This document shows, in pieces, positions 1 through 64,000 of a DNA stretch of 64,000 bases. Positions within the stretch are counted from its first letter, which is position 1, and each line of letters starts with the position of its first letter. Under the pieces are notes generated by a model. The model saw nothing but the letters and a program-made list of their open reading frames with translations, was not told the DNA's origin and did no database searches. The DNA is taken from assembly GCA_019695185.1 (NCBI GenBank), contig JAIBAN010000023.1, positions 1 to 64,000 on the forward strand, in the 5' to 3' direction. A program made the translations under genes and the position numbers. Origin of the DNA: Blastocatellia bacterium (GTDB taxonomy: Bacteria; Acidobacteriota; Blastocatellia; Chloracidobacteriales; Chloracidobacteriaceae).

Positions 1-1
1 C

Positions 2-3000
2 ACCACCAATGCCGGGTTCGGTGCGGGAGCCCAGGGCGGCGGGGGCGGCGGCATGGGCGGCGCGGTGTTTTGCTACGGTGGCCGCTTGGTTGCCATCGCG
101 TCCACCTTTTCCAATAACTCGGCGCTGGGCGGAAACGGGAACTATTTCCGGTCTTCAGGAGGGAGCGGCATCGGCGGTGCGGTGTCGGTGCTTGGAGTTG
201 GCAGCACCACCGTCGAGTTTTACCAATCCACCATCTACGGCAATACAACCAATGTCGGAAACAGTCCGGGAGCGGTTCCCACCAACCGGCGGGGCGGCGG
301 AGGCGGCATCGCCTACATTTCCACCACGGTCAACGACCCGATTCGCGGGGTGGTGGAGGGCTGCACCGTCACTGCCAACCAGGCGCTGGGCGGATACAAG
401 GGCGGTGGCATGGAGGTGCTTTCCCTTTTCAATGACCTGTCCGCCGTCACGGACATCAAGGTTCGGTCCAGCATCGTGGCCGGTGCCACCCAGACCAAAC
501 CGGACATCTTTCAGGTTTTCAACAACGGCGCGCTCAATACCAGCAGCTACAACCTGATTGGCACGGTTGAGAACTCCCCTACTTTTGTGAATAACCAGAA
601 CAACGACCAGGTGGGAGTGCTTGACCCCAAACTGCTGGCGCTGGCTTCCAATGGCGGGCCAACCCAAACGTGCCAACTGGCGGTTGGCAGCACCGCCCTG
701 AACCGGGGTGACAGCACGATTGTGCGCGATTATGACCAGCGCGAAGCACCATATAACCGGCGCTGCGGACAATGTGACGTGGGTGCCTATGAACAGCAAG
801 CGCCGTTTTTCACGACCCAGCCCGTCAGCCAAACAGCGTGCCCCGGCACTTCGGTTACCTTCACTGTGGCAGTGGATATGGTTTCAACCACCTTCCAATG
901 GCGCAAAGACGGCGTGAATATTGCGGGGGCAACCGGTTCCAGCTATACCATCAATCCGGTCACAGCGGGCAACGCAGGGAATTTCGATTGTGTGGCAACG
1001 GCCTGCACCGGTACGACTTCAACGGCGGCAACCCTCACCGTGAACGGCCCGCCAGCGGTTGATGCCCAACCGAATGGAGCCATTCTGTGCGTCGGCAATC
1101 AGGTTTCATTCAATCCGGCCTTTTCCAGTTCGACTCCGCTGACCTATCAATGGCGGAAAAACGGGGTGAATATTCCGGGGGCGACCTCGCTTTCCTACCA
1201 AATTGTCAGCGCCACCCTGGCCGACATCGGGAGTTACGACTGTGTGGCGACCAATACCTGCGGCTTCATCATTACCCAGCCTGCCACGGTATCGGTGCGG
1301 TCCGGTCCGGGAATTTCCCTTCACCCGGTCAATCAGTCCGTGTGCGAAGGTGGTTCCAATGCGGTTTTCACCGTTCTGGGAAGCCCGGTTGTTCCCAATC
1401 CGCCGCTGACCTACCAGTGGCGGCAAAATGGAACCAACCTTCCGGGAGCCACCTCGACTTCGGTTTCGATTCCGGCAAACCTCAGTTCAAACGGGGCTGT
1501 GATTGATTGTCTGGTGAGCGACGGCTGCGGCGCGACGACTTCCAATCCCGCCACGCTGACAGTGAATGCCCTGCCGACGTTCACGGCCCACCCGACCAAC
1601 CAAAGCACCTGCACCAACCGGGCGGTGACCTTTTCCATCACGGCTACCGGAGCCGCCAGTTTCCAATGGCGCAAGGACGGGACCGACATTCCGGGGGCGA
1701 CCGGGACCAGTTTCACGATTCCCGCCGCCACTTCCGCCGATTTCGGAACCTACACCTGCCAGGCCACCAGTGCTGCCGGGTGCAGCCGAATTTCAAACGG
1801 CGCGACGCTGGCACTGGACCCTCCGTTTGTGTTCACCAGCCAGCCGGGCGACCAAACGGTTTGTCAGGGGACTTCGGTCAGTTTCTCGGTAACGGTTACC
1901 GGACCGTCATCAATTTCCTATCAATGGCGGAAAGGCAGTTCCAACATCCCTGGCGCAACCAGTGCCACCTACACAATTCCAGCCACCGTGCCGGGTGACG
2001 CCGGGTTGTATACTTGTTCGGTCAGTAGTTCCTGTGGGGCCATTGTTTCCAATTTTGCCTTCCTGACAATCAGCCCCTTGCCGGTGCTTCGAACCAACCC
2101 GGTCAGCCAATCAATCTGTTCCGGCTCTCCGGTCACCTTCCATGCCTTTGCTGATACTGCCATCAACCTCAATTATCAATGGCGCAGGAACGGCATCAAC
2201 CTCACCGGCCCAAGTTCAACCAGTCAATTCTTTACCATTCCGGTGGTGAACGGGTCGCATACGGGAAATTATGACTGCGTGATAACGGGTGCCTGCGGTT
2301 CGGTCACCAGCACTGCCGCCACCCTGACGGTTTTGACGGCACCGGGTTTTTCGTTCCAGCCGGTCAGCCGGTCCATTTGTTTAGGCGGTTCGGCCATGTT
2401 TTCGGTGACGGCAGTCGGAACCCCTGCGCCAACCTATCAATGGCGCAAGAACGGAACCGATATTCCCGGAGAGACTTCGTCCACCTTGACTATTGCGGCC
2501 ATCACGGCGGGTGATGGTGCCGGGTATTCCTGCGTAGCGACCAATTCCTGCGGCAGCCTCGCCTCAGCTACCGGTAACCTAACCGTCCTCACCACGCCGG
2601 TGATTACCGGTCAACCAGCCAATCAGAACAGTTGCCAGGGAGGTTCCGCATTTTTCAGTGTCACTGCGCCCAATGCAGTCAGCTACCAATGGTTCAAAGC
2701 GGGTGGCAGCACCGTCCTGGCCACCACCGCCGAGCTTACCCTGACCAATGTGGACCCCAGCCAGGGTGGCGACTATTTTTGCCGGGTGACCAACACCTGC
2801 GGCACCCTCGATTCCAATCCGGCAACTCTGAGCGTGGCCACGGTGACCATTACGAAACAGCCGATTCCCCAGTCGGCCTGTGACGGGACGCCGGTAACCT
2901 TGACCGTTGAGGCAACCGGAGCTGTGGCCTATCAATGGTGGAGCTTCAATGGCCCGATTGGAGGGGCCACGACGCCAACCCTTTCCGTGACAAGTCAGAA

Positions 3001-5551
3001 CCTGTACCACTGCGTGCTGACCGGAACCAACGGCTGTACCACCATAACCAATCAGGCTTTCGTGTATTTTCAGTATCCGCTCCAACTGAACCAGCCGCTT
3101 GAAAACCGGATTCTTTGCGAAGGAAGCGAATACAACTCCGTTTCGCTCGACTTGGTTTCTTATGATCCTGACGCAACCTTCCAGTGGCGCAAAAACGGGG
3201 TCAATGTGACCACTGCCATAGATACGGGAGTCCCGTGGGAATTTTATTTCCCTTTGCCCACCACCATGGCCGATGCCGGGGTTTATGATTGTGTGATGAC
3301 CAACCAGTGTGGTCCCGTCACCACCAACCCGTTCACGGTGACCGTGGTGACGAGTGCCATCCTGACCCAACCGGCGGTCAGCCAGACGGTTTGTGTCGGG
3401 GGAACGGCCACCTTTACCGCAAATGCCACAAATTATGGGAGTGTCTTCTGGTTGAAAACCTTTGGACCGGGTGGAAACGGAGGTTTTCTGGTGGGGAATC
3501 AGCCCACCCTCACCATTTCCAATGTGACCGCCGCCAATGCCGGATATTATGTTGGGTACTTTGTCAATGATTGTTCCAGTGTCCGAACGGAAGTGATTTT
3601 GGACGTGGTGCCGTCGCTGCCGCCGGTCACTGCCGCCAGCAACACCCCGGCACCGGGCGGAACGCTCAACCTGACGGCCACGCCGGGGACGGCAGGTTAT
3701 TTCAGCTACAGTTGGAGCGGACCAAACGGCTTCACTTCCACCCAGCAGAATCCGACGATTCCGAACGTGACGACGGCGCAATCGGGCACCTACACGGTGA
3801 CGATGAACGGCGGTTCCTGCTCGGTGCAAGGAACGGTCAAGGTGGCGGTGCAGGCCAATACGCTGGTCAATCTGGACAATCCGACCACGAGCTACACGGG
3901 CGGCATCGCACCCATCAATCCGAGTGACCCGACCTTTGGGACCTTTACCATCAACACGGTGCTGCGGAATCTCTCGGCGACTGAAACCTTGCAGGGACCG
4001 CTCTACTTCAAGGTGACGGAACTGGGCAAAACCCCGGCAGTACCGGGTGACCCGCGCCCCTACTGGCTTGATTCGCGCAATGCCGGAACACCTTTTGCCG
4101 CCGGAGCCCTCCAGGATATTCCGGGACCGGTTCCGCCGGGCGGGAGCGTGCCGGTCAGCTTCCGGATTGCAGTGGACCAGACGGGCCGTTCGTTCTTCCG
4201 TTTCCTGGTGGATGTATATGGCGCGACCAATGCCTCACCCAGAACTGAAGCCAAACTGGGCAGCTTTAACCTGAGTCTGGGGAGTCCTGGGAGTCTGGGG
4301 AGTCTCGGGAGTCTAAAACCCGGAACCCGATTCTTTGATTTCGACTCTCAAGACTCCCCAGACTCCCAGGACTCCCCAGACTCGTCTTTTATCGGAGGGG
4401 CCGGGTTGCAATCAGGTTCGGAGATGGCGGTGGACCCGAACCAGAGCCGCCGGATGGCTGTGGTGGCCAACAACTACGCCGCCGGGACGGTCGTGGTCAA
4501 ATACACTGAAGACGGCGGAGCCAGTTGGCGTGAATTCCCGCTCAATCGCACCGTAGGGAGCGTGACCTATCAGGCGGCGTTCGACCCCAGTGTGGCCTAC
4601 GATGGGAATGGCAATCTGCTGGTGACCTACGTGGCGACAAACCTGACTGACAATGCGGCGGCGCTGGTGATTTGCCAGAAACTGCTTGACCGGTTGACCT
4701 TCTCGCCACCGGTGGCGCTTGTGACACACGCCAGCGCGGAGAAAACCGCGCTTGGGCGGACTTCGCTCGGCATCAACAAGAGCCAGATTGCCGTGGCCTG
4801 GGAAAGCCGGACCAACGGCGGCCCGGCCCGCATCAACCTCATGATGTTGCTGTCGCGGCGGACCCGCGTGGTTGCTGAAGGAAACGTCTCGCATCCGAGT
4901 GTGACGGTGGACGCAGGCGGACGGGCCTATGTGGGCTGGAACGACTGGGCGACCAGCCGGTTGCTGACGGTTTCCACCCAGGATGGATTGGAATACACGG
5001 CTCCTGTCCAGATTGCCGCGACGGGCATTGGTTACGGACGGGCAATTGCAGCACAGGCGGATGTATTGACGACGCCGGGCCTGACGCTGCGGGCTGACCC
5101 CAGCCGGAATGGAACCCTCTATGCTGCTTATGCGGGCAGCGGCAACGGGCTGGATGTCTGGCTGGTGAAATCCACCAACGGCGGACAAAGCTGGACGCCT
5201 CCCCGCCGACTCAACGATGACAGCGGCAACGCCGACCAGTTTGGGCCGGGGTTGGCGGTGGACGGCAACGGCAATGTGGCCGTGAGCTTTTACGACACCC
5301 GGCTGAGTACCCCGAATGAAACCACAAATGTCTATGTTGTGCGTTCACTGGATGGCGGTCAGACGTTTGGGGCTGGCCTGCGGGTGACGGAGGTGGCATC
5401 GAATCTTTCGCTCACCAATCCATTGCGGGTGCGGGCGGTGAATTTCGGCGAACGGATGGGCATCGGTTTCAGTGCCAAAACCGACCTCAATCTGGTTTGG
5501 ACCGACAACCGCAACGGAAATCCCGACCTTTTCTTTACAACTGAGAAATAG
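2..5551 (+). CDS. Giant multi-Ig-domain surface protein with C-terminal sialidase-like repeats (5' partial)
   Basis: The frame is open to the left window edge, so the N terminus is missing; the ATG at 53 is internal. Order of regions: a Gly/Asn-rich beta-helix-like part to about 770, a choice-of-anchor-like CDVGAYE motif near 775-795, about eleven Ig-like modules of 80-90 residues (roughly 800-3620) with the recurring pattern QPxxQxxCxG...YQWRKNGxxIPGAT...YxCVxTNxCG, one more module with YSWSGPNG near 3700, then a sialidase/BNR-like part (about 4420-5551) with repeats such as TEDGGASW and STNGGQSW. Paired cysteines in each Ig module fit an exported protein. It is probably a cell-surface or secreted adhesion or glycan-binding protein; the substrate is unknown. 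A 9-bp-unit inverted repeat is inserted in frame at 4273-4384, encoding an SLG-rich and a DSQDSP-rich stretch. Confidence 0.85.
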   Translation, partial: TTNAGFGAGAQGGGGGGMGGAVFCYGGRLVAIASTFSNNSALGGNGNYFRSSGGSGIGGAVSVLGVGSTTVEFYQSTIYGNTTNVGNSPGAVPTNRRGGGGGIAYISTTVNDPIRGVVEGCTVTANQALGGYKGGGMEVLSLFNDLSAVTDIKVRSSIVAGATQTKPDIFQVFNNGALNTSSYNLIGTVENSPTFVNNQNNDQVGVLDPKLLALASNGGPTQTCQLAVGSTALNRGDSTIVRDYDQREAPYNRRCGQCDVGAYEQQAPFFTTQPVSQTACPGTSVTFTVAVDMVSTTFQWRKDGVNIAGATGSSYTINPVTAGNAGNFDCVATACTGTTSTAATLTVNGPPAVDAQPNGAILCVGNQVSFNPAFSSSTPLTYQWRKNGVNIPGATSLSYQIVSATLADIGSYDCVATNTCGFIITQPATVSVRSGPGISLHPVNQSVCEGGSNAVFTVLGSPVVPNPPLTYQWRQNGTNLPGATSTSVSIPANLSSNGAVIDCLVSDGCGATTSNPATLTVNALPTFTAHPTNQSTCTNRAVTFSITATGAASFQWRKDGTDIPGATGTSFTIPAATSADFGTYTCQATSAAGCSRISNGATLALDPPFVFTSQPGDQTVCQGTSVSFSVTVTGPSSISYQWRKGSSNIPGATSATYTIPATVPGDAGLYTCSVSSSCGAIVSNFAFLTISPLPVLRTNPVSQSICSGSPVTFHAFADTAINLNYQWRRNGINLTGPSSTSQFFTIPVVNGSHTGNYDCVITGACGSVTSTAATLTVLTAPGFSFQPVSRSICLGGSAMFSVTAVGTPAPTYQWRKNGTDIPGETSSTLTIAAITAGDGAGYSCVATNSCGSLASATGNLTVLTTPVITGQPANQNSCQGGSAFFSVTAPNAVSYQWFKAGGSTVLATTAELTLTNVDPSQGGDYFCRVTNTCGTLDSNPATLSVATVTITKQPIPQSACDGTPVTLTVEATGAVAYQWWSFNGPIGGATTPTLSVTSQNLYHCVLTGTNGCTTITNQAFVYFQYPLQLNQPLENRILCEGSEYNSVSLDLVSYDPDATFQWRKNGVNVTTAIDTGVPWEFYFPLPTTMADAGVYDCVMTNQCGPVTTNPFTVTVVTSAILTQPAVSQTVCVGGTATFTANATNYGSVFWLKTFGPGGNGGFLVGNQPTLTISNVTAANAGYYVGYFVNDCSSVRTEVILDVVPSLPPVTAASNTPAPGGTLNLTATPGTAGYFSYSWSGPNGFTSTQQNPTIPNVTTAQSGTYTVTMNGGSCSVQGTVKVAVQANTLVNLDNPTTSYTGGIAPINPSDPTFGTFTINTVLRNLSATETLQGPLYFKVTELGKTPAVPGDPRPYWLDSRNAGTPFAAGALQDIPGPVPPGGSVPVSFRIAVDQTGRSFFRFLVDVYGATNASPRTEAKLGSFNLSLGSPGSLGSLGSLKPGTRFFDFDSQDSPDSQDSPDSSFIGGAGLQSGSEMAVDPNQSRRMAVVANNYAAGTVVVKYTEDGGASWREFPLNRTVGSVTYQAAFDPSVAYDGNGNLLVTYVATNLTDNAAALVICQKLLDRLTFSPPVALVTHASAEKTALGRTSLGINKSQIAVAWESRTNGGPARINLMMLLSRRTRVVAEGNVSHPSVTVDAGGRAYVGWNDWATSRLLTVSTQDGLEYTAPVQIAATGIGYGRAIAAQADVLTTPGLTLRADPSRNGTLYAAYAGSGNGLDVWLVKSTNGGQSWTPPRRLNDDSGNADQFGPGLAVDGNGNVAVSFYDTRLSTPNETTNVYVVRSLDGGQTFGAGLRVTEVASNLSLTNPLRVRAVNFGERMGIGFSAKTDLNLVWTDNRNGNPDLFFTTEK
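4273..4384. repeat. In-frame inverted array of 9-bp tandem repeats inside a CDS
   Basis: Left arm 4273-4314 is about 4.7 copies of a 9-mer close to GAGTCTGGG. Right arm 4343-4384 is the reverse complement (GACTCCCCA-type units), and the loop is 28 nt. Units vary, and the variants appear in both arms (for example GAGTCCTGG on the left and GACTCCCAG on the right). The period of 9 preserves the frame and yields Ser-Leu-Gly and Asp-Ser-Gln/Pro repeats in the linker between the Ig-like and sialidase-like regions. Confidence 0.9.
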
Positions 5552-5686
5552 GTTTCATTTTTCACTGCCGAAGAGGTTTGGAGTTCAGGCTGCGGTTTGC
5601 TTCAGCACCGAACAGTTGAATCAGCCAGGACCCCAGACCTGTCGGTACCCTTTACAACCAAAATTCTTTGAGGAGGAACCCAAACC

Positions 5687-6034
5687 ATGCTGCTCCGAAA
5701 TCACGCCCGAAAACTTATCCTGTCAATCTGTGCCTTTGCTTTGTTGGGAGTTTCCGGCACCTTTGCCCAGTCAGATGAGGATTACACATTCAAAGTCCAC
5801 AACACGACCAGGGTTCCCATCCGGAAAATACTGGTGTCGGAGGACGGAAAAAAATATGTGGCCTTCCGGCTGAAAAGCGACATTCAACCAGGACAAGTCC
5901 GCCAACTGGTTTGGGATGAAGACACAGACGACCAATCCTGCAAGCAGTACATTAAAGCCGTCTATGCCGATGGTAGGGAAACCCGGCCCGCGATTTTCGA
6001 TTTCTGCAAAGAAGATTTGGTGCTGAAGTTTTAA
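5687..6034 (+). CDS. Small secreted protein of unknown function
   Basis: 115 aa. A strong Shine-Dalgarno (GAGGAGG) precedes the ATG. The N terminus has positive charges (RNHARK), a hydrophobic core and a likely signal-peptidase site near GTFAQ, so the mature protein is about 90 residues, compact and charged, with two cysteines that could form a disulfide. I do not recognise a family. It lies 135 bp downstream of the giant Ig protein on the same strand and may be co-transcribed. A heptamer inverted-repeat element follows and separates it from the convergent TPR-CHAT gene. Confidence 0.75.
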   Translation: MLLRNHARKLILSICAFALLGVSGTFAQSDEDYTFKVHNTTRVPIRKILVSEDGKKYVAFRLKSDIQPGQVRQLVWDEDTDDQSCKQYIKAVYADGRETRPAIFDFCKEDLVLKF

Positions 6035-6076
6035 CACCTGTTTGGAAGTTTGGTTGGTACCACACAACCTAAAAAT

Positions 6077-6230
6077 AGGACTGAGGACTGAGGACTGAGG
6101 ACTGAGTTCCAAACCGTCCAATGGGTCAGAAACAGTCAAAAACTGCCTATTCTCCCTTATCAACCTGCTGATTCGCACGATTTACCTGTTGGAAACCATA
6201 CTCAGTCCTCAGTCCTCAGTCCTCAGTCCT
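6077..6230. repeat. Inverted heptamer array, unit GGACTGA
   Basis: Left arm 6077-6106 has four head-to-tail GGACTGA units plus two bases. Right arm 6201-6230 is its exact reverse complement. The loop is 94 nt. It lies between two convergent genes. Confidence 0.95.
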
Positions 6231-6237
6231 GGATTTG

Positions 6238-9200
6238 TCACCGCCAATCTCCCTGCATCTGGAAGGCCGCCCAATAGTAGGGTACGTGCCAGCGCCGTTG
6301 CGCCAGAACCTGTTTTTGGGCTGCCTGAAGGGCGGCTGCCGGGCGCAACCCATCACGCAGCATGCCCTGGTAAAATCTGGTCATCAGTTGAGCCGTGGCG
6401 CGGTCGTTGACGTTCCAGGAGCTGACCACCACGCGCCGGGCACCGGCATACATCAGCCCACGGGTGAGTCCAATCAGACCTTCGCCTTTGATATGGGGAC
6501 CAAGCCCGGTCTGGCAGGCGCTCAGGGTTACGACCTCGGCAGGCCAGTTGAGGTTATAGAGGTCTTGCAGGCGTAAAAAACCGTCCACCGGATTCCCTTT
6601 TTCGTCCACCAGCGAAAGCAGCACTGCCGACAGGTCGGGATGCTCAAAATTCATCAAACCGTGGGTAGCGAGATGAATGTAGCGAAAGCGGCTGAGGTCG
6701 GTTTCGAGCAGTGCCTGACGGCTGGCCTGGAAATCAAGCCGGACCAGCGCTTGCTCACCGGCAATCGTCCGGATGGCTTCGGCCTCAAGTCGGGTGCCGG
6801 GCAGGCGCGGAATATGGAAGGCACGCAGTTCACGGGAATCCCGCTTGGAATCGGAGGAGGCTTCCGGATAGAAAGGCTCCAGATAGCGATTGACTTCCTT
6901 GTTGAGCACTGACGACCCATCCGCCCCAAGTGCTTTCAACCGGATGTCACTGGCTTCAAAAACCGGGTCAGCCACCACGGCCACTCCGGCTGTCGGAGCG
7001 GGTTTCTCACGTTCCTGGCGGAGCGCGGAAAGAACCGAAACCGAAGGCTGTGACAGGATTTCATGCTGTTCAATCAGATAGGGAGCATCCTTTCCCGCAC
7101 CGGGTTCCGGCACCGGGAGGGCTGCAAACGGAATCAGGTGCAACCGGCCATCGGGCACAATGACCAGCCGCCGGGAACCCAGTTCTTTTTGCAGCGGGCC
7201 GAGAATCATCCGGCTCAATTCGGCGGCGGCCTGCGGATATTCGCGGTCGGCCTGCACCACCTGGGCCACAAAATCAATTGGGGCAGTTGCGGTTTCACCC
7301 TGTTTCCGGCTGGGCGGTTGCCCCGCCGTCGTGCGCCGGTTCAGCAGGTCGTAGACCCGTTGTGCCTGCTGGTTGATTTTATCTGCCGGAGAAAGTTCGT
7401 AGACTGTGAAACCGGTCTTTGTGATGGCAAAAACCTGACTATGGTCCTCGCCCAGCAGGTACTCCAGCAGGAGGGTGTCTGCGTCGAGGATTTCAGCCTG
7501 GATTGCCTCAATTGTCGGCGGTTTGGGTTGCACCAAGGCGGCATAGGCCGGGCTTTTCTGCCGGATTTCTGTTTGCAGCGTGCGGTATTGCTCGGTCAGG
7601 GTGGTGATTTCCTGTTCGGCGGCAGTGCGTTGTTCGGGGGTGTATTTCCGGGCCAGCAGGCGGGCCAGCCCTTCGTATTTGTTGGTAATCCGTTGTTTGA
7701 GGTCCTGTTCCTGCTGGATGAGTTGGGGCGGGGCACCTTTGCGCAGGTCGAGCCTTGCTTCACCAAGCAAATCCAACAGAGCGCGGGCGCGGGCCTGCTC
7801 ACTGGCCTGGAACGCCAGTCGGTCAAAGCCGGCTTTGGGTTCCCGGCGATGCAGGTCGAGCAGAATGCTGACGTACAATTCAAAGTAGGATTGCACGGTG
7901 GCGAAAAATGAAGTCCGATAGCTGCCCTGAGTGCGGGACCGGAGAAACTCGACCAGTTCCAACGCTGCTTCCGCATGGGCTTTGGCCTCCGGCAGCCGGT
8001 TCAATGCCTGTTCGGTGGCAGCCAGGCCAATCAGGGTTTTGGCTGTCTGATGGCGGTTGCCGGTGGCCTGACACAAGGCGAGAGCCTGTTCCAGATACGG
8101 CAGGCTGGCCTGTGGCCGCCCCTGTTTTCGTTCCAGGTAGCCCAGATTGAACAGAGCCAGTGCTTTGGTATCACGGTCCCCCTTGGCTTCGGTTCTTTCC
8201 AAAGCCTGTTTGAAGTATTCCACCGCACCCGGAATATCATTTTGCTCAAACCGGATTGAACCCAGATTATTGAGCGTCGTCGCTTCACCAAGGCGGTCGC
8301 CGATTTCCCGGCGAAGAGCCAGGGAGCGGGTGTAGAGTTCCAGCCCCTGGGCAGCCTCGCCCAGGTGCCGATGGGCCAAAGCCAGATTGTTCAAGCCGGT
8401 GGCCTCGTTTTGCCGGTTGCCGGTTTTCTGCCAGATAGCCAGAGCCGCCGTAAACTGGGTCAGGGCCTGGCGGGGTTCGCCAAATTCCAACAAGACTATT
8501 CCCAGGTTGGTCAACGCCAGCGCTTCCCCGTCGGGACTGCCTTGTGAGCGGGCGACCTGGAGGGCCTGCTGGTAATAGTCCAGGGCTTTCTGATATTCGC
8601 CCAACCGTTTGTAGGCCAGACCGGTATTGTTCAAAAGCGTCCCTTTGAGAAAAACCAACGGAACCTTTTCCAGCAAGGCCAGCGATTTGAGATGGTATTC
8701 CAGCGACAGTTTGATTTCGCCCAGGTCACTGTAGACCAGCCCGATGTTGTTCAAGGTTTCGGCCTGGCTGATTTTCCCTTCGTACGTTTCTTTGATTGAG
8801 ATGGCTTTTTGCATCAGATCCAGCGCGTTGCGATAATCACCCAGCGCCCGATAGATGTTGCCCCGATTGGAAAGCAGCGTTGCTTCATAGCGTTTGTCGC
8901 CTTGCTCGACACAGATTTTGAGGGCCTGTTCGGAATAATCCAAGGCTTCATTCCATTGGCTCAACCCATCGCAGATAATCGCCAGCATATTGAGCGTGGA
9001 AGCCTCACCCATCGGGTAATTTGACTTTTTCTTGAGGGGCAGGGATTGCTGAAAAGCGGCTTTGGCTTCCTTTTTGTCTCCCCGCAGCCGGTGCAACGTC
9101 CCAATCGAATCCAGCGTGTAGCCTTCACCAAAGGCATCGTCCGCCCGGTGGAATCCCTGGCGGGCGGTTTCAAACAGAGGCAGGGCGGCGGCTATTGCTT

Positions 9201-9717
9201 CCTTGGTGCCTTTCGCCCAGAGATTGTAGGCTTCCATTGAGGTATGTTGGGCCTGCATCCGGTCCCGGTCCGTGGGGAGGGCGGTTCTGATTTCGAGCAG
9301 GGTCAGCCGGTACGTTCCCGGTCGGGTATCCTCATCCGGTGTCAGCTCAACCTGGTAGGCTCCCGCTGCTGATGCAACAAAGGTCACGAAATCCGGGCCG
9401 TATTGGTTGGTGTAAAAGTTGGTTTCGAGCAGCAGGTTGCCGTCTGCGCCCCGCACCAGGGTCCGAATATCAATCCCTTTTTGTTCAATTTTGAGGTTAA
9501 GGCAGGCGTTGGCCGGAAGGTTCACTCGGTAGGCATGGACCTCCGTTCCTTTGATTTCCCGTTCAATCGGCGGGGAATCCGGCTTGAGGGCGATTGCTTC
9601 AGCCTGGACAACCGGCTTTGCGTCCGTCTGAGCCCATCCCGTCTGAACTAAAAAAATTACCTGCCCAAAGAGAAGCACCAGCACAAAAACCGAAACGGAA
9701 GGGAGTTTGCTTGTCAT
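6238..9717 (-). CDS. Exported TPR-CHAT protein (caspase-like)
   Basis: 1159 aa. N-terminal signal peptide (hydrophobic stretch ending near QTGWAQ), then a beta-rich prepeptidase-like domain (about 35-155), a long array of tetratricopeptide repeats (about 190-600; recurrent NNLGxxxxxxGxxxxAxxxxxxAL pattern), a helical linker, and a C-terminal CHAT domain. The CHAT dyad is intact: His1019 in HLATHG and Cys1068 in LSACQTG, followed by the usual GEG and SSWNVND region. The family is known as caspase-like proteases or scaffolds with TPR-controlled activity. The target is unknown. The signal peptide places it outside the cytoplasm, which differs from the cytosolic CRISPR-associated TPR-CHAT. No partner gene is adjacent. 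Confidence 0.9.
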   Translation of the reverse strand: MTSKLPSVSVFVLVLLFGQVIFLVQTGWAQTDAKPVVQAEAIALKPDSPPIEREIKGTEVHAYRVNLPANACLNLKIEQKGIDIRTLVRGADGNLLLETNFYTNQYGPDFVTFVASAAGAYQVELTPDEDTRPGTYRLTLLEIRTALPTDRDRMQAQHTSMEAYNLWAKGTKEAIAAALPLFETARQGFHRADDAFGEGYTLDSIGTLHRLRGDKKEAKAAFQQSLPLKKKSNYPMGEASTLNMLAIICDGLSQWNEALDYSEQALKICVEQGDKRYEATLLSNRGNIYRALGDYRNALDLMQKAISIKETYEGKISQAETLNNIGLVYSDLGEIKLSLEYHLKSLALLEKVPLVFLKGTLLNNTGLAYKRLGEYQKALDYYQQALQVARSQGSPDGEALALTNLGIVLLEFGEPRQALTQFTAALAIWQKTGNRQNEATGLNNLALAHRHLGEAAQGLELYTRSLALRREIGDRLGEATTLNNLGSIRFEQNDIPGAVEYFKQALERTEAKGDRDTKALALFNLGYLERKQGRPQASLPYLEQALALCQATGNRHQTAKTLIGLAATEQALNRLPEAKAHAEAALELVEFLRSRTQGSYRTSFFATVQSYFELYVSILLDLHRREPKAGFDRLAFQASEQARARALLDLLGEARLDLRKGAPPQLIQQEQDLKQRITNKYEGLARLLARKYTPEQRTAAEQEITTLTEQYRTLQTEIRQKSPAYAALVQPKPPTIEAIQAEILDADTLLLEYLLGEDHSQVFAITKTGFTVYELSPADKINQQAQRVYDLLNRRTTAGQPPSRKQGETATAPIDFVAQVVQADREYPQAAAELSRMILGPLQKELGSRRLVIVPDGRLHLIPFAALPVPEPGAGKDAPYLIEQHEILSQPSVSVLSALRQEREKPAPTAGVAVVADPVFEASDIRLKALGADGSSVLNKEVNRYLEPFYPEASSDSKRDSRELRAFHIPRLPGTRLEAEAIRTIAGEQALVRLDFQASRQALLETDLSRFRYIHLATHGLMNFEHPDLSAVLLSLVDEKGNPVDGFLRLQDLYNLNWPAEVVTLSACQTGLGPHIKGEGLIGLTRGLMYAGARRVVVSSWNVNDRATAQLMTRFYQGMLRDGLRPAAALQAAQKQVLAQRRWHVPYYWAAFQMQGDWR

Positions 9718-9935
9718 AACCAGTGTTGTTGTGTGTCAGGGTGTGTTTGGAAAATGGATCGTTTTTGTGTGCGATTCACCTTAGAACACTGTCAGGAGTG
9801 GCTCAAGGTCTTCTGCCAGAACCTTTGGGAAGCAGCTTGGCTGCCGTATCCCGTATTCCAGGGCGACATTTGTTTCTGTTGGTGGGACCGATGGTCGAGG
9901 GGCCGGCAATGCCGGAATTTTTCGGGATTTTTTTG
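9718..9935. other. Intergenic leader region without a recognised gene
   Basis: Divergent spacer between the TPR-CHAT gene and the thrC promoter. Short frames here show no recognisable protein and no ribosome-binding site. It presumably carries the promoter of the TPR-CHAT gene. Confidence 0.5.
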
Positions 9936-9964
9936 TTGACAAATTCGAATTTGTTTCGTATTTT
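9936..9964 (+). promoter_or_regulatory. Sigma-70-type promoter of the thrC riboswitch operon
   Basis: Perfect -35 TTGACA at 9936-9941, a 17-bp spacer, and -10 TATTTT at 9959-9964. The predicted start near 9971 lies about a dozen bases before the first aptamer stem. Confidence 0.75.
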
Positions 9965-9983
9965 GCAGCTTCACAAACAAAGC

Positions 9984-10033
9984 ACGTGGCGATTTAGGTA
10001 ACTTGCTCCACGTTAAAAACTGCTAAACAGCCG
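9984..10033 (+). ncRNA. SAM-II/SAM-V-clan riboswitch aptamer, copy 1
   Basis: P1 stem ACGTGG (9984-9989) pairs with CCACGT (10008-10013). The loop carries GATTTA (9991-9996) and CTTGC (10002-10006); the 3' side has TAAAAAC and GCTAAA (10022-10027). These elements in this order and spacing match the SAM-II consensus I know (GAUUUA...UUGC...P1'...GCUAAA pseudoknot). A GGT in the loop could pair with GCC at 10030-10032 to form P2. It lies directly after a promoter and before a terminator. Confidence 0.85.
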
Positions 10034-10043
10034 GGAAAATTCC

Positions 10044-10086
10044 AAAGGCCCTGTGCGAGTTTAGCACAGGGCCTTTCGCTTTTTTT
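10044..10086 (+). terminator. Intrinsic terminator after aptamer 1
   Basis: Perfect 13-bp stem (10044-10056 with 10064-10076), 7-nt loop, then CGC and a run of T to 10086. It follows aptamer 1 by 11 nt and lies upstream of the coding region, so it is a likely expression platform (attenuator). Confidence 0.85.
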
Positions 10087-10109
10087 GTGGAATTTTTTAA
10101 CAATTTAGT

Positions 10110-10159
10110 ACGTGGCGATTTACGCAAATTGCTCCACGTTAAAAACTGCTAAACAGCCC
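10110..10159 (+). ncRNA. SAM-II/SAM-V-clan riboswitch aptamer, copy 2
   Basis: Near-duplicate of copy 1: P1 ACGTGG (10110-10115) with CCACGT (10134-10139), GATTTA, TTGC, then TTAAAAACT and GCTAAA (10148-10153). Differences concentrate in the loop (ACGCAAA against AGGTAAC). The second copy is 126 nt downstream of the first and is followed by its own terminator, so the operon has a tandem riboswitch leader. Confidence 0.85.
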
Positions 10160-10171
10160 ATGAGGATACTC

Positions 10172-10209
10172 CCTCCATGCCTGTTTCGGCATGGAGGTTT
10201 TTTGTTTTT
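10172..10209 (+). terminator. Intrinsic terminator after aptamer 2
   Basis: Perfect 10-bp stem CCTCCATGCC / GGCATGGAGG (10172-10181 with 10188-10197), 6-nt loop, then a T-rich run. It ends 59 nt before the thrC start codon. Confidence 0.85.
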
Positions 10210-10267
10210 GGCGACAAAAAATCCTATGTTGAACGTTGGCTGTGCGGCGCATTCAGGAGAAACCGAC

Positions 10268-11506
10268 ATGAGTTTCGTGACTGGTCTGAAATGCCGCGAG
10301 TGTGGACGAAAATACCCGAAAGAACCGACTGCCGGTTGTTCGGAATGCTTTGCCCCGCTTGAAGTTGATTATGATTATGACGCAATTGCCCAAACCCTGA
10401 CCCGTGAAAAAATCACGCGGCGGGAGCCCAACATTTGGAAATACCGTGAACTCCTCCCGCTGGATGGAACCCCGGTTGTCGGGCCGGGCACTGGTTGCAC
10501 GCCCTTGCTCCGGGCCAAAAATCTGGGCAAACGGTTGGGTTTGACCAATCTTTACATCAAAAATGACAGCGTGAATGCCCCGACGCTCTCCTTTAAGGAC
10601 CGGGTGACGGCGGTTGCCGTCAACAAGGCGCTGGAATTCGGCCTGACGGCGGTGGGTTGCGCATCAACCGGCAACCTGGCGAATTCGGTTGCTGCCACGG
10701 CGGCGGCTGCCGGACTGCCCGCTTTCATTCTGATTCCGGAAAACCTGGAAAAAAGCAAAGTGGTCGGCACGACCATTTACGGGGCCACGGTGGTTGCAGT
10801 GCGCGGCAACTACGATGATGTCAATCGGCTCTGCACCCAGATTGCCGACCGCTATGCCTGGGGTTTGGTCAACGTCAATCTGCGGCCTTTTTATGGCGAA
10901 GGCTCCAAAACGGTCGGCTATGAAATTGCCGAAGCCCTTGGCTGGCGTGCTCCGGATGCGATTGTGGTGCCAATGGCGGGCGGTTCGTTGATTACCAAAA
11001 TCCATAAAGGGTTCAAGGAATTTGAAAAACTGGGGCTGTTGGACGCGCCGGTTGCAACCCGGATTTTCGGAGCCCAGGCAACGGGCTGCAACCCGATTGC
11101 GACGGCGGTGAAACGCTCCACCTGCACCATCAGACCGGTCAAACCCGACACCATCGCCAAATCCCTGGCAATTGGCAATCCGGCGGACGGTTATTTCGCC
11201 GCTGGTGTGATTGCCCGCAGTGGCGGCTGGGCCGAGGATGTTTCCGACCCGGAAATCCTGGAAGGAATCAAACTCCTGGCCGAAACCGAAGGGATTTTTA
11301 CCGAAACCGCCGGTGGCGTCACGGTGGCTGTGACCCAGAAACTGGTGGCTGAAAAGCGAATCAAGCCGGATGACGTGACGGTGCTCACCATCACCGGCAA
11401 CGGCCTGAAAACCCAGGAAGTCCTGCACACCGCGCCTCCTGTCGTGATTGACCCGCGCCTGGCGGATTTTCACTCGGCAGTCTTTGGCAAAGCGGCTTCG
11501 GCCTGA
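10268..11506 (+). CDS. thrC: Threonine synthase (PLP fold II), possibly a methionine-pathway enzyme
   Basis: 412 aa. The start at 10268 is chosen because AGGAGA lies 7 bases upstream; the frame extends further upstream but would run through the riboswitch. The N-terminal zinc-ribbon-like Cys9-x2-Cys12...Cys24-x2-Cys27 is followed by the PLP domain with the Schiff-base lysine in LSFKDR (Lys110) and substrate motifs (STGNLANS). The family converts O-phosphohomoserine to threonine and phosphate. Control by two SAM-sensing RNAs and the neighbouring sulfur carrier and aspartate kinase suggest a link to methionine: either it balances the O-phosphohomoserine branch, or it uses a thiocarboxylated carrier to make homocysteine (inference). 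Assignment to the threonine synthase family is firm; the in vivo product is not. Confidence 0.9.
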   Translation: MSFVTGLKCRECGRKYPKEPTAGCSECFAPLEVDYDYDAIAQTLTREKITRREPNIWKYRELLPLDGTPVVGPGTGCTPLLRAKNLGKRLGLTNLYIKNDSVNAPTLSFKDRVTAVAVNKALEFGLTAVGCASTGNLANSVAATAAAAGLPAFILIPENLEKSKVVGTTIYGATVVAVRGNYDDVNRLCTQIADRYAWGLVNVNLRPFYGEGSKTVGYEIAEALGWRAPDAIVVPMAGGSLITKIHKGFKEFEKLGLLDAPVATRIFGAQATGCNPIATAVKRSTCTIRPVKPDTIAKSLAIGNPADGYFAAGVIARSGGWAEDVSDPEILEGIKLLAETEGIFTETAGGVTVAVTQKLVAEKRIKPDDVTVLTITGNGLKTQEVLHTAPPVVIDPRLADFHSAVFGKAASA

Positions 11507-11520
11507 ATTTTGACGGGTTA

Positions 11521-11590
11521 GTTTTGAGTTCCATCTTCTCGTGGACTGCAATGGGATGGAAGAAATCCACGTCAGGGTGGGACTCAAAAC
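11521..11590. repeat. Imperfect inverted repeat with TTTTGAG arms
   Basis: GTTTTGAGTTCC at 11521-11532 and GGACTCAAAAC at 11580-11590 flank an inner GTGGA/TCCAC pair. It resembles a one-unit version of the TTTTGAG elements elsewhere in the window and lies in the thrC to sulfur-carrier gap. Confidence 0.5.
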
Positions 11591-11618
11591 TTAATATTTA
11601 CTTGCAAGAGCGTGTTTG

Positions 11619-11758
11619 AAAATTTGGAGTGCGGGGACTTGTCACCGCTTTGTTTTTCGGCGACTTGTCGCCGAACTTGTTTTTTGCTGCTTCTGGTCAG
11701 GTGGTGGCGACAAGTCGCCACCAGTGAAAGCGGTGACAAGTCCCCGCACTCCAAATTT
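11619..11758. repeat. Long inverted repeat of the GGGGACTTGTCAC family
   Basis: A 32-bp arm (11619-11650) and its perfect reverse complement (11727-11758) enclose two further palindromes, CGGCGACTTGTCGCCG and GGTGGCGACAAGTCGCCACC. The core GACTTGTC / GACAAGTC therefore occurs four times. A shorter relative lies at 45020-45063. It sits inside the thrC operon and could fold into a large cruciform or RNA hairpin. Confidence 0.85.
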
Positions 11759-11790
11759 CCCCGCACCCACGAAGAAAAAGGAAAATTGAC

Positions 11791-12066
11791 ATGGCACACA
11801 CGATTACAATTCCAACTTTGTTGCGCTCGCTCACCGGCGGACTGGAAACCGTTGAGCTGGAAGCTGCAACCGTTCTTGAAGTGGTTGAAAACCTGGACGC
11901 CCAATATCCCGGCTTCCGGGCCCGCATTTGTGAAACCAATGGCGAGTTGCGCCGCTTCATCAATTTTTATCTGAACGGCGAGGACGTGCGGTTTCTGGAT
12001 AATCTGGCCACCCGCCTGCCCGAACAGGCGGAAATTGCCATCATTCCCGCCATTGCCGGAGGTTAA
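11791..12066 (+). CDS. MoaD/ThiS-family ubiquitin-like sulfur carrier
   Basis: 91 aa, typical length for the beta-grasp sulfur carriers. The C terminus ends in IIPAIAGG, the Gly-Gly tail that an E1-like enzyme adenylates and converts to a thiocarboxylate. No processing tail follows GG. The hydrophobic pattern (MAHTITIPTLLRSLTGG at the start and FYLNGEDVRFLDNLATRL later) is that of MoaD/CysO. It lies between thrC and lysC, starting 2 bp before lysC, which points to sulfur transfer in amino-acid synthesis rather than molybdopterin or thiamine synthesis. CysO (cysteine) and HcyS (homocysteine) are known precedents; which applies here is inference. Confidence 0.85.
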   Translation: MAHTITIPTLLRSLTGGLETVELEAATVLEVVENLDAQYPGFRARICETNGELRRFINFYLNGEDVRFLDNLATRLPEQAEIAIIPAIAGG

Positions 12067-12068
12067 TC

Positions 12069-13355
12069 ATGTCGCAGCAACAGACAGCCCACCCGATACG
12101 GGTTTTGAAATTTGGCGGAACTTCGGTCCAGCACGCGGCAGCCATCCGGCGGTTGACGGAAATTGTGGCAGCCAAACGCAAAACCTGTCGTCCGGTGGTC
12201 GTGGTTTCGGCACTGGCCGGGGTCACCGACACCTTGCTTGACGCGGCGCGGATTGCCGCCCGTGGTTCACTGGAAACGGTTCACTCCCGCCTGAAAAAAC
12301 TGGAAAACCGCCATGCAACGGTTCTGCGGGAACTCTTCAACCAGCATTCCTGTCTGGCGAGCGAACTCTTTCTGCTGGATACGGCCCGGATTTTGGAAAC
12401 CCAACTGGCCGAACTGGAACTGCTGCTGAGTGCCGTTGCAACGCTCGGAACGCTGCCGGATGTCATTCAGGACGCAGTGGTGGCATTTGGTGAACGGTTA
12501 AGCTCGGTGCTGGTGACGACGGCGCTTCAATTGCGGGGCATCACGGCGGAAACCGTGGATGCCCGCCGGGTGATTGTCACTGACGGGCGTCATACCTGTG
12601 CCGAACCGGACCCAACAGCCATTGGGAAACAAAGCCGGAGAATCATTGCTCCGTTGCTGGAAGCCGAAACCGTGGTGGTGACACAGGGGTTTATCGGTTC
12701 CACCCGGAACGGGGCCACGACGACGCTCGGACGCGGAGGCTCGGATTTCACGGCGACCTTGCTGGGAGCAGCTCTCGATGCGGAAGCGGTTGAAATCTGG
12801 ACGGATGTGAACGGGGTACTGACAGCAGACCCGAAAATCATTCCCGGAGCCGCAACCATTCCTTTTCTGACCTTTACCGAGGCGGATGTATTGGCCCAGT
12901 TTGGGGCCAAAGTCCTTCATCAGCGGACGGTTCAGCCTGTCCGGGCGAAAGGGATTCCGGTGTTTGTCTTCAATTCGGAACAGCCCGACGGCCCCGGCAC
13001 CAGGGTTGATGGCGGGCAAAAAACCGCATCCGGTGTGGTGAAATCCATCGCTATCATTCCGGAAGCCCATCAAACTCTGCTGGGGTTGGTCGGAACCGGC
13101 ATTGCCCATTCGGCCACCATCAAGGCCAAGGTGTTGGACACGCTCCATCTGTTTGAAGCCGAACTGGTGCGCGAACCGCTTTCCCCGCATTGTCTGGCAG
13201 TGATTGTGGATGCGGTTGACGCCAAACGGGCCGTGGTGGCCCTCCACGAAGCGTTTTTTGAGTCGCCCGCAGAGCCTGCCGGACGGGCGGAAGCCTCACA
13301 CACGTTGAAAATCCTTGGTGTGCAACCCCTCGTTCTCAGTCCTTCCTTCATTTGA
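12069..13355 (+). CDS. lysC: Aspartate kinase
   Basis: 428 aa. Motifs: KFGGTS near residue 14, GRGGSDFTATLLG, and WTDVNGVLTADPKI. The C-terminal part has ACT-like regulatory sequence (LVGTGIAHSATIKAKVLDTL...). It phosphorylates aspartate, the first step toward homoserine, methionine, threonine and lysine. It starts 2 bp after the sulfur-carrier stop, so it is co-translated from the SAM-riboswitch operon. Its last 60 bp overlap the 3' end of the convergent histidine kinase gene. Confidence 0.93.
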   Translation: MSQQQTAHPIRVLKFGGTSVQHAAAIRRLTEIVAAKRKTCRPVVVVSALAGVTDTLLDAARIAARGSLETVHSRLKKLENRHATVLRELFNQHSCLASELFLLDTARILETQLAELELLLSAVATLGTLPDVIQDAVVAFGERLSSVLVTTALQLRGITAETVDARRVIVTDGRHTCAEPDPTAIGKQSRRIIAPLLEAETVVVTQGFIGSTRNGATTTLGRGGSDFTATLLGAALDAEAVEIWTDVNGVLTADPKIIPGAATIPFLTFTEADVLAQFGAKVLHQRTVQPVRAKGIPVFVFNSEQPDGPGTRVDGGQKTASGVVKSIAIIPEAHQTLLGLVGTGIAHSATIKAKVLDTLHLFEAELVREPLSPHCLAVIVDAVDAKRAVVALHEAFFESPAEPAGRAEASHTLKILGVQPLVLSPSFI

Positions 13356-14729
13356 GAAGGTGATGGCCGGGAGCCGGATTTCAACCTTAAACCCGGTGGC
13401 ACAGTTGCTGGCTGTAATGGTTCCTTGGTGCAACAGGGTGGCCCGCTGGGCAATGGCCAACCCCAGCCCCACCCCACCGGTTTTTCGGTCACGGCCTTCG
13501 CCAATGCGATAGAAAGGCTGGAACAATTTCTCCAGTTCCGCTTCCGGGACCCCCGGCCCGTAATCGTAAACCCGTACCACGGCCATCGGTTGGTGGTTGA
13601 CCACCTGTTGGGAAAGTTCAATCTCGACCGTTGTGTTGGGATGAGTGTATTTGACGGCATTGCGCACGACATTTTCCACGGCCTGATAGAGCAATTCGCC
13701 GGAGCCCTGAACCACACAGGCTTCCGCCTGGGTAATGACCACTGAACGTGATTGGTTGCGCGCTTCAAAGTTGGCGTCTGCCGCAATTTTTTCGACAATT
13801 TCCTGCAATTCCACCGGTTTGGCTTCGGTCAGGTTCGGATAGCTTTCCAGCCGGGCCAGCATCAAGACCTGGCTGATAAGTTCGTTCAGCCGTTCCGTCT
13901 CATGTTCAATCCGGTCCAGGGCCTCGGTAGCGGCCTCGCCCGATTTGCGCCGCGCCAGCCCCAAAGCCACATACAGCCGGGAAAGGGGTGACCTCAGTTC
14001 GTGGGAAATATCCCCCAGCAAGCGGTTTTGCGACTGCAACAGGGTTTCAATCCGGCTGGCCATTTCATCAAAATCACGAGCCAAATCCGTCAATTCATCC
14101 CGGCGACGCCCCATGCGGGGGGTTACCCGGATGGAAAGCTCTCCGTGGGAAAATTTGTGGGTGGCTTCCCGCAGTTTCAGTACCGGACCGGTCAGGTATT
14201 TGGCCAGTGCGTAACAAATCACGCCGCTCGTAATGATTTGCGCCAGCAACCGCAGGTAAAAAATTTTGGGATTATCGCGCACGAGGGACATTCTCTGGCG
14301 GGGAATCAACACAACCAGCGTGCATAGCTTGCCATCAGCCAGAACCAACCGGCGGGCAGCCAATAGAAACCCCTCGTTGAACTCAAATTCCACCTGATAC
14401 CCGGTTGCCGCACGCTTGAGCAGTTCGGGGACTTCCGGCAGGGAAAGATTCCCCACCATCAGTTTTTCATCCCCTGCATAGAGGGCGGCCTGGATATTGG
14501 ATGACCGCTTCAACCGGTCAAAAAAAGTCTGGACCCCCACCAACCCTTTGGAATCAGCCATGACAACCGTTGACTCGGCATACACATTGACGGTGTTCCC
14601 ATAGAAATTCCGTAGCCGCTGGGGGGGCAAATCCTGCTGAACGGACAAATCCGTGGTATAGGACGCCGCAATCAGGAGCGCAATCGCCAGCCAAAACCAG
14701 ATGAAAATTTTGAAAAACAGGGTACGCAT
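13296..14729 (-). CDS. Cpx-like sensor histidine kinase
   Basis: 477 aa. The start at 14729 (MRTLFFKIF) is preferred; the frame extends upstream only by translating the heptamer repeat. Order: N-terminal membrane helix, periplasmic sensor region, second helix near residue 170, HAMP, HisKA with phosphoacceptor His243 in SHELRSPLSR, and HATPase with N box (ENVVRNAVKYT), YGPG and GLGLAI motifs. It is separated from the regulator gene upstream by a heptamer element. Pairing with a regulator and a divergent Spy/CpxP-like gene makes an envelope-stress role likely. The C terminus overlaps lysC by 60 bp on the opposite strand. Confidence 0.9.
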   Translation of the reverse strand: MRTLFFKIFIWFWLAIALLIAASYTTDLSVQQDLPPQRLRNFYGNTVNVYAESTVVMADSKGLVGVQTFFDRLKRSSNIQAALYAGDEKLMVGNLSLPEVPELLKRAATGYQVEFEFNEGFLLAARRLVLADGKLCTLVVLIPRQRMSLVRDNPKIFYLRLLAQIITSGVICYALAKYLTGPVLKLREATHKFSHGELSIRVTPRMGRRRDELTDLARDFDEMASRIETLLQSQNRLLGDISHELRSPLSRLYVALGLARRKSGEAATEALDRIEHETERLNELISQVLMLARLESYPNLTEAKPVELQEIVEKIAADANFEARNQSRSVVITQAEACVVQGSGELLYQAVENVVRNAVKYTHPNTTVEIELSQQVVNHQPMAVVRVYDYGPGVPEAELEKLFQPFYRIGEGRDRKTGGVGLGLAIAQRATLLHQGTITASNCATGFKVEIRLPAITFSNEGRTENEGLHTKDFQRV

Positions 14730-14733
14730 AGAA

Positions 14734-14889
14734 AATTGAGAATTGAGAATTGAGAATTGAGAATTGAAAATTGCCAAACCTTGAACAGCTTCATTCAGGG
14801 TAAAAATTGAAATCCACCGATTGGCTGATGGACAAATTGAAACTTGGATTTTTTCCCAATTCCCAATTCTCAATTCTCAATTCTCAATT
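14734..14889. repeat. Inverted heptamer array, unit GAATTGA, with conserved core
   Basis: Left arm 14734-14767 and right arm about 14856-14889 are inverted GAATTGA arrays. The roughly 90-nt loop is about 90 percent identical to the loop of the element at 33489-33660. The right arm overlaps the stop codon of the response regulator (TAA at 14888-14890), and the left arm lies 4 bp from the kinase start. Confidence 0.95.
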
Positions 14890-15595
14890 AAAGCGTGGCC
14901 GAATGGGCATACAAATACCCAACGCCGCGAATGGATTTGATGCGTTCCGCACCATCCTCCAGGTTCCCCAGTTTGCGGCGGATATTCGAGACATGCACGT
15001 CAATACTCCGGTCCAGCGGGTTAAACCGCCGGCCCAGCGCTGTTTCGGAAAGCTCTTCACGGGTGACGACTTTACCCGCCGAGCGCAACAGGCAAACCAG
15101 AATTTCAAACTCAGCCGTGGTGACAAACAGGGATTCCCCGTTTTTGCGCACGACCCGCCCGCCCAGGTCCACCTCGACATCGGCCAGTTTGATGGATTCG
15201 ACCGGGACTTCATCCATAACCAGTTGGGCTCCCTTGCGGGTCCGGCGCAGGATGGCCCGCATCCGGGCCACCAGTTCGCGCGGGTTGAACGGCTTGGGCA
15301 GGTAATCATCGGCTCCGATTTCAAGGCCGACAATCCGGTCCACATCATGGCCTCTGGCAGTCAGCATCAGCACCGGAACCTGGGATTTGGCCCGAATCCG
15401 CCGCAGGACTTCAAAACCGTTGATACCGGGGAGCATCACATCCAGCACGACCATGGCCGGTTGGCCGCTCAAGGCGCGTTCCAAGCCCTGTTCGCCACTG
15501 TGGACAATTTCCAGGTCAAAGCCTTCGGGCTCCAGGTATTCGGAAATCAGGGCACATAAATCAACATCATCGTCAATGACGAGTATCTGTTCCAT
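14888..15595 (-). CDS. OmpR/CpxR-family response regulator
   Basis: 235 aa. The start at 15595 is set by GGAGAG 5 bases upstream of ATG. Receiver domain with acidic pair in VIDDD, phosphoacceptor Asp52 in VVLDVMLPG, Thr in LTARG and Lys in PKPFNPREL; C-terminal winged helix with RSIDVHVSNIRRKLG and IRGVGYLY. It regulates transcription after phosphorylation by the neighbouring kinase. The likely target is the divergent Spy/CpxP-like gene. Its stop codon is supplied by the heptamer repeat. Confidence 0.93.
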   Translation of the reverse strand: MEQILVIDDDVDLCALISEYLEPEGFDLEIVHSGEQGLERALSGQPAMVVLDVMLPGINGFEVLRRIRAKSQVPVLMLTARGHDVDRIVGLEIGADDYLPKPFNPRELVARMRAILRRTRKGAQLVMDEVPVESIKLADVEVDLGGRVVRKNGESLFVTTAEFEILVCLLRSAGKVVTREELSETALGRRFNPLDRSIDVHVSNIRRKLGNLEDGAERIKSIRGVGYLYAHSATL

Positions 15596-15695
15596 TTTCT
15601 CTCCGCTGTAGGGACGTTCCCGATAAGGCACAAATCTTACTCCCCTCACTTGCAGGCTGAAACCGTTCGATTGGGAATTAACAAATCTTCACGAC

Positions 15696-15715
15696 CGGTT
15701 AAAGGAACTTAACCG
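15696..15715. promoter_or_regulatory. Palindromic operator candidate between regulator and Spy-like gene
   Basis: CGGTTAA-N6-TTAACCG is a perfect 7-bp inverted repeat in the 323-bp divergent spacer. It is a candidate binding site for the OmpR-type regulator. The rest of the spacer shows no gene. Confidence 0.45.
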
Positions 15716-15918
15716 ACTTTCAGGATGATTTTGCGTCATATTCAACGCAAGTGGAAGCCAAACCGGGATGGCAAACGGTCATCCGGTTCTTTTGAAAAAA
15801 TGCAGCGGTTTCGAAAAATTTGGCCGACTAAAATCAAAGCTGCTTCGTCCTATGGCGCGAATCTGAAAATCGCACCAGCGAAAAAAACCGACACAAAGAA
15901 GGCAAGGAGTATTTATTT

Positions 15919-16374
15919 ATGACAAAGCGAATTATGGGAATGATGATGGTGGCTGTGCTGCTCGTGGGCGGGGTTTGTGCCACGGCAATGGCCAATGGAA
16001 AACGCCAGCATGGACATCAGTTTGCCGAACGGCGACTGGAACGAATGGCCGCGCATCTCAATTTAACCGAAGACCAGCAAACCAAAATCAAGGCCGTTTT
16101 TGATGCCGAGGCTCCGGCCATGAAACAGCGTCACCAACAAATGGCGGCCATCCGGCAGCAAATTCATGAAATCAACAGCGATGGACAATATCACGAAGCC
16201 GAAGTTTCAAAACTGATTGGTCAACAGACTCAGTTGCTGGCCGATGGCATGGCGGCGCGGGAAAAAGCGCGGCTCCAGGTTTTCAATATCCTGACTCCGG
16301 AACAACGGCAGAAAGCGCAGGAAGCGCGGCAGGCAATGCAGAAACGCCATGCCCAGTTCAGGAATCAGTTCTGA
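15919..16374 (+). CDS. Spy/CpxP-family periplasmic protein
   Basis: 151 aa. Signal peptide (MTKRIMGMMMVAVLLVGG, cleavage near ATAMAN), then a mostly helical, charged and Gln/Met-rich mature part with two LTxxQ motifs (LTEDQQ near residue 50, LTPEQRQK near 126), the hallmark of the Spy/CpxP fold. AAGGAG precedes the start. The family comprises periplasmic chaperones or inhibitors of envelope-stress kinases. Divergent placement from a CpxR/CpxA-like pair matches the classical arrangement. An intrinsic terminator follows. Confidence 0.88.
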   Translation: MTKRIMGMMMVAVLLVGGVCATAMANGKRQHGHQFAERRLERMAAHLNLTEDQQTKIKAVFDAEAPAMKQRHQQMAAIRQQIHEINSDGQYHEAEVSKLIGQQTQLLADGMAAREKARLQVFNILTPEQRQKAQEARQAMQKRHAQFRNQF

Positions 16375-16416
16375 TTTGCAGAAGGTTCCCCCAAAGTGGA
16401 AGGTTGACCTCTCCTC

Positions 16417-16456
16417 AGGCCCCGGCTGGCAAACCCCTCCGGGGCCTATTTTTTTG
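16417..16456 (+). terminator. Intrinsic terminator of the Spy-like gene
   Basis: 9-bp GC-rich stem AGGCCCCGG / CCGGGGCCT (16417-16425 with 16439-16447) followed by ATTTTTTT. Confidence 0.85.
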
Positions 16457-16641
16457 GTTCGGGCAAACCGGCGGCAACGTAAAAAATTGAGCCTCTTCAC
16501 AAAGCGGTGTGGTCCTTCCCGGACCGCCAAGGAGGAGGCTCAAGCCCCGGTGTTGGAGTTCCAACACTCTCACAATCTTTTTTGTTTTCTGTTGCTTACA
16601 AGGAAAAGTTTCTCTATTTCAACAACGTCCGGTTGAGCGGG
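16457..16641. other. Gene-free spacer with stacked inverted repeats
   Basis: No gene. It holds TTGAGCCTC (16487-16495) paired with GAGGCTCAA (16535-16543) around an inner GGTCC/GGACC pair, then GTGTTGGA/TCCAACAC close together. It could be a small structured RNA or a degenerate repeat element. Confidence 0.45.
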
Positions 16642-16675
16642 AGTCAGAGTGACGCCTGAAGGCGTCACTCTGACT
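16642..16675 (-). terminator. Hairpin at the 3' end of the NADH dehydrogenase gene
   Basis: A perfect 16-bp arm pair (16642-16657 with 16660-16675, reads AGTCAGAGTGACGCCT) with a tiny loop lies next to the stop codon at 16681. The T-run lies on the + strand side, so it could stop transcription in either direction. Confidence 0.6.
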
Positions 16676-16680
16676 TTTTG

Positions 16681-18054
16681 CTAGAACGACCGGGTGACCA
16701 TCGGTTCATGCACATGGTCTGCTTTCGGGCTGAAAGCTGCCATTGTTGGGGCTTTGGCTTCGTCCTGATGGTGTGAAACGCTTGGTGCCCGAAGGGTCAT
16801 AAATTGCACCAGGTCCTTGGTGAAAATCATATCGAGTGCCCAATCCAGCACGACCCGGACTTTCTTTTCCAACCGGGGCAGTTTACTCAGATAAATCCCG
16901 CGCCAGAGTAACCAGGCGATGAACCCCGAAAAGTTGTACCCCAGGATTTGCGCCACCCCCGTCCGCTTGCCTATCGCCGCCAGCAATCCGATGGTGGTAA
17001 AGACAAAAGGGCGTTTGGTTCCGCCCCGAATGGCGGCGGCAACGTTTTGGGCCACCACTTTTCCTTCCCGAATGGCATGCTGGGCCGTGGGCGGAAAAGG
17101 CTTACCGGTTTTGACATCCGGAATCGAGGCGCAATCGCCAAACGCCCAGACACCCGGCCAGTCTGTGACTTCCAGGCAATCGTTGACCACAATCCGGCCC
17201 CGGTCTTTTTTGACCGGCAGGGTTTCCAGCAACGGATTGGGTGAGGTTCCCGCCGTCCAGACCACAGTATTGGTCACGATTTTCGTGCCGTCGGTCAATT
17301 CCACTTCGCGTTCGCCAATGCTCTTGACCTTGCAATTGGAGCGAATTTCCACATTGCGTTCGCTCAGTTTCTTTTGCGCGTAGGCTCCCAGCGATTCATT
17401 CAGTTCCGGCAAAATCACTTTGCCCGGATGGACCAGCACCAGCCGCAGCATGGTTTCGTTCAGGTGCGGATAAAAATGCAGGGCTTCGCGCAAGAAATCG
17501 TTCATGCCGGCAATCGTTTCGACTCCGGCAAAGCCGCCACCGGCCACGACAAAGTTTAACAGCGGTTCCCGGACAAAGGGACAGCATTCGAAATCGGCTT
17601 CTTCCAGGTTTGAAATCATGTGGTTGCGCAGATGAATGGCATCCCCCAGTGATTTCATGGTCATGGCCCGTTCCTTGCCGGGCAGGTTAAAGAAATTGGT
17701 AATCGAGCCCAGCGCAATCACCAGATGGTCATATTCCAGTTCGTGGTGATGGTGGGTGTCGCCGTGTGAAACCACCACGGTTTTATTGGGCAAATCAATC
17801 GTTTCGACATCGCCGTGAAAGAAATTAACCCGTTTGAGCAATTTCCGGATGGGGTTGACGATATGCGTGATGTCGAGGTCGCTCGCCGCCACTTCGTGCA
17901 GCATCGGTGTAAAGAGAAAGAAGTTTTCCCGATTCACGAGCGTGATTTCGACGTTCGGATCCTTTGCCAGCGATTTTTCAAATTCCATCGCGGCATACAC
18001 GCCGCCAAATCCGCCGCCCAGAATGACAACACGGGTTTTTTTCTTGATAGACAC
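16681..18054 (-). CDS. ndh: Type II NADH:quinone oxidoreductase
   Basis: 457 aa. GTG start at 18054 with GGAGAA 6 bases upstream. Two dinucleotide-binding motifs, VVILGGGFGGVYAA (FAD) near residue 10 and VVAGGGFAGVETIAG (NADH) near 170, plus the TVVWTAGTSPNP and GDCA...PTAQHAIREG motifs, identify a non-proton-pumping NADH dehydrogenase. The C terminus has a membrane-binding amphipathic region. It would feed electrons into the quinone pool used by the alternative complex III encoded further along. Confidence 0.9.
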   Translation of the reverse strand: MSIKKKTRVVILGGGFGGVYAAMEFEKSLAKDPNVEITLVNRENFFLFTPMLHEVAASDLDITHIVNPIRKLLKRVNFFHGDVETIDLPNKTVVVSHGDTHHHHELEYDHLVIALGSITNFFNLPGKERAMTMKSLGDAIHLRNHMISNLEEADFECCPFVREPLLNFVVAGGGFAGVETIAGMNDFLREALHFYPHLNETMLRLVLVHPGKVILPELNESLGAYAQKKLSERNVEIRSNCKVKSIGEREVELTDGTKIVTNTVVWTAGTSPNPLLETLPVKKDRGRIVVNDCLEVTDWPGVWAFGDCASIPDVKTGKPFPPTAQHAIREGKVVAQNVAAAIRGGTKRPFVFTTIGLLAAIGKRTGVAQILGYNFSGFIAWLLWRGIYLSKLPRLEKKVRVVLDWALDMIFTKDLVQFMTLRAPSVSHHQDEAKAPTMAAFSPKADHVHEPMVTRSF

Positions 18055-18072
18055 GGTTTTCTCCTTTCAGGA

Positions 18073-18175
18073 AGGACTGAGGACTGAGGACTGAGGACTG
18101 AGTGCAAAAAATGCTTTGGTTGTTCGGTTGTTGGATTTGCTTTTTCTCAGTCCTCAGTCCTCAGTCCTCAGTCCT
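18073..18175. repeat. Inverted heptamer array, unit GGACTGA
   Basis: Left arm 18073-18102 and right arm 18146-18175 are perfect reverse complements of four units plus two bases. The loop is 43 nt. It lies between the lipoprotein gene and the ndh gene, which share a strand. Confidence 0.95.
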
Positions 18176-18180
18176 TGGTT

Positions 18181-18510
18181 TTACTTTTTGCTTCCGCAAC
18201 CGTTGGCACCGCCACAGCTCGCTTTTTCCTTTTTGTCTTTCTCTTTTTTGTCTTCCTCTTTTTTCGAGCCGCAGCCGTTGGCACCGCCACAGCTTGATTT
18301 GTCTTTGCCGGCTTCGGTGGTGGCCGGGGCCGGTTGTGATTTATCGGTGGTGGCCGGTTGGGTATCGGGTTTGGCCGCCGGCTGAGTGGTGGCCGGTTGG
18401 GCATTCTGGTTGGCTGCCGGTTTGGTGTTTGATTCGGTGTTGCTGCAAGCTGTCAGCATTCCGGCAACGGCGAGAGTCAAGAGGGATCCAGCGATGTGTT
18501 TGCGGTTCAT
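18181..18510 (-). CDS. Small lipoprotein with twin SCGGANGCGSKK motifs
   Basis: 109 aa. Lipobox GMLTAC with acylated Cys22, then a Pro/Ala/Thr/Gln/Lys low-complexity spacer and two copies of SCGGANGCGSKK (about residues 73-84 and at the C terminus) joined by a KEKDKKEK linker. The CxxxxxxC pairs suggest metal binding or post-translational modification. Together with the adjacent DoxX gene it recalls Hvf/Buf-type copper-responsive modules, whose precursors carry repeated Cys-Gly motifs beside a DoxX protein, but no MNIO (DUF692) or HvfC-like gene lies nearby. Function is unknown; the motif and lipobox are what the sequence shows. Confidence 0.8.
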   Translation of the reverse strand: MNRKHIAGSLLTLAVAGMLTACSNTESNTKPAANQNAQPATTQPAAKPDTQPATTDKSQPAPATTEAGKDKSSCGGANGCGSKKEEDKKEKDKKEKASCGGANGCGSKK

Positions 18511-18554
18511 ACAGTGTGTTTCTCCTAAATGGGCTGTGTGTGTTATTGAAAAAA

Positions 18555-19097
18555 TTAGAGCGATGAGGCTGAAGCAGGCTTCAATCCGGTTGAGGTCTGC
18601 GCAGCGGCGGTCGTTTCGGTTTTTCCGTGCAGGAATTTCCCGACGATGCTGTCAAGTGAGAAGAGGCCGGGACCAAACACCAGGACCAGCAGCGACGCAA
18701 CCAGGAACAGGAACGGTTCGGCTTCAAAGAATGCTTTTGGATTTGAAAACAGGTTCATCAGGGCTTCGCGTTCAGCCGTGGCATAGGCCACGCACATGGT
18801 GACGACCAGCGGAATGCTCACCAGCCGGGAGCCCAGCCCAATTAAGAGCAGCAAACCCCCGACGCATTCGGTGGTGCCCGCCATGAGGGCATTGAAATAC
18901 GGCAGCGGAATTCCCAAATCCGTGAAAAATGCGGTTGTGCGGTCCAGGTGCATCAGTTTTCCGGAACCCGTCAGGAAAAAGTGGTAACCCCAATACAACC
19001 GGATGGCGAGTAACAGCGGGCTTTGCAGACTGTTTTCAACACCGGTGAGCAGGCCGTAAGCCTGTTTCAGCTTTTGAAAAATGGTCGTGTGAATCAT
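18555..19097 (-). CDS. DoxX-family membrane protein
   Basis: 180 aa with four predicted membrane segments and the DoxX pattern (LLLAIRLYWGYHFFLTGSGKL, then GTTECVGGLLLLIGLGSR, LVVTMCVAYAT and FLFLVASLLVLVFG). AAGGAAC precedes the ATG at 19097. DoxX proteins are implicated in thiosulfate or redox chemistry and in copper-linked operons; the role here is unknown. It lies 44 bp upstream of the Cys-motif lipoprotein on the same strand and 14 bp after the STAS gene, so these three probably form an operon. Confidence 0.85.
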   Translation of the reverse strand: MIHTTIFQKLKQAYGLLTGVENSLQSPLLLAIRLYWGYHFFLTGSGKLMHLDRTTAFFTDLGIPLPYFNALMAGTTECVGGLLLLIGLGSRLVSIPLVVTMCVAYATAEREALMNLFSNPKAFFEAEPFLFLVASLLVLVFGPGLFSLDSIVGKFLHGKTETTAAAQTSTGLKPASASSL

Positions 19098-19111
19098 TGC
19101 AAGTTCCTTTC

Positions 19112-19414
19112 CTATGCGTAGTAAGTGCTTAAAAAACCGGTGTCCCGGTGTTTGGCGGTCCGTTCCAGCAGTTCCGAAACAAACATCGAACAGCCGACGA
19201 TATGCACATGGTTGCGCTTCAGGTGGCGCAGCATTTCAATGCCGGTTTCATCAATAAAGGTCACCATTTCAACATCGAGCACCAAGGCCGGCGTCAATGC
19301 CAGCAGCTCGATGCAGGCCCGCCGCAGTTCCTGGGTCCAGCCTTCGACGATGCGCCCTTCCAGTTGGAGCGTCGTGGTTTGTTCAGTGGTTTCGACAACA
19401 GTCATTCGCAACAT
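19112..19414 (-). CDS. STAS-domain protein
   Basis: 100 aa from the ATG at 19414 (AGAGGA upstream). The pattern LQLEGRIVEGWTQELRR...ALVLDVEMVTFIDETGIEMLRHL fits an anti-anti-sigma-like STAS domain, but the usual phospho-Ser in the DSSG loop is replaced by DETG, so phosphorylation control is uncertain. It is the first gene of a probable STAS-DoxX-lipoprotein operon. Confidence 0.75.
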   Translation of the reverse strand: MLRMTVVETTEQTTTLQLEGRIVEGWTQELRRACIELLALTPALVLDVEMVTFIDETGIEMLRHLKRNHVHIVGCSMFVSELLERTAKHRDTGFLSTYYA

Positions 19415-19761
19415 TGAGGCGTTCCTCTGAAATTTTCTGGACGCTCTCTGGTATGACAATCCTTGTGCCAAACTCCCAAATTCCTTACGAAATTTTTTAT
19501 CTACTTGAAAATAAAGAATTTATTTTTTTGAGTGGAAAACCGGCAGGCTGGTGCTACGAAGTCTGAGCCACGACATTTCGGAGAAACCACGAAATATCGT
19601 GGCCCGAAAAATGGTGGGAAGCCTTTTTTCGTGGGAGTTGGCGTGGGGTGGCTTTCCCAATCCGTCAAGCTGGTAAAAAATTTGATGGAATCGCGGCTGT
19701 GTTTGGAAGAAAATGGAGAGACACCTGCAATGTACAGCACGATCCTCAGAAGCGAGGCTGC
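19415..19761. other. Spacer with one inverted repeat
   Basis: No convincing gene. CCACGACATTTCG (19568-19580) and CGAAATATCGTGG (19590-19602) form a 12-of-13-bp inverted repeat upstream of the HTH gene and may be an operator or hairpin. Confidence 0.4.
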
Positions 19762-20280
19762 ATGGAATATTCAAAAGTACAGGCGGCGGCCTACCTTGGC
19801 GTTGGCCTCAAAATGATTGAAAAACTGTTGGCCAAAGGCCGGCTCAAGGGGCGGTTGCGGACAGGAACCCTTGGTCCGGAACAGGTCTTTTCCCAAGCTG
19901 AACTTGACCATCTCAAAGCCGAACTGAAACCGGAAACAACCTTGGTTCCAGTCAAACTCGCATCGGACTCTCAGGCTTTGGCTGCGCCGCTGGAGCCTCC
20001 ACTCTTTACCCCCGAAGATTTCGTCGGAATGTTTTTTGAACACGTGCCGATTGCGGATTTACTCACACTTTCCATTCGACAGGCGGCACAACTGTCAGGA
20101 CTGCCTGTTTCGCTTTTGCGGGAAGCCATCCGCAACCAAAAACTGCCGGCCAAATTATTTGGCCGAGGTTGGCGTATCCGCCGCGAAGACCTGCGCAGTT
20201 ATATCGGACAACTCTGGGACGAAGGCAAAAAAGAGGATTCCGCCAAAAGCGAAAAGGTCAAAAAGAAGCATAAGAGGTAG
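19762..20280 (+). CDS. Protein with two excisionase-like HTH domains
   Basis: 172 aa from the ATG at 19762 (MEYSKVQAAAYLGV). Two MerR/excisionase-type helix-turn-helix units: KVQAAAYLGVGLKMIEKLLAKG at the N terminus and SIRQAAQLSGLPVSLLREAI near residue 110, followed by the typical wing GRGWRIRREDLRSYI. The C-terminal tail is Lys-rich. It is probably a DNA-binding regulator; the target is unknown. No integrase lies nearby, so a phage role is not supported. Confidence 0.7.
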   Translation: MEYSKVQAAAYLGVGLKMIEKLLAKGRLKGRLRTGTLGPEQVFSQAELDHLKAELKPETTLVPVKLASDSQALAAPLEPPLFTPEDFVGMFFEHVPIADLLTLSIRQAAQLSGLPVSLLREAIRNQKLPAKLFGRGWRIRREDLRSYIGQLWDEGKKEDSAKSEKVKKKHKR

Positions 20281-20420
20281 GCAGGGTTCAGGGTTCAGGG
20301 TCCAGGGTTTTCGAATATCAGGAGATTTGAAGTTCTCGATGGGTTTTAATTGTCAATTGTCAATTCTCAATTCAAAAGACCCTGAACCCTGGACCCTGAA
20401 CCCTGAACCCTGAACCCTGC
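20281..20420. repeat. Inverted heptamer array, unit GGGTTCA (with GGGTCCA variant)
   Basis: Left arm 20281-20310 and right arm 20380-20420. Both arms contain one GGGTCCA variant among GGGTTCA units. The inner side of the right arm carries a remnant GAATTGA-type tract (TCAATTCTCAATTC). It lies between convergent genes. Confidence 0.92.
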
Positions 20421-20421
20421 C

Positions 20422-20916
20422 TTACCAGCCCCAGGTACTTGGTTCGCCTTTGAACGGTCCCACGATGTCGCTGGTAATCCAGCCGCCATAAAAATTGCCC
20501 GGTTGCGGTGTGACCCGTTCACCATCCACATAGCAGGCTTCGACCCTTCCGGCATAAAACGCCAGAAAATCACGAATTGGGGCAAACGCGGGCACTGGTT
20601 GCGGATAGGCCCAGGCGACATCCTGAACTCTGTGGCCATTCACTTCCAGGTCAAAATACAAGGCTCCGCCCTTCCACTCGCAATAAGAGGATTGGGGCGA
20701 AACCTGAAGCAAATCCATCCGGATGTCTTCCGGTGGAATGTAGTAAACCGGCGGATGGCTGGTTTCCAGCACGCGCCACGCCCGGACCGAATCGGCAATC
20801 ACGGTCCCGGCAAAAATCACCTGAATCCGTTTCCTGGTTGGCTCCAGCCGGGGCGGACGGGGATAATCCCAGACGGATTCCTGCCCTGGTTGGGGTGCAA
20901 TGGGTGTTGGTTTCAT
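20422..20916 (-). CDS. DUF427-family protein
   Basis: 164 aa. The start at 20916 follows GGAGGG. Contains the DUF427 signatures RVIFAGTVIADS-like (IQVIFAGTVIADS), YYIPPEDI and CEWKGGALYFDL, then DVAWAYPQP. The family is compact and of unknown biochemical function. It is divergent from the saccharopine-dehydrogenase-like gene, sharing a spacer with a palindrome at 20955-20974. Confidence 0.85.
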   Translation of the reverse strand: MKPTPIAPQPGQESVWDYPRPPRLEPTRKRIQVIFAGTVIADSVRAWRVLETSHPPVYYIPPEDIRMDLLQVSPQSSYCEWKGGALYFDLEVNGHRVQDVAWAYPQPVPAFAPIRDFLAFYAGRVEACYVDGERVTPQPGNFYGGWITSDIVGPFKGEPSTWGW

Positions 20917-20954
20917 CTTTCCCTCCAAAAGAAAAAATGGCCCGATTTCTTCTA

Positions 20955-20974
20955 TTGTATTAAATATGATACAA
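20955..20974. promoter_or_regulatory. Palindromic operator candidate
   Basis: TTGTAT-N8-ATACAA in the AT-rich divergent spacer between the DUF427 and saccharopine-dehydrogenase-like genes, positioned to control either promoter. Confidence 0.4.
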
Positions 20975-21051
20975 CTGAAGATATGAAATTTCCGGAATGA
21001 TGATTCTTCCTTGGCAAAATTCAACCCCAATTGAATACGTGGTGTTTCAGG

Positions 21052-22095
21052 ATGACCCCCAACCTTTTGATTTATGGTGTGACAGGATACACCGGAGCTT
21101 TGATTTCACGAACCGCTGCGGCCACAGGACTCCGCCATATTGTGGCCGGGCGAAACCGGGCAAAAGTTGAAACAGCCGCGCAAAAAGTCAACGAATCAGC
21201 CCGAATTTTTGATGTCACCAACCCAACCGCGATTGCAGCCGCTTTGGAAGGGATTCAGGTGGTGCTCAACTGCGCCGGCCCGTTTTCGGTCACCTGCCGC
21301 CCGCTGGCTGCTGCCTGCATTCGGGCTGGGGTTCATTATCTCGACTTGGCCGGAGAAGTTGCCGAGTACGAAATCGTCCGAGCCTTGGACGCCGAAGCCG
21401 CCCAAGCCGGAGTGATGCTCATGCCGGGGGTTGGGTTTGGGATTGTCCCGACGGATTGTGCTGCTGCCCTGGTTAAACAACAGCTTCCTGATGCCACCCA
21501 TTTGGCTCTGGCTTTTGAAACTATCGGAGGCGTTTCGCAGGGAACGCTCAAGACTTTGTTGGCGGGAATTCATCAAGCCGGGTGGGTGCGTCGGAACGGT
21601 CAGTTGGAAACGGCCTTGCCCGCAGCCACAGTCCGGCGGATTGACCTGGGAAACGGAATCCGAACGGCGGTGCTCAATCCCTGGCGGGGGGATATTTCGA
21701 CGGCATGTGACAGCACCAGAATTCCAAATATTGAAGCCTACACGGTTTTCCCCGGTTTGGTCCGCTGGCTGATGACTGCCGGAAATAGTTTTTTAAGCTC
21801 GCTGACGGTCAGGGTTTTATCACGGATTGTTGGTTTACTGCCGGAAGGCCCCAACGAGAAACAATTGGCCCAAGGAAAAACCTTTGTGTGGGCGGAGGCC
21901 AAAAACGAACGGGGGCAACAAACCGTCCTGCGTCTGACCGGTCCGGAAGCCTATCGGTTTACCGCAGCCACCGCCGTGGAGATTGCCTGCCGGGTCAGTC
22001 AGGGGCAGTATATGCCCGGCTTTCAAACCCCAACCAGAGTGTTTGGCCCCGATTTCGTCAGAAAAATTGAAGGTGTTCAGGTTTTTTCAGAGTGA
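21052..22095 (+). CDS. Saccharopine dehydrogenase-like NAD(P)-binding protein
   Basis: 347 aa from the ATG at 21052; an in-frame TTG lies 21 bases earlier. N-terminal Rossmann motif LLIYGVTGYTGALIS, then VAGRN, LNCAGPFS and YLDLAGE, typical of the saccharopine-dehydrogenase-like/trans-acting enoyl reductase superfamily. MLMPGVGFGIVPTDCAAAL is also typical. It probably oxidises or reduces a small metabolite or lipid; the substrate is not inferable. Confidence 0.82.
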   Translation: MTPNLLIYGVTGYTGALISRTAAATGLRHIVAGRNRAKVETAAQKVNESARIFDVTNPTAIAAALEGIQVVLNCAGPFSVTCRPLAAACIRAGVHYLDLAGEVAEYEIVRALDAEAAQAGVMLMPGVGFGIVPTDCAAALVKQQLPDATHLALAFETIGGVSQGTLKTLLAGIHQAGWVRRNGQLETALPAATVRRIDLGNGIRTAVLNPWRGDISTACDSTRIPNIEAYTVFPGLVRWLMTAGNSFLSSLTVRVLSRIVGLLPEGPNEKQLAQGKTFVWAEAKNERGQQTVLRLTGPEAYRFTAATAVEIACRVSQGQYMPGFQTPTRVFGPDFVRKIEGVQVFSE

Positions 22096-22264
22096 ATCGG
22101 CGCAAGAAAATCACCTGGGTTTTTCTGTCGTTCGGCTCGTTCCCTTATGTGCTGCGTGGAATAATAAAAAGCTATGATGAATTTCTTTGTTGCCCGGATG
22201 TTGCCTGATTGTGCCCCGGAACGTTCACCGAACGATTGTAAAACTTAATAGGAGATTTGACCGC

Positions 22265-22792
22265 ATGCCGGAATCCAAACCGATTACACAGACAACCCCA
22301 CCAGCCGTCACCCTGCGCCGTGCCGCCCTCTCTGACGTTCCTGAGCTGGCACAACTCGGCAGCCAGTTGTTCCGGCAACATTATGCCTACGACGCGCAAC
22401 GCTTTTTCATTGCCGAACCATTGGTCAACCATCACGCACAGTTTTTTGCCGAACAGTTGCGGAATGAAGCGGCAATTATCCTTGTGGCAGAAATTGAAAA
22501 TCGGCTGGTTGGGTATGCGTTTGTGCGACTTGAGGCAGAAAGCTTTGTGGATGCAAGTGCGGCTTGCGCATGGCTGCATGACATCTACGTGGACGCTGGA
22601 GCACGCGGTGACAAGCTGGGGAAACGCCTCATGCAAGCGGCAATCGAAGCCGCCCACGAACTGGGCTCGTCGTGCCTGATGCTGAGTGTCTCCCCGCATA
22701 ATGCCGTCGCCCAGACGTTCTTTCGGCAACAGGGTTTTCGCCCGACAATGGTGGAAATGCGACTGGATTTTGCGAGCCCGGACAATCCGTAA
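22265..22792 (+). CDS. GNAT-family N-acetyltransferase
   Basis: 175 aa. AGGAGA lies 8 bases before ATG 22265. Contains VTLRRAALSDVPELAQL at the start and the acetyl-CoA motif IYVDAGARGDKLGKRLMQAA followed by LSVSPHNAVAQTFFRQQGFRP. It transfers an acetyl group to an unknown amine. The region between the previous gene and this one is 169 bp. Confidence 0.85.
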   Translation: MPESKPITQTTPPAVTLRRAALSDVPELAQLGSQLFRQHYAYDAQRFFIAEPLVNHHAQFFAEQLRNEAAIILVAEIENRLVGYAFVRLEAESFVDASAACAWLHDIYVDAGARGDKLGKRLMQAAIEAAHELGSSCLMLSVSPHNAVAQTFFRQQGFRPTMVEMRLDFASPDNP

Positions 22793-22871
22793 TCAGGCGC
22801 GTCGGTGAACTCATCTCGGATTGTCCTGTGGTTTGGTTCGTTGGGTTACGCCCCGCCTGGATAAAAAGAGT

Positions 22872-23366
22872 ATGCCCAATCTCACTGTTACCAATTGGCC
22901 GCCTGATTGTGTTCCGGAACGGTCCCCGATTTACACTTGGAATGAACTGACCCTCACCGTTCCGCCGGAAGTCGCCTGGAGTTGGCTGATTCGGGCTCCG
23001 CTCTGGCCGAACTGGTATAGCAATTCCAGACAGGTGGTGTTGGAAAATGCTTCAGGACCGGATTTGGCCTTGGGAACCTGGTTTTCCTGGACGACTTTTG
23101 GCGTGCGGGTCCGGACGGTGGTGGAGGAATTTGTTCCCTGCGAGCGCTTGGCGTGGCGTGGAACGGGGCTCGGAGCTGTCGGCTATCATGCCTGGTACCT
23201 TGAGCCGTGTCCGCAAGGTTGCCGGGTGGTTACTGAAGAAACCCAACACGGAGTGGTTCCCTTTCTGGGGCGGTGGGTGCTTCGTCCAGGGTTGTTGCAT
23301 TATCATCAAAAATGGCTGGAAGGCTTGGAGCGGATGGGGCAAACCGGCTTTCCGCCGGAAACATAA
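22872..23366 (+). CDS. SRPBCC-family (START-like) protein
   Basis: 164 aa from ATG 22872. The pattern TVPPEVAWSWLIRAPLWPNWYSNSR, then LGTWFSWTTFGVRVRTVVEEFVPCERLAW and VVTEETQHG is that of polyketide cyclase/SRPBCC ligand-binding proteins. The ligand is unknown. It lies 80 bp after the GNAT gene on the same strand and 30 bp before the CitE-like gene. Confidence 0.8.
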   Translation: MPNLTVTNWPPDCVPERSPIYTWNELTLTVPPEVAWSWLIRAPLWPNWYSNSRQVVLENASGPDLALGTWFSWTTFGVRVRTVVEEFVPCERLAWRGTGLGAVGYHAWYLEPCPQGCRVVTEETQHGVVPFLGRWVLRPGLLHYHQKWLEGLERMGQTGFPPET

Positions 23367-23396
23367 AAAACCATCCCCATGATTGGCGGAGGCTTC

Positions 23397-24287
23397 ATGT
23401 TACGCAGCTATTTGTTTGCACCGGGAAATAATGAAAAACTGCTCACCAAGGTTTTTTCCGCCGGAGCGGATGCCGTCGTGCTGGATTTGGAAGACGCGGT
23501 TTCCCCGGCTGACAAGGAAACCGCCCGCCGCCTGACCGCGCAGACGCTGGAACAACAGGTGGCGAAGGTTCAGCCCCGGATTTTTGTCCGCATCAACGCG
23601 GTGGGCAGCCCGTGGTGGCGCGAAGACCTGCGTTCCGTGGTCCAGCCAAACATATCCGGGATTCGGTTACCCAAAGCCGAGTCGCTGGAACAGGTCCGGC
23701 AGGCAGCTTTTGTGCTGGAAGAATGTGAAGCCCACGCCGGAATGAAACTCGGCTCCGTGCGACTGGTCTGCACCATCGAAAGCGCCGCCGGAGTTTTGGC
23801 CGCCGCCGAAATGGCGCGCCATTCGCGGGTGGCCGGTTTTACTTTTGGGGCAGCGGACTTTCTGACCGACATCGGCGGGGAAGCCGACGTACGGGAAACC
23901 GCCACCCTGTTTGCCCGTTCGCAACTGGTGCTGATTTCACGGGCGGCGGGAATTGCCCCTCCGGTTGCGGCGGTTTATACCAATGTAACGGATTTGGATG
24001 GGTTGCGACATTCAACCGTGACGGAGCGAAATCTGGGATTTTTCGGGCGGTCCTGTATTCATCCCCGCCAAGTCCCTGTCGTCAATGAGGTTTTTACACC
24101 AACCGCAGCCCAACTTGCCCAAGCTCGCGCCATGGTAGCCGCCCATGAAGAAGCCCAAGCCGCCGGGTCCGCCGTGACGGTGCTTCCCAACGGAGAATTT
24201 GTGGACCGTCCCGTTGTGCTGCGGGCGCAGGCGCTGCTTGCACTGGATGAGGCACTGCGGCTGAAGGAACCTCAAAGTTGCACCTGA
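23397..24287 (+). CDS. HpcH/HpaI aldolase, CitE-like lyase
   Basis: 296 aa. The ATG at 23397 is preferred because GGAGG lies 4 bases upstream. Motifs: RSYLFAPGNNEKLL, VVLDLEDAVSPADKE, RINAVGSPWW, IRLPKAES, CTIESAAGVLAA and GAADFLTDIG with metal-binding acidic residues. The family cleaves or forms citryl-, malyl- or methylmalyl-CoA-type thioesters; the exact substrate is open. No CitD or CitF neighbours are seen, so a citrate lyase complex is unlikely. Confidence 0.85.
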   Translation: MLRSYLFAPGNNEKLLTKVFSAGADAVVLDLEDAVSPADKETARRLTAQTLEQQVAKVQPRIFVRINAVGSPWWREDLRSVVQPNISGIRLPKAESLEQVRQAAFVLEECEAHAGMKLGSVRLVCTIESAAGVLAAAEMARHSRVAGFTFGAADFLTDIGGEADVRETATLFARSQLVLISRAAGIAPPVAAVYTNVTDLDGLRHSTVTERNLGFFGRSCIHPRQVPVVNEVFTPTAAQLAQARAMVAAHEEAQAAGSAVTVLPNGEFVDRPVVLRAQALLALDEALRLKEPQSCT

Positions 24288-24292
24288 TTGTG

Positions 24293-25705
24293 TTACATGG
24301 TTTTTGAAAACCGTTGTGGCTGGGCTTCCCTCACATAGGCATCAAACCCCATCGCCACATTGCGCGGATAGAGCCTGCCGAGCGAAGTCAATTGGATGGC
24401 GTCCGCTTCCACCGTCACCAGATTGTCCTGTTCCAAGGGTTCGAGGCGTTCCAGTTCGCTGGCGAAATACCGGTCAAAGTCAATTGCAAACTCGGTTTCG
24501 ATTTCCTCTTTGACCACGACGGCATGGCATAAAATCCGGTTGATGACGGCGCGCCGCAACCGGTCGTCGTCCGAAAGGTACATGCCGCGCATGGTCGGCC
24601 AGGGTTGATGCGCCGCCGCCCGGTAATAATCCGCCAGGGTGTGCAGGTTCTGGGCATAGACGTTGCCGAAACTGCTGATGGCGCTCATCCCAATCCCAAA
24701 CAAATCGCATTCGGCTCTGGTCGTGTAACCCTGGAAATTCCGATGGAGCGTCCGCGCATCCTGAGCAGCACACAGTTCGTCCGTCTCCAGCGCGAAGTGG
24801 TCCATTCCAATATGCCGATAACCCGAAGTGGTCAGGCGGCGGATGGAATGAAAGAGAATTTCGCATTTGTCTTCGCTGCTGGGGAGCAGCTTTTCCAGTA
24901 CCCGTTGCTGGCGTTTCATCCAGGGCACATGGGCGTAGCTGAAGAGGGCAATCCGGTCCGGACGCAGCCGGAGGATTTGCTCCAGGGTGGTTTCAAACCC
25001 GGCCAGGGTCTGCTTCGGCAGACCGTAAATCAAATCTGCATTGAGGCTCAGAAATCCAAGTCTCCGACACTCGCGCATGAGGGTTTCCACCATTTCGACG
25101 GATTGTATCCGGTGAATGGCCTGCTGCACGTCGGGGTCAAAATCCTGGATGCCCATGCTGACCCGGTTCACACCCTGCTGACGGAGCGTTTGCAGGTGTT
25201 CAATGGTCGTCACCCGTGGGTCAATCTCGATGCTGATTTCCGCCGTGGACGAGAGCGCGAAATTCCGGTGGATGGTTTCAAAGACATCCGCCAGTTGCGC
25301 GGGCGAAAGAAACGTCGGCGTCCCGCCGCCCAGATGGATTTGGTCAAGCTGGCGGGTCCGTTCGGTATGCCGCCCAATCCACTCGATTTCCGTTTTCAAC
25401 CGTTCCAGATAAGGGTTGGCCGCCTCATGATTTTTGGTAATCACCGTGGTGCAGGCGCAGTAACGGCATAAGGACTCACAAAACGGAATGTGCAGATAGA
25501 GCGAAACCGGTTTCTCCGGACCAAGGCGGTTGGCGGAACTCACTGCCTGACAGAATTGCTCGCCATCAAAGTCGGAGGACCATTCCGGAATTGTGGGATA
25601 GCTTGTGTAGCGCGGTGCGGGGCGGTTGTAACGCTCAACCAGTTGTTTGGCTGTCTGTAAAACCGTTTCGCTCGGAGTGGCAGCAGGGATGCGGCGGATA
25701 AACAT
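24293..25705 (-). CDS. hemN: Oxygen-independent coproporphyrinogen III oxidase
   Basis: 470 aa from the ATG at 25705; upstream codons are not supported by a ribosome-binding site. Radical-SAM cluster Cys76-x3-Cys80-x2-Cys83 in FCESLCRYCAC, preceded by YTSYPT near residue 33, and LGGGTPTFLSP. It converts coproporphyrinogen III to protoporphyrinogen IX for heme synthesis and would supply the many cytochromes encoded further right. The stop is 6 bp from the convergent CitE-like gene. Confidence 0.93.
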   Translation of the reverse strand: MFIRRIPAATPSETVLQTAKQLVERYNRPAPRYTSYPTIPEWSSDFDGEQFCQAVSSANRLGPEKPVSLYLHIPFCESLCRYCACTTVITKNHEAANPYLERLKTEIEWIGRHTERTRQLDQIHLGGGTPTFLSPAQLADVFETIHRNFALSSTAEISIEIDPRVTTIEHLQTLRQQGVNRVSMGIQDFDPDVQQAIHRIQSVEMVETLMRECRRLGFLSLNADLIYGLPKQTLAGFETTLEQILRLRPDRIALFSYAHVPWMKRQQRVLEKLLPSSEDKCEILFHSIRRLTTSGYRHIGMDHFALETDELCAAQDARTLHRNFQGYTTRAECDLFGIGMSAISSFGNVYAQNLHTLADYYRAAAHQPWPTMRGMYLSDDDRLRRAVINRILCHAVVVKEEIETEFAIDFDRYFASELERLEPLEQDNLVTVEADAIQLTSLGRLYPRNVAMGFDAYVREAQPQRFSKTM

Positions 25706-25956
25706 GGTGATTTTCTCCCGATGTGTGTGGTGCTTTTTACTTGAGCAAGTACCGTTCCAAACCCTGAAGGCTCCTCTGAACCCTGTTCTGGGGAATTTTT
25801 CGAGTGGATTGGGTGGGGAAATTTCCCCATTCCCCAATTCTTGGGTTTGTTAAATGAATTTCATTGAACCGTTACAGGTCCGTCATTTTTTTGTAGCGAT
25901 GCCGGTTTATTACTTGTCGGCGTTGGAATCAGGACCAAAGAAACGGGTTTCCGGTT

Positions 25957-26646
25957 ATGGCGCATTTTTCCACCATTATCATTTCGGATGTACATCTTGG
26001 CTCCGCCGTCAGCCGGGCGGAGTGCCTCACGGCAATGCTGAAAGAAAACACCTTTGAGCGGTTACTGCTGTTGGGGGACATCTTTGACGACTTGAATTTC
26101 AATCGCCTGCGAAAAAGTCATTGGGAAGTGCTTTCGGTGATTCGGGAGTTGACGGACCCGATGACCGGCGTCGAGGTCGTGTGGGTGGAAGGAAACCATG
26201 ATGAAGGGTTGTCACAGGTGGCTTCGCATCTCATCGGGGTTGAGGTATTGCAGGAATACACCTGGAGTGACCAAGGCCGGAACTTTCTGGCCATTCACGG
26301 ACATCAATTTGACCAGTTTATTTCAAATCACGCTTTTATCACGGACGTAGCCGACGGATTCTATAAATTTCTTCAAAGACTTGACCGTGAAGAACAACGC
26401 CTCAGCCGCTTCGCCAAGAAAATCAGCAAAACCTGGCTGCGCCAATCTGAAAAAATCGCGCAGCAGGCAACCGAATATGGCCGGCAGCGAGGCGCGGACT
26501 ATGTGTTTTGCGGTCATACCCATCATTCCATTCGTACCGAATCAAACGGGGTGCGCTATGTCAATTCAGGGTGCTGGACCGATGTCCCGGCCACCTTTAT
26601 CGGCATCACACCGGCGGCAGTCAATATTTATCAGTTTGAGAACTGA
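25957..26646 (+). CDS. Calcineurin-like metallophosphoesterase (LpxH/PlcP-like)
   Basis: 229 aa. Metal-binding motifs in order: SDVHLG (10-15), GDIFDDL, GNHDEG, then AIHGHQFD and CGHTHHS. This COG2908-type fold includes UDP-diacylglucosamine hydrolases and PlcP, a phospholipase C that strips headgroups from phospholipids during phosphate starvation. Position directly upstream of btaA and btaB favours a PlcP-like role that supplies diacylglycerol for betaine-lipid synthesis (inference). The length is shorter than typical PlcP. Confidence 0.85.
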   Translation: MAHFSTIIISDVHLGSAVSRAECLTAMLKENTFERLLLLGDIFDDLNFNRLRKSHWEVLSVIRELTDPMTGVEVVWVEGNHDEGLSQVASHLIGVEVLQEYTWSDQGRNFLAIHGHQFDQFISNHAFITDVADGFYKFLQRLDREEQRLSRFAKKISKTWLRQSEKIAQQATEYGRQRGADYVFCGHTHHSIRTESNGVRYVNSGCWTDVPATFIGITPAAVNIYQFEN

Positions 26647-26659
26647 GAACGTTTTTTTA

Positions 26660-26752
26660 AGGACTGAGGACTGAGGACTGAGGACTGAGTGAAATTCATT
26701 GTTACACCTGTTGAAGGTTTGGCTTCTTTTCTGAGCCTCAGTCCTCAGTCCT
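26660..26752. repeat. Inverted heptamer array, unit GGACTGA
   Basis: Left arm 26660-26689 has four units plus two bases. Right arm 26737-26752 is the reverse complement of two units plus two bases. It lies between the phosphoesterase and btaA, ending 13 bp before the btaA start. Confidence 0.93.
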
Positions 26753-26765
26753 GGAGAGAGATTTC

Positions 26766-28001
26766 ATGCCAATAAATTCCGCCCAGCTTCTAAAATCGGC
26801 TGTGCATCAGCATGCCGCAACCACGCGACAGGGTGTGCTGGAACGAGTATTTACCTACTATTTCGACGGGTTGGTTTATAACCAGATTTGGGAGGATCCA
26901 CGGGTTGATTTGGCCGCGCTGGAACTCCGGAGCGACAGCCGGGTGCTGACAATTTCTTCCGGCGGTTGCAATATCCTGAACTACCTCACGGCGTTACCCC
27001 ACGCCATCACGGCGGTGGATTTGAACCGGCATCACATGTATCTGACCCGGCTCAAGCTCGCCGCATTGGAGCATCTGCCGGATTATGAAGCCTTTTTCGC
27101 CTTTTTCGGCAAAGGCTCCGGCCCGCAGAATGTGACGAATTACTACCGGTTTCTCCATTACAACCTGGACCCGGAGACCGCCGCATACTGGGGCGGGGCG
27201 GAAAATACCGAAGCGGCCCGCAAACGCGCTCGCATCCAGTATTTTGCCCGCAATTTTTATGATTATGGCCGCAATGGATACTACCTGCGGTTTTTGCACC
27301 GGTTGGCGCGGATGATGGGAAAAAATCCCGGAATGATTACTTCGGCCCTGTCAGAACGGGAACAGGAACTGATTTTCAAGGAGATGGTGGCACCATTTTT
27401 TGACAATTGGTTTGTGAAGTTTCTTTCCAAGCTGCCCTTTATCGTATTTGGTTTGGGGATTCCCCCCCGGCAATATGAAGCTTTGGCGGCTGATGCACCC
27501 AATGGCGATGTGCTGGGCATGTACCGCGAGCGAATGCGCAAGCTGGCCTGTGGATTTCCCATCAAAGACAATTATTTCGCCTGGCAGGCTTTTGGACGGC
27601 AGTACGATTGCGAAAGAAAGCAGGCCCTGCCGGATTATTTGAAAGAGGAATATTACGACCTGCTGCGGGCCAACCTCTGGCGGGTGGATACGGAAATCAC
27701 CACGTTGACCGGGTTTTTACGCCAGCAACCAGCGGAATCCTTTGACCGGTTTGTCTTTCTGGATGCGCAGGACTGGATGAAACCGGAAGAAATCACAGAC
27801 CTCTGGCACGAAGTTGCACGAGTTGGGCGGCCCGGTTCCCGAATCATTTTCCGAACCGCTCCGGCAGCTTCGCCAATTGAAGCCGCGCTGCCTGTTTCCT
27901 TGCGCAAACGGTTTCAATATGACGGGATTCGCTCCCGTGAGCTGTTTGACCAGGACCGGGCGTCCATTTACGGCGGGTTTCACCTGTATCAGCTCATGTA
28001 A
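26766..28001 (+). CDS. btaA: BtaA: SAM:diacylglycerol 3-amino-3-carboxypropyltransferase
   Basis: 411 aa, DUF3419 family. Signatures: YNQIWEDPRVDLAALEL, then ISSGGCNILNYL (SAM-binding loop), AVDLNRHHMYLTRLKLAAL and, late, FVFLDAQDWMKPEEI. It transfers the aminocarboxypropyl group of SAM to diacylglycerol, the first step of DGTS betaine-lipid synthesis. It is followed after 22 bp by the N-methyltransferase BtaB. GGAGAG precedes the start. The family is membrane-associated. Confidence 0.9.
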   Translation: MPINSAQLLKSAVHQHAATTRQGVLERVFTYYFDGLVYNQIWEDPRVDLAALELRSDSRVLTISSGGCNILNYLTALPHAITAVDLNRHHMYLTRLKLAALEHLPDYEAFFAFFGKGSGPQNVTNYYRFLHYNLDPETAAYWGGAENTEAARKRARIQYFARNFYDYGRNGYYLRFLHRLARMMGKNPGMITSALSEREQELIFKEMVAPFFDNWFVKFLSKLPFIVFGLGIPPRQYEALAADAPNGDVLGMYRERMRKLACGFPIKDNYFAWQAFGRQYDCERKQALPDYLKEEYYDLLRANLWRVDTEITTLTGFLRQQPAESFDRFVFLDAQDWMKPEEITDLWHEVARVGRPGSRIIFRTAPAASPIEAALPVSLRKRFQYDGIRSRELFDQDRASIYGGFHLYQLM

Positions 28002-28023
28002 TGTTCCAAATGCGGTTTTGAAT

Positions 28024-28698
28024 ATGTTTTCCCAAACCGAAAAAATGGACCGGATGTATCGCTATCAGCGGCACATTTATGACCTGACACGGGCTTATTA
28101 CCTGCTCGGACGGGACCGCCTGCTGGAGCGCATGACAATCCGTCCGGGTGACCGGGTGCTGGAAGTCGGCTGTGGCACCGCCCGGAACCTCATCCGGCTG
28201 GCTCAGAAATATCCCTTGACCTTTTTTTACGGGATTGATGCTTCGGAAGTAATGCTGGCCACGGCCCGGACCAACATTGAACGGGCAGGGCTGGTGGATA
28301 ATATCGAACTCCAGCCGTGTTGTGCCGAAGACCTCCATCACCGGGCCACGTTCCACTTGCCGCTCCCCTTTGATGCCATCTTTTTTTCCTACTCGCTTTC
28401 AATGATTCCCACATGGCAACCCGCGCTGGAAAAGGCGTTGGAAAACCTGAAACCCGGAAAAACGCTCTCCATTGTGGATTTTTGGGACCAGCGCGGGTTG
28501 CCTATCTGGTTTCGGCGGGTGCTGACGCAGTGGCTGGGCCTTTTTGGTGTGCATCACAAGCCGGAACTGCTGTCGTTTCTGGCTGAACTCCAGCATGCCC
28601 AAGAGGGAGCTTTCGCCGTCGAATCGGTCGCCCGTGGCTATGCTTTTCTGGCGTTCTTCCAAAAACAACCTGCCCCTGAGTTCATCATCAGGGCCTGA
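28024..28698 (+). CDS. btaB: BtaB: diacylglycerylhomoserine N-methyltransferase
   Basis: 224 aa from the ATG at 28024; longer frames overlap btaA out of frame. Class I methyltransferase motif I VLEVGCGTARNLIRLA (near residue 45), then YGIDASEVML, PFDAIFFSYSLSMIPTW and LSIVDFWDQRGLP. With BtaA it would trimethylate the homoserine headgroup to give DGTS. The order phosphoesterase-btaA-btaB on one strand supports a lipid remodelling unit. Confidence 0.87.
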   Translation: MFSQTEKMDRMYRYQRHIYDLTRAYYLLGRDRLLERMTIRPGDRVLEVGCGTARNLIRLAQKYPLTFFYGIDASEVMLATARTNIERAGLVDNIELQPCCAEDLHHRATFHLPLPFDAIFFSYSLSMIPTWQPALEKALENLKPGKTLSIVDFWDQRGLPIWFRRVLTQWLGLFGVHHKPELLSFLAELQHAQEGAFAVESVARGYAFLAFFQKQPAPEFIIRA

Positions 28699-28755
28699 GC
28701 GCCGGTTGGTTTCTTTCTCCCAGACAGACTTCGCAGCGGTGGCATTTTCCGTATA

Positions 28756-30507
28756 ATGCCGCGCATGACCGCAACCGTCGTTTTACATGATGCTGCCTCT
28801 CGAATGTGGCTCCGCTTCCAAAACCCATTGGAGGTGGTAACGGCTGACTGCCTTGACGCCGTTGGGCCTGCGTTGCAGCGGGTGGAAACCAAGGTCAATC
28901 GGGACCGGTGCTGGGCGGCGGGTTTTGTCAGTTACGAAGCCGCACCAGCCTTTGACCTGGCACTGCGGGCCCAGCCACCCGGTTCCTTTCCGTTGCTCTG
29001 GTTTGGGTTGTATCAGGCTCCGGAGGAAATTTCCCTTCCTGCTGCCAGTACAACCGATTTGGTTGTCACCGATTGGGTTCCCGATTTGGCGCAGAACGAA
29101 TACAACCAGGCTTTTGAACAACTCAAACATCATCTGTCCAAAGGGGAAATCTATCAGGCGAACTATACCTTCCGGCTTCGTTCGGCGTTTGAAGGAGACG
29201 CCTGGAGCCTGTTTCTCAAGGTGGCCGCAGCCCAACAGGCGGATTTTGCGGCTTTTGTGGATACGGGGCGGTTTGCCGTCTGTTCGGCTTCGCCGGAACT
29301 TTTTTTTGAGTTGAAAGAGGGCACGTTGACTTCGCGTCCCATGAAAGGCACGGCGGCTCGTGCCTGGACCCAGGCCGATGACTTGCGGCGGGCGGAATGG
29401 CTGCACCAGTCCGAGAAAAACCGGGCGGAAAACATCATGATTGTGGACATGATTCGCAATGATATGGGGCGTATCGCCCGGATTGGCAGCGTCACCGTTC
29501 CCCGGCTGTTTGACCTGGAGCGCTATCCTACTGTCTGGCAGATGACCTCGACCGTCACAGCCGAAACCACTGCTTCACTGGCGGACATTTTCAAGGCCCT
29601 CTTTCCCTGCGCTTCAATTACCGGGGCCCCCAAAGCACGGGCCATGCAGGTGATTCAGAGCCTGGAACCGGAACCACGTCATATTTACACGGGAAGCATT
29701 GGTTTTTTGGCTCCGGGACGGCGGGCGCAATTCAATGTGGCCATTCGGACGGTTTTGGTGGACCGGGAAAACCGGCAGGCGGAATATGGTGTGGGTGGGG
29801 GAATTGTCTGGGATTCCAGATTGGGTGACGAATACGAGGAATGCCTGACCAAAGCCCAGGTGTTGACCCGGCCCCGCTTGGAATTTCAGCTTTTTGAAAC
29901 CCTGCTTTGGACACCTGCCGAAGGCTATTTCCTCTTGCCGTATCACCTGGAACGGCTACGGGCTTCCGTTGCCTATTTTGGTTTCAGTCTGGATGAGTCT
30001 GCCGTCCTGGAGCGGCTTAACCGGCTGGCCCAATCCTTTCCGGACGAACCCTGCCGGGTCAAACTGATACTGGCCCGGAATGGAACGCTGACAGGCGCTT
30101 TTGTTCCCTTAATAGCTGGGCACAATCAGGAACCGGTCCGGCTGGGGCTGGCCCGCCAACCGGTGGATTCGACCAACCTCTTGCTCTATCACAAAACCAC
30201 CTCGCGGAAACTGTATGAAGATGCGCTGGCCAGCCGTCCCGATTGTGAAGACGTGGCACTCTGGAACGAGCGCGGCGAAATCACCGAAGCCACCATTGCC
30301 AACCTGGTCGTCCGGCTGCATGGCGAACTGGTCACGCCTCCGGTTGCCTCCGGACTGTTGGCGGGAACCTATCGGGCCTTCCTGTTGGACCAGAAAAAAA
30401 TCCGCGAACGGGTGATTCCGGTCGCGGACTTTTTGAAATGTGAGGAAATTTTTGTGGTCAACTCAGTCCGGAAATGGCGCAAAGCCGTTTTGTCAGTGGC
30501 AGGTTGA
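28756..30507 (+). CDS. pabB: Aminodeoxychorismate synthase I / aminodeoxychorismate lyase fusion (PabB-PabC)
   Basis: 583 aa. The N-terminal chorismate-binding part has KGEIYQANYT, SRPMKGTAAR, SEKNRAENIMIVDMIRND, GSVTVPRLFDLE and SITGAPKARAMQ (residues about 100-370). The C-terminal part is a class IV PLP lyase with QLFETLLW, YHKTTSRKLYEDAL (candidate PLP Lys) and WNERGEITEATIANL. The fusion makes 4-aminobenzoate from chorismate for folate. A glutamine amidotransferase (PabA) is not seen nearby. Confidence 0.93.
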   Translation: MPRMTATVVLHDAASRMWLRFQNPLEVVTADCLDAVGPALQRVETKVNRDRCWAAGFVSYEAAPAFDLALRAQPPGSFPLLWFGLYQAPEEISLPAASTTDLVVTDWVPDLAQNEYNQAFEQLKHHLSKGEIYQANYTFRLRSAFEGDAWSLFLKVAAAQQADFAAFVDTGRFAVCSASPELFFELKEGTLTSRPMKGTAARAWTQADDLRRAEWLHQSEKNRAENIMIVDMIRNDMGRIARIGSVTVPRLFDLERYPTVWQMTSTVTAETTASLADIFKALFPCASITGAPKARAMQVIQSLEPEPRHIYTGSIGFLAPGRRAQFNVAIRTVLVDRENRQAEYGVGGGIVWDSRLGDEYEECLTKAQVLTRPRLEFQLFETLLWTPAEGYFLLPYHLERLRASVAYFGFSLDESAVLERLNRLAQSFPDEPCRVKLILARNGTLTGAFVPLIAGHNQEPVRLGLARQPVDSTNLLLYHKTTSRKLYEDALASRPDCEDVALWNERGEITEATIANLVVRLHGELVTPPVASGLLAGTYRAFLLDQKKIRERVIPVADFLKCEEIFVVNSVRKWRKAVLSVAG

Positions 30508-30569
30508 ACCCGAAATCACAGGCTCAGGCAGTTGCCCTCCTGCATCCGTTTTTGCCTGCCCAAACTGTT

Positions 30570-32507
30570 TCACTTTCGACGAATAACGGTAAAGCTGGGG
30601 CCCACGGTAAAGCCTCTGGGACCGGAAACGAAAATTTGCCCGGTGGTTGCGGTGGGTGGAACGAAAAACGTAATTTGGGTGGGCGCGTCAACCGTAAATG
30701 TTGCCGAAGCCCCGTTGACCGTCACAAGAGTGGCTCCATCAAAGTTGGCTCCTGAAATGGTAACTCTGGTTCCTGCGATTCCAATCAATGGCGAAACCGA
30801 GGTAATGAATGGACCTTTTTGGAGCGGGGTGCTGCCGAGGGTAAACGTAGTGGTGGCGACCAGTCCGCAATTGTCAGTAGCCGAGACCGTGATGGGAAAC
30901 ACTCCGATACTGGTCGGAAGTAGCGTAACCACACCGGTGGAAGGGATAATGGAAAGATTTCCGGTAAAGCCCCCTCCGGCGGAAACCGTCACCGAGACAA
31001 CGGTTCCGTTATCGCTGGGCGACACCGTTGGGGAAACGGTAATCGGATTTCCCTGGTACACCGTGACGGAAGGATAGGAACCCAGCGTCACGGGCGCGTT
31101 GGGAAAAATGGTAATCAACAGATTGGCGTTTGTAATATTGCCATCACCATCAGTAACCGTGAACGGAACCGTCAGGTCTCCCACGGCAACATCGCAGGTG
31201 ACGGTAATCAAGGCACTCACCGTACCGGCATCATTGGTCAGGTTGGAGATTCCCAGTCCGGGAGGAAGGGCCGGGAAGTTCGTCACAAGCTGGCCGTTCG
31301 GTGTTTCCGCATCAAAAACCAGGGCAATCGGGTCCACCCGACCGGCGCTTCCCTGTTGCCGGGAAAGACCATTGGCGGTTCGCACCGTTGGAGCCGTTCC
31401 AGTGGTGCCTTTATTGAACAACAGGGTCAAATTGGCATTGTTACGACCCTTGGCAATCAAATCCGGGCGACCATCAAGGTTAAAATCCGCCACTTCGACC
31501 GATTGACCGCCCCAGCCAAGCTCATAATTTTCCACCATACTTGGGAGATACCCGGCGGTTCCGTTTCCCGCAAGCAGAACTGCCTTGTGGTCATTGGCAC
31601 TCAGAATCAGGAAATCAGGTTTGCCATCCAGGTTAAAGTCACTTGAGACAAGGGAAGCGGGATTGAGGTTGGCGTACCCGGAAAGCGGCACCGCTGGCTG
31701 GCTGGCAAACCCGCCCTTTTCAGTTCCCAACCAGATTAAGAGTTCCCTGGCTGTCAGGTTGAGGGTGGCCAGGTCGCTGACCCCATCCTGGTTGAAATCG
31801 CCACAGGTCAGGCTTTGTGCGTTGGTTTCAGTCGGGAACAGCAACTCGGTCCCGGCTTCAAAGCCGCCAAACCCATTTCCTTTGAAGGTGCGCAACCGAT
31901 TGGCGGAGTGCAACGCCAGCCCCAGGTCCGGATGGTTGTCCCGGTTGAAATCCCCTGTGACCAGAGTCATGTCATTGACCAACCCGACCGGCAAAACGGA
32001 GGCCAGCATAAAACCACTTTGGGCATCACCCAGGAAAATCCGTACATCGCCAACCACCGAGTCGGCTAGGGCAAGGTCGGGATTGCCGTCCTGATTGAAA
32101 TCATCCACCCGGAGCGACGAGGGGGCCGGTCCGGTTGCAATCGGCGGAATTGCCGCCGGGGTAAAATGTCCGTTTCCATCTCCGGTAAAAATGGTGATGT
32201 CGGCGGTTGTCGCCCGCGCCACGGCCAAGTCGGGAATCCGGTCGTGGTTGAAATCGCCTACTCCGAGACAACGTAAACCGGGACTGGCTGAAACCGTGGA
32301 GTCAACCGCCTGTCGGAAATGAAAATTGCCTTGGGTGGCATTGAAAAAACGCGAAGTGCTAAAAGAACCTGACTGAAAAGCAGGTGCTGAAAAGGTACTG
32401 TTGAGGGAGACACGTGGCGTAAAGGTCACGGCCAAAAGAACAAAAGCAGCAAGTAAGAGCCCGCGTCTCATCCGGAGACGAGCCAAAGAAACAGAGATTC
32501 GATTCAT
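30570..32507 (-). CDS. FG-GAP/VCBS-repeat surface protein with C-terminal IPT/TIG domain
   Basis: 645 aa from ATG 32507 (an ATG three codons upstream is equally possible). Basic N terminus and hydrophobic stretch (GLLLAAFVLLAVTF) act as signal or anchor. Then about seven FG-GAP-like repeats with the core GDFNxDxxPDLA (Ca-binding beta-propeller), a Pro/Thr-rich beta domain, and a TIG/IPT module near the end (VSPLIGIAGTRVTISGANFDGA). Probably secreted or cell-surface. Function is unknown; the domain types are linked to adhesion and glycan or protein binding. Confidence 0.85.
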   Translation of the reverse strand: MNRISVSLARLRMRRGLLLAAFVLLAVTFTPRVSLNSTFSAPAFQSGSFSTSRFFNATQGNFHFRQAVDSTVSASPGLRCLGVGDFNHDRIPDLAVARATTADITIFTGDGNGHFTPAAIPPIATGPAPSSLRVDDFNQDGNPDLALADSVVGDVRIFLGDAQSGFMLASVLPVGLVNDMTLVTGDFNRDNHPDLGLALHSANRLRTFKGNGFGGFEAGTELLFPTETNAQSLTCGDFNQDGVSDLATLNLTARELLIWLGTEKGGFASQPAVPLSGYANLNPASLVSSDFNLDGKPDFLILSANDHKAVLLAGNGTAGYLPSMVENYELGWGGQSVEVADFNLDGRPDLIAKGRNNANLTLLFNKGTTGTAPTVRTANGLSRQQGSAGRVDPIALVFDAETPNGQLVTNFPALPPGLGISNLTNDAGTVSALITVTCDVAVGDLTVPFTVTDGDGNITNANLLITIFPNAPVTLGSYPSVTVYQGNPITVSPTVSPSDNGTVVSVTVSAGGGFTGNLSIIPSTGVVTLLPTSIGVFPITVSATDNCGLVATTTFTLGSTPLQKGPFITSVSPLIGIAGTRVTISGANFDGATLVTVNGASATFTVDAPTQITFFVPPTATTGQIFVSGPRGFTVGPSFTVIRRK

Positions 32508-32678
32508 ATTGTGCATTTCTCCAACAAATAGTTTGCAAACCCGTGCTGGTTTGGTTTGCAGGGAAGGGGTTCCCTTTTGAAAAGCTCAGTTGCTGGTTGC
32601 ACGTTTTGGAAGCGGGTCATACCGGCGTTTGTGAGGGCACGCCTGCCACACCTCTGGAGTTCCAAAACGGTCTGGATG

Positions 32679-32704
32679 TTCTGTTTTTATTGAAAAACAG
32701 AACA
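32679..32704. repeat. Hairpin upstream of the FG-GAP gene
   Basis: GTTCTGTTTTT and AAAAACAGAAC-type arms with a small loop, in the 258-bp spacer between the HAD gene stop and the FG-GAP gene start. It could terminate the minus-strand HAD transcript. Confidence 0.5.
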
Positions 32705-32774
32705 CCCGAATCAGGGAAAAGGGGTTGTCGATTTTGAGCTTTGACCGGAACGCGAGAAATGCAGAAAAATTTGG

Positions 32775-33455
32775 TCAGACAGCGGAAGTCGAAAAAAACT
32801 TCCGTTCCAGGGATTGGAAAAGGGGTTCGTCAAATTCGGAGAGAGATTCCAAAATCAGGTCGGCCTGGGTGATTTTGGTACGGTCCACCACTTCGTCAGG
32901 AACACAGACACAGGTCATTCCGGCAGCTTTGGCGGCGGTGACTCCTGCCGGTGAATCCTCAAACGCCAGGCAATGGGAAGGTTCGACTCCCAGGCGGACA
33001 GCCGTCGCAAGATAGACCGCCGGATGTGGTTTACCGTGGGGCTCAACCTCGGCGGAGTGAAACAACCGGAGTGATGAACCAATCCCCAGCCGCTCAATGG
33101 CGGCCCGGATAATCCGCGAGTAGGAAGAAGAAGCCACCGCCAGCGGCAGCCCTTTCCGTTCAAAAAAACGGACCAGCTCCAGTGCTCCAGGCTTGGGAAT
33201 TCCCTGCGTCAGAACCAGTTCAATTACCCGGTTGACCAGCTTTTCCTCAGCTTCTTCAATGGTTAGAGAGGTCCATGGATGTTCCTGATACCATTGCCGG
33301 ACCAGAGCATCAATTCTCAGTCCGATGGTTTTGGCACAATCGGCATGGGTCAGGGGAACGCCCAAGGCACCGAAGACTTCGACCTGCGCATCGCGCCAAA
33401 TCGGCTCGGAGTCAATGAGCAGGCCGTCCATATCAAAAATGATGGCGGAAAACAT
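32775..33455 (-). CDS. HAD-superfamily phosphatase (HxpB/YniC-like)
   Basis: 226 aa. HAD motif I DMDGLLIDSEP at residues 8-18, motif II SSSYSRIIRAAI, motif III Lys in GKPHPAVYL and motif IV FEDSPAGVTAAKAAGM. This arrangement is typical of sugar-phosphate phosphatases such as hexitol phosphatase; the substrate is unknown. A heptamer array ends 3 bp before the start codon, leaving no recognisable Shine-Dalgarno. Confidence 0.88.
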   Translation of the reverse strand: MFSAIIFDMDGLLIDSEPIWRDAQVEVFGALGVPLTHADCAKTIGLRIDALVRQWYQEHPWTSLTIEEAEEKLVNRVIELVLTQGIPKPGALELVRFFERKGLPLAVASSSYSRIIRAAIERLGIGSSLRLFHSAEVEPHGKPHPAVYLATAVRLGVEPSHCLAFEDSPAGVTAAKAAGMTCVCVPDEVVDRTKITQADLILESLSEFDEPLFQSLERKFFSTSAV

Positions 33456-33458
33456 AAA

Positions 33459-33674
33459 AGGGTTCAGGGTTCAGGGTTCAGGGTTTTCGAATTGAGAATT
33501 GAGAATTGAGAATTGAGAATTACCCAACCTTGAACAGCTTCATTCATGGTAAAAATTGAAATCCGCCGACTGGCTGATGGGCAAATTGAAATCTGGATTT
33601 TTTCCAAATTCTCAATTCTCAATTCTCAATTCTCAATTCTCAATTCTCAATTCTCAATTCAAAACCCCCGAACC
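33459..33674. repeat. Nested inverted heptamer arrays: GGGTTCA outside, GAATTGA inside
   Basis: Outer left arm 33459-33486 (GGGTTCA x3-4) faces a short degenerate outer right arm (CCCCCGAACCCT near 33664-33675). The inner GAATTGA arms are 33489-33521 and 33607-33660. The core between the inner arms is about 90 percent identical to the core at 14768-14856. The spacer between outer and inner left arms is TTTTC, mirrored by AAAA on the right. Confidence 0.93.
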
Positions 33675-34271
33675 CTAGCTGGCCCGTCCTTTCAAAAACT
33701 GTAAGGTAATGGTTGCCACCCGCTGGCCATAGAGGCTGGCTGTTTCCAGGTCGCCTTTGGGTGGTGCGGCGGGCGGTTTAACCTGAAAGCTGGCAGCGGC
33801 AGGTCCGACAAAAGAGCCGACCCGGTTCTGGACTTCCGGCCCTGGTCCTGTTTCAGAATTCATTGAGTCCGGGTCGCTTGCAGCCGGCAGCATCCCGGTT
33901 CCCACATAAATCATGCTGTGTTGCATGGAGTTGATAAAGAGCCCCACCAGAGTATTGAGTTTATCTCCGGAAAAGGAGCTGGAGTTGGTAAAAGCCCCGG
34001 CGATTTTATCTTTCCACGATTGGGTAAACCATTTGCGGGCTGCTGCTTCGAGGAATTTTTTCATGTCCGCCGACAGATTGCCCATGTAAGTCGGACAACC
34101 GAAAATAATGGCATCCGCTCCATCGAGTTCATCCAGGCGGCTGGTTGCTTCCTCGGTCGTGAGGAGGAATGCCTCCACGCCGTCCACCCCGGCAGCTCCG
34201 GCATGAACTGCTTCCGCCTGGAGTTTGGTGTGTCCGAATCCACTGTGATAGACCACATAAACCTTTGCCAT
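33675..34271 (-). CDS. WrbA-like flavodoxin/NAD(P)H:quinone oxidoreductase family protein
   Basis: 198 aa from ATG 34271 (AAGGAA upstream). Flavodoxin-like FMN loop YHSGFGHTKLQAEAV, then GCPTYMGNLSADMKKFLE and AGAFTNSSSFSGDKLNTL. It probably reduces quinones by two electrons with FMN. It lies downstream of YceI and the MarR regulator on the same strand; the three may form a redox-stress unit. Confidence 0.83.
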   Translation of the reverse strand: MAKVYVVYHSGFGHTKLQAEAVHAGAAGVDGVEAFLLTTEEATSRLDELDGADAIIFGCPTYMGNLSADMKKFLEAAARKWFTQSWKDKIAGAFTNSSSFSGDKLNTLVGLFINSMQHSMIYVGTGMLPAASDPDSMNSETGPGPEVQNRVGSFVGPAAASFQVKPPAAPPKGDLETASLYGQRVATITLQFLKGRAS

Positions 34272-34460
34272 AACTAAAGTTTCCTTTTGTTGTTGAAGAC
34301 AGTCAGGGACCCCGGACTGGTCCTGAAAACAGGCAACCAGTCCCACTTTCAGCCAAAAATCCGGTGAGAGCTTGAGAAGGCAGGGCAGGGCGGATTGCAC
34401 TCAGGTCCGGGCTTTGATTCCCGTCCGGGGCAACCCGCTCTCTCTATATATACTGAATGG

Positions 34461-35096
34461 TTATTGTTTGGGCGCGTCTTGTTTGACGGCTTCGATATTG
34501 AGGGTGATGTTGACGTTGTCGTCCACGGCAGCGCCGCCAGTGTCAAGCTTTTTGCTCCAGGAGACGCCATAAAGCTGGCGGTTCAGGGTCAGGGACGCTT
34601 CGATTCCCATGCGGGGTTTGCCGCCGATGGTGACCGGGCCGTTGATGGTGAACGGAAAGGCGATGTTTTGGGTGACACCGTGCATGGTGAATTGGCCGAT
34701 ACATTCGTACCCTTTGCCTTTTTTCACAATTTTGGTGCTTTTGAAGGTAATTTCCGGAAATTTCTCAACGTCAAAAAAGTCCGCGCTGCGCAGGTGTTTG
34801 TCGCGGCCTTCGTTGTTGGTGTTGATACTGTCGGCTTTGATGGTGACTTCCACACTCGATTTGGTGATGTCTTTTTCATCAAAGCGAATGGTGCCGGTGA
34901 ATTTGTTGAAATTACCGTACACGGTGTTAATCACCATGTGCTTGACACCAAAGCCAATCCGGCTGTGGGCACCATCAATGCCAAAAGTGGAGGCTTCTTT
35001 GACCGGAGGAACCGGCGGAGCCGCCAGGGTCAGACTTGAGAAAAGGCCGACGAAGCAAAGCGTCAGCACTGATTTGGAAAATGATGAAAACCGCAT
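34461..35096 (-). CDS. YceI-family secreted lipid-binding protein
   Basis: 211 aa. Signal peptide to about residue 25 (LTLAAPP), then YceI hallmarks FGIDGAHSRIGFGVKHMVIN, GTIRFDEKDITKSSVEVTI, LRSADFFDVEKFPEITFKS and FTMHGVTQNIAFPF. The family comprises periplasmic lipocalin-like isoprenoid binders. AAGGAGC precedes the start. It is likely controlled with the upstream MarR-type gene. Confidence 0.9.
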   Translation of the reverse strand: MRFSSFSKSVLTLCFVGLFSSLTLAAPPVPPVKEASTFGIDGAHSRIGFGVKHMVINTVYGNFNKFTGTIRFDEKDITKSSVEVTIKADSINTNNEGRDKHLRSADFFDVEKFPEITFKSTKIVKKGKGYECIGQFTMHGVTQNIAFPFTINGPVTIGGKPRMGIEASLTLNRQLYGVSWSKKLDTGGAAVDDNVNITLNIEAVKQDAPKQ

Positions 35097-35188
35097 GAAA
35101 GTTGCTCCTTTTTCAATTCAAGACAAGTGATAGAAGGGAAAAGCCCTGGAACCGGCTTGGTTTCCGCTCGTCTGCCGCCCGTGACAGG

Positions 35189-35653
35189 TCACTCTGTTTC
35201 ACTAGATTTGGTGCGTGCCTTTTCCAGCAACGCGCTCAGGGTTTCAAGTTCTGCGACGGAGAGATGCCCCAGCAATGTTTGGTGCCGGGAGGTTACTTTA
35301 TCGTCGAGGCTGGCCAGCAGGTCCAGGCCGGCTGGCGTGATGCGGGTTTGAATGACCCGCCGGTCTTTTGTGTCTCGTGTCCGCATGACCAACCCCCGGG
35401 CCTCCATTCGGTCCAGCAGTCGGGTGATGTCGGGGTCTTTGGTAATCATCCGCGCCCCGATTTCCCGGCACACTAGTCCTGCCTCGCCGGCTCCGCGCAA
35501 AATCCGGAGGATATTATATTGCGCGCCGGTCAGCCCTTCAGCTTTGATTGTACCCTGAAAGTGGTTGCGCAACAGGTCCGTCGTCCGCTGAAGATTGAGG
35601 AAGACTTCTTCTTCGAGGCAGGAAAAGGGTTTGGTTTGTTTGATTTCAGACAT
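35189..35653 (-). CDS. MarR-family transcriptional regulator
   Basis: 154 aa from ATG 35653; an in-frame GTG lies 15 bases upstream. Winged-helix pattern: EGLTGAQYNILRILRG, then IGARMITKDPDITRLLDRMEARGLVMR and DTKDRRVIQTRITPAG (wing). A near-perfect 26-bp palindrome lies 22 bp upstream of the start and is a likely autoregulatory operator. Downstream genes are YceI and a flavodoxin-like protein. Confidence 0.9.
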   Translation of the reverse strand: MSEIKQTKPFSCLEEEVFLNLQRTTDLLRNHFQGTIKAEGLTGAQYNILRILRGAGEAGLVCREIGARMITKDPDITRLLDRMEARGLVMRTRDTKDRRVIQTRITPAGLDLLASLDDKVTSRHQTLLGHLSVAELETLSALLEKARTKSSETE

Positions 35654-35674
35654 GAGTTTTCTTTTCACGAGGTA

Positions 35675-35700
35675 ACGATAGTCGTTATAACGATTATCGT
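35675..35700. promoter_or_regulatory. MarR-type operator (26-bp palindrome)
   Basis: ACGATA-N-TCGTTATAACGA-N-TATCGT is symmetric about 35687.5 at 24 of 26 positions. It lies just upstream of the MarR gene. Confidence 0.75.
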
Positions 35701-35888
35701 CAAGAGCAAATTCCGAACCATCCGGCAGCCTTGAACTTGACCAATATCGGTCAGGTCAGTCAAATCGGTCCCCGGTTTTCGACATGGTTCCAGGTAAAAG
35801 TCATCCGGGAGCAAGCCGAAACCCATTTGAAAGGAGTTGAACCGGCGGGAAAGCCCTGACGCTTTACTGACCGGCAGTTCAACCACAC

Positions 35889-37016
35889 ATGTCTATGAAA
35901 TCCGGTTTCTTGATGTGCCTGCTTTGTTTGATGGTGGCTTGCGCCGCCAGTCCGGCGACACTGCCAGCTTTTTCAAGTAAACAAACCACTCCAAAGGTGA
36001 GACCGGACCCAACCGCCCGGATGGAGGCACTGCTTAAACAATACATTTCCGCTCAGGGGCCAGGCGCAGCCATGTTGGTTCTGAAAAATGGCCAACAGCT
36101 CTATGGTACAGGGCGGGGCCGGGCAAATTTGAAAACCGGAGCCCCGATTGGGCTGGATACGGCTTTTTATTTGGCTTCCGTCTCCAAGCAGTTTACCGCC
36201 ATGGCAATCATGATGCTGGCTGAGGAGGGAAAACTTGGCTATCGGGATCCCCTCACCAGGTATTTTCCGCAGTTTCCGGCCTATGCCAAAAAGATAACCA
36301 TCGAACATCTGCTCCATCACACCGGTGGACTGTCTGATTACATTGAAAATTTCGACCCTGATGCGCTGGGGGACGGCCCCATCACCCGCGCCGTGATTGA
36401 CCAACTGGCGCTTCAGCCGGAGCCTGATTTTCCTGCCGGTTCCCGCTACGAATACAGCAATTCGGGCTATGTCGTGCTGGCCGGTATCGTTGAAGTGGCA
36501 TCCGGCCAGACGTACCCGGAATTTCTGCAAAAGCGGATTTTCAACCCTTTGGGGATGAGTCGGACCAGTGTCATTGACGACCGGGCGTTGCTGCCCCCGT
36601 TTTTGGCCCATGCGTACAAGGCCAAAAACGGCGGCTACCAGGATGTGAATTTTGGGGACGACAGGTTTGAACTGGTCTATGGCGATGGTGGGGTGCTGTC
36701 AACGGTGGCCGATTTGGCGCGCTGGGATGCGGCGCTCGATTCCGCCCAACTGGTTTCCCCGACCACGTTGGAACGGGCCTTTACTTCAGGGACGCTCAAT
36801 TCAGGCAAATCAATTGATTATGGGTATGGCTGGGAAATCACCCGCTTCAAAGGAGTTCGTCTGATTGAGCATGAGGGGTACTGGAATGGTTGGAATACAA
36901 CCATTTCCCGGTTTCCCGACCAGAAGCTGACCGTGGTGGTGCTGGCCAATCTGGATGATTTTCCGGCAGGTGAGGTGGCGCACCGGGTGGCTGCCCTTTA
37001 CCTGGAAAAAAATTGA
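35889..37016 (+). CDS. Serine hydrolase, class C beta-lactamase/DD-peptidase family
   Basis: 375 aa. N-terminal lipobox-like LMVAC after a hydrophobic stretch suggests an exported, possibly lipid-anchored protein. Catalytic SxxK in ASVSKQF (Ser97, Lys100), YxN motif Tyr189 in YSNSGY, and HEGYWNGW replacing the KTG strand motif, as in esterase and EstB-like members. The natural substrate is not known; peptidoglycan peptides or small esters are candidates. Confidence 0.88.
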   Translation: MSMKSGFLMCLLCLMVACAASPATLPAFSSKQTTPKVRPDPTARMEALLKQYISAQGPGAAMLVLKNGQQLYGTGRGRANLKTGAPIGLDTAFYLASVSKQFTAMAIMMLAEEGKLGYRDPLTRYFPQFPAYAKKITIEHLLHHTGGLSDYIENFDPDALGDGPITRAVIDQLALQPEPDFPAGSRYEYSNSGYVVLAGIVEVASGQTYPEFLQKRIFNPLGMSRTSVIDDRALLPPFLAHAYKAKNGGYQDVNFGDDRFELVYGDGGVLSTVADLARWDAALDSAQLVSPTTLERAFTSGTLNSGKSIDYGYGWEITRFKGVRLIEHEGYWNGWNTTISRFPDQKLTVVVLANLDDFPAGEVAHRVAALYLEKN

Positions 37017-37231
37017 TGGTTTGACTGGTGAAATTTCCGGAGGATTGGGTTGCGGAACTTCCACCAGGATGCGGATTTTTGCGCTGTGAAAACCGGTCAA
37101 AATCATTAAAACAAACCATTTGGCTGGTAAACCAGGGGGCTGCGGGTGTGGAACGGTATTTGCCCATATAAAAAACAGAGAAAACAAACAACAGCACTCA
37201 TACCTGTTCGATCAGAAAGCGAGGTACCTGT

Positions 37232-37567
37232 ATGCGTACCAAGGAAGTTCCACGCACCGACTGGGTTCATTATTTCGAAAATTTCTGCAACCGGTATCAT
37301 CGGTGGCCGGTTTCGCTGGAAGTCTTCAGCCCGGAAATCGGAGCCCAAACCGAGGTTGCCCACACGCCGTTGGAGGCCATCGCTGCCGATGTCAAAAACA
37401 GTCGTTCCGATTGCATTGCCATCACGGTGGGAAGTGAGTTCAATCACCACATCACCCACATTGTGCGCGAACCCATTGCCGTATACGAAGAAATCTCCGA
37501 TGCGGGAACCGCCGCCGCGCTTGAGGTGGTTGCCATTGATGGCAGCAAAACCCTGCTCCGCTTCTAA
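37232..37567 (+). CDS. DUF5335-family small protein
   Basis: 111 aa with the pattern RTKEVPRTDWVHYFENFCNR, WPVSLEVFSPEIGAQ and LEAIAADVKN. It matches my recollection of DUF5335 (no known function). Soluble, no signal peptide. It lies alone between the serine hydrolase gene and a heptamer element. Confidence 0.7.
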   Translation: MRTKEVPRTDWVHYFENFCNRYHRWPVSLEVFSPEIGAQTEVAHTPLEAIAADVKNSRSDCIAITVGSEFNHHITHIVREPIAVYEEISDAGTAAALEVVAIDGSKTLLRF

Positions 37568-37949
37568 AATATAGAAGGACTGAGGACTGAGGGGTTTTGA
37601 TCGAATTCCTGGAACATTGTGCTTTTCTGCCGGAGAGGAATGATTGAAACCGTTTGGGAACAGAAAACTCAGTCCTCAGTCCTCAGTCCTCAGTCCTGGT
37701 CTTTTACCTGCAATCCTTGATCCTCAGATTCTCAGAGGGGTGGAAATCTCCCCGCAAATCTGATAAAAGGTGCGCCGTACCTCCCAAATAACTCATATTT
37801 GGTTTGTCGTGAAATCCCCCATCGTCCGGCGCAGCGCGACCATTTCCAATCGTACAAACCATGTTTTCATTGTTCGATAGTTTTTTTGTGTTTCGCGGAA
37901 AGCGGCTGCGCAGGACATCGGGCTAACTTTTCGTGTGTGGAGAAAAAAG
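37568..37949. other. Spacer upstream of sdhC
   Basis: About 380 bp without a gene. It holds the heptamer element at 37576-37697 and then about 250 bp that should include the sdh promoter; I do not see a clear consensus box. Confidence 0.5.
37576..37697. repeat. Inverted heptamer array, unit GGACTGA
   Basis: Left arm 37576-37591 (two units plus two bases). Right arm 37668-37697 (four units plus two bases). The arm lengths are unequal, as at 26660-26752. Confidence 0.93.
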
Positions 37950-38615
37950 GTGTTTCAGGTACTTGACTTCTACAAAACGGCGAATGGAAAAAAAGTGGTC
38001 ATGGCCATTACGGGCCTGATTGGCTTCGGGTTTGTCTTGATTCACATGCTCGGAAATTTGCAGGTGTTTGTCGGGCAGGAAAAACTGGACGACTATGCCA
38101 AACTGCTCAAATCGTCCATGCCCATCCTGTGGGGAGCCCGACTGACGCTGATTGGCGCGGTGGTTCTGCATGTGGTGGCCTCCTGGCAACTGGCGGGCCA
38201 AAGCGAAGATGCCCGCCCGGTGCCTTACCAAAAGAAACTACAGAAACGGAAGTCAACCTTTGCCTCGCATTCCATGCGGTGGACGGGTCCACTCCTGTTG
38301 ATGTTTATCATTTACCACCTGCTGCATTTCACCATCGGCTGGAAAACCCTCAATCTGCCTTTTATCGAAGGCGCGGTTTATTCCAACGTGGTGAACGGTT
38401 TCAAACTGTGGCCGGTTGCCGCCTTCTACATTCTTTGCATGTTGGCACTGAGTCAGCACCTCTATCACGGTATCTGGAGTCTGTTTCAAACCCTTGGGGT
38501 GAATCATCCCCGGTATAACGGACTGATTCGTGCGGTGGCAGCCCTTGGAACGGCTGTGGTCGTGATTGGCAACATCTCAATCCCGGTCGCCATTTTGGCC
38601 GGATATATCAAATAG
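37950..38615 (+). CDS. sdhC: Succinate dehydrogenase cytochrome b subunit
   Basis: 221 aa. GTG start at 37950 follows GGAGA by six bases. About five membrane helices, with His residues in FVLIHMLGNLQ, VVLHVVASWQ, YHLLHFTIGW and ALSQHLYHGIWS likely ligating heme b. This is the single-membrane-subunit b558-type arrangement: no sdhD is present. It anchors SdhA and SdhB and passes electrons to (mena)quinone. Confidence 0.9.
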   Translation: MFQVLDFYKTANGKKVVMAITGLIGFGFVLIHMLGNLQVFVGQEKLDDYAKLLKSSMPILWGARLTLIGAVVLHVVASWQLAGQSEDARPVPYQKKLQKRKSTFASHSMRWTGPLLLMFIIYHLLHFTIGWKTLNLPFIEGAVYSNVVNGFKLWPVAAFYILCMLALSQHLYHGIWSLFQTLGVNHPRYNGLIRAVAALGTAVVVIGNISIPVAILAGYIK

Positions 38616-38618
38616 GAA

Positions 38619-38745
38619 GGTGACAGGTGACAGGTGACAGGTGACAGGAAACTGAACAAGGTGAAATTTTTGATTTCGACTTTGCAGAAGGTTGGCCTGT
38701 TCCCTGGTTTCAGTTTCCTGTCACCTGTCACCTGTCACCTGTCAC
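38619..38745. repeat. Inverted heptamer array, unit GGTGACA
   Basis: Left arm 38619-38654 (four GGTGACA units then GGAAACTG). Right arm 38711-38745 starts CAGTTTCC then inverted units. It separates sdhC from sdhA. Confidence 0.94.
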
Positions 38746-38761
38746 TGAATAGGAAATTTCC

Positions 38762-40672
38762 ATGGAACTGAACGCGAATATTCCTTCCGGACCAATTGAA
38801 AAGAAGTGGGACCAGCACCGCTTCGAGATGAAACTGGTCAATCCTGCCAACAAACGGAAATACACCGTGATTGTGGTCGGGTCGGGGCTGGCGGGAGCCG
38901 CCGCCGCCGCTTCAATGGGCGAATTGGGCTATAACGTCAAATGTTTCTGCTTTCAGGACAGCCCGCGCCGTGCCCACAGCATTGCCGCTCAAGGCGGCAT
39001 CAACGCCGCCAAAAACTATCAGAATGACGGCGACAGCATTTACCGCCTCTTTTACGACACGGTGAAAGGCGGCGATTTCCGCGCCCGCGAAGCCAACGTC
39101 TATCGGTTGGCTCAAATCAGCGTCAATATTATTGACCAATGTGTGGCTCAGGGGGTGCCCTTTGCCCGTGAATACGGCGGTTTGCTGGCGAACCGCTCCT
39201 TTGGCGGCGCGCAGGTGTCGCGGACCTTCTACGCCCGCGGCCAGACGGGGCAGCAATTGCTTTTGGGCGCTTATCAGGCACTGGAACGGCAGGTTCACAC
39301 CGGCAAAGTGCAGATGTTTGCCCGCCATGAAATGCTGGAAGTGATTGTTGCCGGAGGCAAGGCACGGGGCATCGTGACCCGTAACCTGACAACCGGCAAA
39401 ATCGAATCCCATCTGGCGGATGCCGTCTGTCTGGCCACCGGCGGCTACGGAAACGTTTTCTTCCTTTCGACCAACGCCAAAAACTGCAATGTGACGGCTT
39501 CGTGGCGCGCTTATAAAAAAGGTGCCTGCTTTGCCAATCCCTGTTACACGCAGATTCACCCGACCTGCATTCCGGTTTCCGGTGATTATCAATCCAAGCT
39601 GACCCTCATGTCGGAATCCCTCCGCAACGACGGGCGGATTTGGGTGCCAACCAAATCCGGTGACAAACGGACGCCGAGTGAAATCCCCGAAGACGAACGC
39701 GACTATTACCTGGAACGCAAATATCCGAGCTTTGGCAACCTGGTTCCCCGTGACATTGCCTCACGGGCAGCCAAGGACATGTGCGACCAGGGGCGGGGCA
39801 TTGGGGAAACCGGACTTGGCGTCTACCTTGATTTTGCGGATTCGATTCGTCGGCTGGGTGCCAAAACCATCAGTGAACGCTATGGCAACCTGTTTGAAAT
39901 GTACGAACGCATCACGGGTGAGGACCCCTACAAGGTTCCCATGCGGATTTTCCCGGCGGTCCACTACACCATGGGTGGCTTGTGGGTGGATTACAACCTG
40001 ATGAGCAGCATCCCCGGACTGTTTGTGCTCGGTGAAGCGAATTTCTCTGACCACGGTGCCAACCGGTTGGGTGCCAGTGCCCTTATGCAGGGGCTGGCCG
40101 ACGGCTACTTTGTGATTCCCTATACCATCGGCAACTATCTGGCCCAGGCCAAACTGGAAAAACTGGATGGGGAAAACGCCGATGTCAAGGATGCGGAGAA
40201 CACGGTCAATGCCCGCATCAAGAAAATGCTCGACATCAAGGGGAAACGGACGGTTGATTCCATCCACCGCGAACTGGGCAAAATCATGTGGGAATACTGC
40301 GGGATGGCCCGCAATGAAAGCGGCCTCAACAAAGCCCTGGGACGAATTCCCGAACTGCGGGAAGAGTTTTGGAACAATGTCAATGTGCTGGGCGGAAACG
40401 AGGAGTTCAACCAGTCGCTCGAAAAAGCCGGGCGGGTGGCGGACTTCCTTGAACTGGGCGAATTGATGTGCCGTGATGCGCTGCACCGGAACGAATCGTG
40501 CGGCGGGCATTTCCGGACTGAATACCAGGTCGAAGGTGAAGCCCTGCGCAATGACGACGATTATTGCTATGTGGGAGCCTGGGAATATACCGGCGACCGC
40601 AGCGAACCCAAGCTGAATAAAGAGCCCCTCTCGTTTGAAAACGTCCACCTGACGCAACGGAGTTACAAATAG
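38762..40672 (+). CDS. sdhA: Succinate dehydrogenase flavoprotein subunit
   Basis: 636 aa. FAD-binding [17 protein letters not shown] (near 38), covalent-flavin His region [15 protein letters not shown], substrate motifs GHRTEL-like regions, and [12 protein letters not shown] in the capping region. It oxidises succinate to fumarate. AGGAAA lies upstream of ATG. The heptamer elements on both sides separate it from sdhC and sdhB, though the three genes are on one strand and clearly form the complex II set. Confidence 0.94.
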
Positions 40673-40802
40673 GGTTCAGGGTTCAGGGTTCAGGGTTCAG
40701 GGTTTCCGACAATTGAGTCGTAATTTTGGTTTTAACCGAAACATAACCCATTGAAAGGGGTTTCAAAACCCTGAACCCTGAACCCTGAACCCTGAACCCT
40801 GA
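40671..40802. repeat. Inverted heptamer array, unit GGGTTCA
   Basis: Left arm 40671-40705 begins within the sdhA stop codon (TAG at 40670-40672). Right arm 40766-40802. The loop includes ACAATTGAG, recalling the nested GAATTGA type. It separates sdhA from sdhB. Confidence 0.94.
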
Positions 40803-40824
40803 CCATGAATGGCGGTGATTATCT

Positions 40825-41598
40825 ATGAATTTGGTGCTTCACGTTTGGAGACAAAAGAACGCCCAGGACAAGGGCAAAATGGTGCGCTACGATGCCAAAG
40901 GGGTGAGTCCGGACATGTCCTTTCTGGAGATGCTGGATGTGGTCAACGAAGAGTTGATTGCCAAAGGCGAGGACCCGATTGCCTTTGACCATGACTGCCG
41001 CGAAGGCATCTGTGGCATGTGCGGCGTGGTCATCAATGGTCTGGCCCACGGTGGCCATGTTGGAACCACGACCTGCCAATTGCACATGCGGCATTTCAGT
41101 GACGGGGATGAAATTTACATCGAACCCTGGCGGGCCAAGGCTTTTCCAGTGATTAAAGACCTGGTGGTGGACCGTGGCGCGTTTGACCGGATCATCCAGG
41201 CTGGCGGCTATATTTCAGTTGCCACTGGGAATGCCCCGGACGGAAATGCCATTCCGGTCCCGAAACCAAGTTCCGATTTGGCCATGGACGCCGCCGCCTG
41301 TATCGGGTGCGGTGCGTGCGTAGCCGCCTGCCCCAACGGTGCGGCGGCGCTCTTTACGTCAGCTAAAATTTCCCACCTCGGCCTGCTGCCCCAAGGTCAA
41401 GCCGAACGGTTTCGGCGAGTGGTGGATATGGTGCAGCAGATGGATACGGAAGGCTTCGGCAATTGCACGAACCATCGTGAATGTGAAGCCGCCTGTCCGA
41501 AACAAATCAGTACCGATTTTATTGCCCGCATGAACCGGGATTATATTCGTGGCAGTTTGTCCCGGCGTCCGGATAAAGTTGGCGGGGGCGACGGATAA
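40825..41598 (+). CDS. sdhB: Succinate dehydrogenase iron-sulfur subunit
   Basis: 257 aa. 2Fe-2S motif [15 protein letters not shown] (near residue 58), 4Fe-4S motif [14 protein letters not shown] (near 155), and third-cluster motif [12 protein letters not shown] (near 215). It carries electrons from SdhA to the SdhC heme/quinone site. Confidence 0.94.
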
Positions 41599-41604
41599 AG
41601 AAGG

Positions 41605-41777
41605 ATTTTGAGTTGTTCGTTTTGGGTTTTGAGTTCCGCCTTCAGGCGGCAAATTGGCTGACAACTTTCAGGTTGTTTTCAGGGAAAAATAAAAAGAAAA
41701 TTCAGCCGCGTAAACGCGGAACTCAAAACTGCCGCCTGAAGGCGGAACTCAAAACACAGAACTCAAAACGCAAAACT
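41605..41777. repeat. Inverted element with TTTTGAG units and CCGCCTTCAGGCGG palindromes
   Basis: Left part (41605-41650) has GTTTTGAG-type units and CCGCCTTCAGGCGG. Right part (41719-41777) has CCGCCTGAAGGCGG and several CTCAAAA units. A looser version of the inverted-array class. Confidence 0.8.
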
Positions 41778-41794
41778 GAAATTGGGTGAGACGT

Positions 41795-43093
41795 ATGCTT
41801 GTGGCTGACCATCTGCGTGTTCAAACGCTGGGAGCCCCCATGATTTCTTCGCCTTTGTGTGGAGATACGCGGGCCAATTTTGTCACTGACGACACCTTTG
41901 TACGGTATCAGGTGGAAATTGAGCCAGGGCAGGAACCTCAGGACGACTGTTTTTTTGAGAAAGCCGGTCCGCGCCAACAAATTTTTTTTGAGCCAACGCG
42001 AACCAAGGCTGCAATTGTCACCTGTGGCGGACTTTGTCCGGGACTCAATAACGTGATTCGCTCCCTTGTGCTTCAGCTTTATCACGTTTACGGGGTCCGC
42101 GACGTGGTGGGCTTTCGGTACGGGTATCATGGATTCAATCCAAAAGCCGCCAAGCCTCCTGTCCCTTTGACACCGGAAATGGTGGCCACCATCCATCACG
42201 AAGGTGGGACGTTCCTGGGGTCATCGCGGGGACCGGAGGATATGTCCGTGATTGTGGATACGCTCGTTCGGGAACGGATCAACATTTTGTTTACCGTCGG
42301 CGGTGACGGAACCCAGCGGGGAGCCCATGCCATTGTTTCGGAAATCTCCCGCCGGGGATTGCCGATTGCTGTGGTGGGGATTCCCAAAACGATAGATAAC
42401 GACATTCCCTTTGTGTATCGCTCCTTTGGGTTTTCAACTGCAATTGAAAAAGCCAAAGAGGTGATTGATTGCGCCCATGCCGAGGCTCAAGGTGCCCCCA
42501 ACGGCATCAGTTTGGTTAAACTGATGGGCCGGGACGCCGGGTTTATTGCTGCCGGGGCGACCTTGGCCAGCCAGGAAGTCAATTTCACCCTGATTCCGGA
42601 AGTTCCTTTTGATGTGGATGGCGACCGGGGATTTATGTCAATGCTCAGGGACCGCATTCTGGCACGGGGCCATGCCGTGGTGGTGATTGCCGAAGGGGCC
42701 GGACAGCACCTCATCAAGACCGGTGAAGTGGTGCGCGATGCTTCCGGAAACGTCAAGCAGCGGGAAATCGGGCTCTATTTGCGAAATACCATTCAGGAAT
42801 ATTTCAACGGCTACGAAATCCCCATCAATCTCAAATATTTCGACCCAAGCTATTTGATTCGGAGCGTGCCGGCCAACAGCGACGACAGTTATTTCTGTTA
42901 TCAGTTGGCCCGCCATGCAGCCCATGCCGCCATGGCTGGGAAAACCGATTTGGTGATTGGCTTGTGGTACAACATGTTTGTTCATGTTCCGATTCCGCTG
43001 ATAACCAGAGAGAAAAAACGGATTTCCCCCAAAAGCGAACTCTGGACCGCTGTGCTCAACACCACCGGCCAACCGGCGGAAATGTGCAACTGA
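41795..43093 (+). CDS. 6-phosphofructokinase (plant/protist-type)
   Basis: 432 aa from ATG 41795. Motifs: CGGLCPGLNNVIR, TVGGDGTQRGA, PKTIDNDIPFVYRSFGFSTAIE and KLMGRDAGFIAA. Gly rather than Asp in GGDGT argues for ATP rather than pyrophosphate as donor, while Lys in PKTIDND is typical of the PPi/X clade; this mixed set is that of ATP-dependent group X enzymes. It makes fructose 1,6-bisphosphate. It is separate from the sdh genes by function. Confidence 0.88.
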   Translation: MLVADHLRVQTLGAPMISSPLCGDTRANFVTDDTFVRYQVEIEPGQEPQDDCFFEKAGPRQQIFFEPTRTKAAIVTCGGLCPGLNNVIRSLVLQLYHVYGVRDVVGFRYGYHGFNPKAAKPPVPLTPEMVATIHHEGGTFLGSSRGPEDMSVIVDTLVRERINILFTVGGDGTQRGAHAIVSEISRRGLPIAVVGIPKTIDNDIPFVYRSFGFSTAIEKAKEVIDCAHAEAQGAPNGISLVKLMGRDAGFIAAGATLASQEVNFTLIPEVPFDVDGDRGFMSMLRDRILARGHAVVVIAEGAGQHLIKTGEVVRDASGNVKQREIGLYLRNTIQEYFNGYEIPINLKYFDPSYLIRSVPANSDDSYFCYQLARHAAHAAMAGKTDLVIGLWYNMFVHVPIPLITREKKRISPKSELWTAVLNTTGQPAEMCN

Positions 43094-43121
43094 CTCCAAC
43101 ACAGAACTGAGGACACAAGCC

Positions 43122-43218
43122 AGGACTGAGGACTGAGGACTGAGAGATAAATCAAGAAACCGCTTGAATACAGTTTTTTCAATTACAAGGAAAAACTCAG
43201 TCCTCAGTCCTCAGTCCT
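43122..43218. repeat. Inverted heptamer array, unit GGACTGA
   Basis: Left arm 43122-43144 and right arm 43196-43218 (three units plus two bases each) with a 51-nt loop, between convergent genes. Confidence 0.95.
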
Positions 43219-43225
43219 GCCTTCG

Positions 43226-44029
43226 TTACTTTTTCGCAGGGACAAAGGCAACAATCCGGAGGGGGCCGCCGCTGCCGCCCTTGATTTTCATCGGCAGCGC
43301 CACCACCCGTGCTCCTTTGGCCGGAACCAGTTCGAGGTGCGCCACATTTTCAAAGACCGGGATGTTTTCACCCAGCAGCACCACGTGGCTGTCAAAGGTG
43401 CTGGACTGCCCGTAGTCAATGCTGGCCGTATCAAGCCCGACTGCCTTGATTTTCCGGTTTTTGACCAGCCAGCGGGCAGCGTCCGGATGCAGGCCGGGGA
43501 AGTGCAATGCCGCCACGCCTTCGGGGCCGCGCTTGTCTGTTCCGAGATACTTCACCCGGTCCGGCCAATATTTGGAAAAGCCGGTTTCCAGCAATAAAAT
43601 ACTCCCAGCCGGAAATCGCCCGTTTTTCGCTTCCCAGCTCTTCAAATCTTCAATTCCAATCAGATAATCCCGGTTTTCCGCGCATTTGGCTGAAACATCC
43701 ACTTTGACAGCCGTACCAATCAGCCGGTTGAGGGGAATCTGGTCTGCGGTCTGGTGCCCAGCGGCAAAGTGGATGGGGGCATCAAGGTGGGTGCCGCCAT
43801 GTTCCGCCGCACAGAATTTGTAAGCAGAGTAATAATACCCTTTGGCGGTTTGACCCTCAGCCACCGTCTCAAACTGAAACGGGTCGGAGGTGGGCCAGTA
43901 AATCGTGTCTTTGGAAAAATCATGGGTCAGGTCAACCCAGGTTCCGGGCGGTTCCGTTCCGGTTTGTGCCCCAAGCTGGAAACCTGCCAGCAACACAAAA
44001 ACACTGAAAAAACAAAAAACACATTTCAT
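43226..44029 (-). CDS. Secreted cyclase-family (kynurenine formamidase-like) hydrolase
   Basis: 267 aa. Signal peptide (FCFFSVFVLLAGFQLGAQ), GGAGG before ATG. Hallmark HGGTHLDAPIHFA metal-binding motif near residue 78, then GLDTASIDYG and HLELVPAKGARVVALP. The family contains metal-dependent amide hydrolases such as kynurenine formamidase; the signal peptide suggests a periplasmic substrate. Confidence 0.87.
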   Translation of the reverse strand: MKCVFCFFSVFVLLAGFQLGAQTGTEPPGTWVDLTHDFSKDTIYWPTSDPFQFETVAEGQTAKGYYYSAYKFCAAEHGGTHLDAPIHFAAGHQTADQIPLNRLIGTAVKVDVSAKCAENRDYLIGIEDLKSWEAKNGRFPAGSILLLETGFSKYWPDRVKYLGTDKRGPEGVAALHFPGLHPDAARWLVKNRKIKAVGLDTASIDYGQSSTFDSHVVLLGENIPVFENVAHLELVPAKGARVVALPMKIKGGSGGPLRIVAFVPAKK

Positions 44030-44186
44030 AGAACCTCCAAAGTTGAATTCTGGGGGAGAGGAGCAGAAAGAACCGGGTTTGGTTTTGTTTTACCGATGGG
44101 GTGGCGGCTGGCTTCGTCGCCGCCTCCGCCTTGTTGTATGCTTGGACAAGACGTAAATCCTCAAATTCCGTTCCTTCAATCATACC

Positions 44187-44987
44187 ATGATGAAAGTTGC
44201 TGCGGTTCAAATGTGTTCGACTGATAATGTCGAGCAAAACCTTAACCATGCCAGAGGGGTGATTGACCTCGCCGTGGCCCAGGGGGCAACGTTGGTGGCC
44301 CTGCCGGAAAACTTTGCCTATTTGCGCTCCGAAGCCGAAGACATTGGTTATACCCAATCACTTAACGGGGAGTTGACCGGGTGGCTGCGTGACGTAGCCC
44401 GGTTCTGGGGAATTCACCTGTTGGCAGGGAGTTTTCCTGAAACTGCACCGGGTGGAAAAGTCTATAACAGCAGCCTGCTGCTGGACCCGGAGGGGGCAGT
44501 GCTGGCCCATTACCGGAAAATCCACCTGTTTGATGCCGTGTTGCCGGATGGAACCGTGCTGGCCGAATCGCGTTCGGTGGAACCCGGAACCGAGGTTGTC
44601 ACCGCTGTTGTCGAAGGGGTAAGGGTGGGCCTCAGTATTTGTTATGACCTGCGATTTCCGGAACTGTATCGCCGGTTGGCGGTTGCCGGGGCGGAGGTTT
44701 TATGTGTCCCTTCGGCCTTTACCTTTCAAACCGGGCAGGTTCATTGGGAAATCCTGCTCCGGGCCCGCGCCATTGAAAATCAGGCGTTTGTGGTGGCTCC
44801 AGCCCAATTTGGCCAGCATACCCCGCAGCGCCGCAGCTACGGCCATGCCATGATTGTGGACCCTTGGGGAACGGTGCTGGGAGTGGCTCCGGAACAGGAG
44901 ACGGTGGTGCTGGCCGACCTCGATTTTGACCGTCTGCATCAGGTCCGGGCCAAAATGCCATGTCTTTCCCATCGGCGGTTGTCCTGA
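44187..44987 (+). CDS. Nitrilase-superfamily amidase (Nit1/omega-amidase type)
   Basis: 266 aa. Catalytic triad visible: Glu41 in LPENF, Lys111 in YRKIHLFD and Cys152 in SICYDLRFPELY. This signature matches Nit1 and omega-amidase-like enzymes that hydrolyse deaminated glutathione or omega-amides. Soluble, no signal peptide. Divergent from the cyclase gene. Confidence 0.9.
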   Translation: MMKVAAVQMCSTDNVEQNLNHARGVIDLAVAQGATLVALPENFAYLRSEAEDIGYTQSLNGELTGWLRDVARFWGIHLLAGSFPETAPGGKVYNSSLLLDPEGAVLAHYRKIHLFDAVLPDGTVLAESRSVEPGTEVVTAVVEGVRVGLSICYDLRFPELYRRLAVAGAEVLCVPSAFTFQTGQVHWEILLRARAIENQAFVVAPAQFGQHTPQRRSYGHAMIVDPWGTVLGVAPEQETVVLADLDFDRLHQVRAKMPCLSHRRLS

Positions 44988-45581
44988 TTGCCGCCTTTCC
45001 GGGTTTTTAGAGCAGGCTGGGAAATTTGGAATGCGGGGACTTGTCACGGCATTCCAAATTTCCAAATCCGCCGTTCTGGAGAGGCGAGCCGGTCTATGGT
45101 GGCAGGCCGGGGCGGGTGTCGGTTGGAGGCCGAAACCCATCTGGCTAAACCGGGCCTTTTTCCTCTTTTTCCAATCCTGCAAACGCTTTGTAGGACTTGC
45201 CTTTAACCTCAGGAAAAAGGCCCTTCATTGGAAAAAAATCTTTGCCACACGAAAAGTTTATGATATATGCTGGAAAGTTAAGGTCATAATGACGCTACGA
45301 TTATGGCCGCGACGCCTGCGCTGCAGGTACAAAATCCGGATTTCCCCCCGGTCGCACATTAAGCTTTCACGTGAGTTTTTTTATTGTGAGCACGGTGCTT
45401 TCCTGGTACCGAACACCCCCAAGCAAGCCGGTGTTCAGGGGCTTTGGGGCTGTGTGTACAGGTGGGGTAAAACCGTTCGCATCGTGCAATCTTTGAATTT
45501 TGCCAAAGTTCGACCGGGTTTGATTGAGGGTGTTTTCACCTTTTCACCCGGCCCGTCACAACGAGAAAGGCAGACTTTCGT
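44988..45581. other. Long gene-free leader before the ACIII operon
   Basis: 594 bp with no gene I can support; the open frame through it continues out of frame into actA and has no family match by eye. It holds the inverted repeat at 45020-45063 and a weak stem ACACC/GGTGT near 45413-45435. It should contain the act promoter. Confidence 0.55.
45020..45063. repeat. Inverted repeat of the GGGGACTTGTCAC family
   Basis: Perfect 15-bp arms GGAAATTTGGAATGC / GCATTCCAAATTTCC with loop GGGGACTTGTCACG. The arm plus loop nearly repeat the sequence at 11619-11645, so it is a second, shorter copy. Confidence 0.85.
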
Positions 45582-46334
45582 ATGGCGCAAATCTTTCACC
45601 GCAGTATGAATTCGGTGGCGAAGATGAGCATTGTCGGCGCAGCCATTGTGGCTGCCACACTTGGGTATTCCATGTGGATTCTGGTGAAGTCACCGTTGGT
45701 GACCAACCAGTACATTTCCCAACCGCAACCCGTGCAGTTTTCGCACGAGCACCATTACACAGGGTTGGGGATTGATTGCCGGTATTGCCACACTTCGGTC
45801 GAAAATTCCTCTTTTGCCAATATTCCGCCGACTTCGACCTGCATGAACTGCCATTCCCAAATCTGGTATCAGAGCCCGATTCTGGAGCCGGTCCGGGCCA
45901 GTTGGCGCTCCGGCAAGCCGCTGGAATGGAACCGGGTGCATAACCTTGCCGATTTTGTCTATTTCAACCACAGCATCCACGTCAACAAAGGGATCGGGTG
46001 CGTTTCCTGTCACGGGCGGGTGGATAAAATGCAACTTATCCACAAAGCGGAACCGATGACGATGGAATGGTGTTTGACCTGTCACCGCAATCCGGAAAAG
46101 TTCATTCGTCCGAAAGATCAGGTGGTGAACTTTACCTGGGAAGCTCCGGACCCGAACGAGCCTGCCGGTGGCAAAGGGCAACACGGCGAAGGTCCCGTCA
46201 CCCGCGAGATGAAAGGTGGCGAAAAAGCCGTTCAAATGGAAGCCAATCAAGTTGCACTCGGCAAGAAACTGCTGGCCGAATACAAGATTCCGAGCACGCG
46301 CCATTTGACGAGCTGCTCGACGTGTCATCGTTAA
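45582..46334 (+). CDS. actA: ACIII subunit ActA, pentaheme cytochrome c
   Basis: 250 aa. One N-terminal membrane anchor (IVGAAIVAATLGYSMWI) and five CxxCH sites (CRYCH, CMNCH, CVSCH, CLTCH, CSTCH) plus extra His ligands. Five hemes and the downstream MoCo-like and NrfD-like genes define alternative complex III, which oxidises menaquinol and reduces cytochrome c or feeds the oxidase directly. First gene of the cluster; 28 bp to actB. Confidence 0.93.
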   Translation: MAQIFHRSMNSVAKMSIVGAAIVAATLGYSMWILVKSPLVTNQYISQPQPVQFSHEHHYTGLGIDCRYCHTSVENSSFANIPPTSTCMNCHSQIWYQSPILEPVRASWRSGKPLEWNRVHNLADFVYFNHSIHVNKGIGCVSCHGRVDKMQLIHKAEPMTMEWCLTCHRNPEKFIRPKDQVVNFTWEAPDPNEPAGGKGQHGEGPVTREMKGGEKAVQMEANQVALGKKLLAEYKIPSTRHLTSCSTCHR

Positions 46335-46362
46335 GGTTATTTTTTCAAGCCAAACACACCCT

Positions 46363-49300
46363 ATGAATGACCAGAACCAGAAACTGACTTACGCAACCCT
46401 TCGCACCAAATTGGACGGGCACAAAGGCCGCACATTCTGGAAAAGCATTGACGAAGTGGTTGATTCCGATGACTTTTTAGCGGCTGTCGAACAGGAATAC
46501 CCTTCCCAGTCGGCCCTCCTGGGCGATCCTATCAATCGCCGCAAGTTTATGAAAATCATGGGGGCGTCGTTTGCGCTCGCCGGTTTGACTGCCTGCGGCG
46601 TGGCTGCTCCGGAAGACAAAATCGTGCCCTATGTCAAGGCACCGGAAAATATGGTGCCGGGCAAAACGCTTCAATTTGCCACCGGACTGACGCTGGGCGG
46701 TGTTTCCAAGGGCGTTTTGGTGACCAGCTACATGGGCCGTCCGATCAAAATCGAAGGCAACCCGGACCATCCGGCCAGCCTTGGGGCCACGGACGCGTTT
46801 ACCCAGGCTGCGCTGCTTGGCCTCTATGACCCGGACCGGTCCCAGGCGGTACGTTACTTTGGAGAAATTCGGCCTTGGGATGTTTTTTCGACCAATTTCC
46901 GGACGGCCCTGGCCGAGCAGAAGAAAAAGCAGGGAGCCGGAATCAGAATCCTCACCGAAAACGTCACCTCCCCGACCATTGGCTGGCAGTTCCAGCAAAT
47001 CCAAAAAGACTTCCCCCAAGCCAAATGGCATCAATACGAACCAGCCAACCGGGACCATTTCTACGAAGGCATGAAGGTGGCCTTTGGTTCCTATACGGAC
47101 GCGGTTTATCAGTTTGACAAGGCTGACGTGGTGCTGGCGCTCGAAGCGGACTTTTTGACGACGGGTGCCGGAGCCGTGCGCTATACGCGTGACTTTATGT
47201 CCAAGCGCAAAATCCGCGAAGGCAAAAAGGAAATGAACCGGTTGTATGTGGCGGAAAGCATGCCCTCCAGCACCGGGGCCGTTTCCGACCACCGACTGCC
47301 GCTCAAATCCAGTGACATTGAAACCGTTGCCCGTGCGGTGGCTGCCCAGTTGGGCGTCAATGTCGGTTCCGCGCCGGTGCTGGAAGCCACGCTTTCAAAA
47401 TGGGTCGAGGCTGCTGTCAAAGACCTGAAAGCTCATAAGGGGGCCTGTCTGGTGGTGGCCGGCGACCATCAACCGCCTGTGGTGCATGCCTTAGTCCAGG
47501 CCATTAACCAGAACCTGGAAAATGTGGGCAAGACCGTGACCTACATCGAACCGGTTGAAACCAGTCCGGTCAACCAGCTTGAATCACTCAAGCAACTGGT
47601 CACGGACATCAACAGTGGGGCGGTGGAACTGCTTCTGATCGTGGGCGGGAACCCGGTGTACAACGCACCGGTTGATTTCAAATTTGAAGAGGCCATGAAA
47701 AAGGTGAAAATGTGCATTCACCTGAGCCTTTATCACGATGAAACCTCCCATCTGGCCCACTGGCACATTCCCCAAACGCATGAACTGGAAAACTGGTCCG
47801 ACGCCCGTGCTTACGAAGGCACGGTCAATATCATCCAGCCACTGATTGCACCGCTCTACAAAGAAACCAAATCGCTCCACGAAATCCTGGCCATGTTTAC
47901 CGAGGCGTTCAACCAGTCGCCCTACAGTCTGGTCCGCGATTACTGGCGGACGCAAAAAACGACCGGCGATTTTGAATCCTTCTGGCGCAAAGCCCTGCAT
48001 GACGGAGTGGTGCCCGAAACCGCCCGCCCGGCCAAAACCGTGGCGCTCCAGATGGACAAAGTCACCGCCGAAGCCGCCAAACCGGCAGCCGCCAGTGGCG
48101 GGAAAAAGGAACTGCACCTCCAGGCTTGCCACGGGGTCTATGACGGTCGGTTTGCCAACAACGGCTGGTTGCAGGAACTGCCCAAGCCGCTGACCAAACT
48201 AACCTGGGACAATGCCGCGTTGATGAGCTGGGAAACCGCCCAAGGGTTTGGCGTGGCCAATGAGGATTTGGTCGAATTGACCTTCAAGGGCCGCAAAATG
48301 CGGGTTCCGGTGTGGATTGTTCCGGGACATGCCAAGGATTCCGTGACGGTTCATCTGGGCTATGGCCGGACCAAAGCCGGGCATGTGGCGGAAGGTGCCG
48401 GGTTCAACGCCTACGCTTTGCGCTCTTCCACTGAAATGTGGGGTGGCGCAGACCTCTCCGTGAGTAAAGTCGGTGAGCGGTACGAGCTGGCCTGCACACA
48501 GGAACACTTTGATATGAACGGCGGTCGGATGGACGAGCAGCACGACCGCGAAATCATCCGCGTTGGAACCTTGGAAGAGTACAAAAAGAAGCCGGATTTC
48601 GCCCAGGAAGACGTTGACAAACCCGGCCATGACCCACTGACCCTGTTTGGCAATGACCATCCCTACACAGGGCGAGCCTGGGGATTGGCAATTGACACCA
48701 GTCTTTGCACCGGCTGCAATGCCTGTGTGGTGGCCTGTGTGGCGGAAAACAACTCGCCCGTGGTGGGCAAGGACCAGGTGCGGCGCGGACGCGAAATGCA
48801 GTGGATCCGGATTGACCAGTATTTTTCAGGCGACATTGCCGCTCCGCAAATCCATCACCAGCCGGTGATGTGCCAGCATTGTGAGGCTGCCCCCTGCGAA
48901 GTGGTCTGCCCCGTGGCAGCCACCACCCACAGCACCGAGGGCATCAACGAGATGACCTACAACCGGTGCATCGGGACGAAATACTGTTCCAACAACTGTC
49001 CCTACAAAGTCCGCCGATTTAACTTCCTGGCTTATCAGGACTTTGACACACCGGTCATTCAACTGGGCCGCAATCCGAACGTCACGGTTCGCAGCCGCGG
49101 GGTCATGGAAAAATGTACCTTCTGCGTCCAGCGGGTGAACGCTGCCCGGATTGAAGCCGAAAAGGAAAACCGTCCGATTGCCGACGGTGAAATCAAAACT
49201 GCCTGTCAGCAGGTCTGCCCGGCGGAAGCGATTGTTTTTGGCGACCTCAACGACAAAACCAGCCGGGTGGCCAAACTTAAGGCGGAACCGACCGGTTACG

Positions 49301-49416
49301 GGTTGCTGGGTGAACTCAACACCCGCCCACGGGTCAATTATCTGGCGACGATTCGCAATCCAAACTCAGAGCTTGGCGGCGGTGGTGGCGGACACCACGG
49401 CGGCGGTCACGAGTAA
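46363..49416 (+). CDS. actB: ACIII subunit ActB, iron-sulfur/molybdopterin-like
   Basis: 1017 aa. N-terminal Tat-like RRKFMKIMGASFALAGLTAC (RR near residue 63) with lipobox. A large molybdopterin-oxidoreductase-like part (about 80-740) is followed by a C-terminal ferredoxin part with CTGCNACVVAC, CQHCEAAPCEVVCP, CIGTKYCSNNCPYKVRRF and ACQQVCPAEA. Known ActB lacks molybdopterin and carries three 4Fe-4S and one 3Fe-4S cluster. It is the electron-transfer core of ACIII. The C-terminal tail is Gly/His-rich. Confidence 0.94.
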   Translation: MNDQNQKLTYATLRTKLDGHKGRTFWKSIDEVVDSDDFLAAVEQEYPSQSALLGDPINRRKFMKIMGASFALAGLTACGVAAPEDKIVPYVKAPENMVPGKTLQFATGLTLGGVSKGVLVTSYMGRPIKIEGNPDHPASLGATDAFTQAALLGLYDPDRSQAVRYFGEIRPWDVFSTNFRTALAEQKKKQGAGIRILTENVTSPTIGWQFQQIQKDFPQAKWHQYEPANRDHFYEGMKVAFGSYTDAVYQFDKADVVLALEADFLTTGAGAVRYTRDFMSKRKIREGKKEMNRLYVAESMPSSTGAVSDHRLPLKSSDIETVARAVAAQLGVNVGSAPVLEATLSKWVEAAVKDLKAHKGACLVVAGDHQPPVVHALVQAINQNLENVGKTVTYIEPVETSPVNQLESLKQLVTDINSGAVELLLIVGGNPVYNAPVDFKFEEAMKKVKMCIHLSLYHDETSHLAHWHIPQTHELENWSDARAYEGTVNIIQPLIAPLYKETKSLHEILAMFTEAFNQSPYSLVRDYWRTQKTTGDFESFWRKALHDGVVPETARPAKTVALQMDKVTAEAAKPAAASGGKKELHLQACHGVYDGRFANNGWLQELPKPLTKLTWDNAALMSWETAQGFGVANEDLVELTFKGRKMRVPVWIVPGHAKDSVTVHLGYGRTKAGHVAEGAGFNAYALRSSTEMWGGADLSVSKVGERYELACTQEHFDMNGGRMDEQHDREIIRVGTLEEYKKKPDFAQEDVDKPGHDPLTLFGNDHPYTGRAWGLAIDTSLCTGCNACVVACVAENNSPVVGKDQVRRGREMQWIRIDQYFSGDIAAPQIHHQPVMCQHCEAAPCEVVCPVAATTHSTEGINEMTYNRCIGTKYCSNNCPYKVRRFNFLAYQDFDTPVIQLGRNPNVTVRSRGVMEKCTFCVQRVNAARIEAEKENRPIADGEIKTACQQVCPAEAIVFGDLNDKTSRVAKLKAEPTGYGLLGELNTRPRVNYLATIRNPNSELGGGGGGHHGGGHE

Positions 49417-49494
49417 GCAGATTGGTCAGTACCGCCTGCGGCAGCGGGCGGCTTCAATGGTACTGACTCTTCAAGATGAAAGGCATGTACGCGC

Positions 49495-50937
49495 ATGGCT
49501 GATGCAGCACTTGAGAAAAACCCAATGAGCGGCAGGTTTGATAGCGAGCAGATTCCTGTCGATAAGCACGGAATGATTCCGGTGATTGCGGACGGGCACG
49601 ACCTGGAGTCGGTGACTGAAAAAGTCACGGCCATTGTGCTGACCGAACCCCAGAAAACACCCAAGGGCTGGATTGCCGGGTTTTTTGTGGCGTTCTGTCT
49701 GCTCAACGTGTTGATGGTCGCCCTGGGATATCTGGTCTTCAAAGGGGTCGGTATCTGGGGGATCAACATTCCGGTCGGCTGGGGCTTTGACATCGTCAAT
49801 TTCGTGTGGTGGATCGGTATCGGTCACGCTGGAACCCTGATTTCAGCGATTTTGCTGCTCTTCAAACAGCAATGGCGGACTTCCATCAACCGGTTTGCCG
49901 AAGCCATGACCCTGTTTGCGGTGGCCAGCGCCGGTATTTTTCCGCTTTTCCACACCGGGCGTCCCTGGTATGCCTACTTTATGTTCCCGCAGGTGAACTC
50001 GCTGGGGATGTGGATGCCGCAGTTTCGCAGTCCGCTCCTGTGGGACGTGTTTGCCGTTTCGACCTATGGCAGTGTCTCGCTCATCTTTTGGTATGTCGGT
50101 CTGATTCCCGACTTGGCGGCCTTACGTGACCGCACCAAAAATCAACTACTGCGGGTCATTTACGGCATGCTCTCAATGGGGTGGCGCGGATCGGCCCGCC
50201 ACTGGAACCGCTACGAATCCATTTACATGATCCTGGCCGGGCTTTCGACTCCGCTGGTGCTTTCGGTGCATACTATCGTGTCGTTCGACTTTGCCGTTGG
50301 TATCATTCCGGGCTGGCACTCGACCGTTTTTCCGCCCTACTTTGTGGCCGGGGCCATTTATTCGGGATTTGCGATGGTGCTCACGCTCATGATTCCAATG
50401 CGCTGGTTCTATGGCCTGAAAGACCTGATCACCATGCGCCACATTGATAACATGGCCAAAATTCTGTTGGTCACGGGTTCGATGGTGTTTTACGCCTACC
50501 TGACCGAAATCTTTTATGCCTGGTACAGCGCGAGCGAATTTGAATGGTACATGATGAAGAACCGCATGACAGGACCCTACTGGTACATGTATGCCATGCT
50601 CATTATGTGCAACGGCATCACGCCGCAGTTCCTGTGGTTCAAGAAAATCCGCCAGAACGTGCCCCTTTTGTTTTGCATTTCCATTGTTGTCAATATCGGG
50701 ATGTGGCTGGAACGGTATGTGATTATCGTCGTCAGTCTGCATCGTGACTTCCTGCCGTCGTCGTGGGGGATGTACACCGGGACGATTTGGGACTGGTCGC
50801 TCTTTATCGGCACCATCGGCCAATTCCTCGCGCTGATTTTCCTCTTTTTGCGCGTGCTGCCGAGCATTTCGATTGCCGAAGTCCGACTCCTGCTCCCACA
50901 AGGCCAAGTGAAGGAGGCTCATCACCATGAAGCATGA
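49495..50937 (+). CDS. actC: ACIII subunit ActC, NrfD-like quinol-oxidising membrane protein
   Basis: 480 aa with about ten transmembrane helices of the NrfD/PsrC fold. Motifs include WWIGIGHAGTLISAILLLFKQQWRTSINR and FPLFHTGRPWYAYFMFP. It probably holds the quinol site of ACIII and part of the proton path. It overlaps actD by 11 bp. Confidence 0.92.
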   Translation: MADAALEKNPMSGRFDSEQIPVDKHGMIPVIADGHDLESVTEKVTAIVLTEPQKTPKGWIAGFFVAFCLLNVLMVALGYLVFKGVGIWGINIPVGWGFDIVNFVWWIGIGHAGTLISAILLLFKQQWRTSINRFAEAMTLFAVASAGIFPLFHTGRPWYAYFMFPQVNSLGMWMPQFRSPLLWDVFAVSTYGSVSLIFWYVGLIPDLAALRDRTKNQLLRVIYGMLSMGWRGSARHWNRYESIYMILAGLSTPLVLSVHTIVSFDFAVGIIPGWHSTVFPPYFVAGAIYSGFAMVLTLMIPMRWFYGLKDLITMRHIDNMAKILLVTGSMVFYAYLTEIFYAWYSASEFEWYMMKNRMTGPYWYMYAMLIMCNGITPQFLWFKKIRQNVPLLFCISIVVNIGMWLERYVIIVVSLHRDFLPSSWGMYTGTIWDWSLFIGTIGQFLALIFLFLRVLPSISIAEVRLLLPQGQVKEAHHHEA

Positions 50938-51472
50938 AGAAGCGCCGCAACTCTTTGGGTTGCTGGCCGAATTTGATTCGGCGGACGATTTGACGAATGC
51001 GACCAAGGCGGTCTATGACGCCGGTTACCGCAAAATCGACGCCTATACGCCGTTCCCCTGCGAACCGGTGATGGAAGCCATGCATGTGCATCACAACTGG
51101 GTGCCGCTGATTGTGCTGGTGATGGGCATCATCGGTGGTTCGACCGGTTTTGCGATGCAATACTGGGGGTCGGTCATTCACTATCCGTGGAACATCGGGA
51201 ACCGGCCTTTCTATAGTTGGCCGGCCTTTATCCCAGTGACGTTTGAATTAACGGTGCTCTTTGCCGCGTTTTCGGGCGTGATTGGGATGTTGCTGCTGAA
51301 CGGCCTGCCCCAGCCCTATCATCCGCTCTTTAACGTGGAGCAGTTTGAACGGGCGTCACAGGACGGATTCTTTTTGGCTGTCGAAGCCACGGACCCGAAA
51401 TTCGACCATGCCGAGACCAAGAAGTTTTTGGAATCGCTCCACCCGAAAGAGGTGTTTGATGTTGAGCCGTAA
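50927..51472 (+). CDS. actD: ACIII subunit ActD (DUF3341)
   Basis: 181 aa, DUF3341 family: LLAEFDSADDLTNATKAVYDAGYRKIDAYTPFP then two membrane helices (VPLIVLVMGIIGGSTGF and FIPVTFELTVLFAAFSGVIGM). A membrane-bound ACIII subunit without known cofactor. It overlaps actC and actE, so translation is coupled. Confidence 0.92.
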   Translation: MKHEEAPQLFGLLAEFDSADDLTNATKAVYDAGYRKIDAYTPFPCEPVMEAMHVHHNWVPLIVLVMGIIGGSTGFAMQYWGSVIHYPWNIGNRPFYSWPAFIPVTFELTVLFAAFSGVIGMLLLNGLPQPYHPLFNVEQFERASQDGFFLAVEATDPKFDHAETKKFLESLHPKEVFDVEP

Positions 51473-52100
51473 CCGTGAGCAGGGGAAGGCGCGGAATGCG
51501 GTGCGCCTCCTGAAACTGAGTTGTCTTTGCGTGCTTTTGGCACTGGCCGTGGGTTGCCGGCAGCAGATGGCGGACCAGCCACGGTTTCAGCCATTGCAAA
51601 AGAGCACCTTTTTTGAAGATGGAGCCTCCTCTCGGCCCCTGGTGGCGGGGACGGTCGCCCGTGGCATGCTGCACGAAGACCGCCACCTCTACGAAGGCAA
51701 AATCGGTGAGCTCTTCGCTCCTGATTTTCCGGAGCCGGTAACGAAGGAAACACTCCAGCGGGGAAAAGACCGCTACCAGATTTATTGTTCGATGTGTCAC
51801 GGCTATTCCGGTCACGCCGATGGGATGGTGGTTCAGCGGGGGTTCAGTCCGCCGCCCTCCTTCCATGATGAGGCGACCAGGAAGAAGCCGGTTGGTTATT
51901 ATTTTTCAGTCATTTCAAACGGTTTTGGGGCCATGGGCAGTTATTCGGCAGCAATTCCGGTGCGGGACCGATGGGCAATTGTCGCCTATATCCGCGCGCT
52001 GCAACTGAGCCAGAGTGCCAAAGCCGAAGACATTCCGGCTGAAGAGCGCAACAAGCCTGCCGAAGGGGCGAAACATGATGCCGGAGGAGCGCACAAATGA
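51459..52100 (+). CDS. actE: ACIII subunit ActE, monoheme cytochrome c lipoprotein
   Basis: 213 aa from ATG 51459, overlapping the actD end. Lipobox LALAVGC, one CSMCH heme site in YQIYCSMCHGYSGHADG, and the axial Met region NGFGAMGSYS. It passes electrons from ACIII to the oxidase. The tail is charged and Ala-rich. Confidence 0.92.
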   Translation: MLSRNREQGKARNAVRLLKLSCLCVLLALAVGCRQQMADQPRFQPLQKSTFFEDGASSRPLVAGTVARGMLHEDRHLYEGKIGELFAPDFPEPVTKETLQRGKDRYQIYCSMCHGYSGHADGMVVQRGFSPPPSFHDEATRKKPVGYYFSVISNGFGAMGSYSAAIPVRDRWAIVAYIRALQLSQSAKAEDIPAEERNKPAEGAKHDAGGAHK

Positions 52101-53284
52101 GTCAAGCTGGAGCACATAGTTCATCAAAATTCACGACCTCGTTCGCCAATATCGCGCTTGGACTCGGCGTGCTGGGGTTGCTTGGCTGTGCAGCCGGTTT
52201 TGTGACGGACCGGGCCGGTTTTATGTCCTCGTACTTGATTGGGTTTTTGTGGATGGCAGCCATTCCTTTGGGCAGCCTCTGCTGGCTCCAGATTCAGTAT
52301 TTGAGCGGTGGTAAATGGGGACTCATCGGACGGCGTCACTTTGAAGCAGCCGTCAAAACCCTGCCAATTGTGGGATTGCTGTTCATTCCCGTCATTATTG
52401 GATTGCACGACACCTTTGAATGGTCCCACGCGGACATCGTGGCCAAGGACCCGATTTTGCGCAACAAGGCCAAATATCTGGATCCTACGTTTTTTATCAT
52501 CCGCTATGTGGTGTATTTCGGCCTCTGGTCGCTGTTTGCTTTCGCACTCAATGCCTGGGCCCGCAAACAGGACCAACTCAAGGATATGCGCCTGAAGCCG
52601 CTGATGCACAATTTCAGCGGGTTGGGGCTGATGATGATGGCGTTGACGCTGACCTTTGCCTCCACCGACTGGATCATGTCGGTTGAGCCTCATTGGTTTT
52701 CGACCATGCTGCCGGTGATTTTTATGGCCACCTGCCTGCAAATGGGGATTTCCTGGTCGGTGGTGGTATTCAAAAATCTGAAGGATACCGAGCCCTACAA
52801 GAGCTCGCTCAAGAAAAACCAGCTCCATGACTATGGCAATCTGCTGCTGGCGATGACCATGTTCTGGACCTACTGCTCGTTTTCACAGCTTTTGATTACC
52901 TGGTCGGGCAACCTCCGGGAAGAAACCCCGTGGTACCTGAAACGACTTCACGGCGGTTACGAATGGGTCGCCCTGGCGCTGGTGGCGCTGCACTTCTTTG
53001 TCCCGTTCTTTGCACTGCTGATGAAGCCAATCAAACGCGACGCCAACAAACTGGTGTGGGTGGCGATGTGGCAAATGGCCTTTTGCTGGGTTGATTTCTT
53101 CTGGCTGATTAAGCCGGCCTTTACCGGCCATGGCAGTCACTCCGAACTGCACTTTTCCTTGTGGGATTTTGCGGCCCCGATTGGTTTGATGGGGCTGTGG
53201 ATCTGGCTTTACCTGGGCAACCTCAAGAAGAACCCGCTGTTGCCGGAGTACGACACCTATCTGGAGGATTTGCATCATGGGTAA
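52097..53284 (+). CDS. actF: ACIII subunit ActF, NrfD-like membrane protein
   Basis: 395 aa with about ten membrane helices; sequence such as FIIRYVVYFGLWSLFAFALN and TFASTDWIMSVEPHWFSTML is typical of quinol:cytochrome c oxidoreductase quinone-binding subunit 2. It starts with an ATGA overlap with actE. Confidence 0.92.
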   Translation: MSQAGAHSSSKFTTSFANIALGLGVLGLLGCAAGFVTDRAGFMSSYLIGFLWMAAIPLGSLCWLQIQYLSGGKWGLIGRRHFEAAVKTLPIVGLLFIPVIIGLHDTFEWSHADIVAKDPILRNKAKYLDPTFFIIRYVVYFGLWSLFAFALNAWARKQDQLKDMRLKPLMHNFSGLGLMMMALTLTFASTDWIMSVEPHWFSTMLPVIFMATCLQMGISWSVVVFKNLKDTEPYKSSLKKNQLHDYGNLLLAMTMFWTYCSFSQLLITWSGNLREETPWYLKRLHGGYEWVALALVALHFFVPFFALLMKPIKRDANKLVWVAMWQMAFCWVDFFWLIKPAFTGHGSHSELHFSLWDFAAPIGLMGLWIWLYLGNLKKNPLLPEYDTYLEDLHHG

Positions 53285-53891
53285 GACGCATCACGAAGAG
53301 CACCATGACGACATGAAAAACCCGGAAGTGAATTACGAGGTCCGGGATACCGACATCAAGTCGGTGTATTACGTGACCTTTATCTTTGTCGCGTTTGCCG
53401 CCATCGGGCCGTTTATTCTGTATGGTTTCTGGTGGATGTTCATGGCTTTTGTCCAGAAGACGGATTCGACAGTACCCCAAACCGGTCGTGACACCAAAGA
53501 AATGCGTCGCCTTGATACCGAGCCGATTTTGCAAGGGGTGGCACGTCCCCATACACCGGAAGCAAAACTGAATCCGGATGAAGATATGGGTATCTGGTCC
53601 GATAAGGAAGAGGCATATCTGAAATCCTACGGCCCAGCCAAACAGGGAAATGGGGCTTATCGGATTCCCATTGAAAAAGCGATGGAAAAAATGCTTGAAA
53701 AAGGATACCCGGTGAAGGTCGCAACCGTCGGCCAACCGGCAACGGGTGAGGGTGGCAGTGCAGCGCCGCCAGCCCCGGCGGCAACCCCGGCACCTGCTGC
53801 CCCGGCTGCGGCTCCGACCACTCCGACCACTCCGGCAGGGAAACCTGAAGAGAAAAAGCCGGAAGTTGCAAAACCAGCAGCCGGACACTAA
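53277..53891 (+). CDS. Small single-TM ACIII-associated protein
   Basis: 204 aa. His-rich N terminus (GKTHHEEHHDD), one membrane helix (VTFIFVAFAAIGPFILYGFWWMF), a soluble part, and a long Ala/Pro/Thr-rich C-terminal tail. It overlaps actF by 8 bp, so it is very likely an additional ACIII or supercomplex subunit. I know no function. Confidence 0.8.
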   Translation: MGKTHHEEHHDDMKNPEVNYEVRDTDIKSVYYVTFIFVAFAAIGPFILYGFWWMFMAFVQKTDSTVPQTGRDTKEMRRLDTEPILQGVARPHTPEAKLNPDEDMGIWSDKEEAYLKSYGPAKQGNGAYRIPIEKAMEKMLEKGYPVKVATVGQPATGEGGSAAPPAPAATPAPAAPAAAPTTPTTPAGKPEEKKPEVAKPAAGH

Positions 53892-53897
53892 ACACAT

Positions 53898-54040
53898 AAT
53901 TGAGAATGGAGCATTGAGAATTGAGACTGAATGCGAGGCTTTGAGGGAACCTGGCTCGGCAGGCGGTGCAACCGCCACATAGATGAAAAACAGCAAACAT
54001 TCATGCTCAATTCTCAATGCTCAATTCTCAATTCTCAATT
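53898..54040. repeat. Inverted heptamer array, unit GAATTGA with GCATTGA variant
   Basis: Left arm 53898-53925 and right arm 54006-54040. Both carry one GCATTGA variant flanked by GAATTGA. It separates the ACIII set from the SCO gene. Confidence 0.92.
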
Positions 54041-54049
54041 AGGAAGTTT

Positions 54050-54925
54050 ATGAAGTACAACCTAAGAGCAGTGGTTTTGGCTCTTGTCTGGTGGCTGGCC
54101 GTGACGGTTTCAGTCGGGGCACAAAATCCTCCAGCCCAGTCGTTTGAGGGGGGCAACCCAACTTCAGGCATAACCCGTGACGCACAGGCAGTTCTGGAAA
54201 AAGTCGGAATTGACCAGCACCTGAACGAACAGATTCCGCTCGACACTGAGTTCTTTGACCAAAATGGATACCGGGTCCAGTTACGACAGTATTTCGGGAA
54301 AAAGCCGGTCATTCTGGCTCCGGTTTATTATGCTTGTCCCAGTTTGTGCAATCAGGTATTGAACGGCGTGATGGGCAGTGCCATTCAAATGCCGGAATCT
54401 GCCGGGAAGGATTTTATTGTGCTGGTGGTCAGTTTTGACCCCCGCGAAAAACCGGAACTGGCATTTGGGAAGCGGCAGGCATATCTGAACCGATATAGCC
54501 GTCCCGGATCCGATAGCGGCTGGCAATTTCTGACGGGAACCGAAGCCAGCATTCAAAAATTGATGGGTTCCGTGGGGTTTCGCTATGCCTGGGATGACCG
54601 GACCAAGCAATTTGCCCATTCCAGCGCGATCATGGTGCTGACACCAGAGGGGCGTCTGTCACAGTATCTGTACGGGGTGGAATATCCGCCCAAAATGGTA
54701 AGCTCGGCCCTTTCGGTGGCCGGTTCAAATCATATCGGCAAGCCCGCCGATCAAATTTTGCTCTACTGTTTTCACTATGACCCGGCGACCGGGAAATATT
54801 CGGTCATTGCGGTGCGGGTCGTGCAGCTCTGCGGGCTGTTGACCCTGGTGGGGCTTGGCACGTTACTTTTCTTTTTGTTTCGGTCTGAACGCAGGGACCG
54901 GAAACTGACGGAACAGCGAGGTTAG
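54050..54925 (+). CDS. SCO1/SenC-family copper chaperone
   Basis: 291 aa from ATG 54050 (AGGAAG upstream). Signal sequence or anchor, then thioredoxin-like SCO domain with copper site YYACPSLCNQV and distal His in KQFAHSSAIMVL; a C-terminal membrane helix follows (VVQLCGLLTLVGLGTLLFFLF). It inserts copper into the CuA site of oxidase subunit II, encoded next, 2 bp downstream. Confidence 0.92.
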   Translation: MKYNLRAVVLALVWWLAVTVSVGAQNPPAQSFEGGNPTSGITRDAQAVLEKVGIDQHLNEQIPLDTEFFDQNGYRVQLRQYFGKKPVILAPVYYACPSLCNQVLNGVMGSAIQMPESAGKDFIVLVVSFDPREKPELAFGKRQAYLNRYSRPGSDSGWQFLTGTEASIQKLMGSVGFRYAWDDRTKQFAHSSAIMVLTPEGRLSQYLYGVEYPPKMVSSALSVAGSNHIGKPADQILLYCFHYDPATGKYSVIAVRVVQLCGLLTLVGLGTLLFFLFRSERRDRKLTEQRG

Positions 54926-54927
54926 CC

Positions 54928-56061
54928 GTGATTTTCGTACCACAACTCTTCCCTGAGCAGGCTTCGACGGGTGCAGTTTGGATCGACTATTTTTACTTTT
55001 TCATGCTCGCATTGTGCGGCGGTGTTGGTCTCACGGTGACGGTTTTCATCACCCTTTTTGCCGTCAAATACCGGCGGCGTTATGACGACGAGATTCCGCC
55101 GGAATCACATGAAAGCAAATGGTTGGAATGGGGTTGGACGATCTTTCCGTTTGTAGCGTTTGTTCCGGTGTTCTTTTTTTCAACCGCCGTTTATTTCAAA
55201 AATGCCACGCCACCGGCCAATGCCATGGAAATCTATGTGACCGGGCGACAGTGGATGTGGAAATTCCAACACCTGGATGGTCAGCGGGAAATCAACACGC
55301 TCCACGTGCCGGTCGGCAAGCCGATTAAGCTGGTGATGTCGTCGGAGGACGTGATTCACAGCTTTTTTGTCCCGGCCTTCCGTATCCACATGGACGTGGT
55401 TCCGAAAAAGACGACCACCACCTGGTTTGAAGCCACCAAGGCCGGCGAATACCACCTCTTCTGCTCCCAATATTGTGGAACCGAACACGCCAACATGATC
55501 GGAACGGTTTATGTCATGGAGCCGGCAGATTACGAAAAATGGCTGGCACAGGCTTCATTTGGCGGCATGGCCTTGCGGGGACAGAACCTCTTCAACAAAT
55601 TGGCTTGTAATTCCTGCCATACGGGTGACGCCCAGGCTCGTGCCCCCTATTTGAGCAATATCTATGGGAAAACGATCCAAACCGACGCCGGTGAATGGGT
55701 CACTGTGGACGAAAATTACATCCGCGAATCAATCTATAAGCCGAATGCCAAGATTGCGGCTGGATATGCCGGCATCATGCCGACGTATGAAGGCCAGCTT
55801 TCGGAAGAAGAGCTGCAAACGTTGATCGTGTATCTCAAAGCCATTGGCTCAGGGGTCCAACAAGCTCCCCCGATTTCAAATCCGCAGGGAGTTCAACCAC
55901 AACCGGCTGGCAAGAATCCGGATGGAACCTTGCCCTTTAAGCCGGATTCAGCCAAGCCCGGTACCGCTGGCACCGAACCGGCCAAACAGCCGGAACCGGC
56001 CAAACCAGCCCCTGGTCAACCAGCACCGACGAACCCGGCCCCGGCCAAAACCGGAAAGTAA
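54928..56061 (+). CDS. coxB: Cytochrome c oxidase subunit II with fused cytochrome c (caa3-type)
   Basis: 377 aa, GTG start. Two membrane helices, cupredoxin domain with the CuA ligands in CSQYCGTEHANM, then a cytochrome c domain with CNSCH and axial Met in GIMPTYEGQLSEEEL. The C terminus is a Pro/Ala/Lys-rich tail. The heme-c fusion defines a caa3 oxidase that accepts electrons from ACIII. Confidence 0.94.
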   Translation: MIFVPQLFPEQASTGAVWIDYFYFFMLALCGGVGLTVTVFITLFAVKYRRRYDDEIPPESHESKWLEWGWTIFPFVAFVPVFFFSTAVYFKNATPPANAMEIYVTGRQWMWKFQHLDGQREINTLHVPVGKPIKLVMSSEDVIHSFFVPAFRIHMDVVPKKTTTTWFEATKAGEYHLFCSQYCGTEHANMIGTVYVMEPADYEKWLAQASFGGMALRGQNLFNKLACNSCHTGDAQARAPYLSNIYGKTIQTDAGEWVTVDENYIRESIYKPNAKIAAGYAGIMPTYEGQLSEEELQTLIVYLKAIGSGVQQAPPISNPQGVQPQPAGKNPDGTLPFKPDSAKPGTAGTEPAKQPEPAKPAPGQPAPTNPAPAKTGK

Positions 56062-56064
56062 AAT

Positions 56065-56137
56065 GAGTTTTGAGTTTTGAGTTTTGAGTTGTCAAAGCCA
56101 AAGGTTTATGAACGAAAAACTCGAAACTCTAAAACCC
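56065..56137. repeat. Inverted heptamer array, unit TTTTGAG
   Basis: Left arm 56065-56090 (three-plus GTTTTGA units). Right arm 56115-56137 is degenerate (CTCGAAACTCTAAAACCC). It lies between subunits II and I. Confidence 0.8.
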
Positions 56138-56165
56138 GGACCCGAAAAAAGTTGGAAATGAAGCT

Positions 56166-57845
56166 ATGACACCAGAAAATGCGTTGCCGAAAGAACATTA
56201 TTTGAACCATGGCTACGGGTGGAAATCCTGGCTTTTGACAACCGATCACAAGCGGATTGCATGGTTGTATCTTGTTTCAATCACGTTGATGTTCTTCCTG
56301 GGCGGTTTTGCCGCCTTCCTGATCCGGTTGCAGCTTTTGACCCCACAGGGTGAAATTCTGCGGAACGACACCTACAACAAGATGTTCACCATGCATGGCG
56401 TGGTGATGATCTTTTTCTTTTTGATTCCGTCCATACCGGCCACTTTGGGCAATTTCCTGGTGCCGTTGATGGTTGGGGCCAAAGACCTGGCGTTCCCGAA
56501 AATCAACCTGATCAGTTGGTACATCTTCATTATCGGGGCCTTGTACGTCCTGTGGATTATTCTCTCCGGCGGCTTGGAAACCGGCTGGACGTTCTATACC
56601 CCGTACAGTACCAGTTACAGTACATCCAATGTGACCGCCGCGACACTGGGAGTGTTTGTGCTGGGGTTCTCGTCCATTTTGACCGGGCTGAACTTTATTG
56701 TGACAATCCACAAAATGCGGGCTCCCGGCATGACCTGGTTCCGGATGCCGCTGCTGCTCTGGGCCTTGTATGCTACCAGTTTGATTCAGATTCTGGCCAC
56801 GCCGGTGCTGGCCATTACCATGGTGCTGGTCGCGGTGGAACGCTTTGCCGGAGTTGGAATTTTTGACCCAGCGCTGGGCGGTGACCCGATTCTGTACCAG
56901 CACATGTTCTGGTTTTACTCGCATCCGGCGGTCTATATCATGATTTTGCCGGGGATGGGCGTCATCAGCGAAGTGATCTCCTGCTTTGCCCGGAAACGGG
57001 TCTTTGGCTACAAGTTTGTGGCGGTGTCATCCCTCATGATCGCCGTTTTCGGGTTTTTGGTCTGGGGCCATCACATGTATGTTTCGGGAATGTCCCCTTA
57101 CGCCGGGATGACGTTTTCGCTCATCAGCTACCTGGTGGCGGTTCCTTCTGCCGTGAAAACCTTCAACTGGACGGCGACCCTGTATAAAGGTTCGGTTTCC
57201 TACGATACCCCGATGCTGTATGTGCTGGGGTTCCTGGGCCTCTTTATGGTGGGTGGTCTGACCGGACTCTTCCTGGCTTCGATGGGGCTTGACCAGCATT
57301 TGCATGACACCTATTTCGTAATTGCCCACTTCCATTTCATTATGGTGGGCGGAGCGGTCATGGCTTATTTTGCAGGCATTCACTTCTGGTGGCCCAAGAT
57401 GACGGGGCGGATGTACCCGGAAGCCTGGGGCCGTCTGTCTGCCATGATTTTGTTCATAGGCTTCATTCTGACCTTCTTCCCACAGTTTATCCTCGGATAT
57501 ATGGGGATGCCGCGCCGGTATTCGGTCTATGTTCCTGAGTTCCAAACCCTGAACGTGCTGTCCACCGCCGGGTCAACCATTCTGGCAGTCGGATATGTGA
57601 TGCCGTTGGTTTACATGCTCTGGTCACTCAAATACGGCGAAATTGCACCGGCCAATCCGTGGCGGGCAAAGGGCCTGGAATGGGAAGCCACGGGTCCGAT
57701 TCCGGCCTGGGACAATTTCCCGGTGACACCGACGGTAACTGAAGACGCCTACAATTATCCGCAACGTCCGGTAGCGGAAATCGAACGCGAACGCGCCGCT
57801 GGTCGGGCCGAAGGCCGGATGCCGGAATTGGCAAGCGGAGACTAA
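56166..57845 (+). CDS. coxA: Cytochrome c oxidase subunit I, A2 type
   Basis: 559 aa, about 12 membrane helices. Heme and CuB ligands visible in [23 protein letters not shown] and [19 protein letters not shown]. The D-channel Glu of A1 enzymes is replaced by the YSHP motif (Tyr251-Ser252-His253-Pro) in [15 protein letters not shown], the signature of A2 oxidases such as Rhodothermus caa3. It reduces oxygen and pumps protons. Confidence 0.95.
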
Positions 57846-57850
57846 AAAAC

Positions 57851-57985
57851 AGGGGCTAGGGGTTAGGGTCTAGGGTTCAGGTGTTTTTTGCTGTGAGTTC
57901 TGGATTTCGAAAAAGAACAGTTGCGGAATGCTGTGAATTGTTTTTTACCCTAGACCCTAGACCCTAGACCCTAGACCCTGAACCT
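57851..57985. repeat. Inverted heptamer array, unit GGGTCTA/GGGTTCA
   Basis: Left arm 57851-57881 (mixed GGGGCTA, GGGGTTA, GGGTCTA, GGGTTCA units). Right arm 57947-57985 (mostly GGGTCTA inverted, ending with one GGGTTCA). It lies between subunits I and III. Confidence 0.92.
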
Positions 57986-58016
57986 GGGGTTTGAAAGAAA
58001 AACAGGAGAAAAAAAC

Positions 58017-58703
58017 GTGTCAGCACATGCTCATAATCCTGCCGTTTTGCACCATTTCGCCGATGCTGAACAGCAAAAGGAAAGCGCTACACTGGGAATG
58101 TGGCTGTTTCTGGCGACTGAAGTGTTGCTCTTTGCCGGTTTGTTTTTGGTGTACACCCTTTTTCGGTGGAAAGTGCCCTATGTATGGGTCAAAGAAAGCT
58201 ATTTGCTGGGGATTACCTTGGGGGGCATCAATACGGCTGTTCTGATTTGCAGCTCGTTGACGATGGCTTTGGGCGTCCATGCTGCTCAGGAAGGCAAGAA
58301 AAAGGCTCTGATTGGCTGGTTGTTGGCCACGATGTTGTTGGGGGCCACCTTTTTGGGGGTCAAAGCAATTGAGTATCACGAACACTGGGAACACCATAAG
58401 GTTCCGGGACTGAATTTTACTTACACGGTTCCGTATGACAATGCCCATCCTTACAAGGTTCCGGAACAACAGGTTTTCCACTTCCTGTATTTTTGCATGA
58501 CGGGAATTCACGGCTTGCATATGGTGGCCGGATTGAGCATCCTGACTGTGATTGCCATCATGGCATATCGGGATAAGTTCTCAACCACCTACTATACCCC
58601 GGTGGAAATGGCAGGGCTATACTGGCACTTTGTGGACATTGTCTGGGTGTTTTTGTTCCCGTTGCTGTATCTGACCGGAAATCACTATACCGGCGGGCAC
58701 TGA
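58017..58703 (+). CDS. coxC: Cytochrome c oxidase subunit III
   Basis: 228 aa, GTG start after AGGAGAA. Membrane protein with LGMWLFLATEVLLFAGLFLVYT, GATFLGVKAIEYHEH, GIHGLHMVAGLSI and GLYWHFVDIVWVFLFPLLYL, the subunit III pattern. It stabilises subunit I and proton uptake. Confidence 0.95.
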   Translation: MSAHAHNPAVLHHFADAEQQKESATLGMWLFLATEVLLFAGLFLVYTLFRWKVPYVWVKESYLLGITLGGINTAVLICSSLTMALGVHAAQEGKKKALIGWLLATMLLGATFLGVKAIEYHEHWEHHKVPGLNFTYTVPYDNAHPYKVPEQQVFHFLYFCMTGIHGLHMVAGLSILTVIAIMAYRDKFSTTYYTPVEMAGLYWHFVDIVWVFLFPLLYLTGNHYTGGH

Positions 58704-58710
58704 ATCTTAG

Positions 58711-58854
58711 AGTCCAGGGTCCAGGGTCCAGGGTCTAGGGGTAAAAAACCTTACTTGATTCGAATCCTGTCTGGAATGGCTTAAAGCAAAAATCAGAAAT
58801 CTTAGACCCTGAACCCTGAACCCTGAACCCTGAACCCTGAACCCTGAACCCTGA
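58711..58854. repeat. Inverted heptamer array, unit GGGTCCA (left) and GGGTTCA (right)
   Basis: Left arm 58711-58742 (GGGTCCA units then GGGTCTA). Right arm 58803-58854 (about seven GGGTTCA units inverted). Arms differ by one base per unit, unlike most loci. Confidence 0.9.
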
Positions 58855-58865
58855 AGGATTACGCT

Positions 58866-59156
58866 ATGTCGAGCGCACATCATGTTGTCCCCTTGCGGAT
58901 TTACTTTACCATTTTCTTTTTGCTGATTGTTTTGACCGGGTTCACCGTCTTTATTTCCAAATTTGATTTTGGAGTCATGAACCTGCCGGTTGCACTTTCC
59001 ATTGCAATCGTCAAAGCAACTTTGATCATGCTCTTTTTCATGCATGTCAAATACAGCTCCCGCTTGACACAATTGTTTGTGTTATCGGGGTTTTTCTTCA
59101 TGGGCATTTTGTTTTTCTTCACGTTCTGCGATTACCTGACCCGAGCGTGGAACTGA
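58866..59156 (+). CDS. Cytochrome c oxidase subunit IV
   Basis: 96 aa with three membrane helices (FTIFFLLIVLTGFTVFIS, VALSIAIVKATLIMLFFMHV, LFVLSGFFFMGILFFFTF). The KATLIMLFFMHVKYS motif is typical of prokaryotic COX4-like subunits. AAGGA precedes the ATG. Confidence 0.9.
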   Translation: MSSAHHVVPLRIYFTIFFLLIVLTGFTVFISKFDFGVMNLPVALSIAIVKATLIMLFFMHVKYSSRLTQLFVLSGFFFMGILFFFTFCDYLTRAWN

Positions 59157-59175
59157 GTTGTTGTGGAAGTACCGA

Positions 59176-60099
59176 ATGACTGAAAGAGTTGCCGTTGTTG
59201 TACAACCCGAATTGAAGCCGGTGCCAAAGATTGGTTCTGCCCCAGGGGGCATTGTGCGGGCACTGGTGGAATTGACAAAACCACGCATTACGGCGGAAGT
59301 ATTGATGATTTCCGCATTCGGTTTTTTCCTGGGCTTGGAAGGCAAATTCGAAACCACCACATTTGTCCATACCTTGCTGGCCACTGCGTTGCTTTCCTCC
59401 GGAATTTCGACCCTCAATCAATTTTTGGAACGTGACTCGGACCGGTTGATGCGCCGCACATCTGGCCGCCCGCTGCCTGCCGGTAAGCTGCCGGCCTGGA
59501 CCGCTTTTCTTTTTGGGGTATTGCTGTTGGTGGCAGCAGAGGTCTATTACGTGGTGGCCATCAACCACTTAACGGCATGGTTGGGGCTGTTTACGGCTGC
59601 GAGCTACGTGGGGTTGTATACCCCGCTCAAACGGAAAACCACCCTTTCCACTTTTATCGGCTCTTTTCCAGGAGCCATGCCTCCCCTGGTTGGCTGGGCC
59701 GCCGCCGCGGGGCATATCCCGCTTGAAGCCTGGGTGCTCTTTGCCATTATGTTCCTGTGGCAGTATCCACATTTTCTGGCCATTGCCTGGATGTACCGCG
59801 AAGATTACAGCCGGGCTGACATCAAAATGCTGCCGGTGGTGGAACCGGACGGGCGTAAAACCAAATTCCAGATTTTGCTGACCACGTTTATTTTGCTTCC
59901 GCTCAGTTTTGCCCCTGCAATGCTGGGAGTGGCTGGAACTCTCTATATCCTGGCCGCCGTGGTGTTGGGAGCATATTTTTTACGGAGTGTGTTGACACTC
60001 TATAAAACCAGTTCCGGTCAGGATGCCCGCCGTGTGATGAAAGCCTCAATCGTCTACATCACCATGCTGTTTTTGGTCATGGTGCTGGATAAAAGCTAA
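59176..60099 (+). CDS. ctaB: Protoheme IX farnesyltransferase (heme O synthase)
   Basis: 307 aa from ATG 59176 (GGAAG upstream). UbiA-family prenyltransferase: LTKPRITAEVLMISAFGFFLG, then NQFLERDSDRLMRRTSGRPLP, and PHFLAIAWMYREDYSRADIKMLP, with nine helices. It makes heme O, the precursor of heme A for the oxidase. Confidence 0.94.
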   Translation: MTERVAVVVQPELKPVPKIGSAPGGIVRALVELTKPRITAEVLMISAFGFFLGLEGKFETTTFVHTLLATALLSSGISTLNQFLERDSDRLMRRTSGRPLPAGKLPAWTAFLFGVLLLVAAEVYYVVAINHLTAWLGLFTAASYVGLYTPLKRKTTLSTFIGSFPGAMPPLVGWAAAAGHIPLEAWVLFAIMFLWQYPHFLAIAWMYREDYSRADIKMLPVVEPDGRKTKFQILLTTFILLPLSFAPAMLGVAGTLYILAAVVLGAYFLRSVLTLYKTSSGQDARRVMKASIVYITMLFLVMVLDKS

Positions 60100-60106
60100 A
60101 GCTTTT

Positions 60107-60254
60107 GAATTGAGAATTGAGAATTGAGAATTGAGAATTGCAAAATTTTCCAATTCTCAGCCCAATCGAAGAGGATGTCCTGAAACATTTCCCAAACTGG
60201 TTTCAAGATAAATAATTCTCAATTCTCAATTCTCAATTCTCAATTCTCAATTCT
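60107..60254. repeat. Inverted heptamer array, unit GAATTGA
   Basis: Left arm 60107-60140 (five units). Right arm 60214-60254 (about six units inverted) abuts the ctaA ATG at 60255, so no Shine-Dalgarno is present. Confidence 0.94.
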
Positions 60255-61256
60255 ATGTCCCAAGAAGTACCCTCCGCTCCCAAGTCCCTGGTTGCCTTCG
60301 TCTGGTTTACCCTGCTTTACAATATTGCCGTGATTATTTGGGGCGGATACGTTCGGGCCACCAGTTCCGGAGCCGGTTGTGGCAGCCACTGGCCGGATTG
60401 CAACGGTGAAATCATCCCCACCGCTCCCCACATCAAGACCATTATTGAATTTACCCACCGGCTGACCAGCGGCTTGGCCCTGATTTTCGTGGTAGTGGGG
60501 TTGCTTTGGATTTTTCTGAAATTCCCCAAAAAACACATTGCCCGGACAGGTGCCGGCCTTTCGCTCTTTTTTATTGTGGTGGAAGCCGGTATCGGAGCCG
60601 GACTGGTTTTGCTGCGACTGGTTGGAGAAGACCAGTCGGTGGGGCGGGCAGTTTACCTTTGTGTTCATCTGATCAATACGTTTCTTCTCTTGGGGGCTTT
60701 GGGACTGACAGCTTGGTGGGTTTCGGGTGGCAAGCGGTTCCGCACCGTTGGGCAGGGCATGATGACCAAACTGTTTTGGGTGGGAATGGGAGCCCTCATG
60801 CTTTTGGGTACCACCGGAGCCATTGCTGCCCTGGGGGATACCCTGTTCCCGGCCAAGTCCTTCATGCATGGACTGTCACAGGACTTTTCGGCCACTTCGC
60901 ATTTTCTGCTCAAGCTCCGGGTGATTCATCCTTTTCTCGCTATCGCAGTGGGGATTTACCTCGTTTCCCTGGCGGGATATGCACTTCATAAAAACAAACG
61001 CAAAGCCGTCAATATCTGTGCCATGTTGTTGATAGCCATGGTTCTGATTCAATTAGTGGTGGGAATGATGAATCTGGCCCTGCTTGCACCAACCGCCCTC
61101 CAGATGGTTCATTTGTTTTTTGCAGATGCAGTGTGGGTGATGTTTGTTTTGTTGTCGGCTGCGGTTTTCGGTTCTGAATCAGGCGATACATTGGGCAAAT
61201 CGGTATATGAACCGGTCCAACCTGAATTGTCGGGCCTTGCCTCTGCCAAAACCTAA
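60255..61256 (+). CDS. ctaA: Heme A synthase (COX15/CtaA)
   Basis: 333 aa, about eight membrane helices. IIWGGYVRATSSGAGCGSHWPDC has the paired Cys region, with heme-ligand His in IEFTHRLTSG and KLRVIHPFLAI, and LVVGMMNLALLAPTALQMVHL. It oxidises heme O to heme A. The start codon directly follows the heptamer array. Confidence 0.92.
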   Translation: MSQEVPSAPKSLVAFVWFTLLYNIAVIIWGGYVRATSSGAGCGSHWPDCNGEIIPTAPHIKTIIEFTHRLTSGLALIFVVVGLLWIFLKFPKKHIARTGAGLSLFFIVVEAGIGAGLVLLRLVGEDQSVGRAVYLCVHLINTFLLLGALGLTAWWVSGGKRFRTVGQGMMTKLFWVGMGALMLLGTTGAIAALGDTLFPAKSFMHGLSQDFSATSHFLLKLRVIHPFLAIAVGIYLVSLAGYALHKNKRKAVNICAMLLIAMVLIQLVVGMMNLALLAPTALQMVHLFFADAVWVMFVLLSAAVFGSESGDTLGKSVYEPVQPELSGLASAKT

Positions 61257-61258
61257 TT

Positions 61259-61364
61259 CATTTGCCATTTGCCATTTGCGATTGCCCACTTGTGATTTTC
61301 CCGGTTGCATGTGGAAATCAACCAAATACTTCCAATCGCAAATGGCAAATCGCAAATGGCAAAT
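61259..61364. repeat. Inverted heptamer array, unit ATTTGCC/ATTTGCG
   Basis: Left arm 61259-61284 and right arm 61333-61364 share the same two unit variants. The right arm ends 5 bp before the ABC transporter ATG. Confidence 0.92.
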
Positions 61365-61369
61365 AATTT

Positions 61370-63184
61370 ATGCCTCGTCGTTTTGACCCGTTACCAAAGC
61401 AAGACCCGTTCGACAAAAAAGCTGCCGCCCGCGATGCGTGGCGGCTTTTCCTTCGTTATGGCCGTCCCTATCTGGGTTCATTTTTACTGGCTGTCGGTTG
61501 TCTGCTGGTAGCCGGAGGGCTGGCGCTTTCGTTTCCGTATTTTGTCGGAAAACTGGTTGATTCGGCTTTTACTTACAAAGACCTGAGCCGGTTAAATGAA
61601 ACTTTGGTCCTTCTGGTTGGGATTTTGACCGTTCAGGCAATCTTCAGTTTTGGGCGTACCTATCTCATCAACTCCATCGGGGAACAATTGGTGGCTGACA
61701 TCCGCGAGGATTTATATGCCCACCTGATGCGTCTGAGCCTCAATTTCTTTGCCAACCGCAGGGTAGGGGAGCTGACTTCGCGGATTTCCTCCGACATTAC
61801 CGTACTGCAATCGGGCACGACTGCCAATCTGGCCGAAGGGCTGCGTCAAATCATCGTGCTGACTGGCGGGGTCACGCTGATGTTTGTGACCAATGCCCGG
61901 TTGAGCCTGATTTTGTTGAGCATCATCCCTTTTTTGGTTGTGGCGGCGGCGGTTTTTGGCAAACGCATCCGGCGCATCAGCACCAGGGTGCAGGACAAAC
62001 TGGGCGAAGCTGCCGGGATTTTGGATGAAAGTCTGTCAAGCATCCGCACAGTCCAGTCCTTCACCAACGAAGAATATGAAATCCAGCGCTATCGCACGCA
62101 GATTCGCGGCTCACTTCGGGAAGCGGTTCGCCGGGCACTGGCACGGGGTGGATTCAACGCTTTTATTGTGTTTGTGTTGTTCAACGGAATTGTGCTGCTG
62201 TTGTGGTTGAGCGGCAAACAGGCCATCGAAGGCACCATGTCGGTGGGGCAGGTAACGTCCTTTTTCCTCTACACCTCGGTCGTGGGAACAGCTTTAGGGG
62301 CGTTTACGGAGTTGTCCGGTGAATTCAACCAGACGTTGGGAGCTTCGCGGCGGGTGGTGGAATTGTTTGGAACGCCACTGGAAATTGCCGACGCTGCCGA
62401 CGCCCAACCGTTGGCCAGGGTCAAGGGGAATGTGGAATTCCGGGATGTGGTGTTTGCCTATCCGGGCCGAAGCGATGTACCGGTGCTGAAGAACGTTTCG
62501 ATTACAGCCCGTTCCGGCGAAGTGATTGCCTTGGTCGGTCCCAGCGGGGCCGGGAAGTCCACGGTGATTTCCCTCATTCCCCGCTTTTATGATGTGCAAA
62601 GCGGTTCCATTCTGGTTGACGGAGTGGATGTCCGTCAGTGCAAACTCCATGATTTGCGCCGTCATATTGGAATTGTCCCCCAGGAGACCACGCTTTTCTC
62701 CGGAACCATTCGGGAAAATATCGCTTACGGCAAGCTGACGGCCACAACCGAGCAGGTCGAAGCCGCCGCCCAGGCCGCCAATGCCCATGACTTTATCATG
62801 GCCTTTCCCGATGGCTACGGAACACTGGTTGGAGAGCGTGGTGTCAAACTCTCCGGAGGCCAGCGCCAGCGGATTGCCATCGCCCGTGCCATTTTGAAAA
62901 ACCCGGAAATCCTGATTTTGGACGAGGCGACCAGTTCGCTTGATTCCGAATCGGAAGGTTTGGTACAGACAGCACTGGAAGCTCTCATGCGGGGGCGCAC
63001 CACGTTTGTAATTGCCCATCGGCTTTCCACTGTCCGGAACGCCGACCGGATTCTGGTGATGGAGGCCGGACAGATTGTCGAAAGCGGCACCCATGAAAGG
63101 TTGTTGGAACAAAACGGGTTGTATCGCAAACTCTACAGTTTGCAATTCCGGGAGTTGGATGAATTTTCCCCCAGCGAGTTATAG
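61370..63184 (+). CDS. MsbA-like ABC exporter (fused membrane and ATPase domains)
   Basis: 604 aa. Six-helix membrane domain (about 20-320) then ATPase with Walker A GPSGAGKST, Q-loop PQETTLFSG, signature LSGGQRQR, Walker B ILILDEATSSLD and switch His in VIAHRLST. A homodimeric exporter of lipid or other amphipathic substrates. The start codon directly follows a repeat array with no Shine-Dalgarno. It is not clearly part of the oxidase set. Confidence 0.92.
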   Translation: MPRRFDPLPKQDPFDKKAAARDAWRLFLRYGRPYLGSFLLAVGCLLVAGGLALSFPYFVGKLVDSAFTYKDLSRLNETLVLLVGILTVQAIFSFGRTYLINSIGEQLVADIREDLYAHLMRLSLNFFANRRVGELTSRISSDITVLQSGTTANLAEGLRQIIVLTGGVTLMFVTNARLSLILLSIIPFLVVAAAVFGKRIRRISTRVQDKLGEAAGILDESLSSIRTVQSFTNEEYEIQRYRTQIRGSLREAVRRALARGGFNAFIVFVLFNGIVLLLWLSGKQAIEGTMSVGQVTSFFLYTSVVGTALGAFTELSGEFNQTLGASRRVVELFGTPLEIADAADAQPLARVKGNVEFRDVVFAYPGRSDVPVLKNVSITARSGEVIALVGPSGAGKSTVISLIPRFYDVQSGSILVDGVDVRQCKLHDLRRHIGIVPQETTLFSGTIRENIAYGKLTATTEQVEAAAQAANAHDFIMAFPDGYGTLVGERGVKLSGGQRQRIAIARAILKNPEILILDEATSSLDSESEGLVQTALEALMRGRTTFVIAHRLSTVRNADRILVMEAGQIVESGTHERLLEQNGLYRKLYSLQFRELDEFSPSEL

Positions 63185-63205
63185 CGTGAACAAGTACCTT
63201 TTCCC

Positions 63206-63300
63206 TCACCGCAGAGGCGCAGAGAGCCGCAGAGATTTCGCAGAGAAAAAACCGGGAAAACTCTCCGCTGACTCAAGGGCTCTCTGCGCCTCTGCGGTGA
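63206..63300. repeat. Inverted repeat with CGCAGAG units
   Basis: Perfect 23-bp arms (63206-63228 with 63278-63300) built from repeated GCAGAG units. The left side continues with two further GCAGAG units to 63245. The right arm includes the GTG proposed as the start of the next gene. Confidence 0.9.
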
Positions 63301-64000
63301 AGAGATTTATTTTCACCAGCATGGGGATTCTGCTTTTTGTGAGTTTATGGGGAGTGGCCTGGGCCGGACAGCAGAAAGTCGCCAAGAAACCAACTCCGGC
63401 AACGCAAATCGAGAAAAACAAAAAAACTCCGCCGGCCAAACCGCCCCAGGAAAAGGTCAACGAAACCACTGCCGCGCTCATCAAGGCTACCGAAGAATAC
63501 AAGCAAACCCTGGACCGATTGATTGCGCTGTATGAAGCTGACGCCACCAACGAAGCCCAGCGGTTGGACAAGCTCAAGCAGTTGTTTGAAGAAGGCATTA
63601 TTGCCCGCAAAGAGCTTGAAACCCAGAACCAGAAAATCGAAGCCATCAAAATCAAGATTCAGGATGCAAAGCGACAGCAAACGCAGGCTGACGAACTGAT
63701 TGCCGAAGTTCAGGCCATGGATGCCATGCGGGATGCGCTGGCCGCCAATCGAGCCGGGACCAGCTACGGGACGAAATACATCCGATATGTCGGGGCCAAC
63801 CAGTGGAATATCGGCAACTTTGGGGAAATTGACCGGTTTTTCATCGGAAAGTTTGGCCGCTCGCTGCCAACCAGTGCTTTTGGCCAGTCTGCCACCCATG
63901 ACCAGCTTCGTTATGACCACCACAATGCCGTGGACGTTCCACTTCACCCGGATAGCGCCGAGGGATTGGCTCTGATGGACTATCTGCGGAGCCGGGCGAT
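63297..64000 (+). CDS. Secreted coiled-coil protein, possibly M15-like peptidase (3' partial)
   Basis: Open to the right edge. A GTG start at 63297 gives a proper signal peptide (MKRFIFTSMGILLFVSLWG, cleavage near VAWAG); an ATG at 63321 lacks the basic residues. After a Lys/Pro-rich segment comes a long coiled coil (about residues 60-145) and then a domain with YDHHNAVDVPLHPDSAEG, whose His/Asp spacing recalls M15-type DD-peptidases. The full active site is outside the window. Confidence 0.65.
   Translation, partial: MKRFIFTSMGILLFVSLWGVAWAGQQKVAKKPTPATQIEKNKKTPPAKPPQEKVNETTAALIKATEEYKQTLDRLIALYEADATNEAQRLDKLKQLFEEGIIARKELETQNQKIEAIKIKIQDAKRQQTQADELIAEVQAMDAMRDALAANRAGTSYGTKYIRYVGANQWNIGNFGEIDRFFIGKFGRSLPTSAFGQSATHDQLRYDHHNAVDVPLHPDSAEGLALMDYLRSRA

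Follow-up and report, generated by a model that had tools for sequence, protein, structure and literature searches.

The DNA ahead of a thrC-like operon in a Blastocatellia bacterium (Acidobacteriota) carries two near-identical elements in series, which raises the question of what these elements are, and whether they act on transcription or on translation, singly or together. The window analysed comprises 64,000 nucleotides (positions 1 to 64,000 of contig JAIBAN010000023.1), with the features of interest given in Table 1. The original prediction had described tandem aptamers of SAM-II or SAM-V type, each linked to its own terminator and together forming an OFF switch; for SAM-II, this is supported by aptamer matches and terminators, and we consider it very probable that the leader combines two complete SAM-II riboswitches, one after the other, both acting by transcription termination.

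The two copies have a length of 52 nt each (9981-10032 and 10107-10158), are 92% identical at a spacing of 126 nt, and both contain the expected GATTT/TTGC/GCTAAA core and a P1 stem. Rfam was searched at permissive thresholds over 421 nt (9880-10300), with RF00521 (SAM_alpha, SAM-II) emerging as top family for both copy 1 and copy 2 (E 5.5e-5 and 3.3e-5, respectively). These covariance-model matches are significant, though they stay below the gathering score of 36, and a scan of the whole window at the gathering threshold was empty. When the complete genome was searched with RF00521, the same two copies were the best matches (E 1.5e-4 and 2.7e-4); relatives of the same class pass the gathering cut-off, with scores of up to 53.6 bits. 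A class model, R1, was built from 52 aligned class aptamers, an alignment that itself includes all three copies found in this genome; on the genome, the two leader copies and the third copy (67.7 bits) were followed by a drop to 26.7 bits. Two other loci were discarded: L003 (27.8 bits), which lies inside a PP2C-like reading frame and was taken as a chance match, and L005, which resembles coding sequence and is devoid of the core motif.

Table 1. Positions of the leader elements and neighbouring genes in the window.
Feature	Position	Strand	Details
TPR-CHAT domain protein	6238-9717	minus	1159 aa; divergent from the riboswitch operon
thrC-like/thiS-like/lysC operon leader		+	~290 nt; two SAM-II units in series
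Promoter	9936-9964	+	-35 TTGACA, spacer 17 nt, -10 TATTTT; 10/12 consensus; kept in sister-genus L033
SAM-II aptamer 1	9984-10032	+	RF00521 29.9 bits; class model R1 73.1 bits
Aptamer 1, P1	9985-9989/10008-10012	+
Aptamer 1, core	9991-9995; 10003-10006; 10022-10027	+	GATTT; TTGC; GCTAAA
Aptamer 1, P2a	9997-9999/10030-10032	+	GGU:GCC
Antiterminator 1	10021-10066	+	UGCUAAAC (10021-10028) with GUUUAGCA (10059-10066); excludes top of terminator 1; duplex -10.5 kcal/mol
Intrinsic terminator 1	10044-10086	+	stem 10044-10056/10064-10076, loop GAGTTTA, U tract to 10086
SAM-II aptamer 2	10110-10158	+	RF00521 30.7 bits; class model R1 71.0 bits
Aptamer 2, P1	10111-10115/10134-10138	+
Aptamer 2, core	10117-10121; 10129-10132; 10148-10153	+	GATTT; TTGC; GCTAAA
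Aptamer 2, P2a	10123-10125/10156-10158	+	weaker, 2/3 pairs
Antiterminator 2	10148-10190	+	GCUAAACAG (10148-10156) with CUGUUUcGGC (10181-10190)
Antiterminator 2, extension	10159-10165/10172-10179	+	CAUGAGG with CCUCcAUG; swallows 5' arm of terminator 2
Intrinsic terminator 2	10172-10208	+	stem 10172-10181/10188-10197, loop TGTTTC, U tract
Shine-Dalgarno	10255-10259	+	AGGAG, from sequence
Threonine-synthase-like PLP enzyme (thrC)	10268-11506	+	first operon gene; TIGR00260 294 bits (cut-off 167); PALP; closest solved structure 2zsj, threonine synthase
ThiS/MoaD-like ubiquitin-fold sulfur carrier	11791-12066	+	PF02597 56 bits
Aspartokinase	12069-13355	+	AA_kinase 170 bits; TIGR00657 292 bits

In the 52-aptamer alignment, GAUUU, UUGC and GCUAAA are invariant (52/52), the search pattern having demanded all of these positions except the final A of GCUAAA. 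Compensatory changes were found at one P1 pair (CG/AU/GC) and at all three P2a pairs, each altered on both sides (GGC:GCC, AGC:GCU, GAC:GUC and AAC:GUU; pair types GC, AU and GU). Over P1 and the P2 pseudoknot, 96.5% of cells are paired, compared to 28-41% with the partner slid; the P1 part of this figure is biased, because a 5-bp P1 was required for entry into the alignment, while P2a was not a selection criterion. The covariation score was 0.150 against 0.075 for shuffled alignments, and was reached in 0 of 500 shuffles.

The proposed strong terminator after each aptamer was recovered by two approaches in agreement. A consensus scan of an 801-nt stretch returned four terminator-like sites against 1.2 expected by chance, terminators 1 and 2, with 13 and 10 pairs, being much the strongest. 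Their folding energies were -27.8 kcal/mol (z -5.0) and -22.3 kcal/mol (z -4.2), respectively. Two complete units of aptamer and terminator are present in one leader. A consensus promoter had also been predicted and is found just ahead of aptamer 1; it is conserved in the orthologous leader of the sister genus, where both hexamers and their flanks are aligned with TTTTTTTGTTGACAA and GTATTTTGCAGCTTC intact, but taken alone it does not exceed chance, as the consensus scan yielded one promoter with 0.8 expected. At the other end of the leader, the thrC-like coding sequence starts with ATG 10268, the start MSFVTGLKCRECG being kept in relatives. A longer GTG frame from 10112, which runs through aptamer 2, was regarded as an open frame only and rejected as coding start.

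Aptamers and terminators of the class are connected by a common platform, in which GCUAAA(N) of the aptamer is complementary to (N')UUURGC, located in the loop and at the beginning of the 3' arm of the terminator. TTTRGC is contained in 26 of 44 SAM-II terminators versus 8 of 97 other terminators (p 3e-10), with 6 of these 8 belonging to SAM-II loci missed by the search pattern. The antiterminator pairing is supported by covariation: the base following GCUAAA and the base preceding UUURGC are Watson-Crick partners in 26 of 31 cases (C-G 14, G-C 9, U-A 3, none 5; permutation mean 11.6, 0/20,000), in a test in which related sequences are not independent and unique combinations still match in 24 of 29. 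Copy 2 of the window is one of the five unpaired cases, and the UUURGC listed for it sits in the U tract; its pairing is AAACAG:CUGUUU instead, which gives a longer antiterminator outside the common register. Two other partners for copy 2 were discarded, namely a loose TTYRGC match in terminator 2, which is no true complement of GCUAAA, and TTTTTGGC as loop partner, which is located in the U tract past terminator 2 and outside the loop.

Partial transcripts were folded with a model comprising neither pseudoknot nor ligand. For copy 1, RNA ending at 10065-10067 adopted the UGCUAAAC:GUUUAGCA antiterminator, and longer RNA, with the 3' arm out, the terminator; for copy 2, antiterminator 2 was obtained with RNA ending at 10190-10193, and the terminator with longer RNA. 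As the terminator is the thermodynamic minimum of the full-length RNA, switching would have to be kinetic; this speaks against the two-switch reading, as do the sub-gathering scores, the shortened linker, the incomplete P2a of copy 2 and its antiterminator outside the common register. At low SAM, the 3' strand GCUAAAC of aptamer 1 would be free to pair with GUUUAGC, which lies across the loop and 3' arm of terminator 1, and in copy 2, GCUAAACAG would bind CUGUUUcGGC in a pairing that extends into the 5' arm of terminator 2. Since either antiterminator would be made ahead of the 3' arm of its terminator, the polymerase would read through. GCUAAA also serves as P2 strand in the SAM-bound pseudoknot, so that SAM binding and antitermination are predicted to compete, as in an OFF switch: with SAM bound, GCUAAA would be held in the P2 pseudoknot, leaving the terminator to fold and transcription to stop. 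Because both switches would have to be passed by the polymerase, expression should drop more steeply with SAM than for a single copy, and a steep (pseudo-cooperative) response can reasonably be expected.

RF00521 was matched at E <= 0.01 in 47 of 58 relatives versus 0 of 14 control genomes, and at E <= 1e-3 in 123 of 147 genomes of the host's class; in a sample of 80 genomes over the phylum, R1 at E <= 1e-4 detected nine, seven of them in the host's class. Tandems before ThrC-type operons were found in this genome, G003 (L033), G014 (L147), G018 (L032), G022 (L029), G025 (L039), G026 (L031), G033 (L035), G037 (L028), G047 (L024), G052 (L137) and at L042, with a short-chain-dehydrogenase-like gene between tandem leader and ThrC in L032 and L137. 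They cover at least the class families f1, f3 and f7, the family of L042 being outside this count; about nine other genomes have a single SAM-II copy before ThrC. This distribution bears on the possibility that only one switch is at work, the other copy being a decayed or recent duplicate with a constitutive or inactive terminator. The weaker P2a of copy 2 and the missing UUURGC register of terminator 2 would be in line with such a duplicate, but the sister genus retains both copies, each with a terminator of its own, other families also have tandems, and copy 2 has its long alternative antiterminator, and we consider a single working switch unlikely.

Within the class, two aptamer subtypes were distinguished, GGUGAUUU with a linker of 10-11 nt and GGCGAUUU with a linker of 9 nt. 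The window copies have the short 9-nt linker ahead of GCUAAA, and GGC in place of GGU before GAUUU. In the tandems of other families, copy 1 is mostly of the U type and copy 2 of the C type, while in this genome and the sister genus both copies are of the C type, which suggests that copy 1 may have been replaced, or the pair may have arisen anew, in the host's family.

The genes downstream of SAM-II leaders in the class are of the MetH, MetY/MetB, LysC and ThrC types (assigned by reading the sequences rather than by scans). On contig C30, this genome has a third, single copy (G000:C30:30512-30564; L004, L179), found by the search pattern, with the terminator loop GGATTTAGC; it heads a sulfate-assimilation operon with genes for a sulfite/nitrite reductase-like protein (sir/nir-like), a siroheme methyltransferase (cysG-like), PAPS reductase (cysH) and APS kinase (cysC). 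Such targets, which are methionine, aspartate-family and sulfate-assimilation genes as for SAM-II elsewhere, together with the invariant GAUUU, UUGC and GCUAAA (all but the last A set by the pattern), argue against a SAM-II-fold variant that would sense another ligand, e.g. S-adenosylhomocysteine or a methionine-pathway intermediate, by the same terminator logic. We regard this variant as improbable, with the sub-gathering Rfam score, a linker two bases below the Rfam consensus and a GGC that replaces GGU before GAUUU standing in its favour.

The two SAM-II switches are likewise preferred over a leader of mixed mechanism, with copy 1 acting on transcription and copy 2 on translation. SAM-II/SAM-V tandems of this kind are known (PMC9481103). 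The Shine-Dalgarno sequence, however, lies outside both aptamers, ~100 nt 3' of aptamer 2, and occlusion of the ribosome-binding site is therefore unlikely; copy 2 has a strong terminator, and the suggested affinity to SAM-V was not borne out, with no match even at E <= 10 within 9880-10300, making this arrangement very improbable. Chance repeats with unrelated terminators and no riboswitch, which would explain why a gathering-threshold match is absent, have next to no probability, as the matches are significant, covary across the class and have no counterpart in the 14 control genomes at E <= 0.01, the covariation excluding this explanation.

SAM-II had been assumed to act usually at the ribosome-binding site, but terminators are common: many examples with terminators were given in the discovery paper (PMC1273637), SAM-II of alpha- and beta-proteobacteria was most often terminator-linked in a survey (PMC2258182), and further terminator-linked cases are contained in PMC9373788. 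Known SAM-II riboswitches (RF00521), e.g. those of Agrobacterium metA and Sinorhizobium metZ, share P1, the P2 pseudoknot, the core, a promoter just 5', a terminator 3' and the methionine genes with our leader, which differs by a linker of 9 rather than 11 nt, C rather than U before GAUUU, and the tandem arrangement. Tandem SAM-II was published in 2022 with 44 examples, some with a terminator per aptamer (PMC9481103); the tandem terminator-linked design is therefore already known, and the present leader is an expected member. The SAM-II tandems of that publication agree with ours in two aptamers per leader, an intrinsic terminator for each and a predicted pseudo-cooperative OFF response, whereas the short-linker subtype below the Rfam cut-off, the Acidobacteriota class and the thrC-thiS-lysC operon set ours apart, unless the 44 examples include some of these. 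The marine SAM-II/SAM-V tandems described there also have two SAM aptamers in series, the first with a terminator, but their second aptamer is a SAM-V on the ribosome-binding site, while here both are SAM-II with terminators.

Taxon, subtype, covarying antiterminator and regulon are added here; for SAM-II in Acidobacteriota, we found no paper on point in the literature searched, which does not prove absence. Throughout one Acidobacteriota class, the sequences point to control of both the methionine/aspartate branch and sulfate assimilation by a short-linker SAM-II subtype below the Rfam cut-off; at sequence level, and with covariation, they also account for how SAM-II can be coupled to a terminator via its own GCUAAA strand.

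The predicted control by SAM suggests that the ThrC-like and ThiS-like proteins may make homocysteine rather than threonine. The genome encodes two further ThrC proteins, one of them passing a stricter threonine-synthase model, which the window ThrC does not; the closest named relatives of the latter are from Acidobacteria MAGs. MetA is absent from the genome, and for MetX there was a weak partial match only. ThrC-ThiS adjacency was seen in most of 80 ThrC loci, from Nitrospirae, Planctomycetes, Omnitrophota, Deltaproteobacteria and others. In a sulfur-carrier-dependent homocysteine synthase, to which CysM/CysO is an analogue, sulfide carried on ThiS as thiocarboxylate would replace the phosphate of O-phosphohomoserine. 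Such a role fits the riboswitch, the sulfate-assimilation operon under a like switch, the two other ThrC genes and the widespread adjacency; we put it forward tentatively, as possible but doubtful. No paper on point was found for ThrC with a sulfur carrier in the literature searched. The regulon thereby hints at a new function, open to testing, of a gene pair that is widespread.

Some SAM-II copies of the class were found in other settings. L024 has a third copy at 1163-1215 (minus) beside its tandem at 1509-1793 (plus); the opposed strands suggest that SAM-II may also control a divergent gene at this locus. In L022 (G041, tandem) and L153 (G014), the SAM-II leader is located directly 5' of a peroxiredoxin-like gene, which is not a usual target of a SAM switch. 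The target is also unusual in L034 and L150, where one SAM-II copy and its terminator precede a small DinB-like protein of ~175 aa (named from sequence only).
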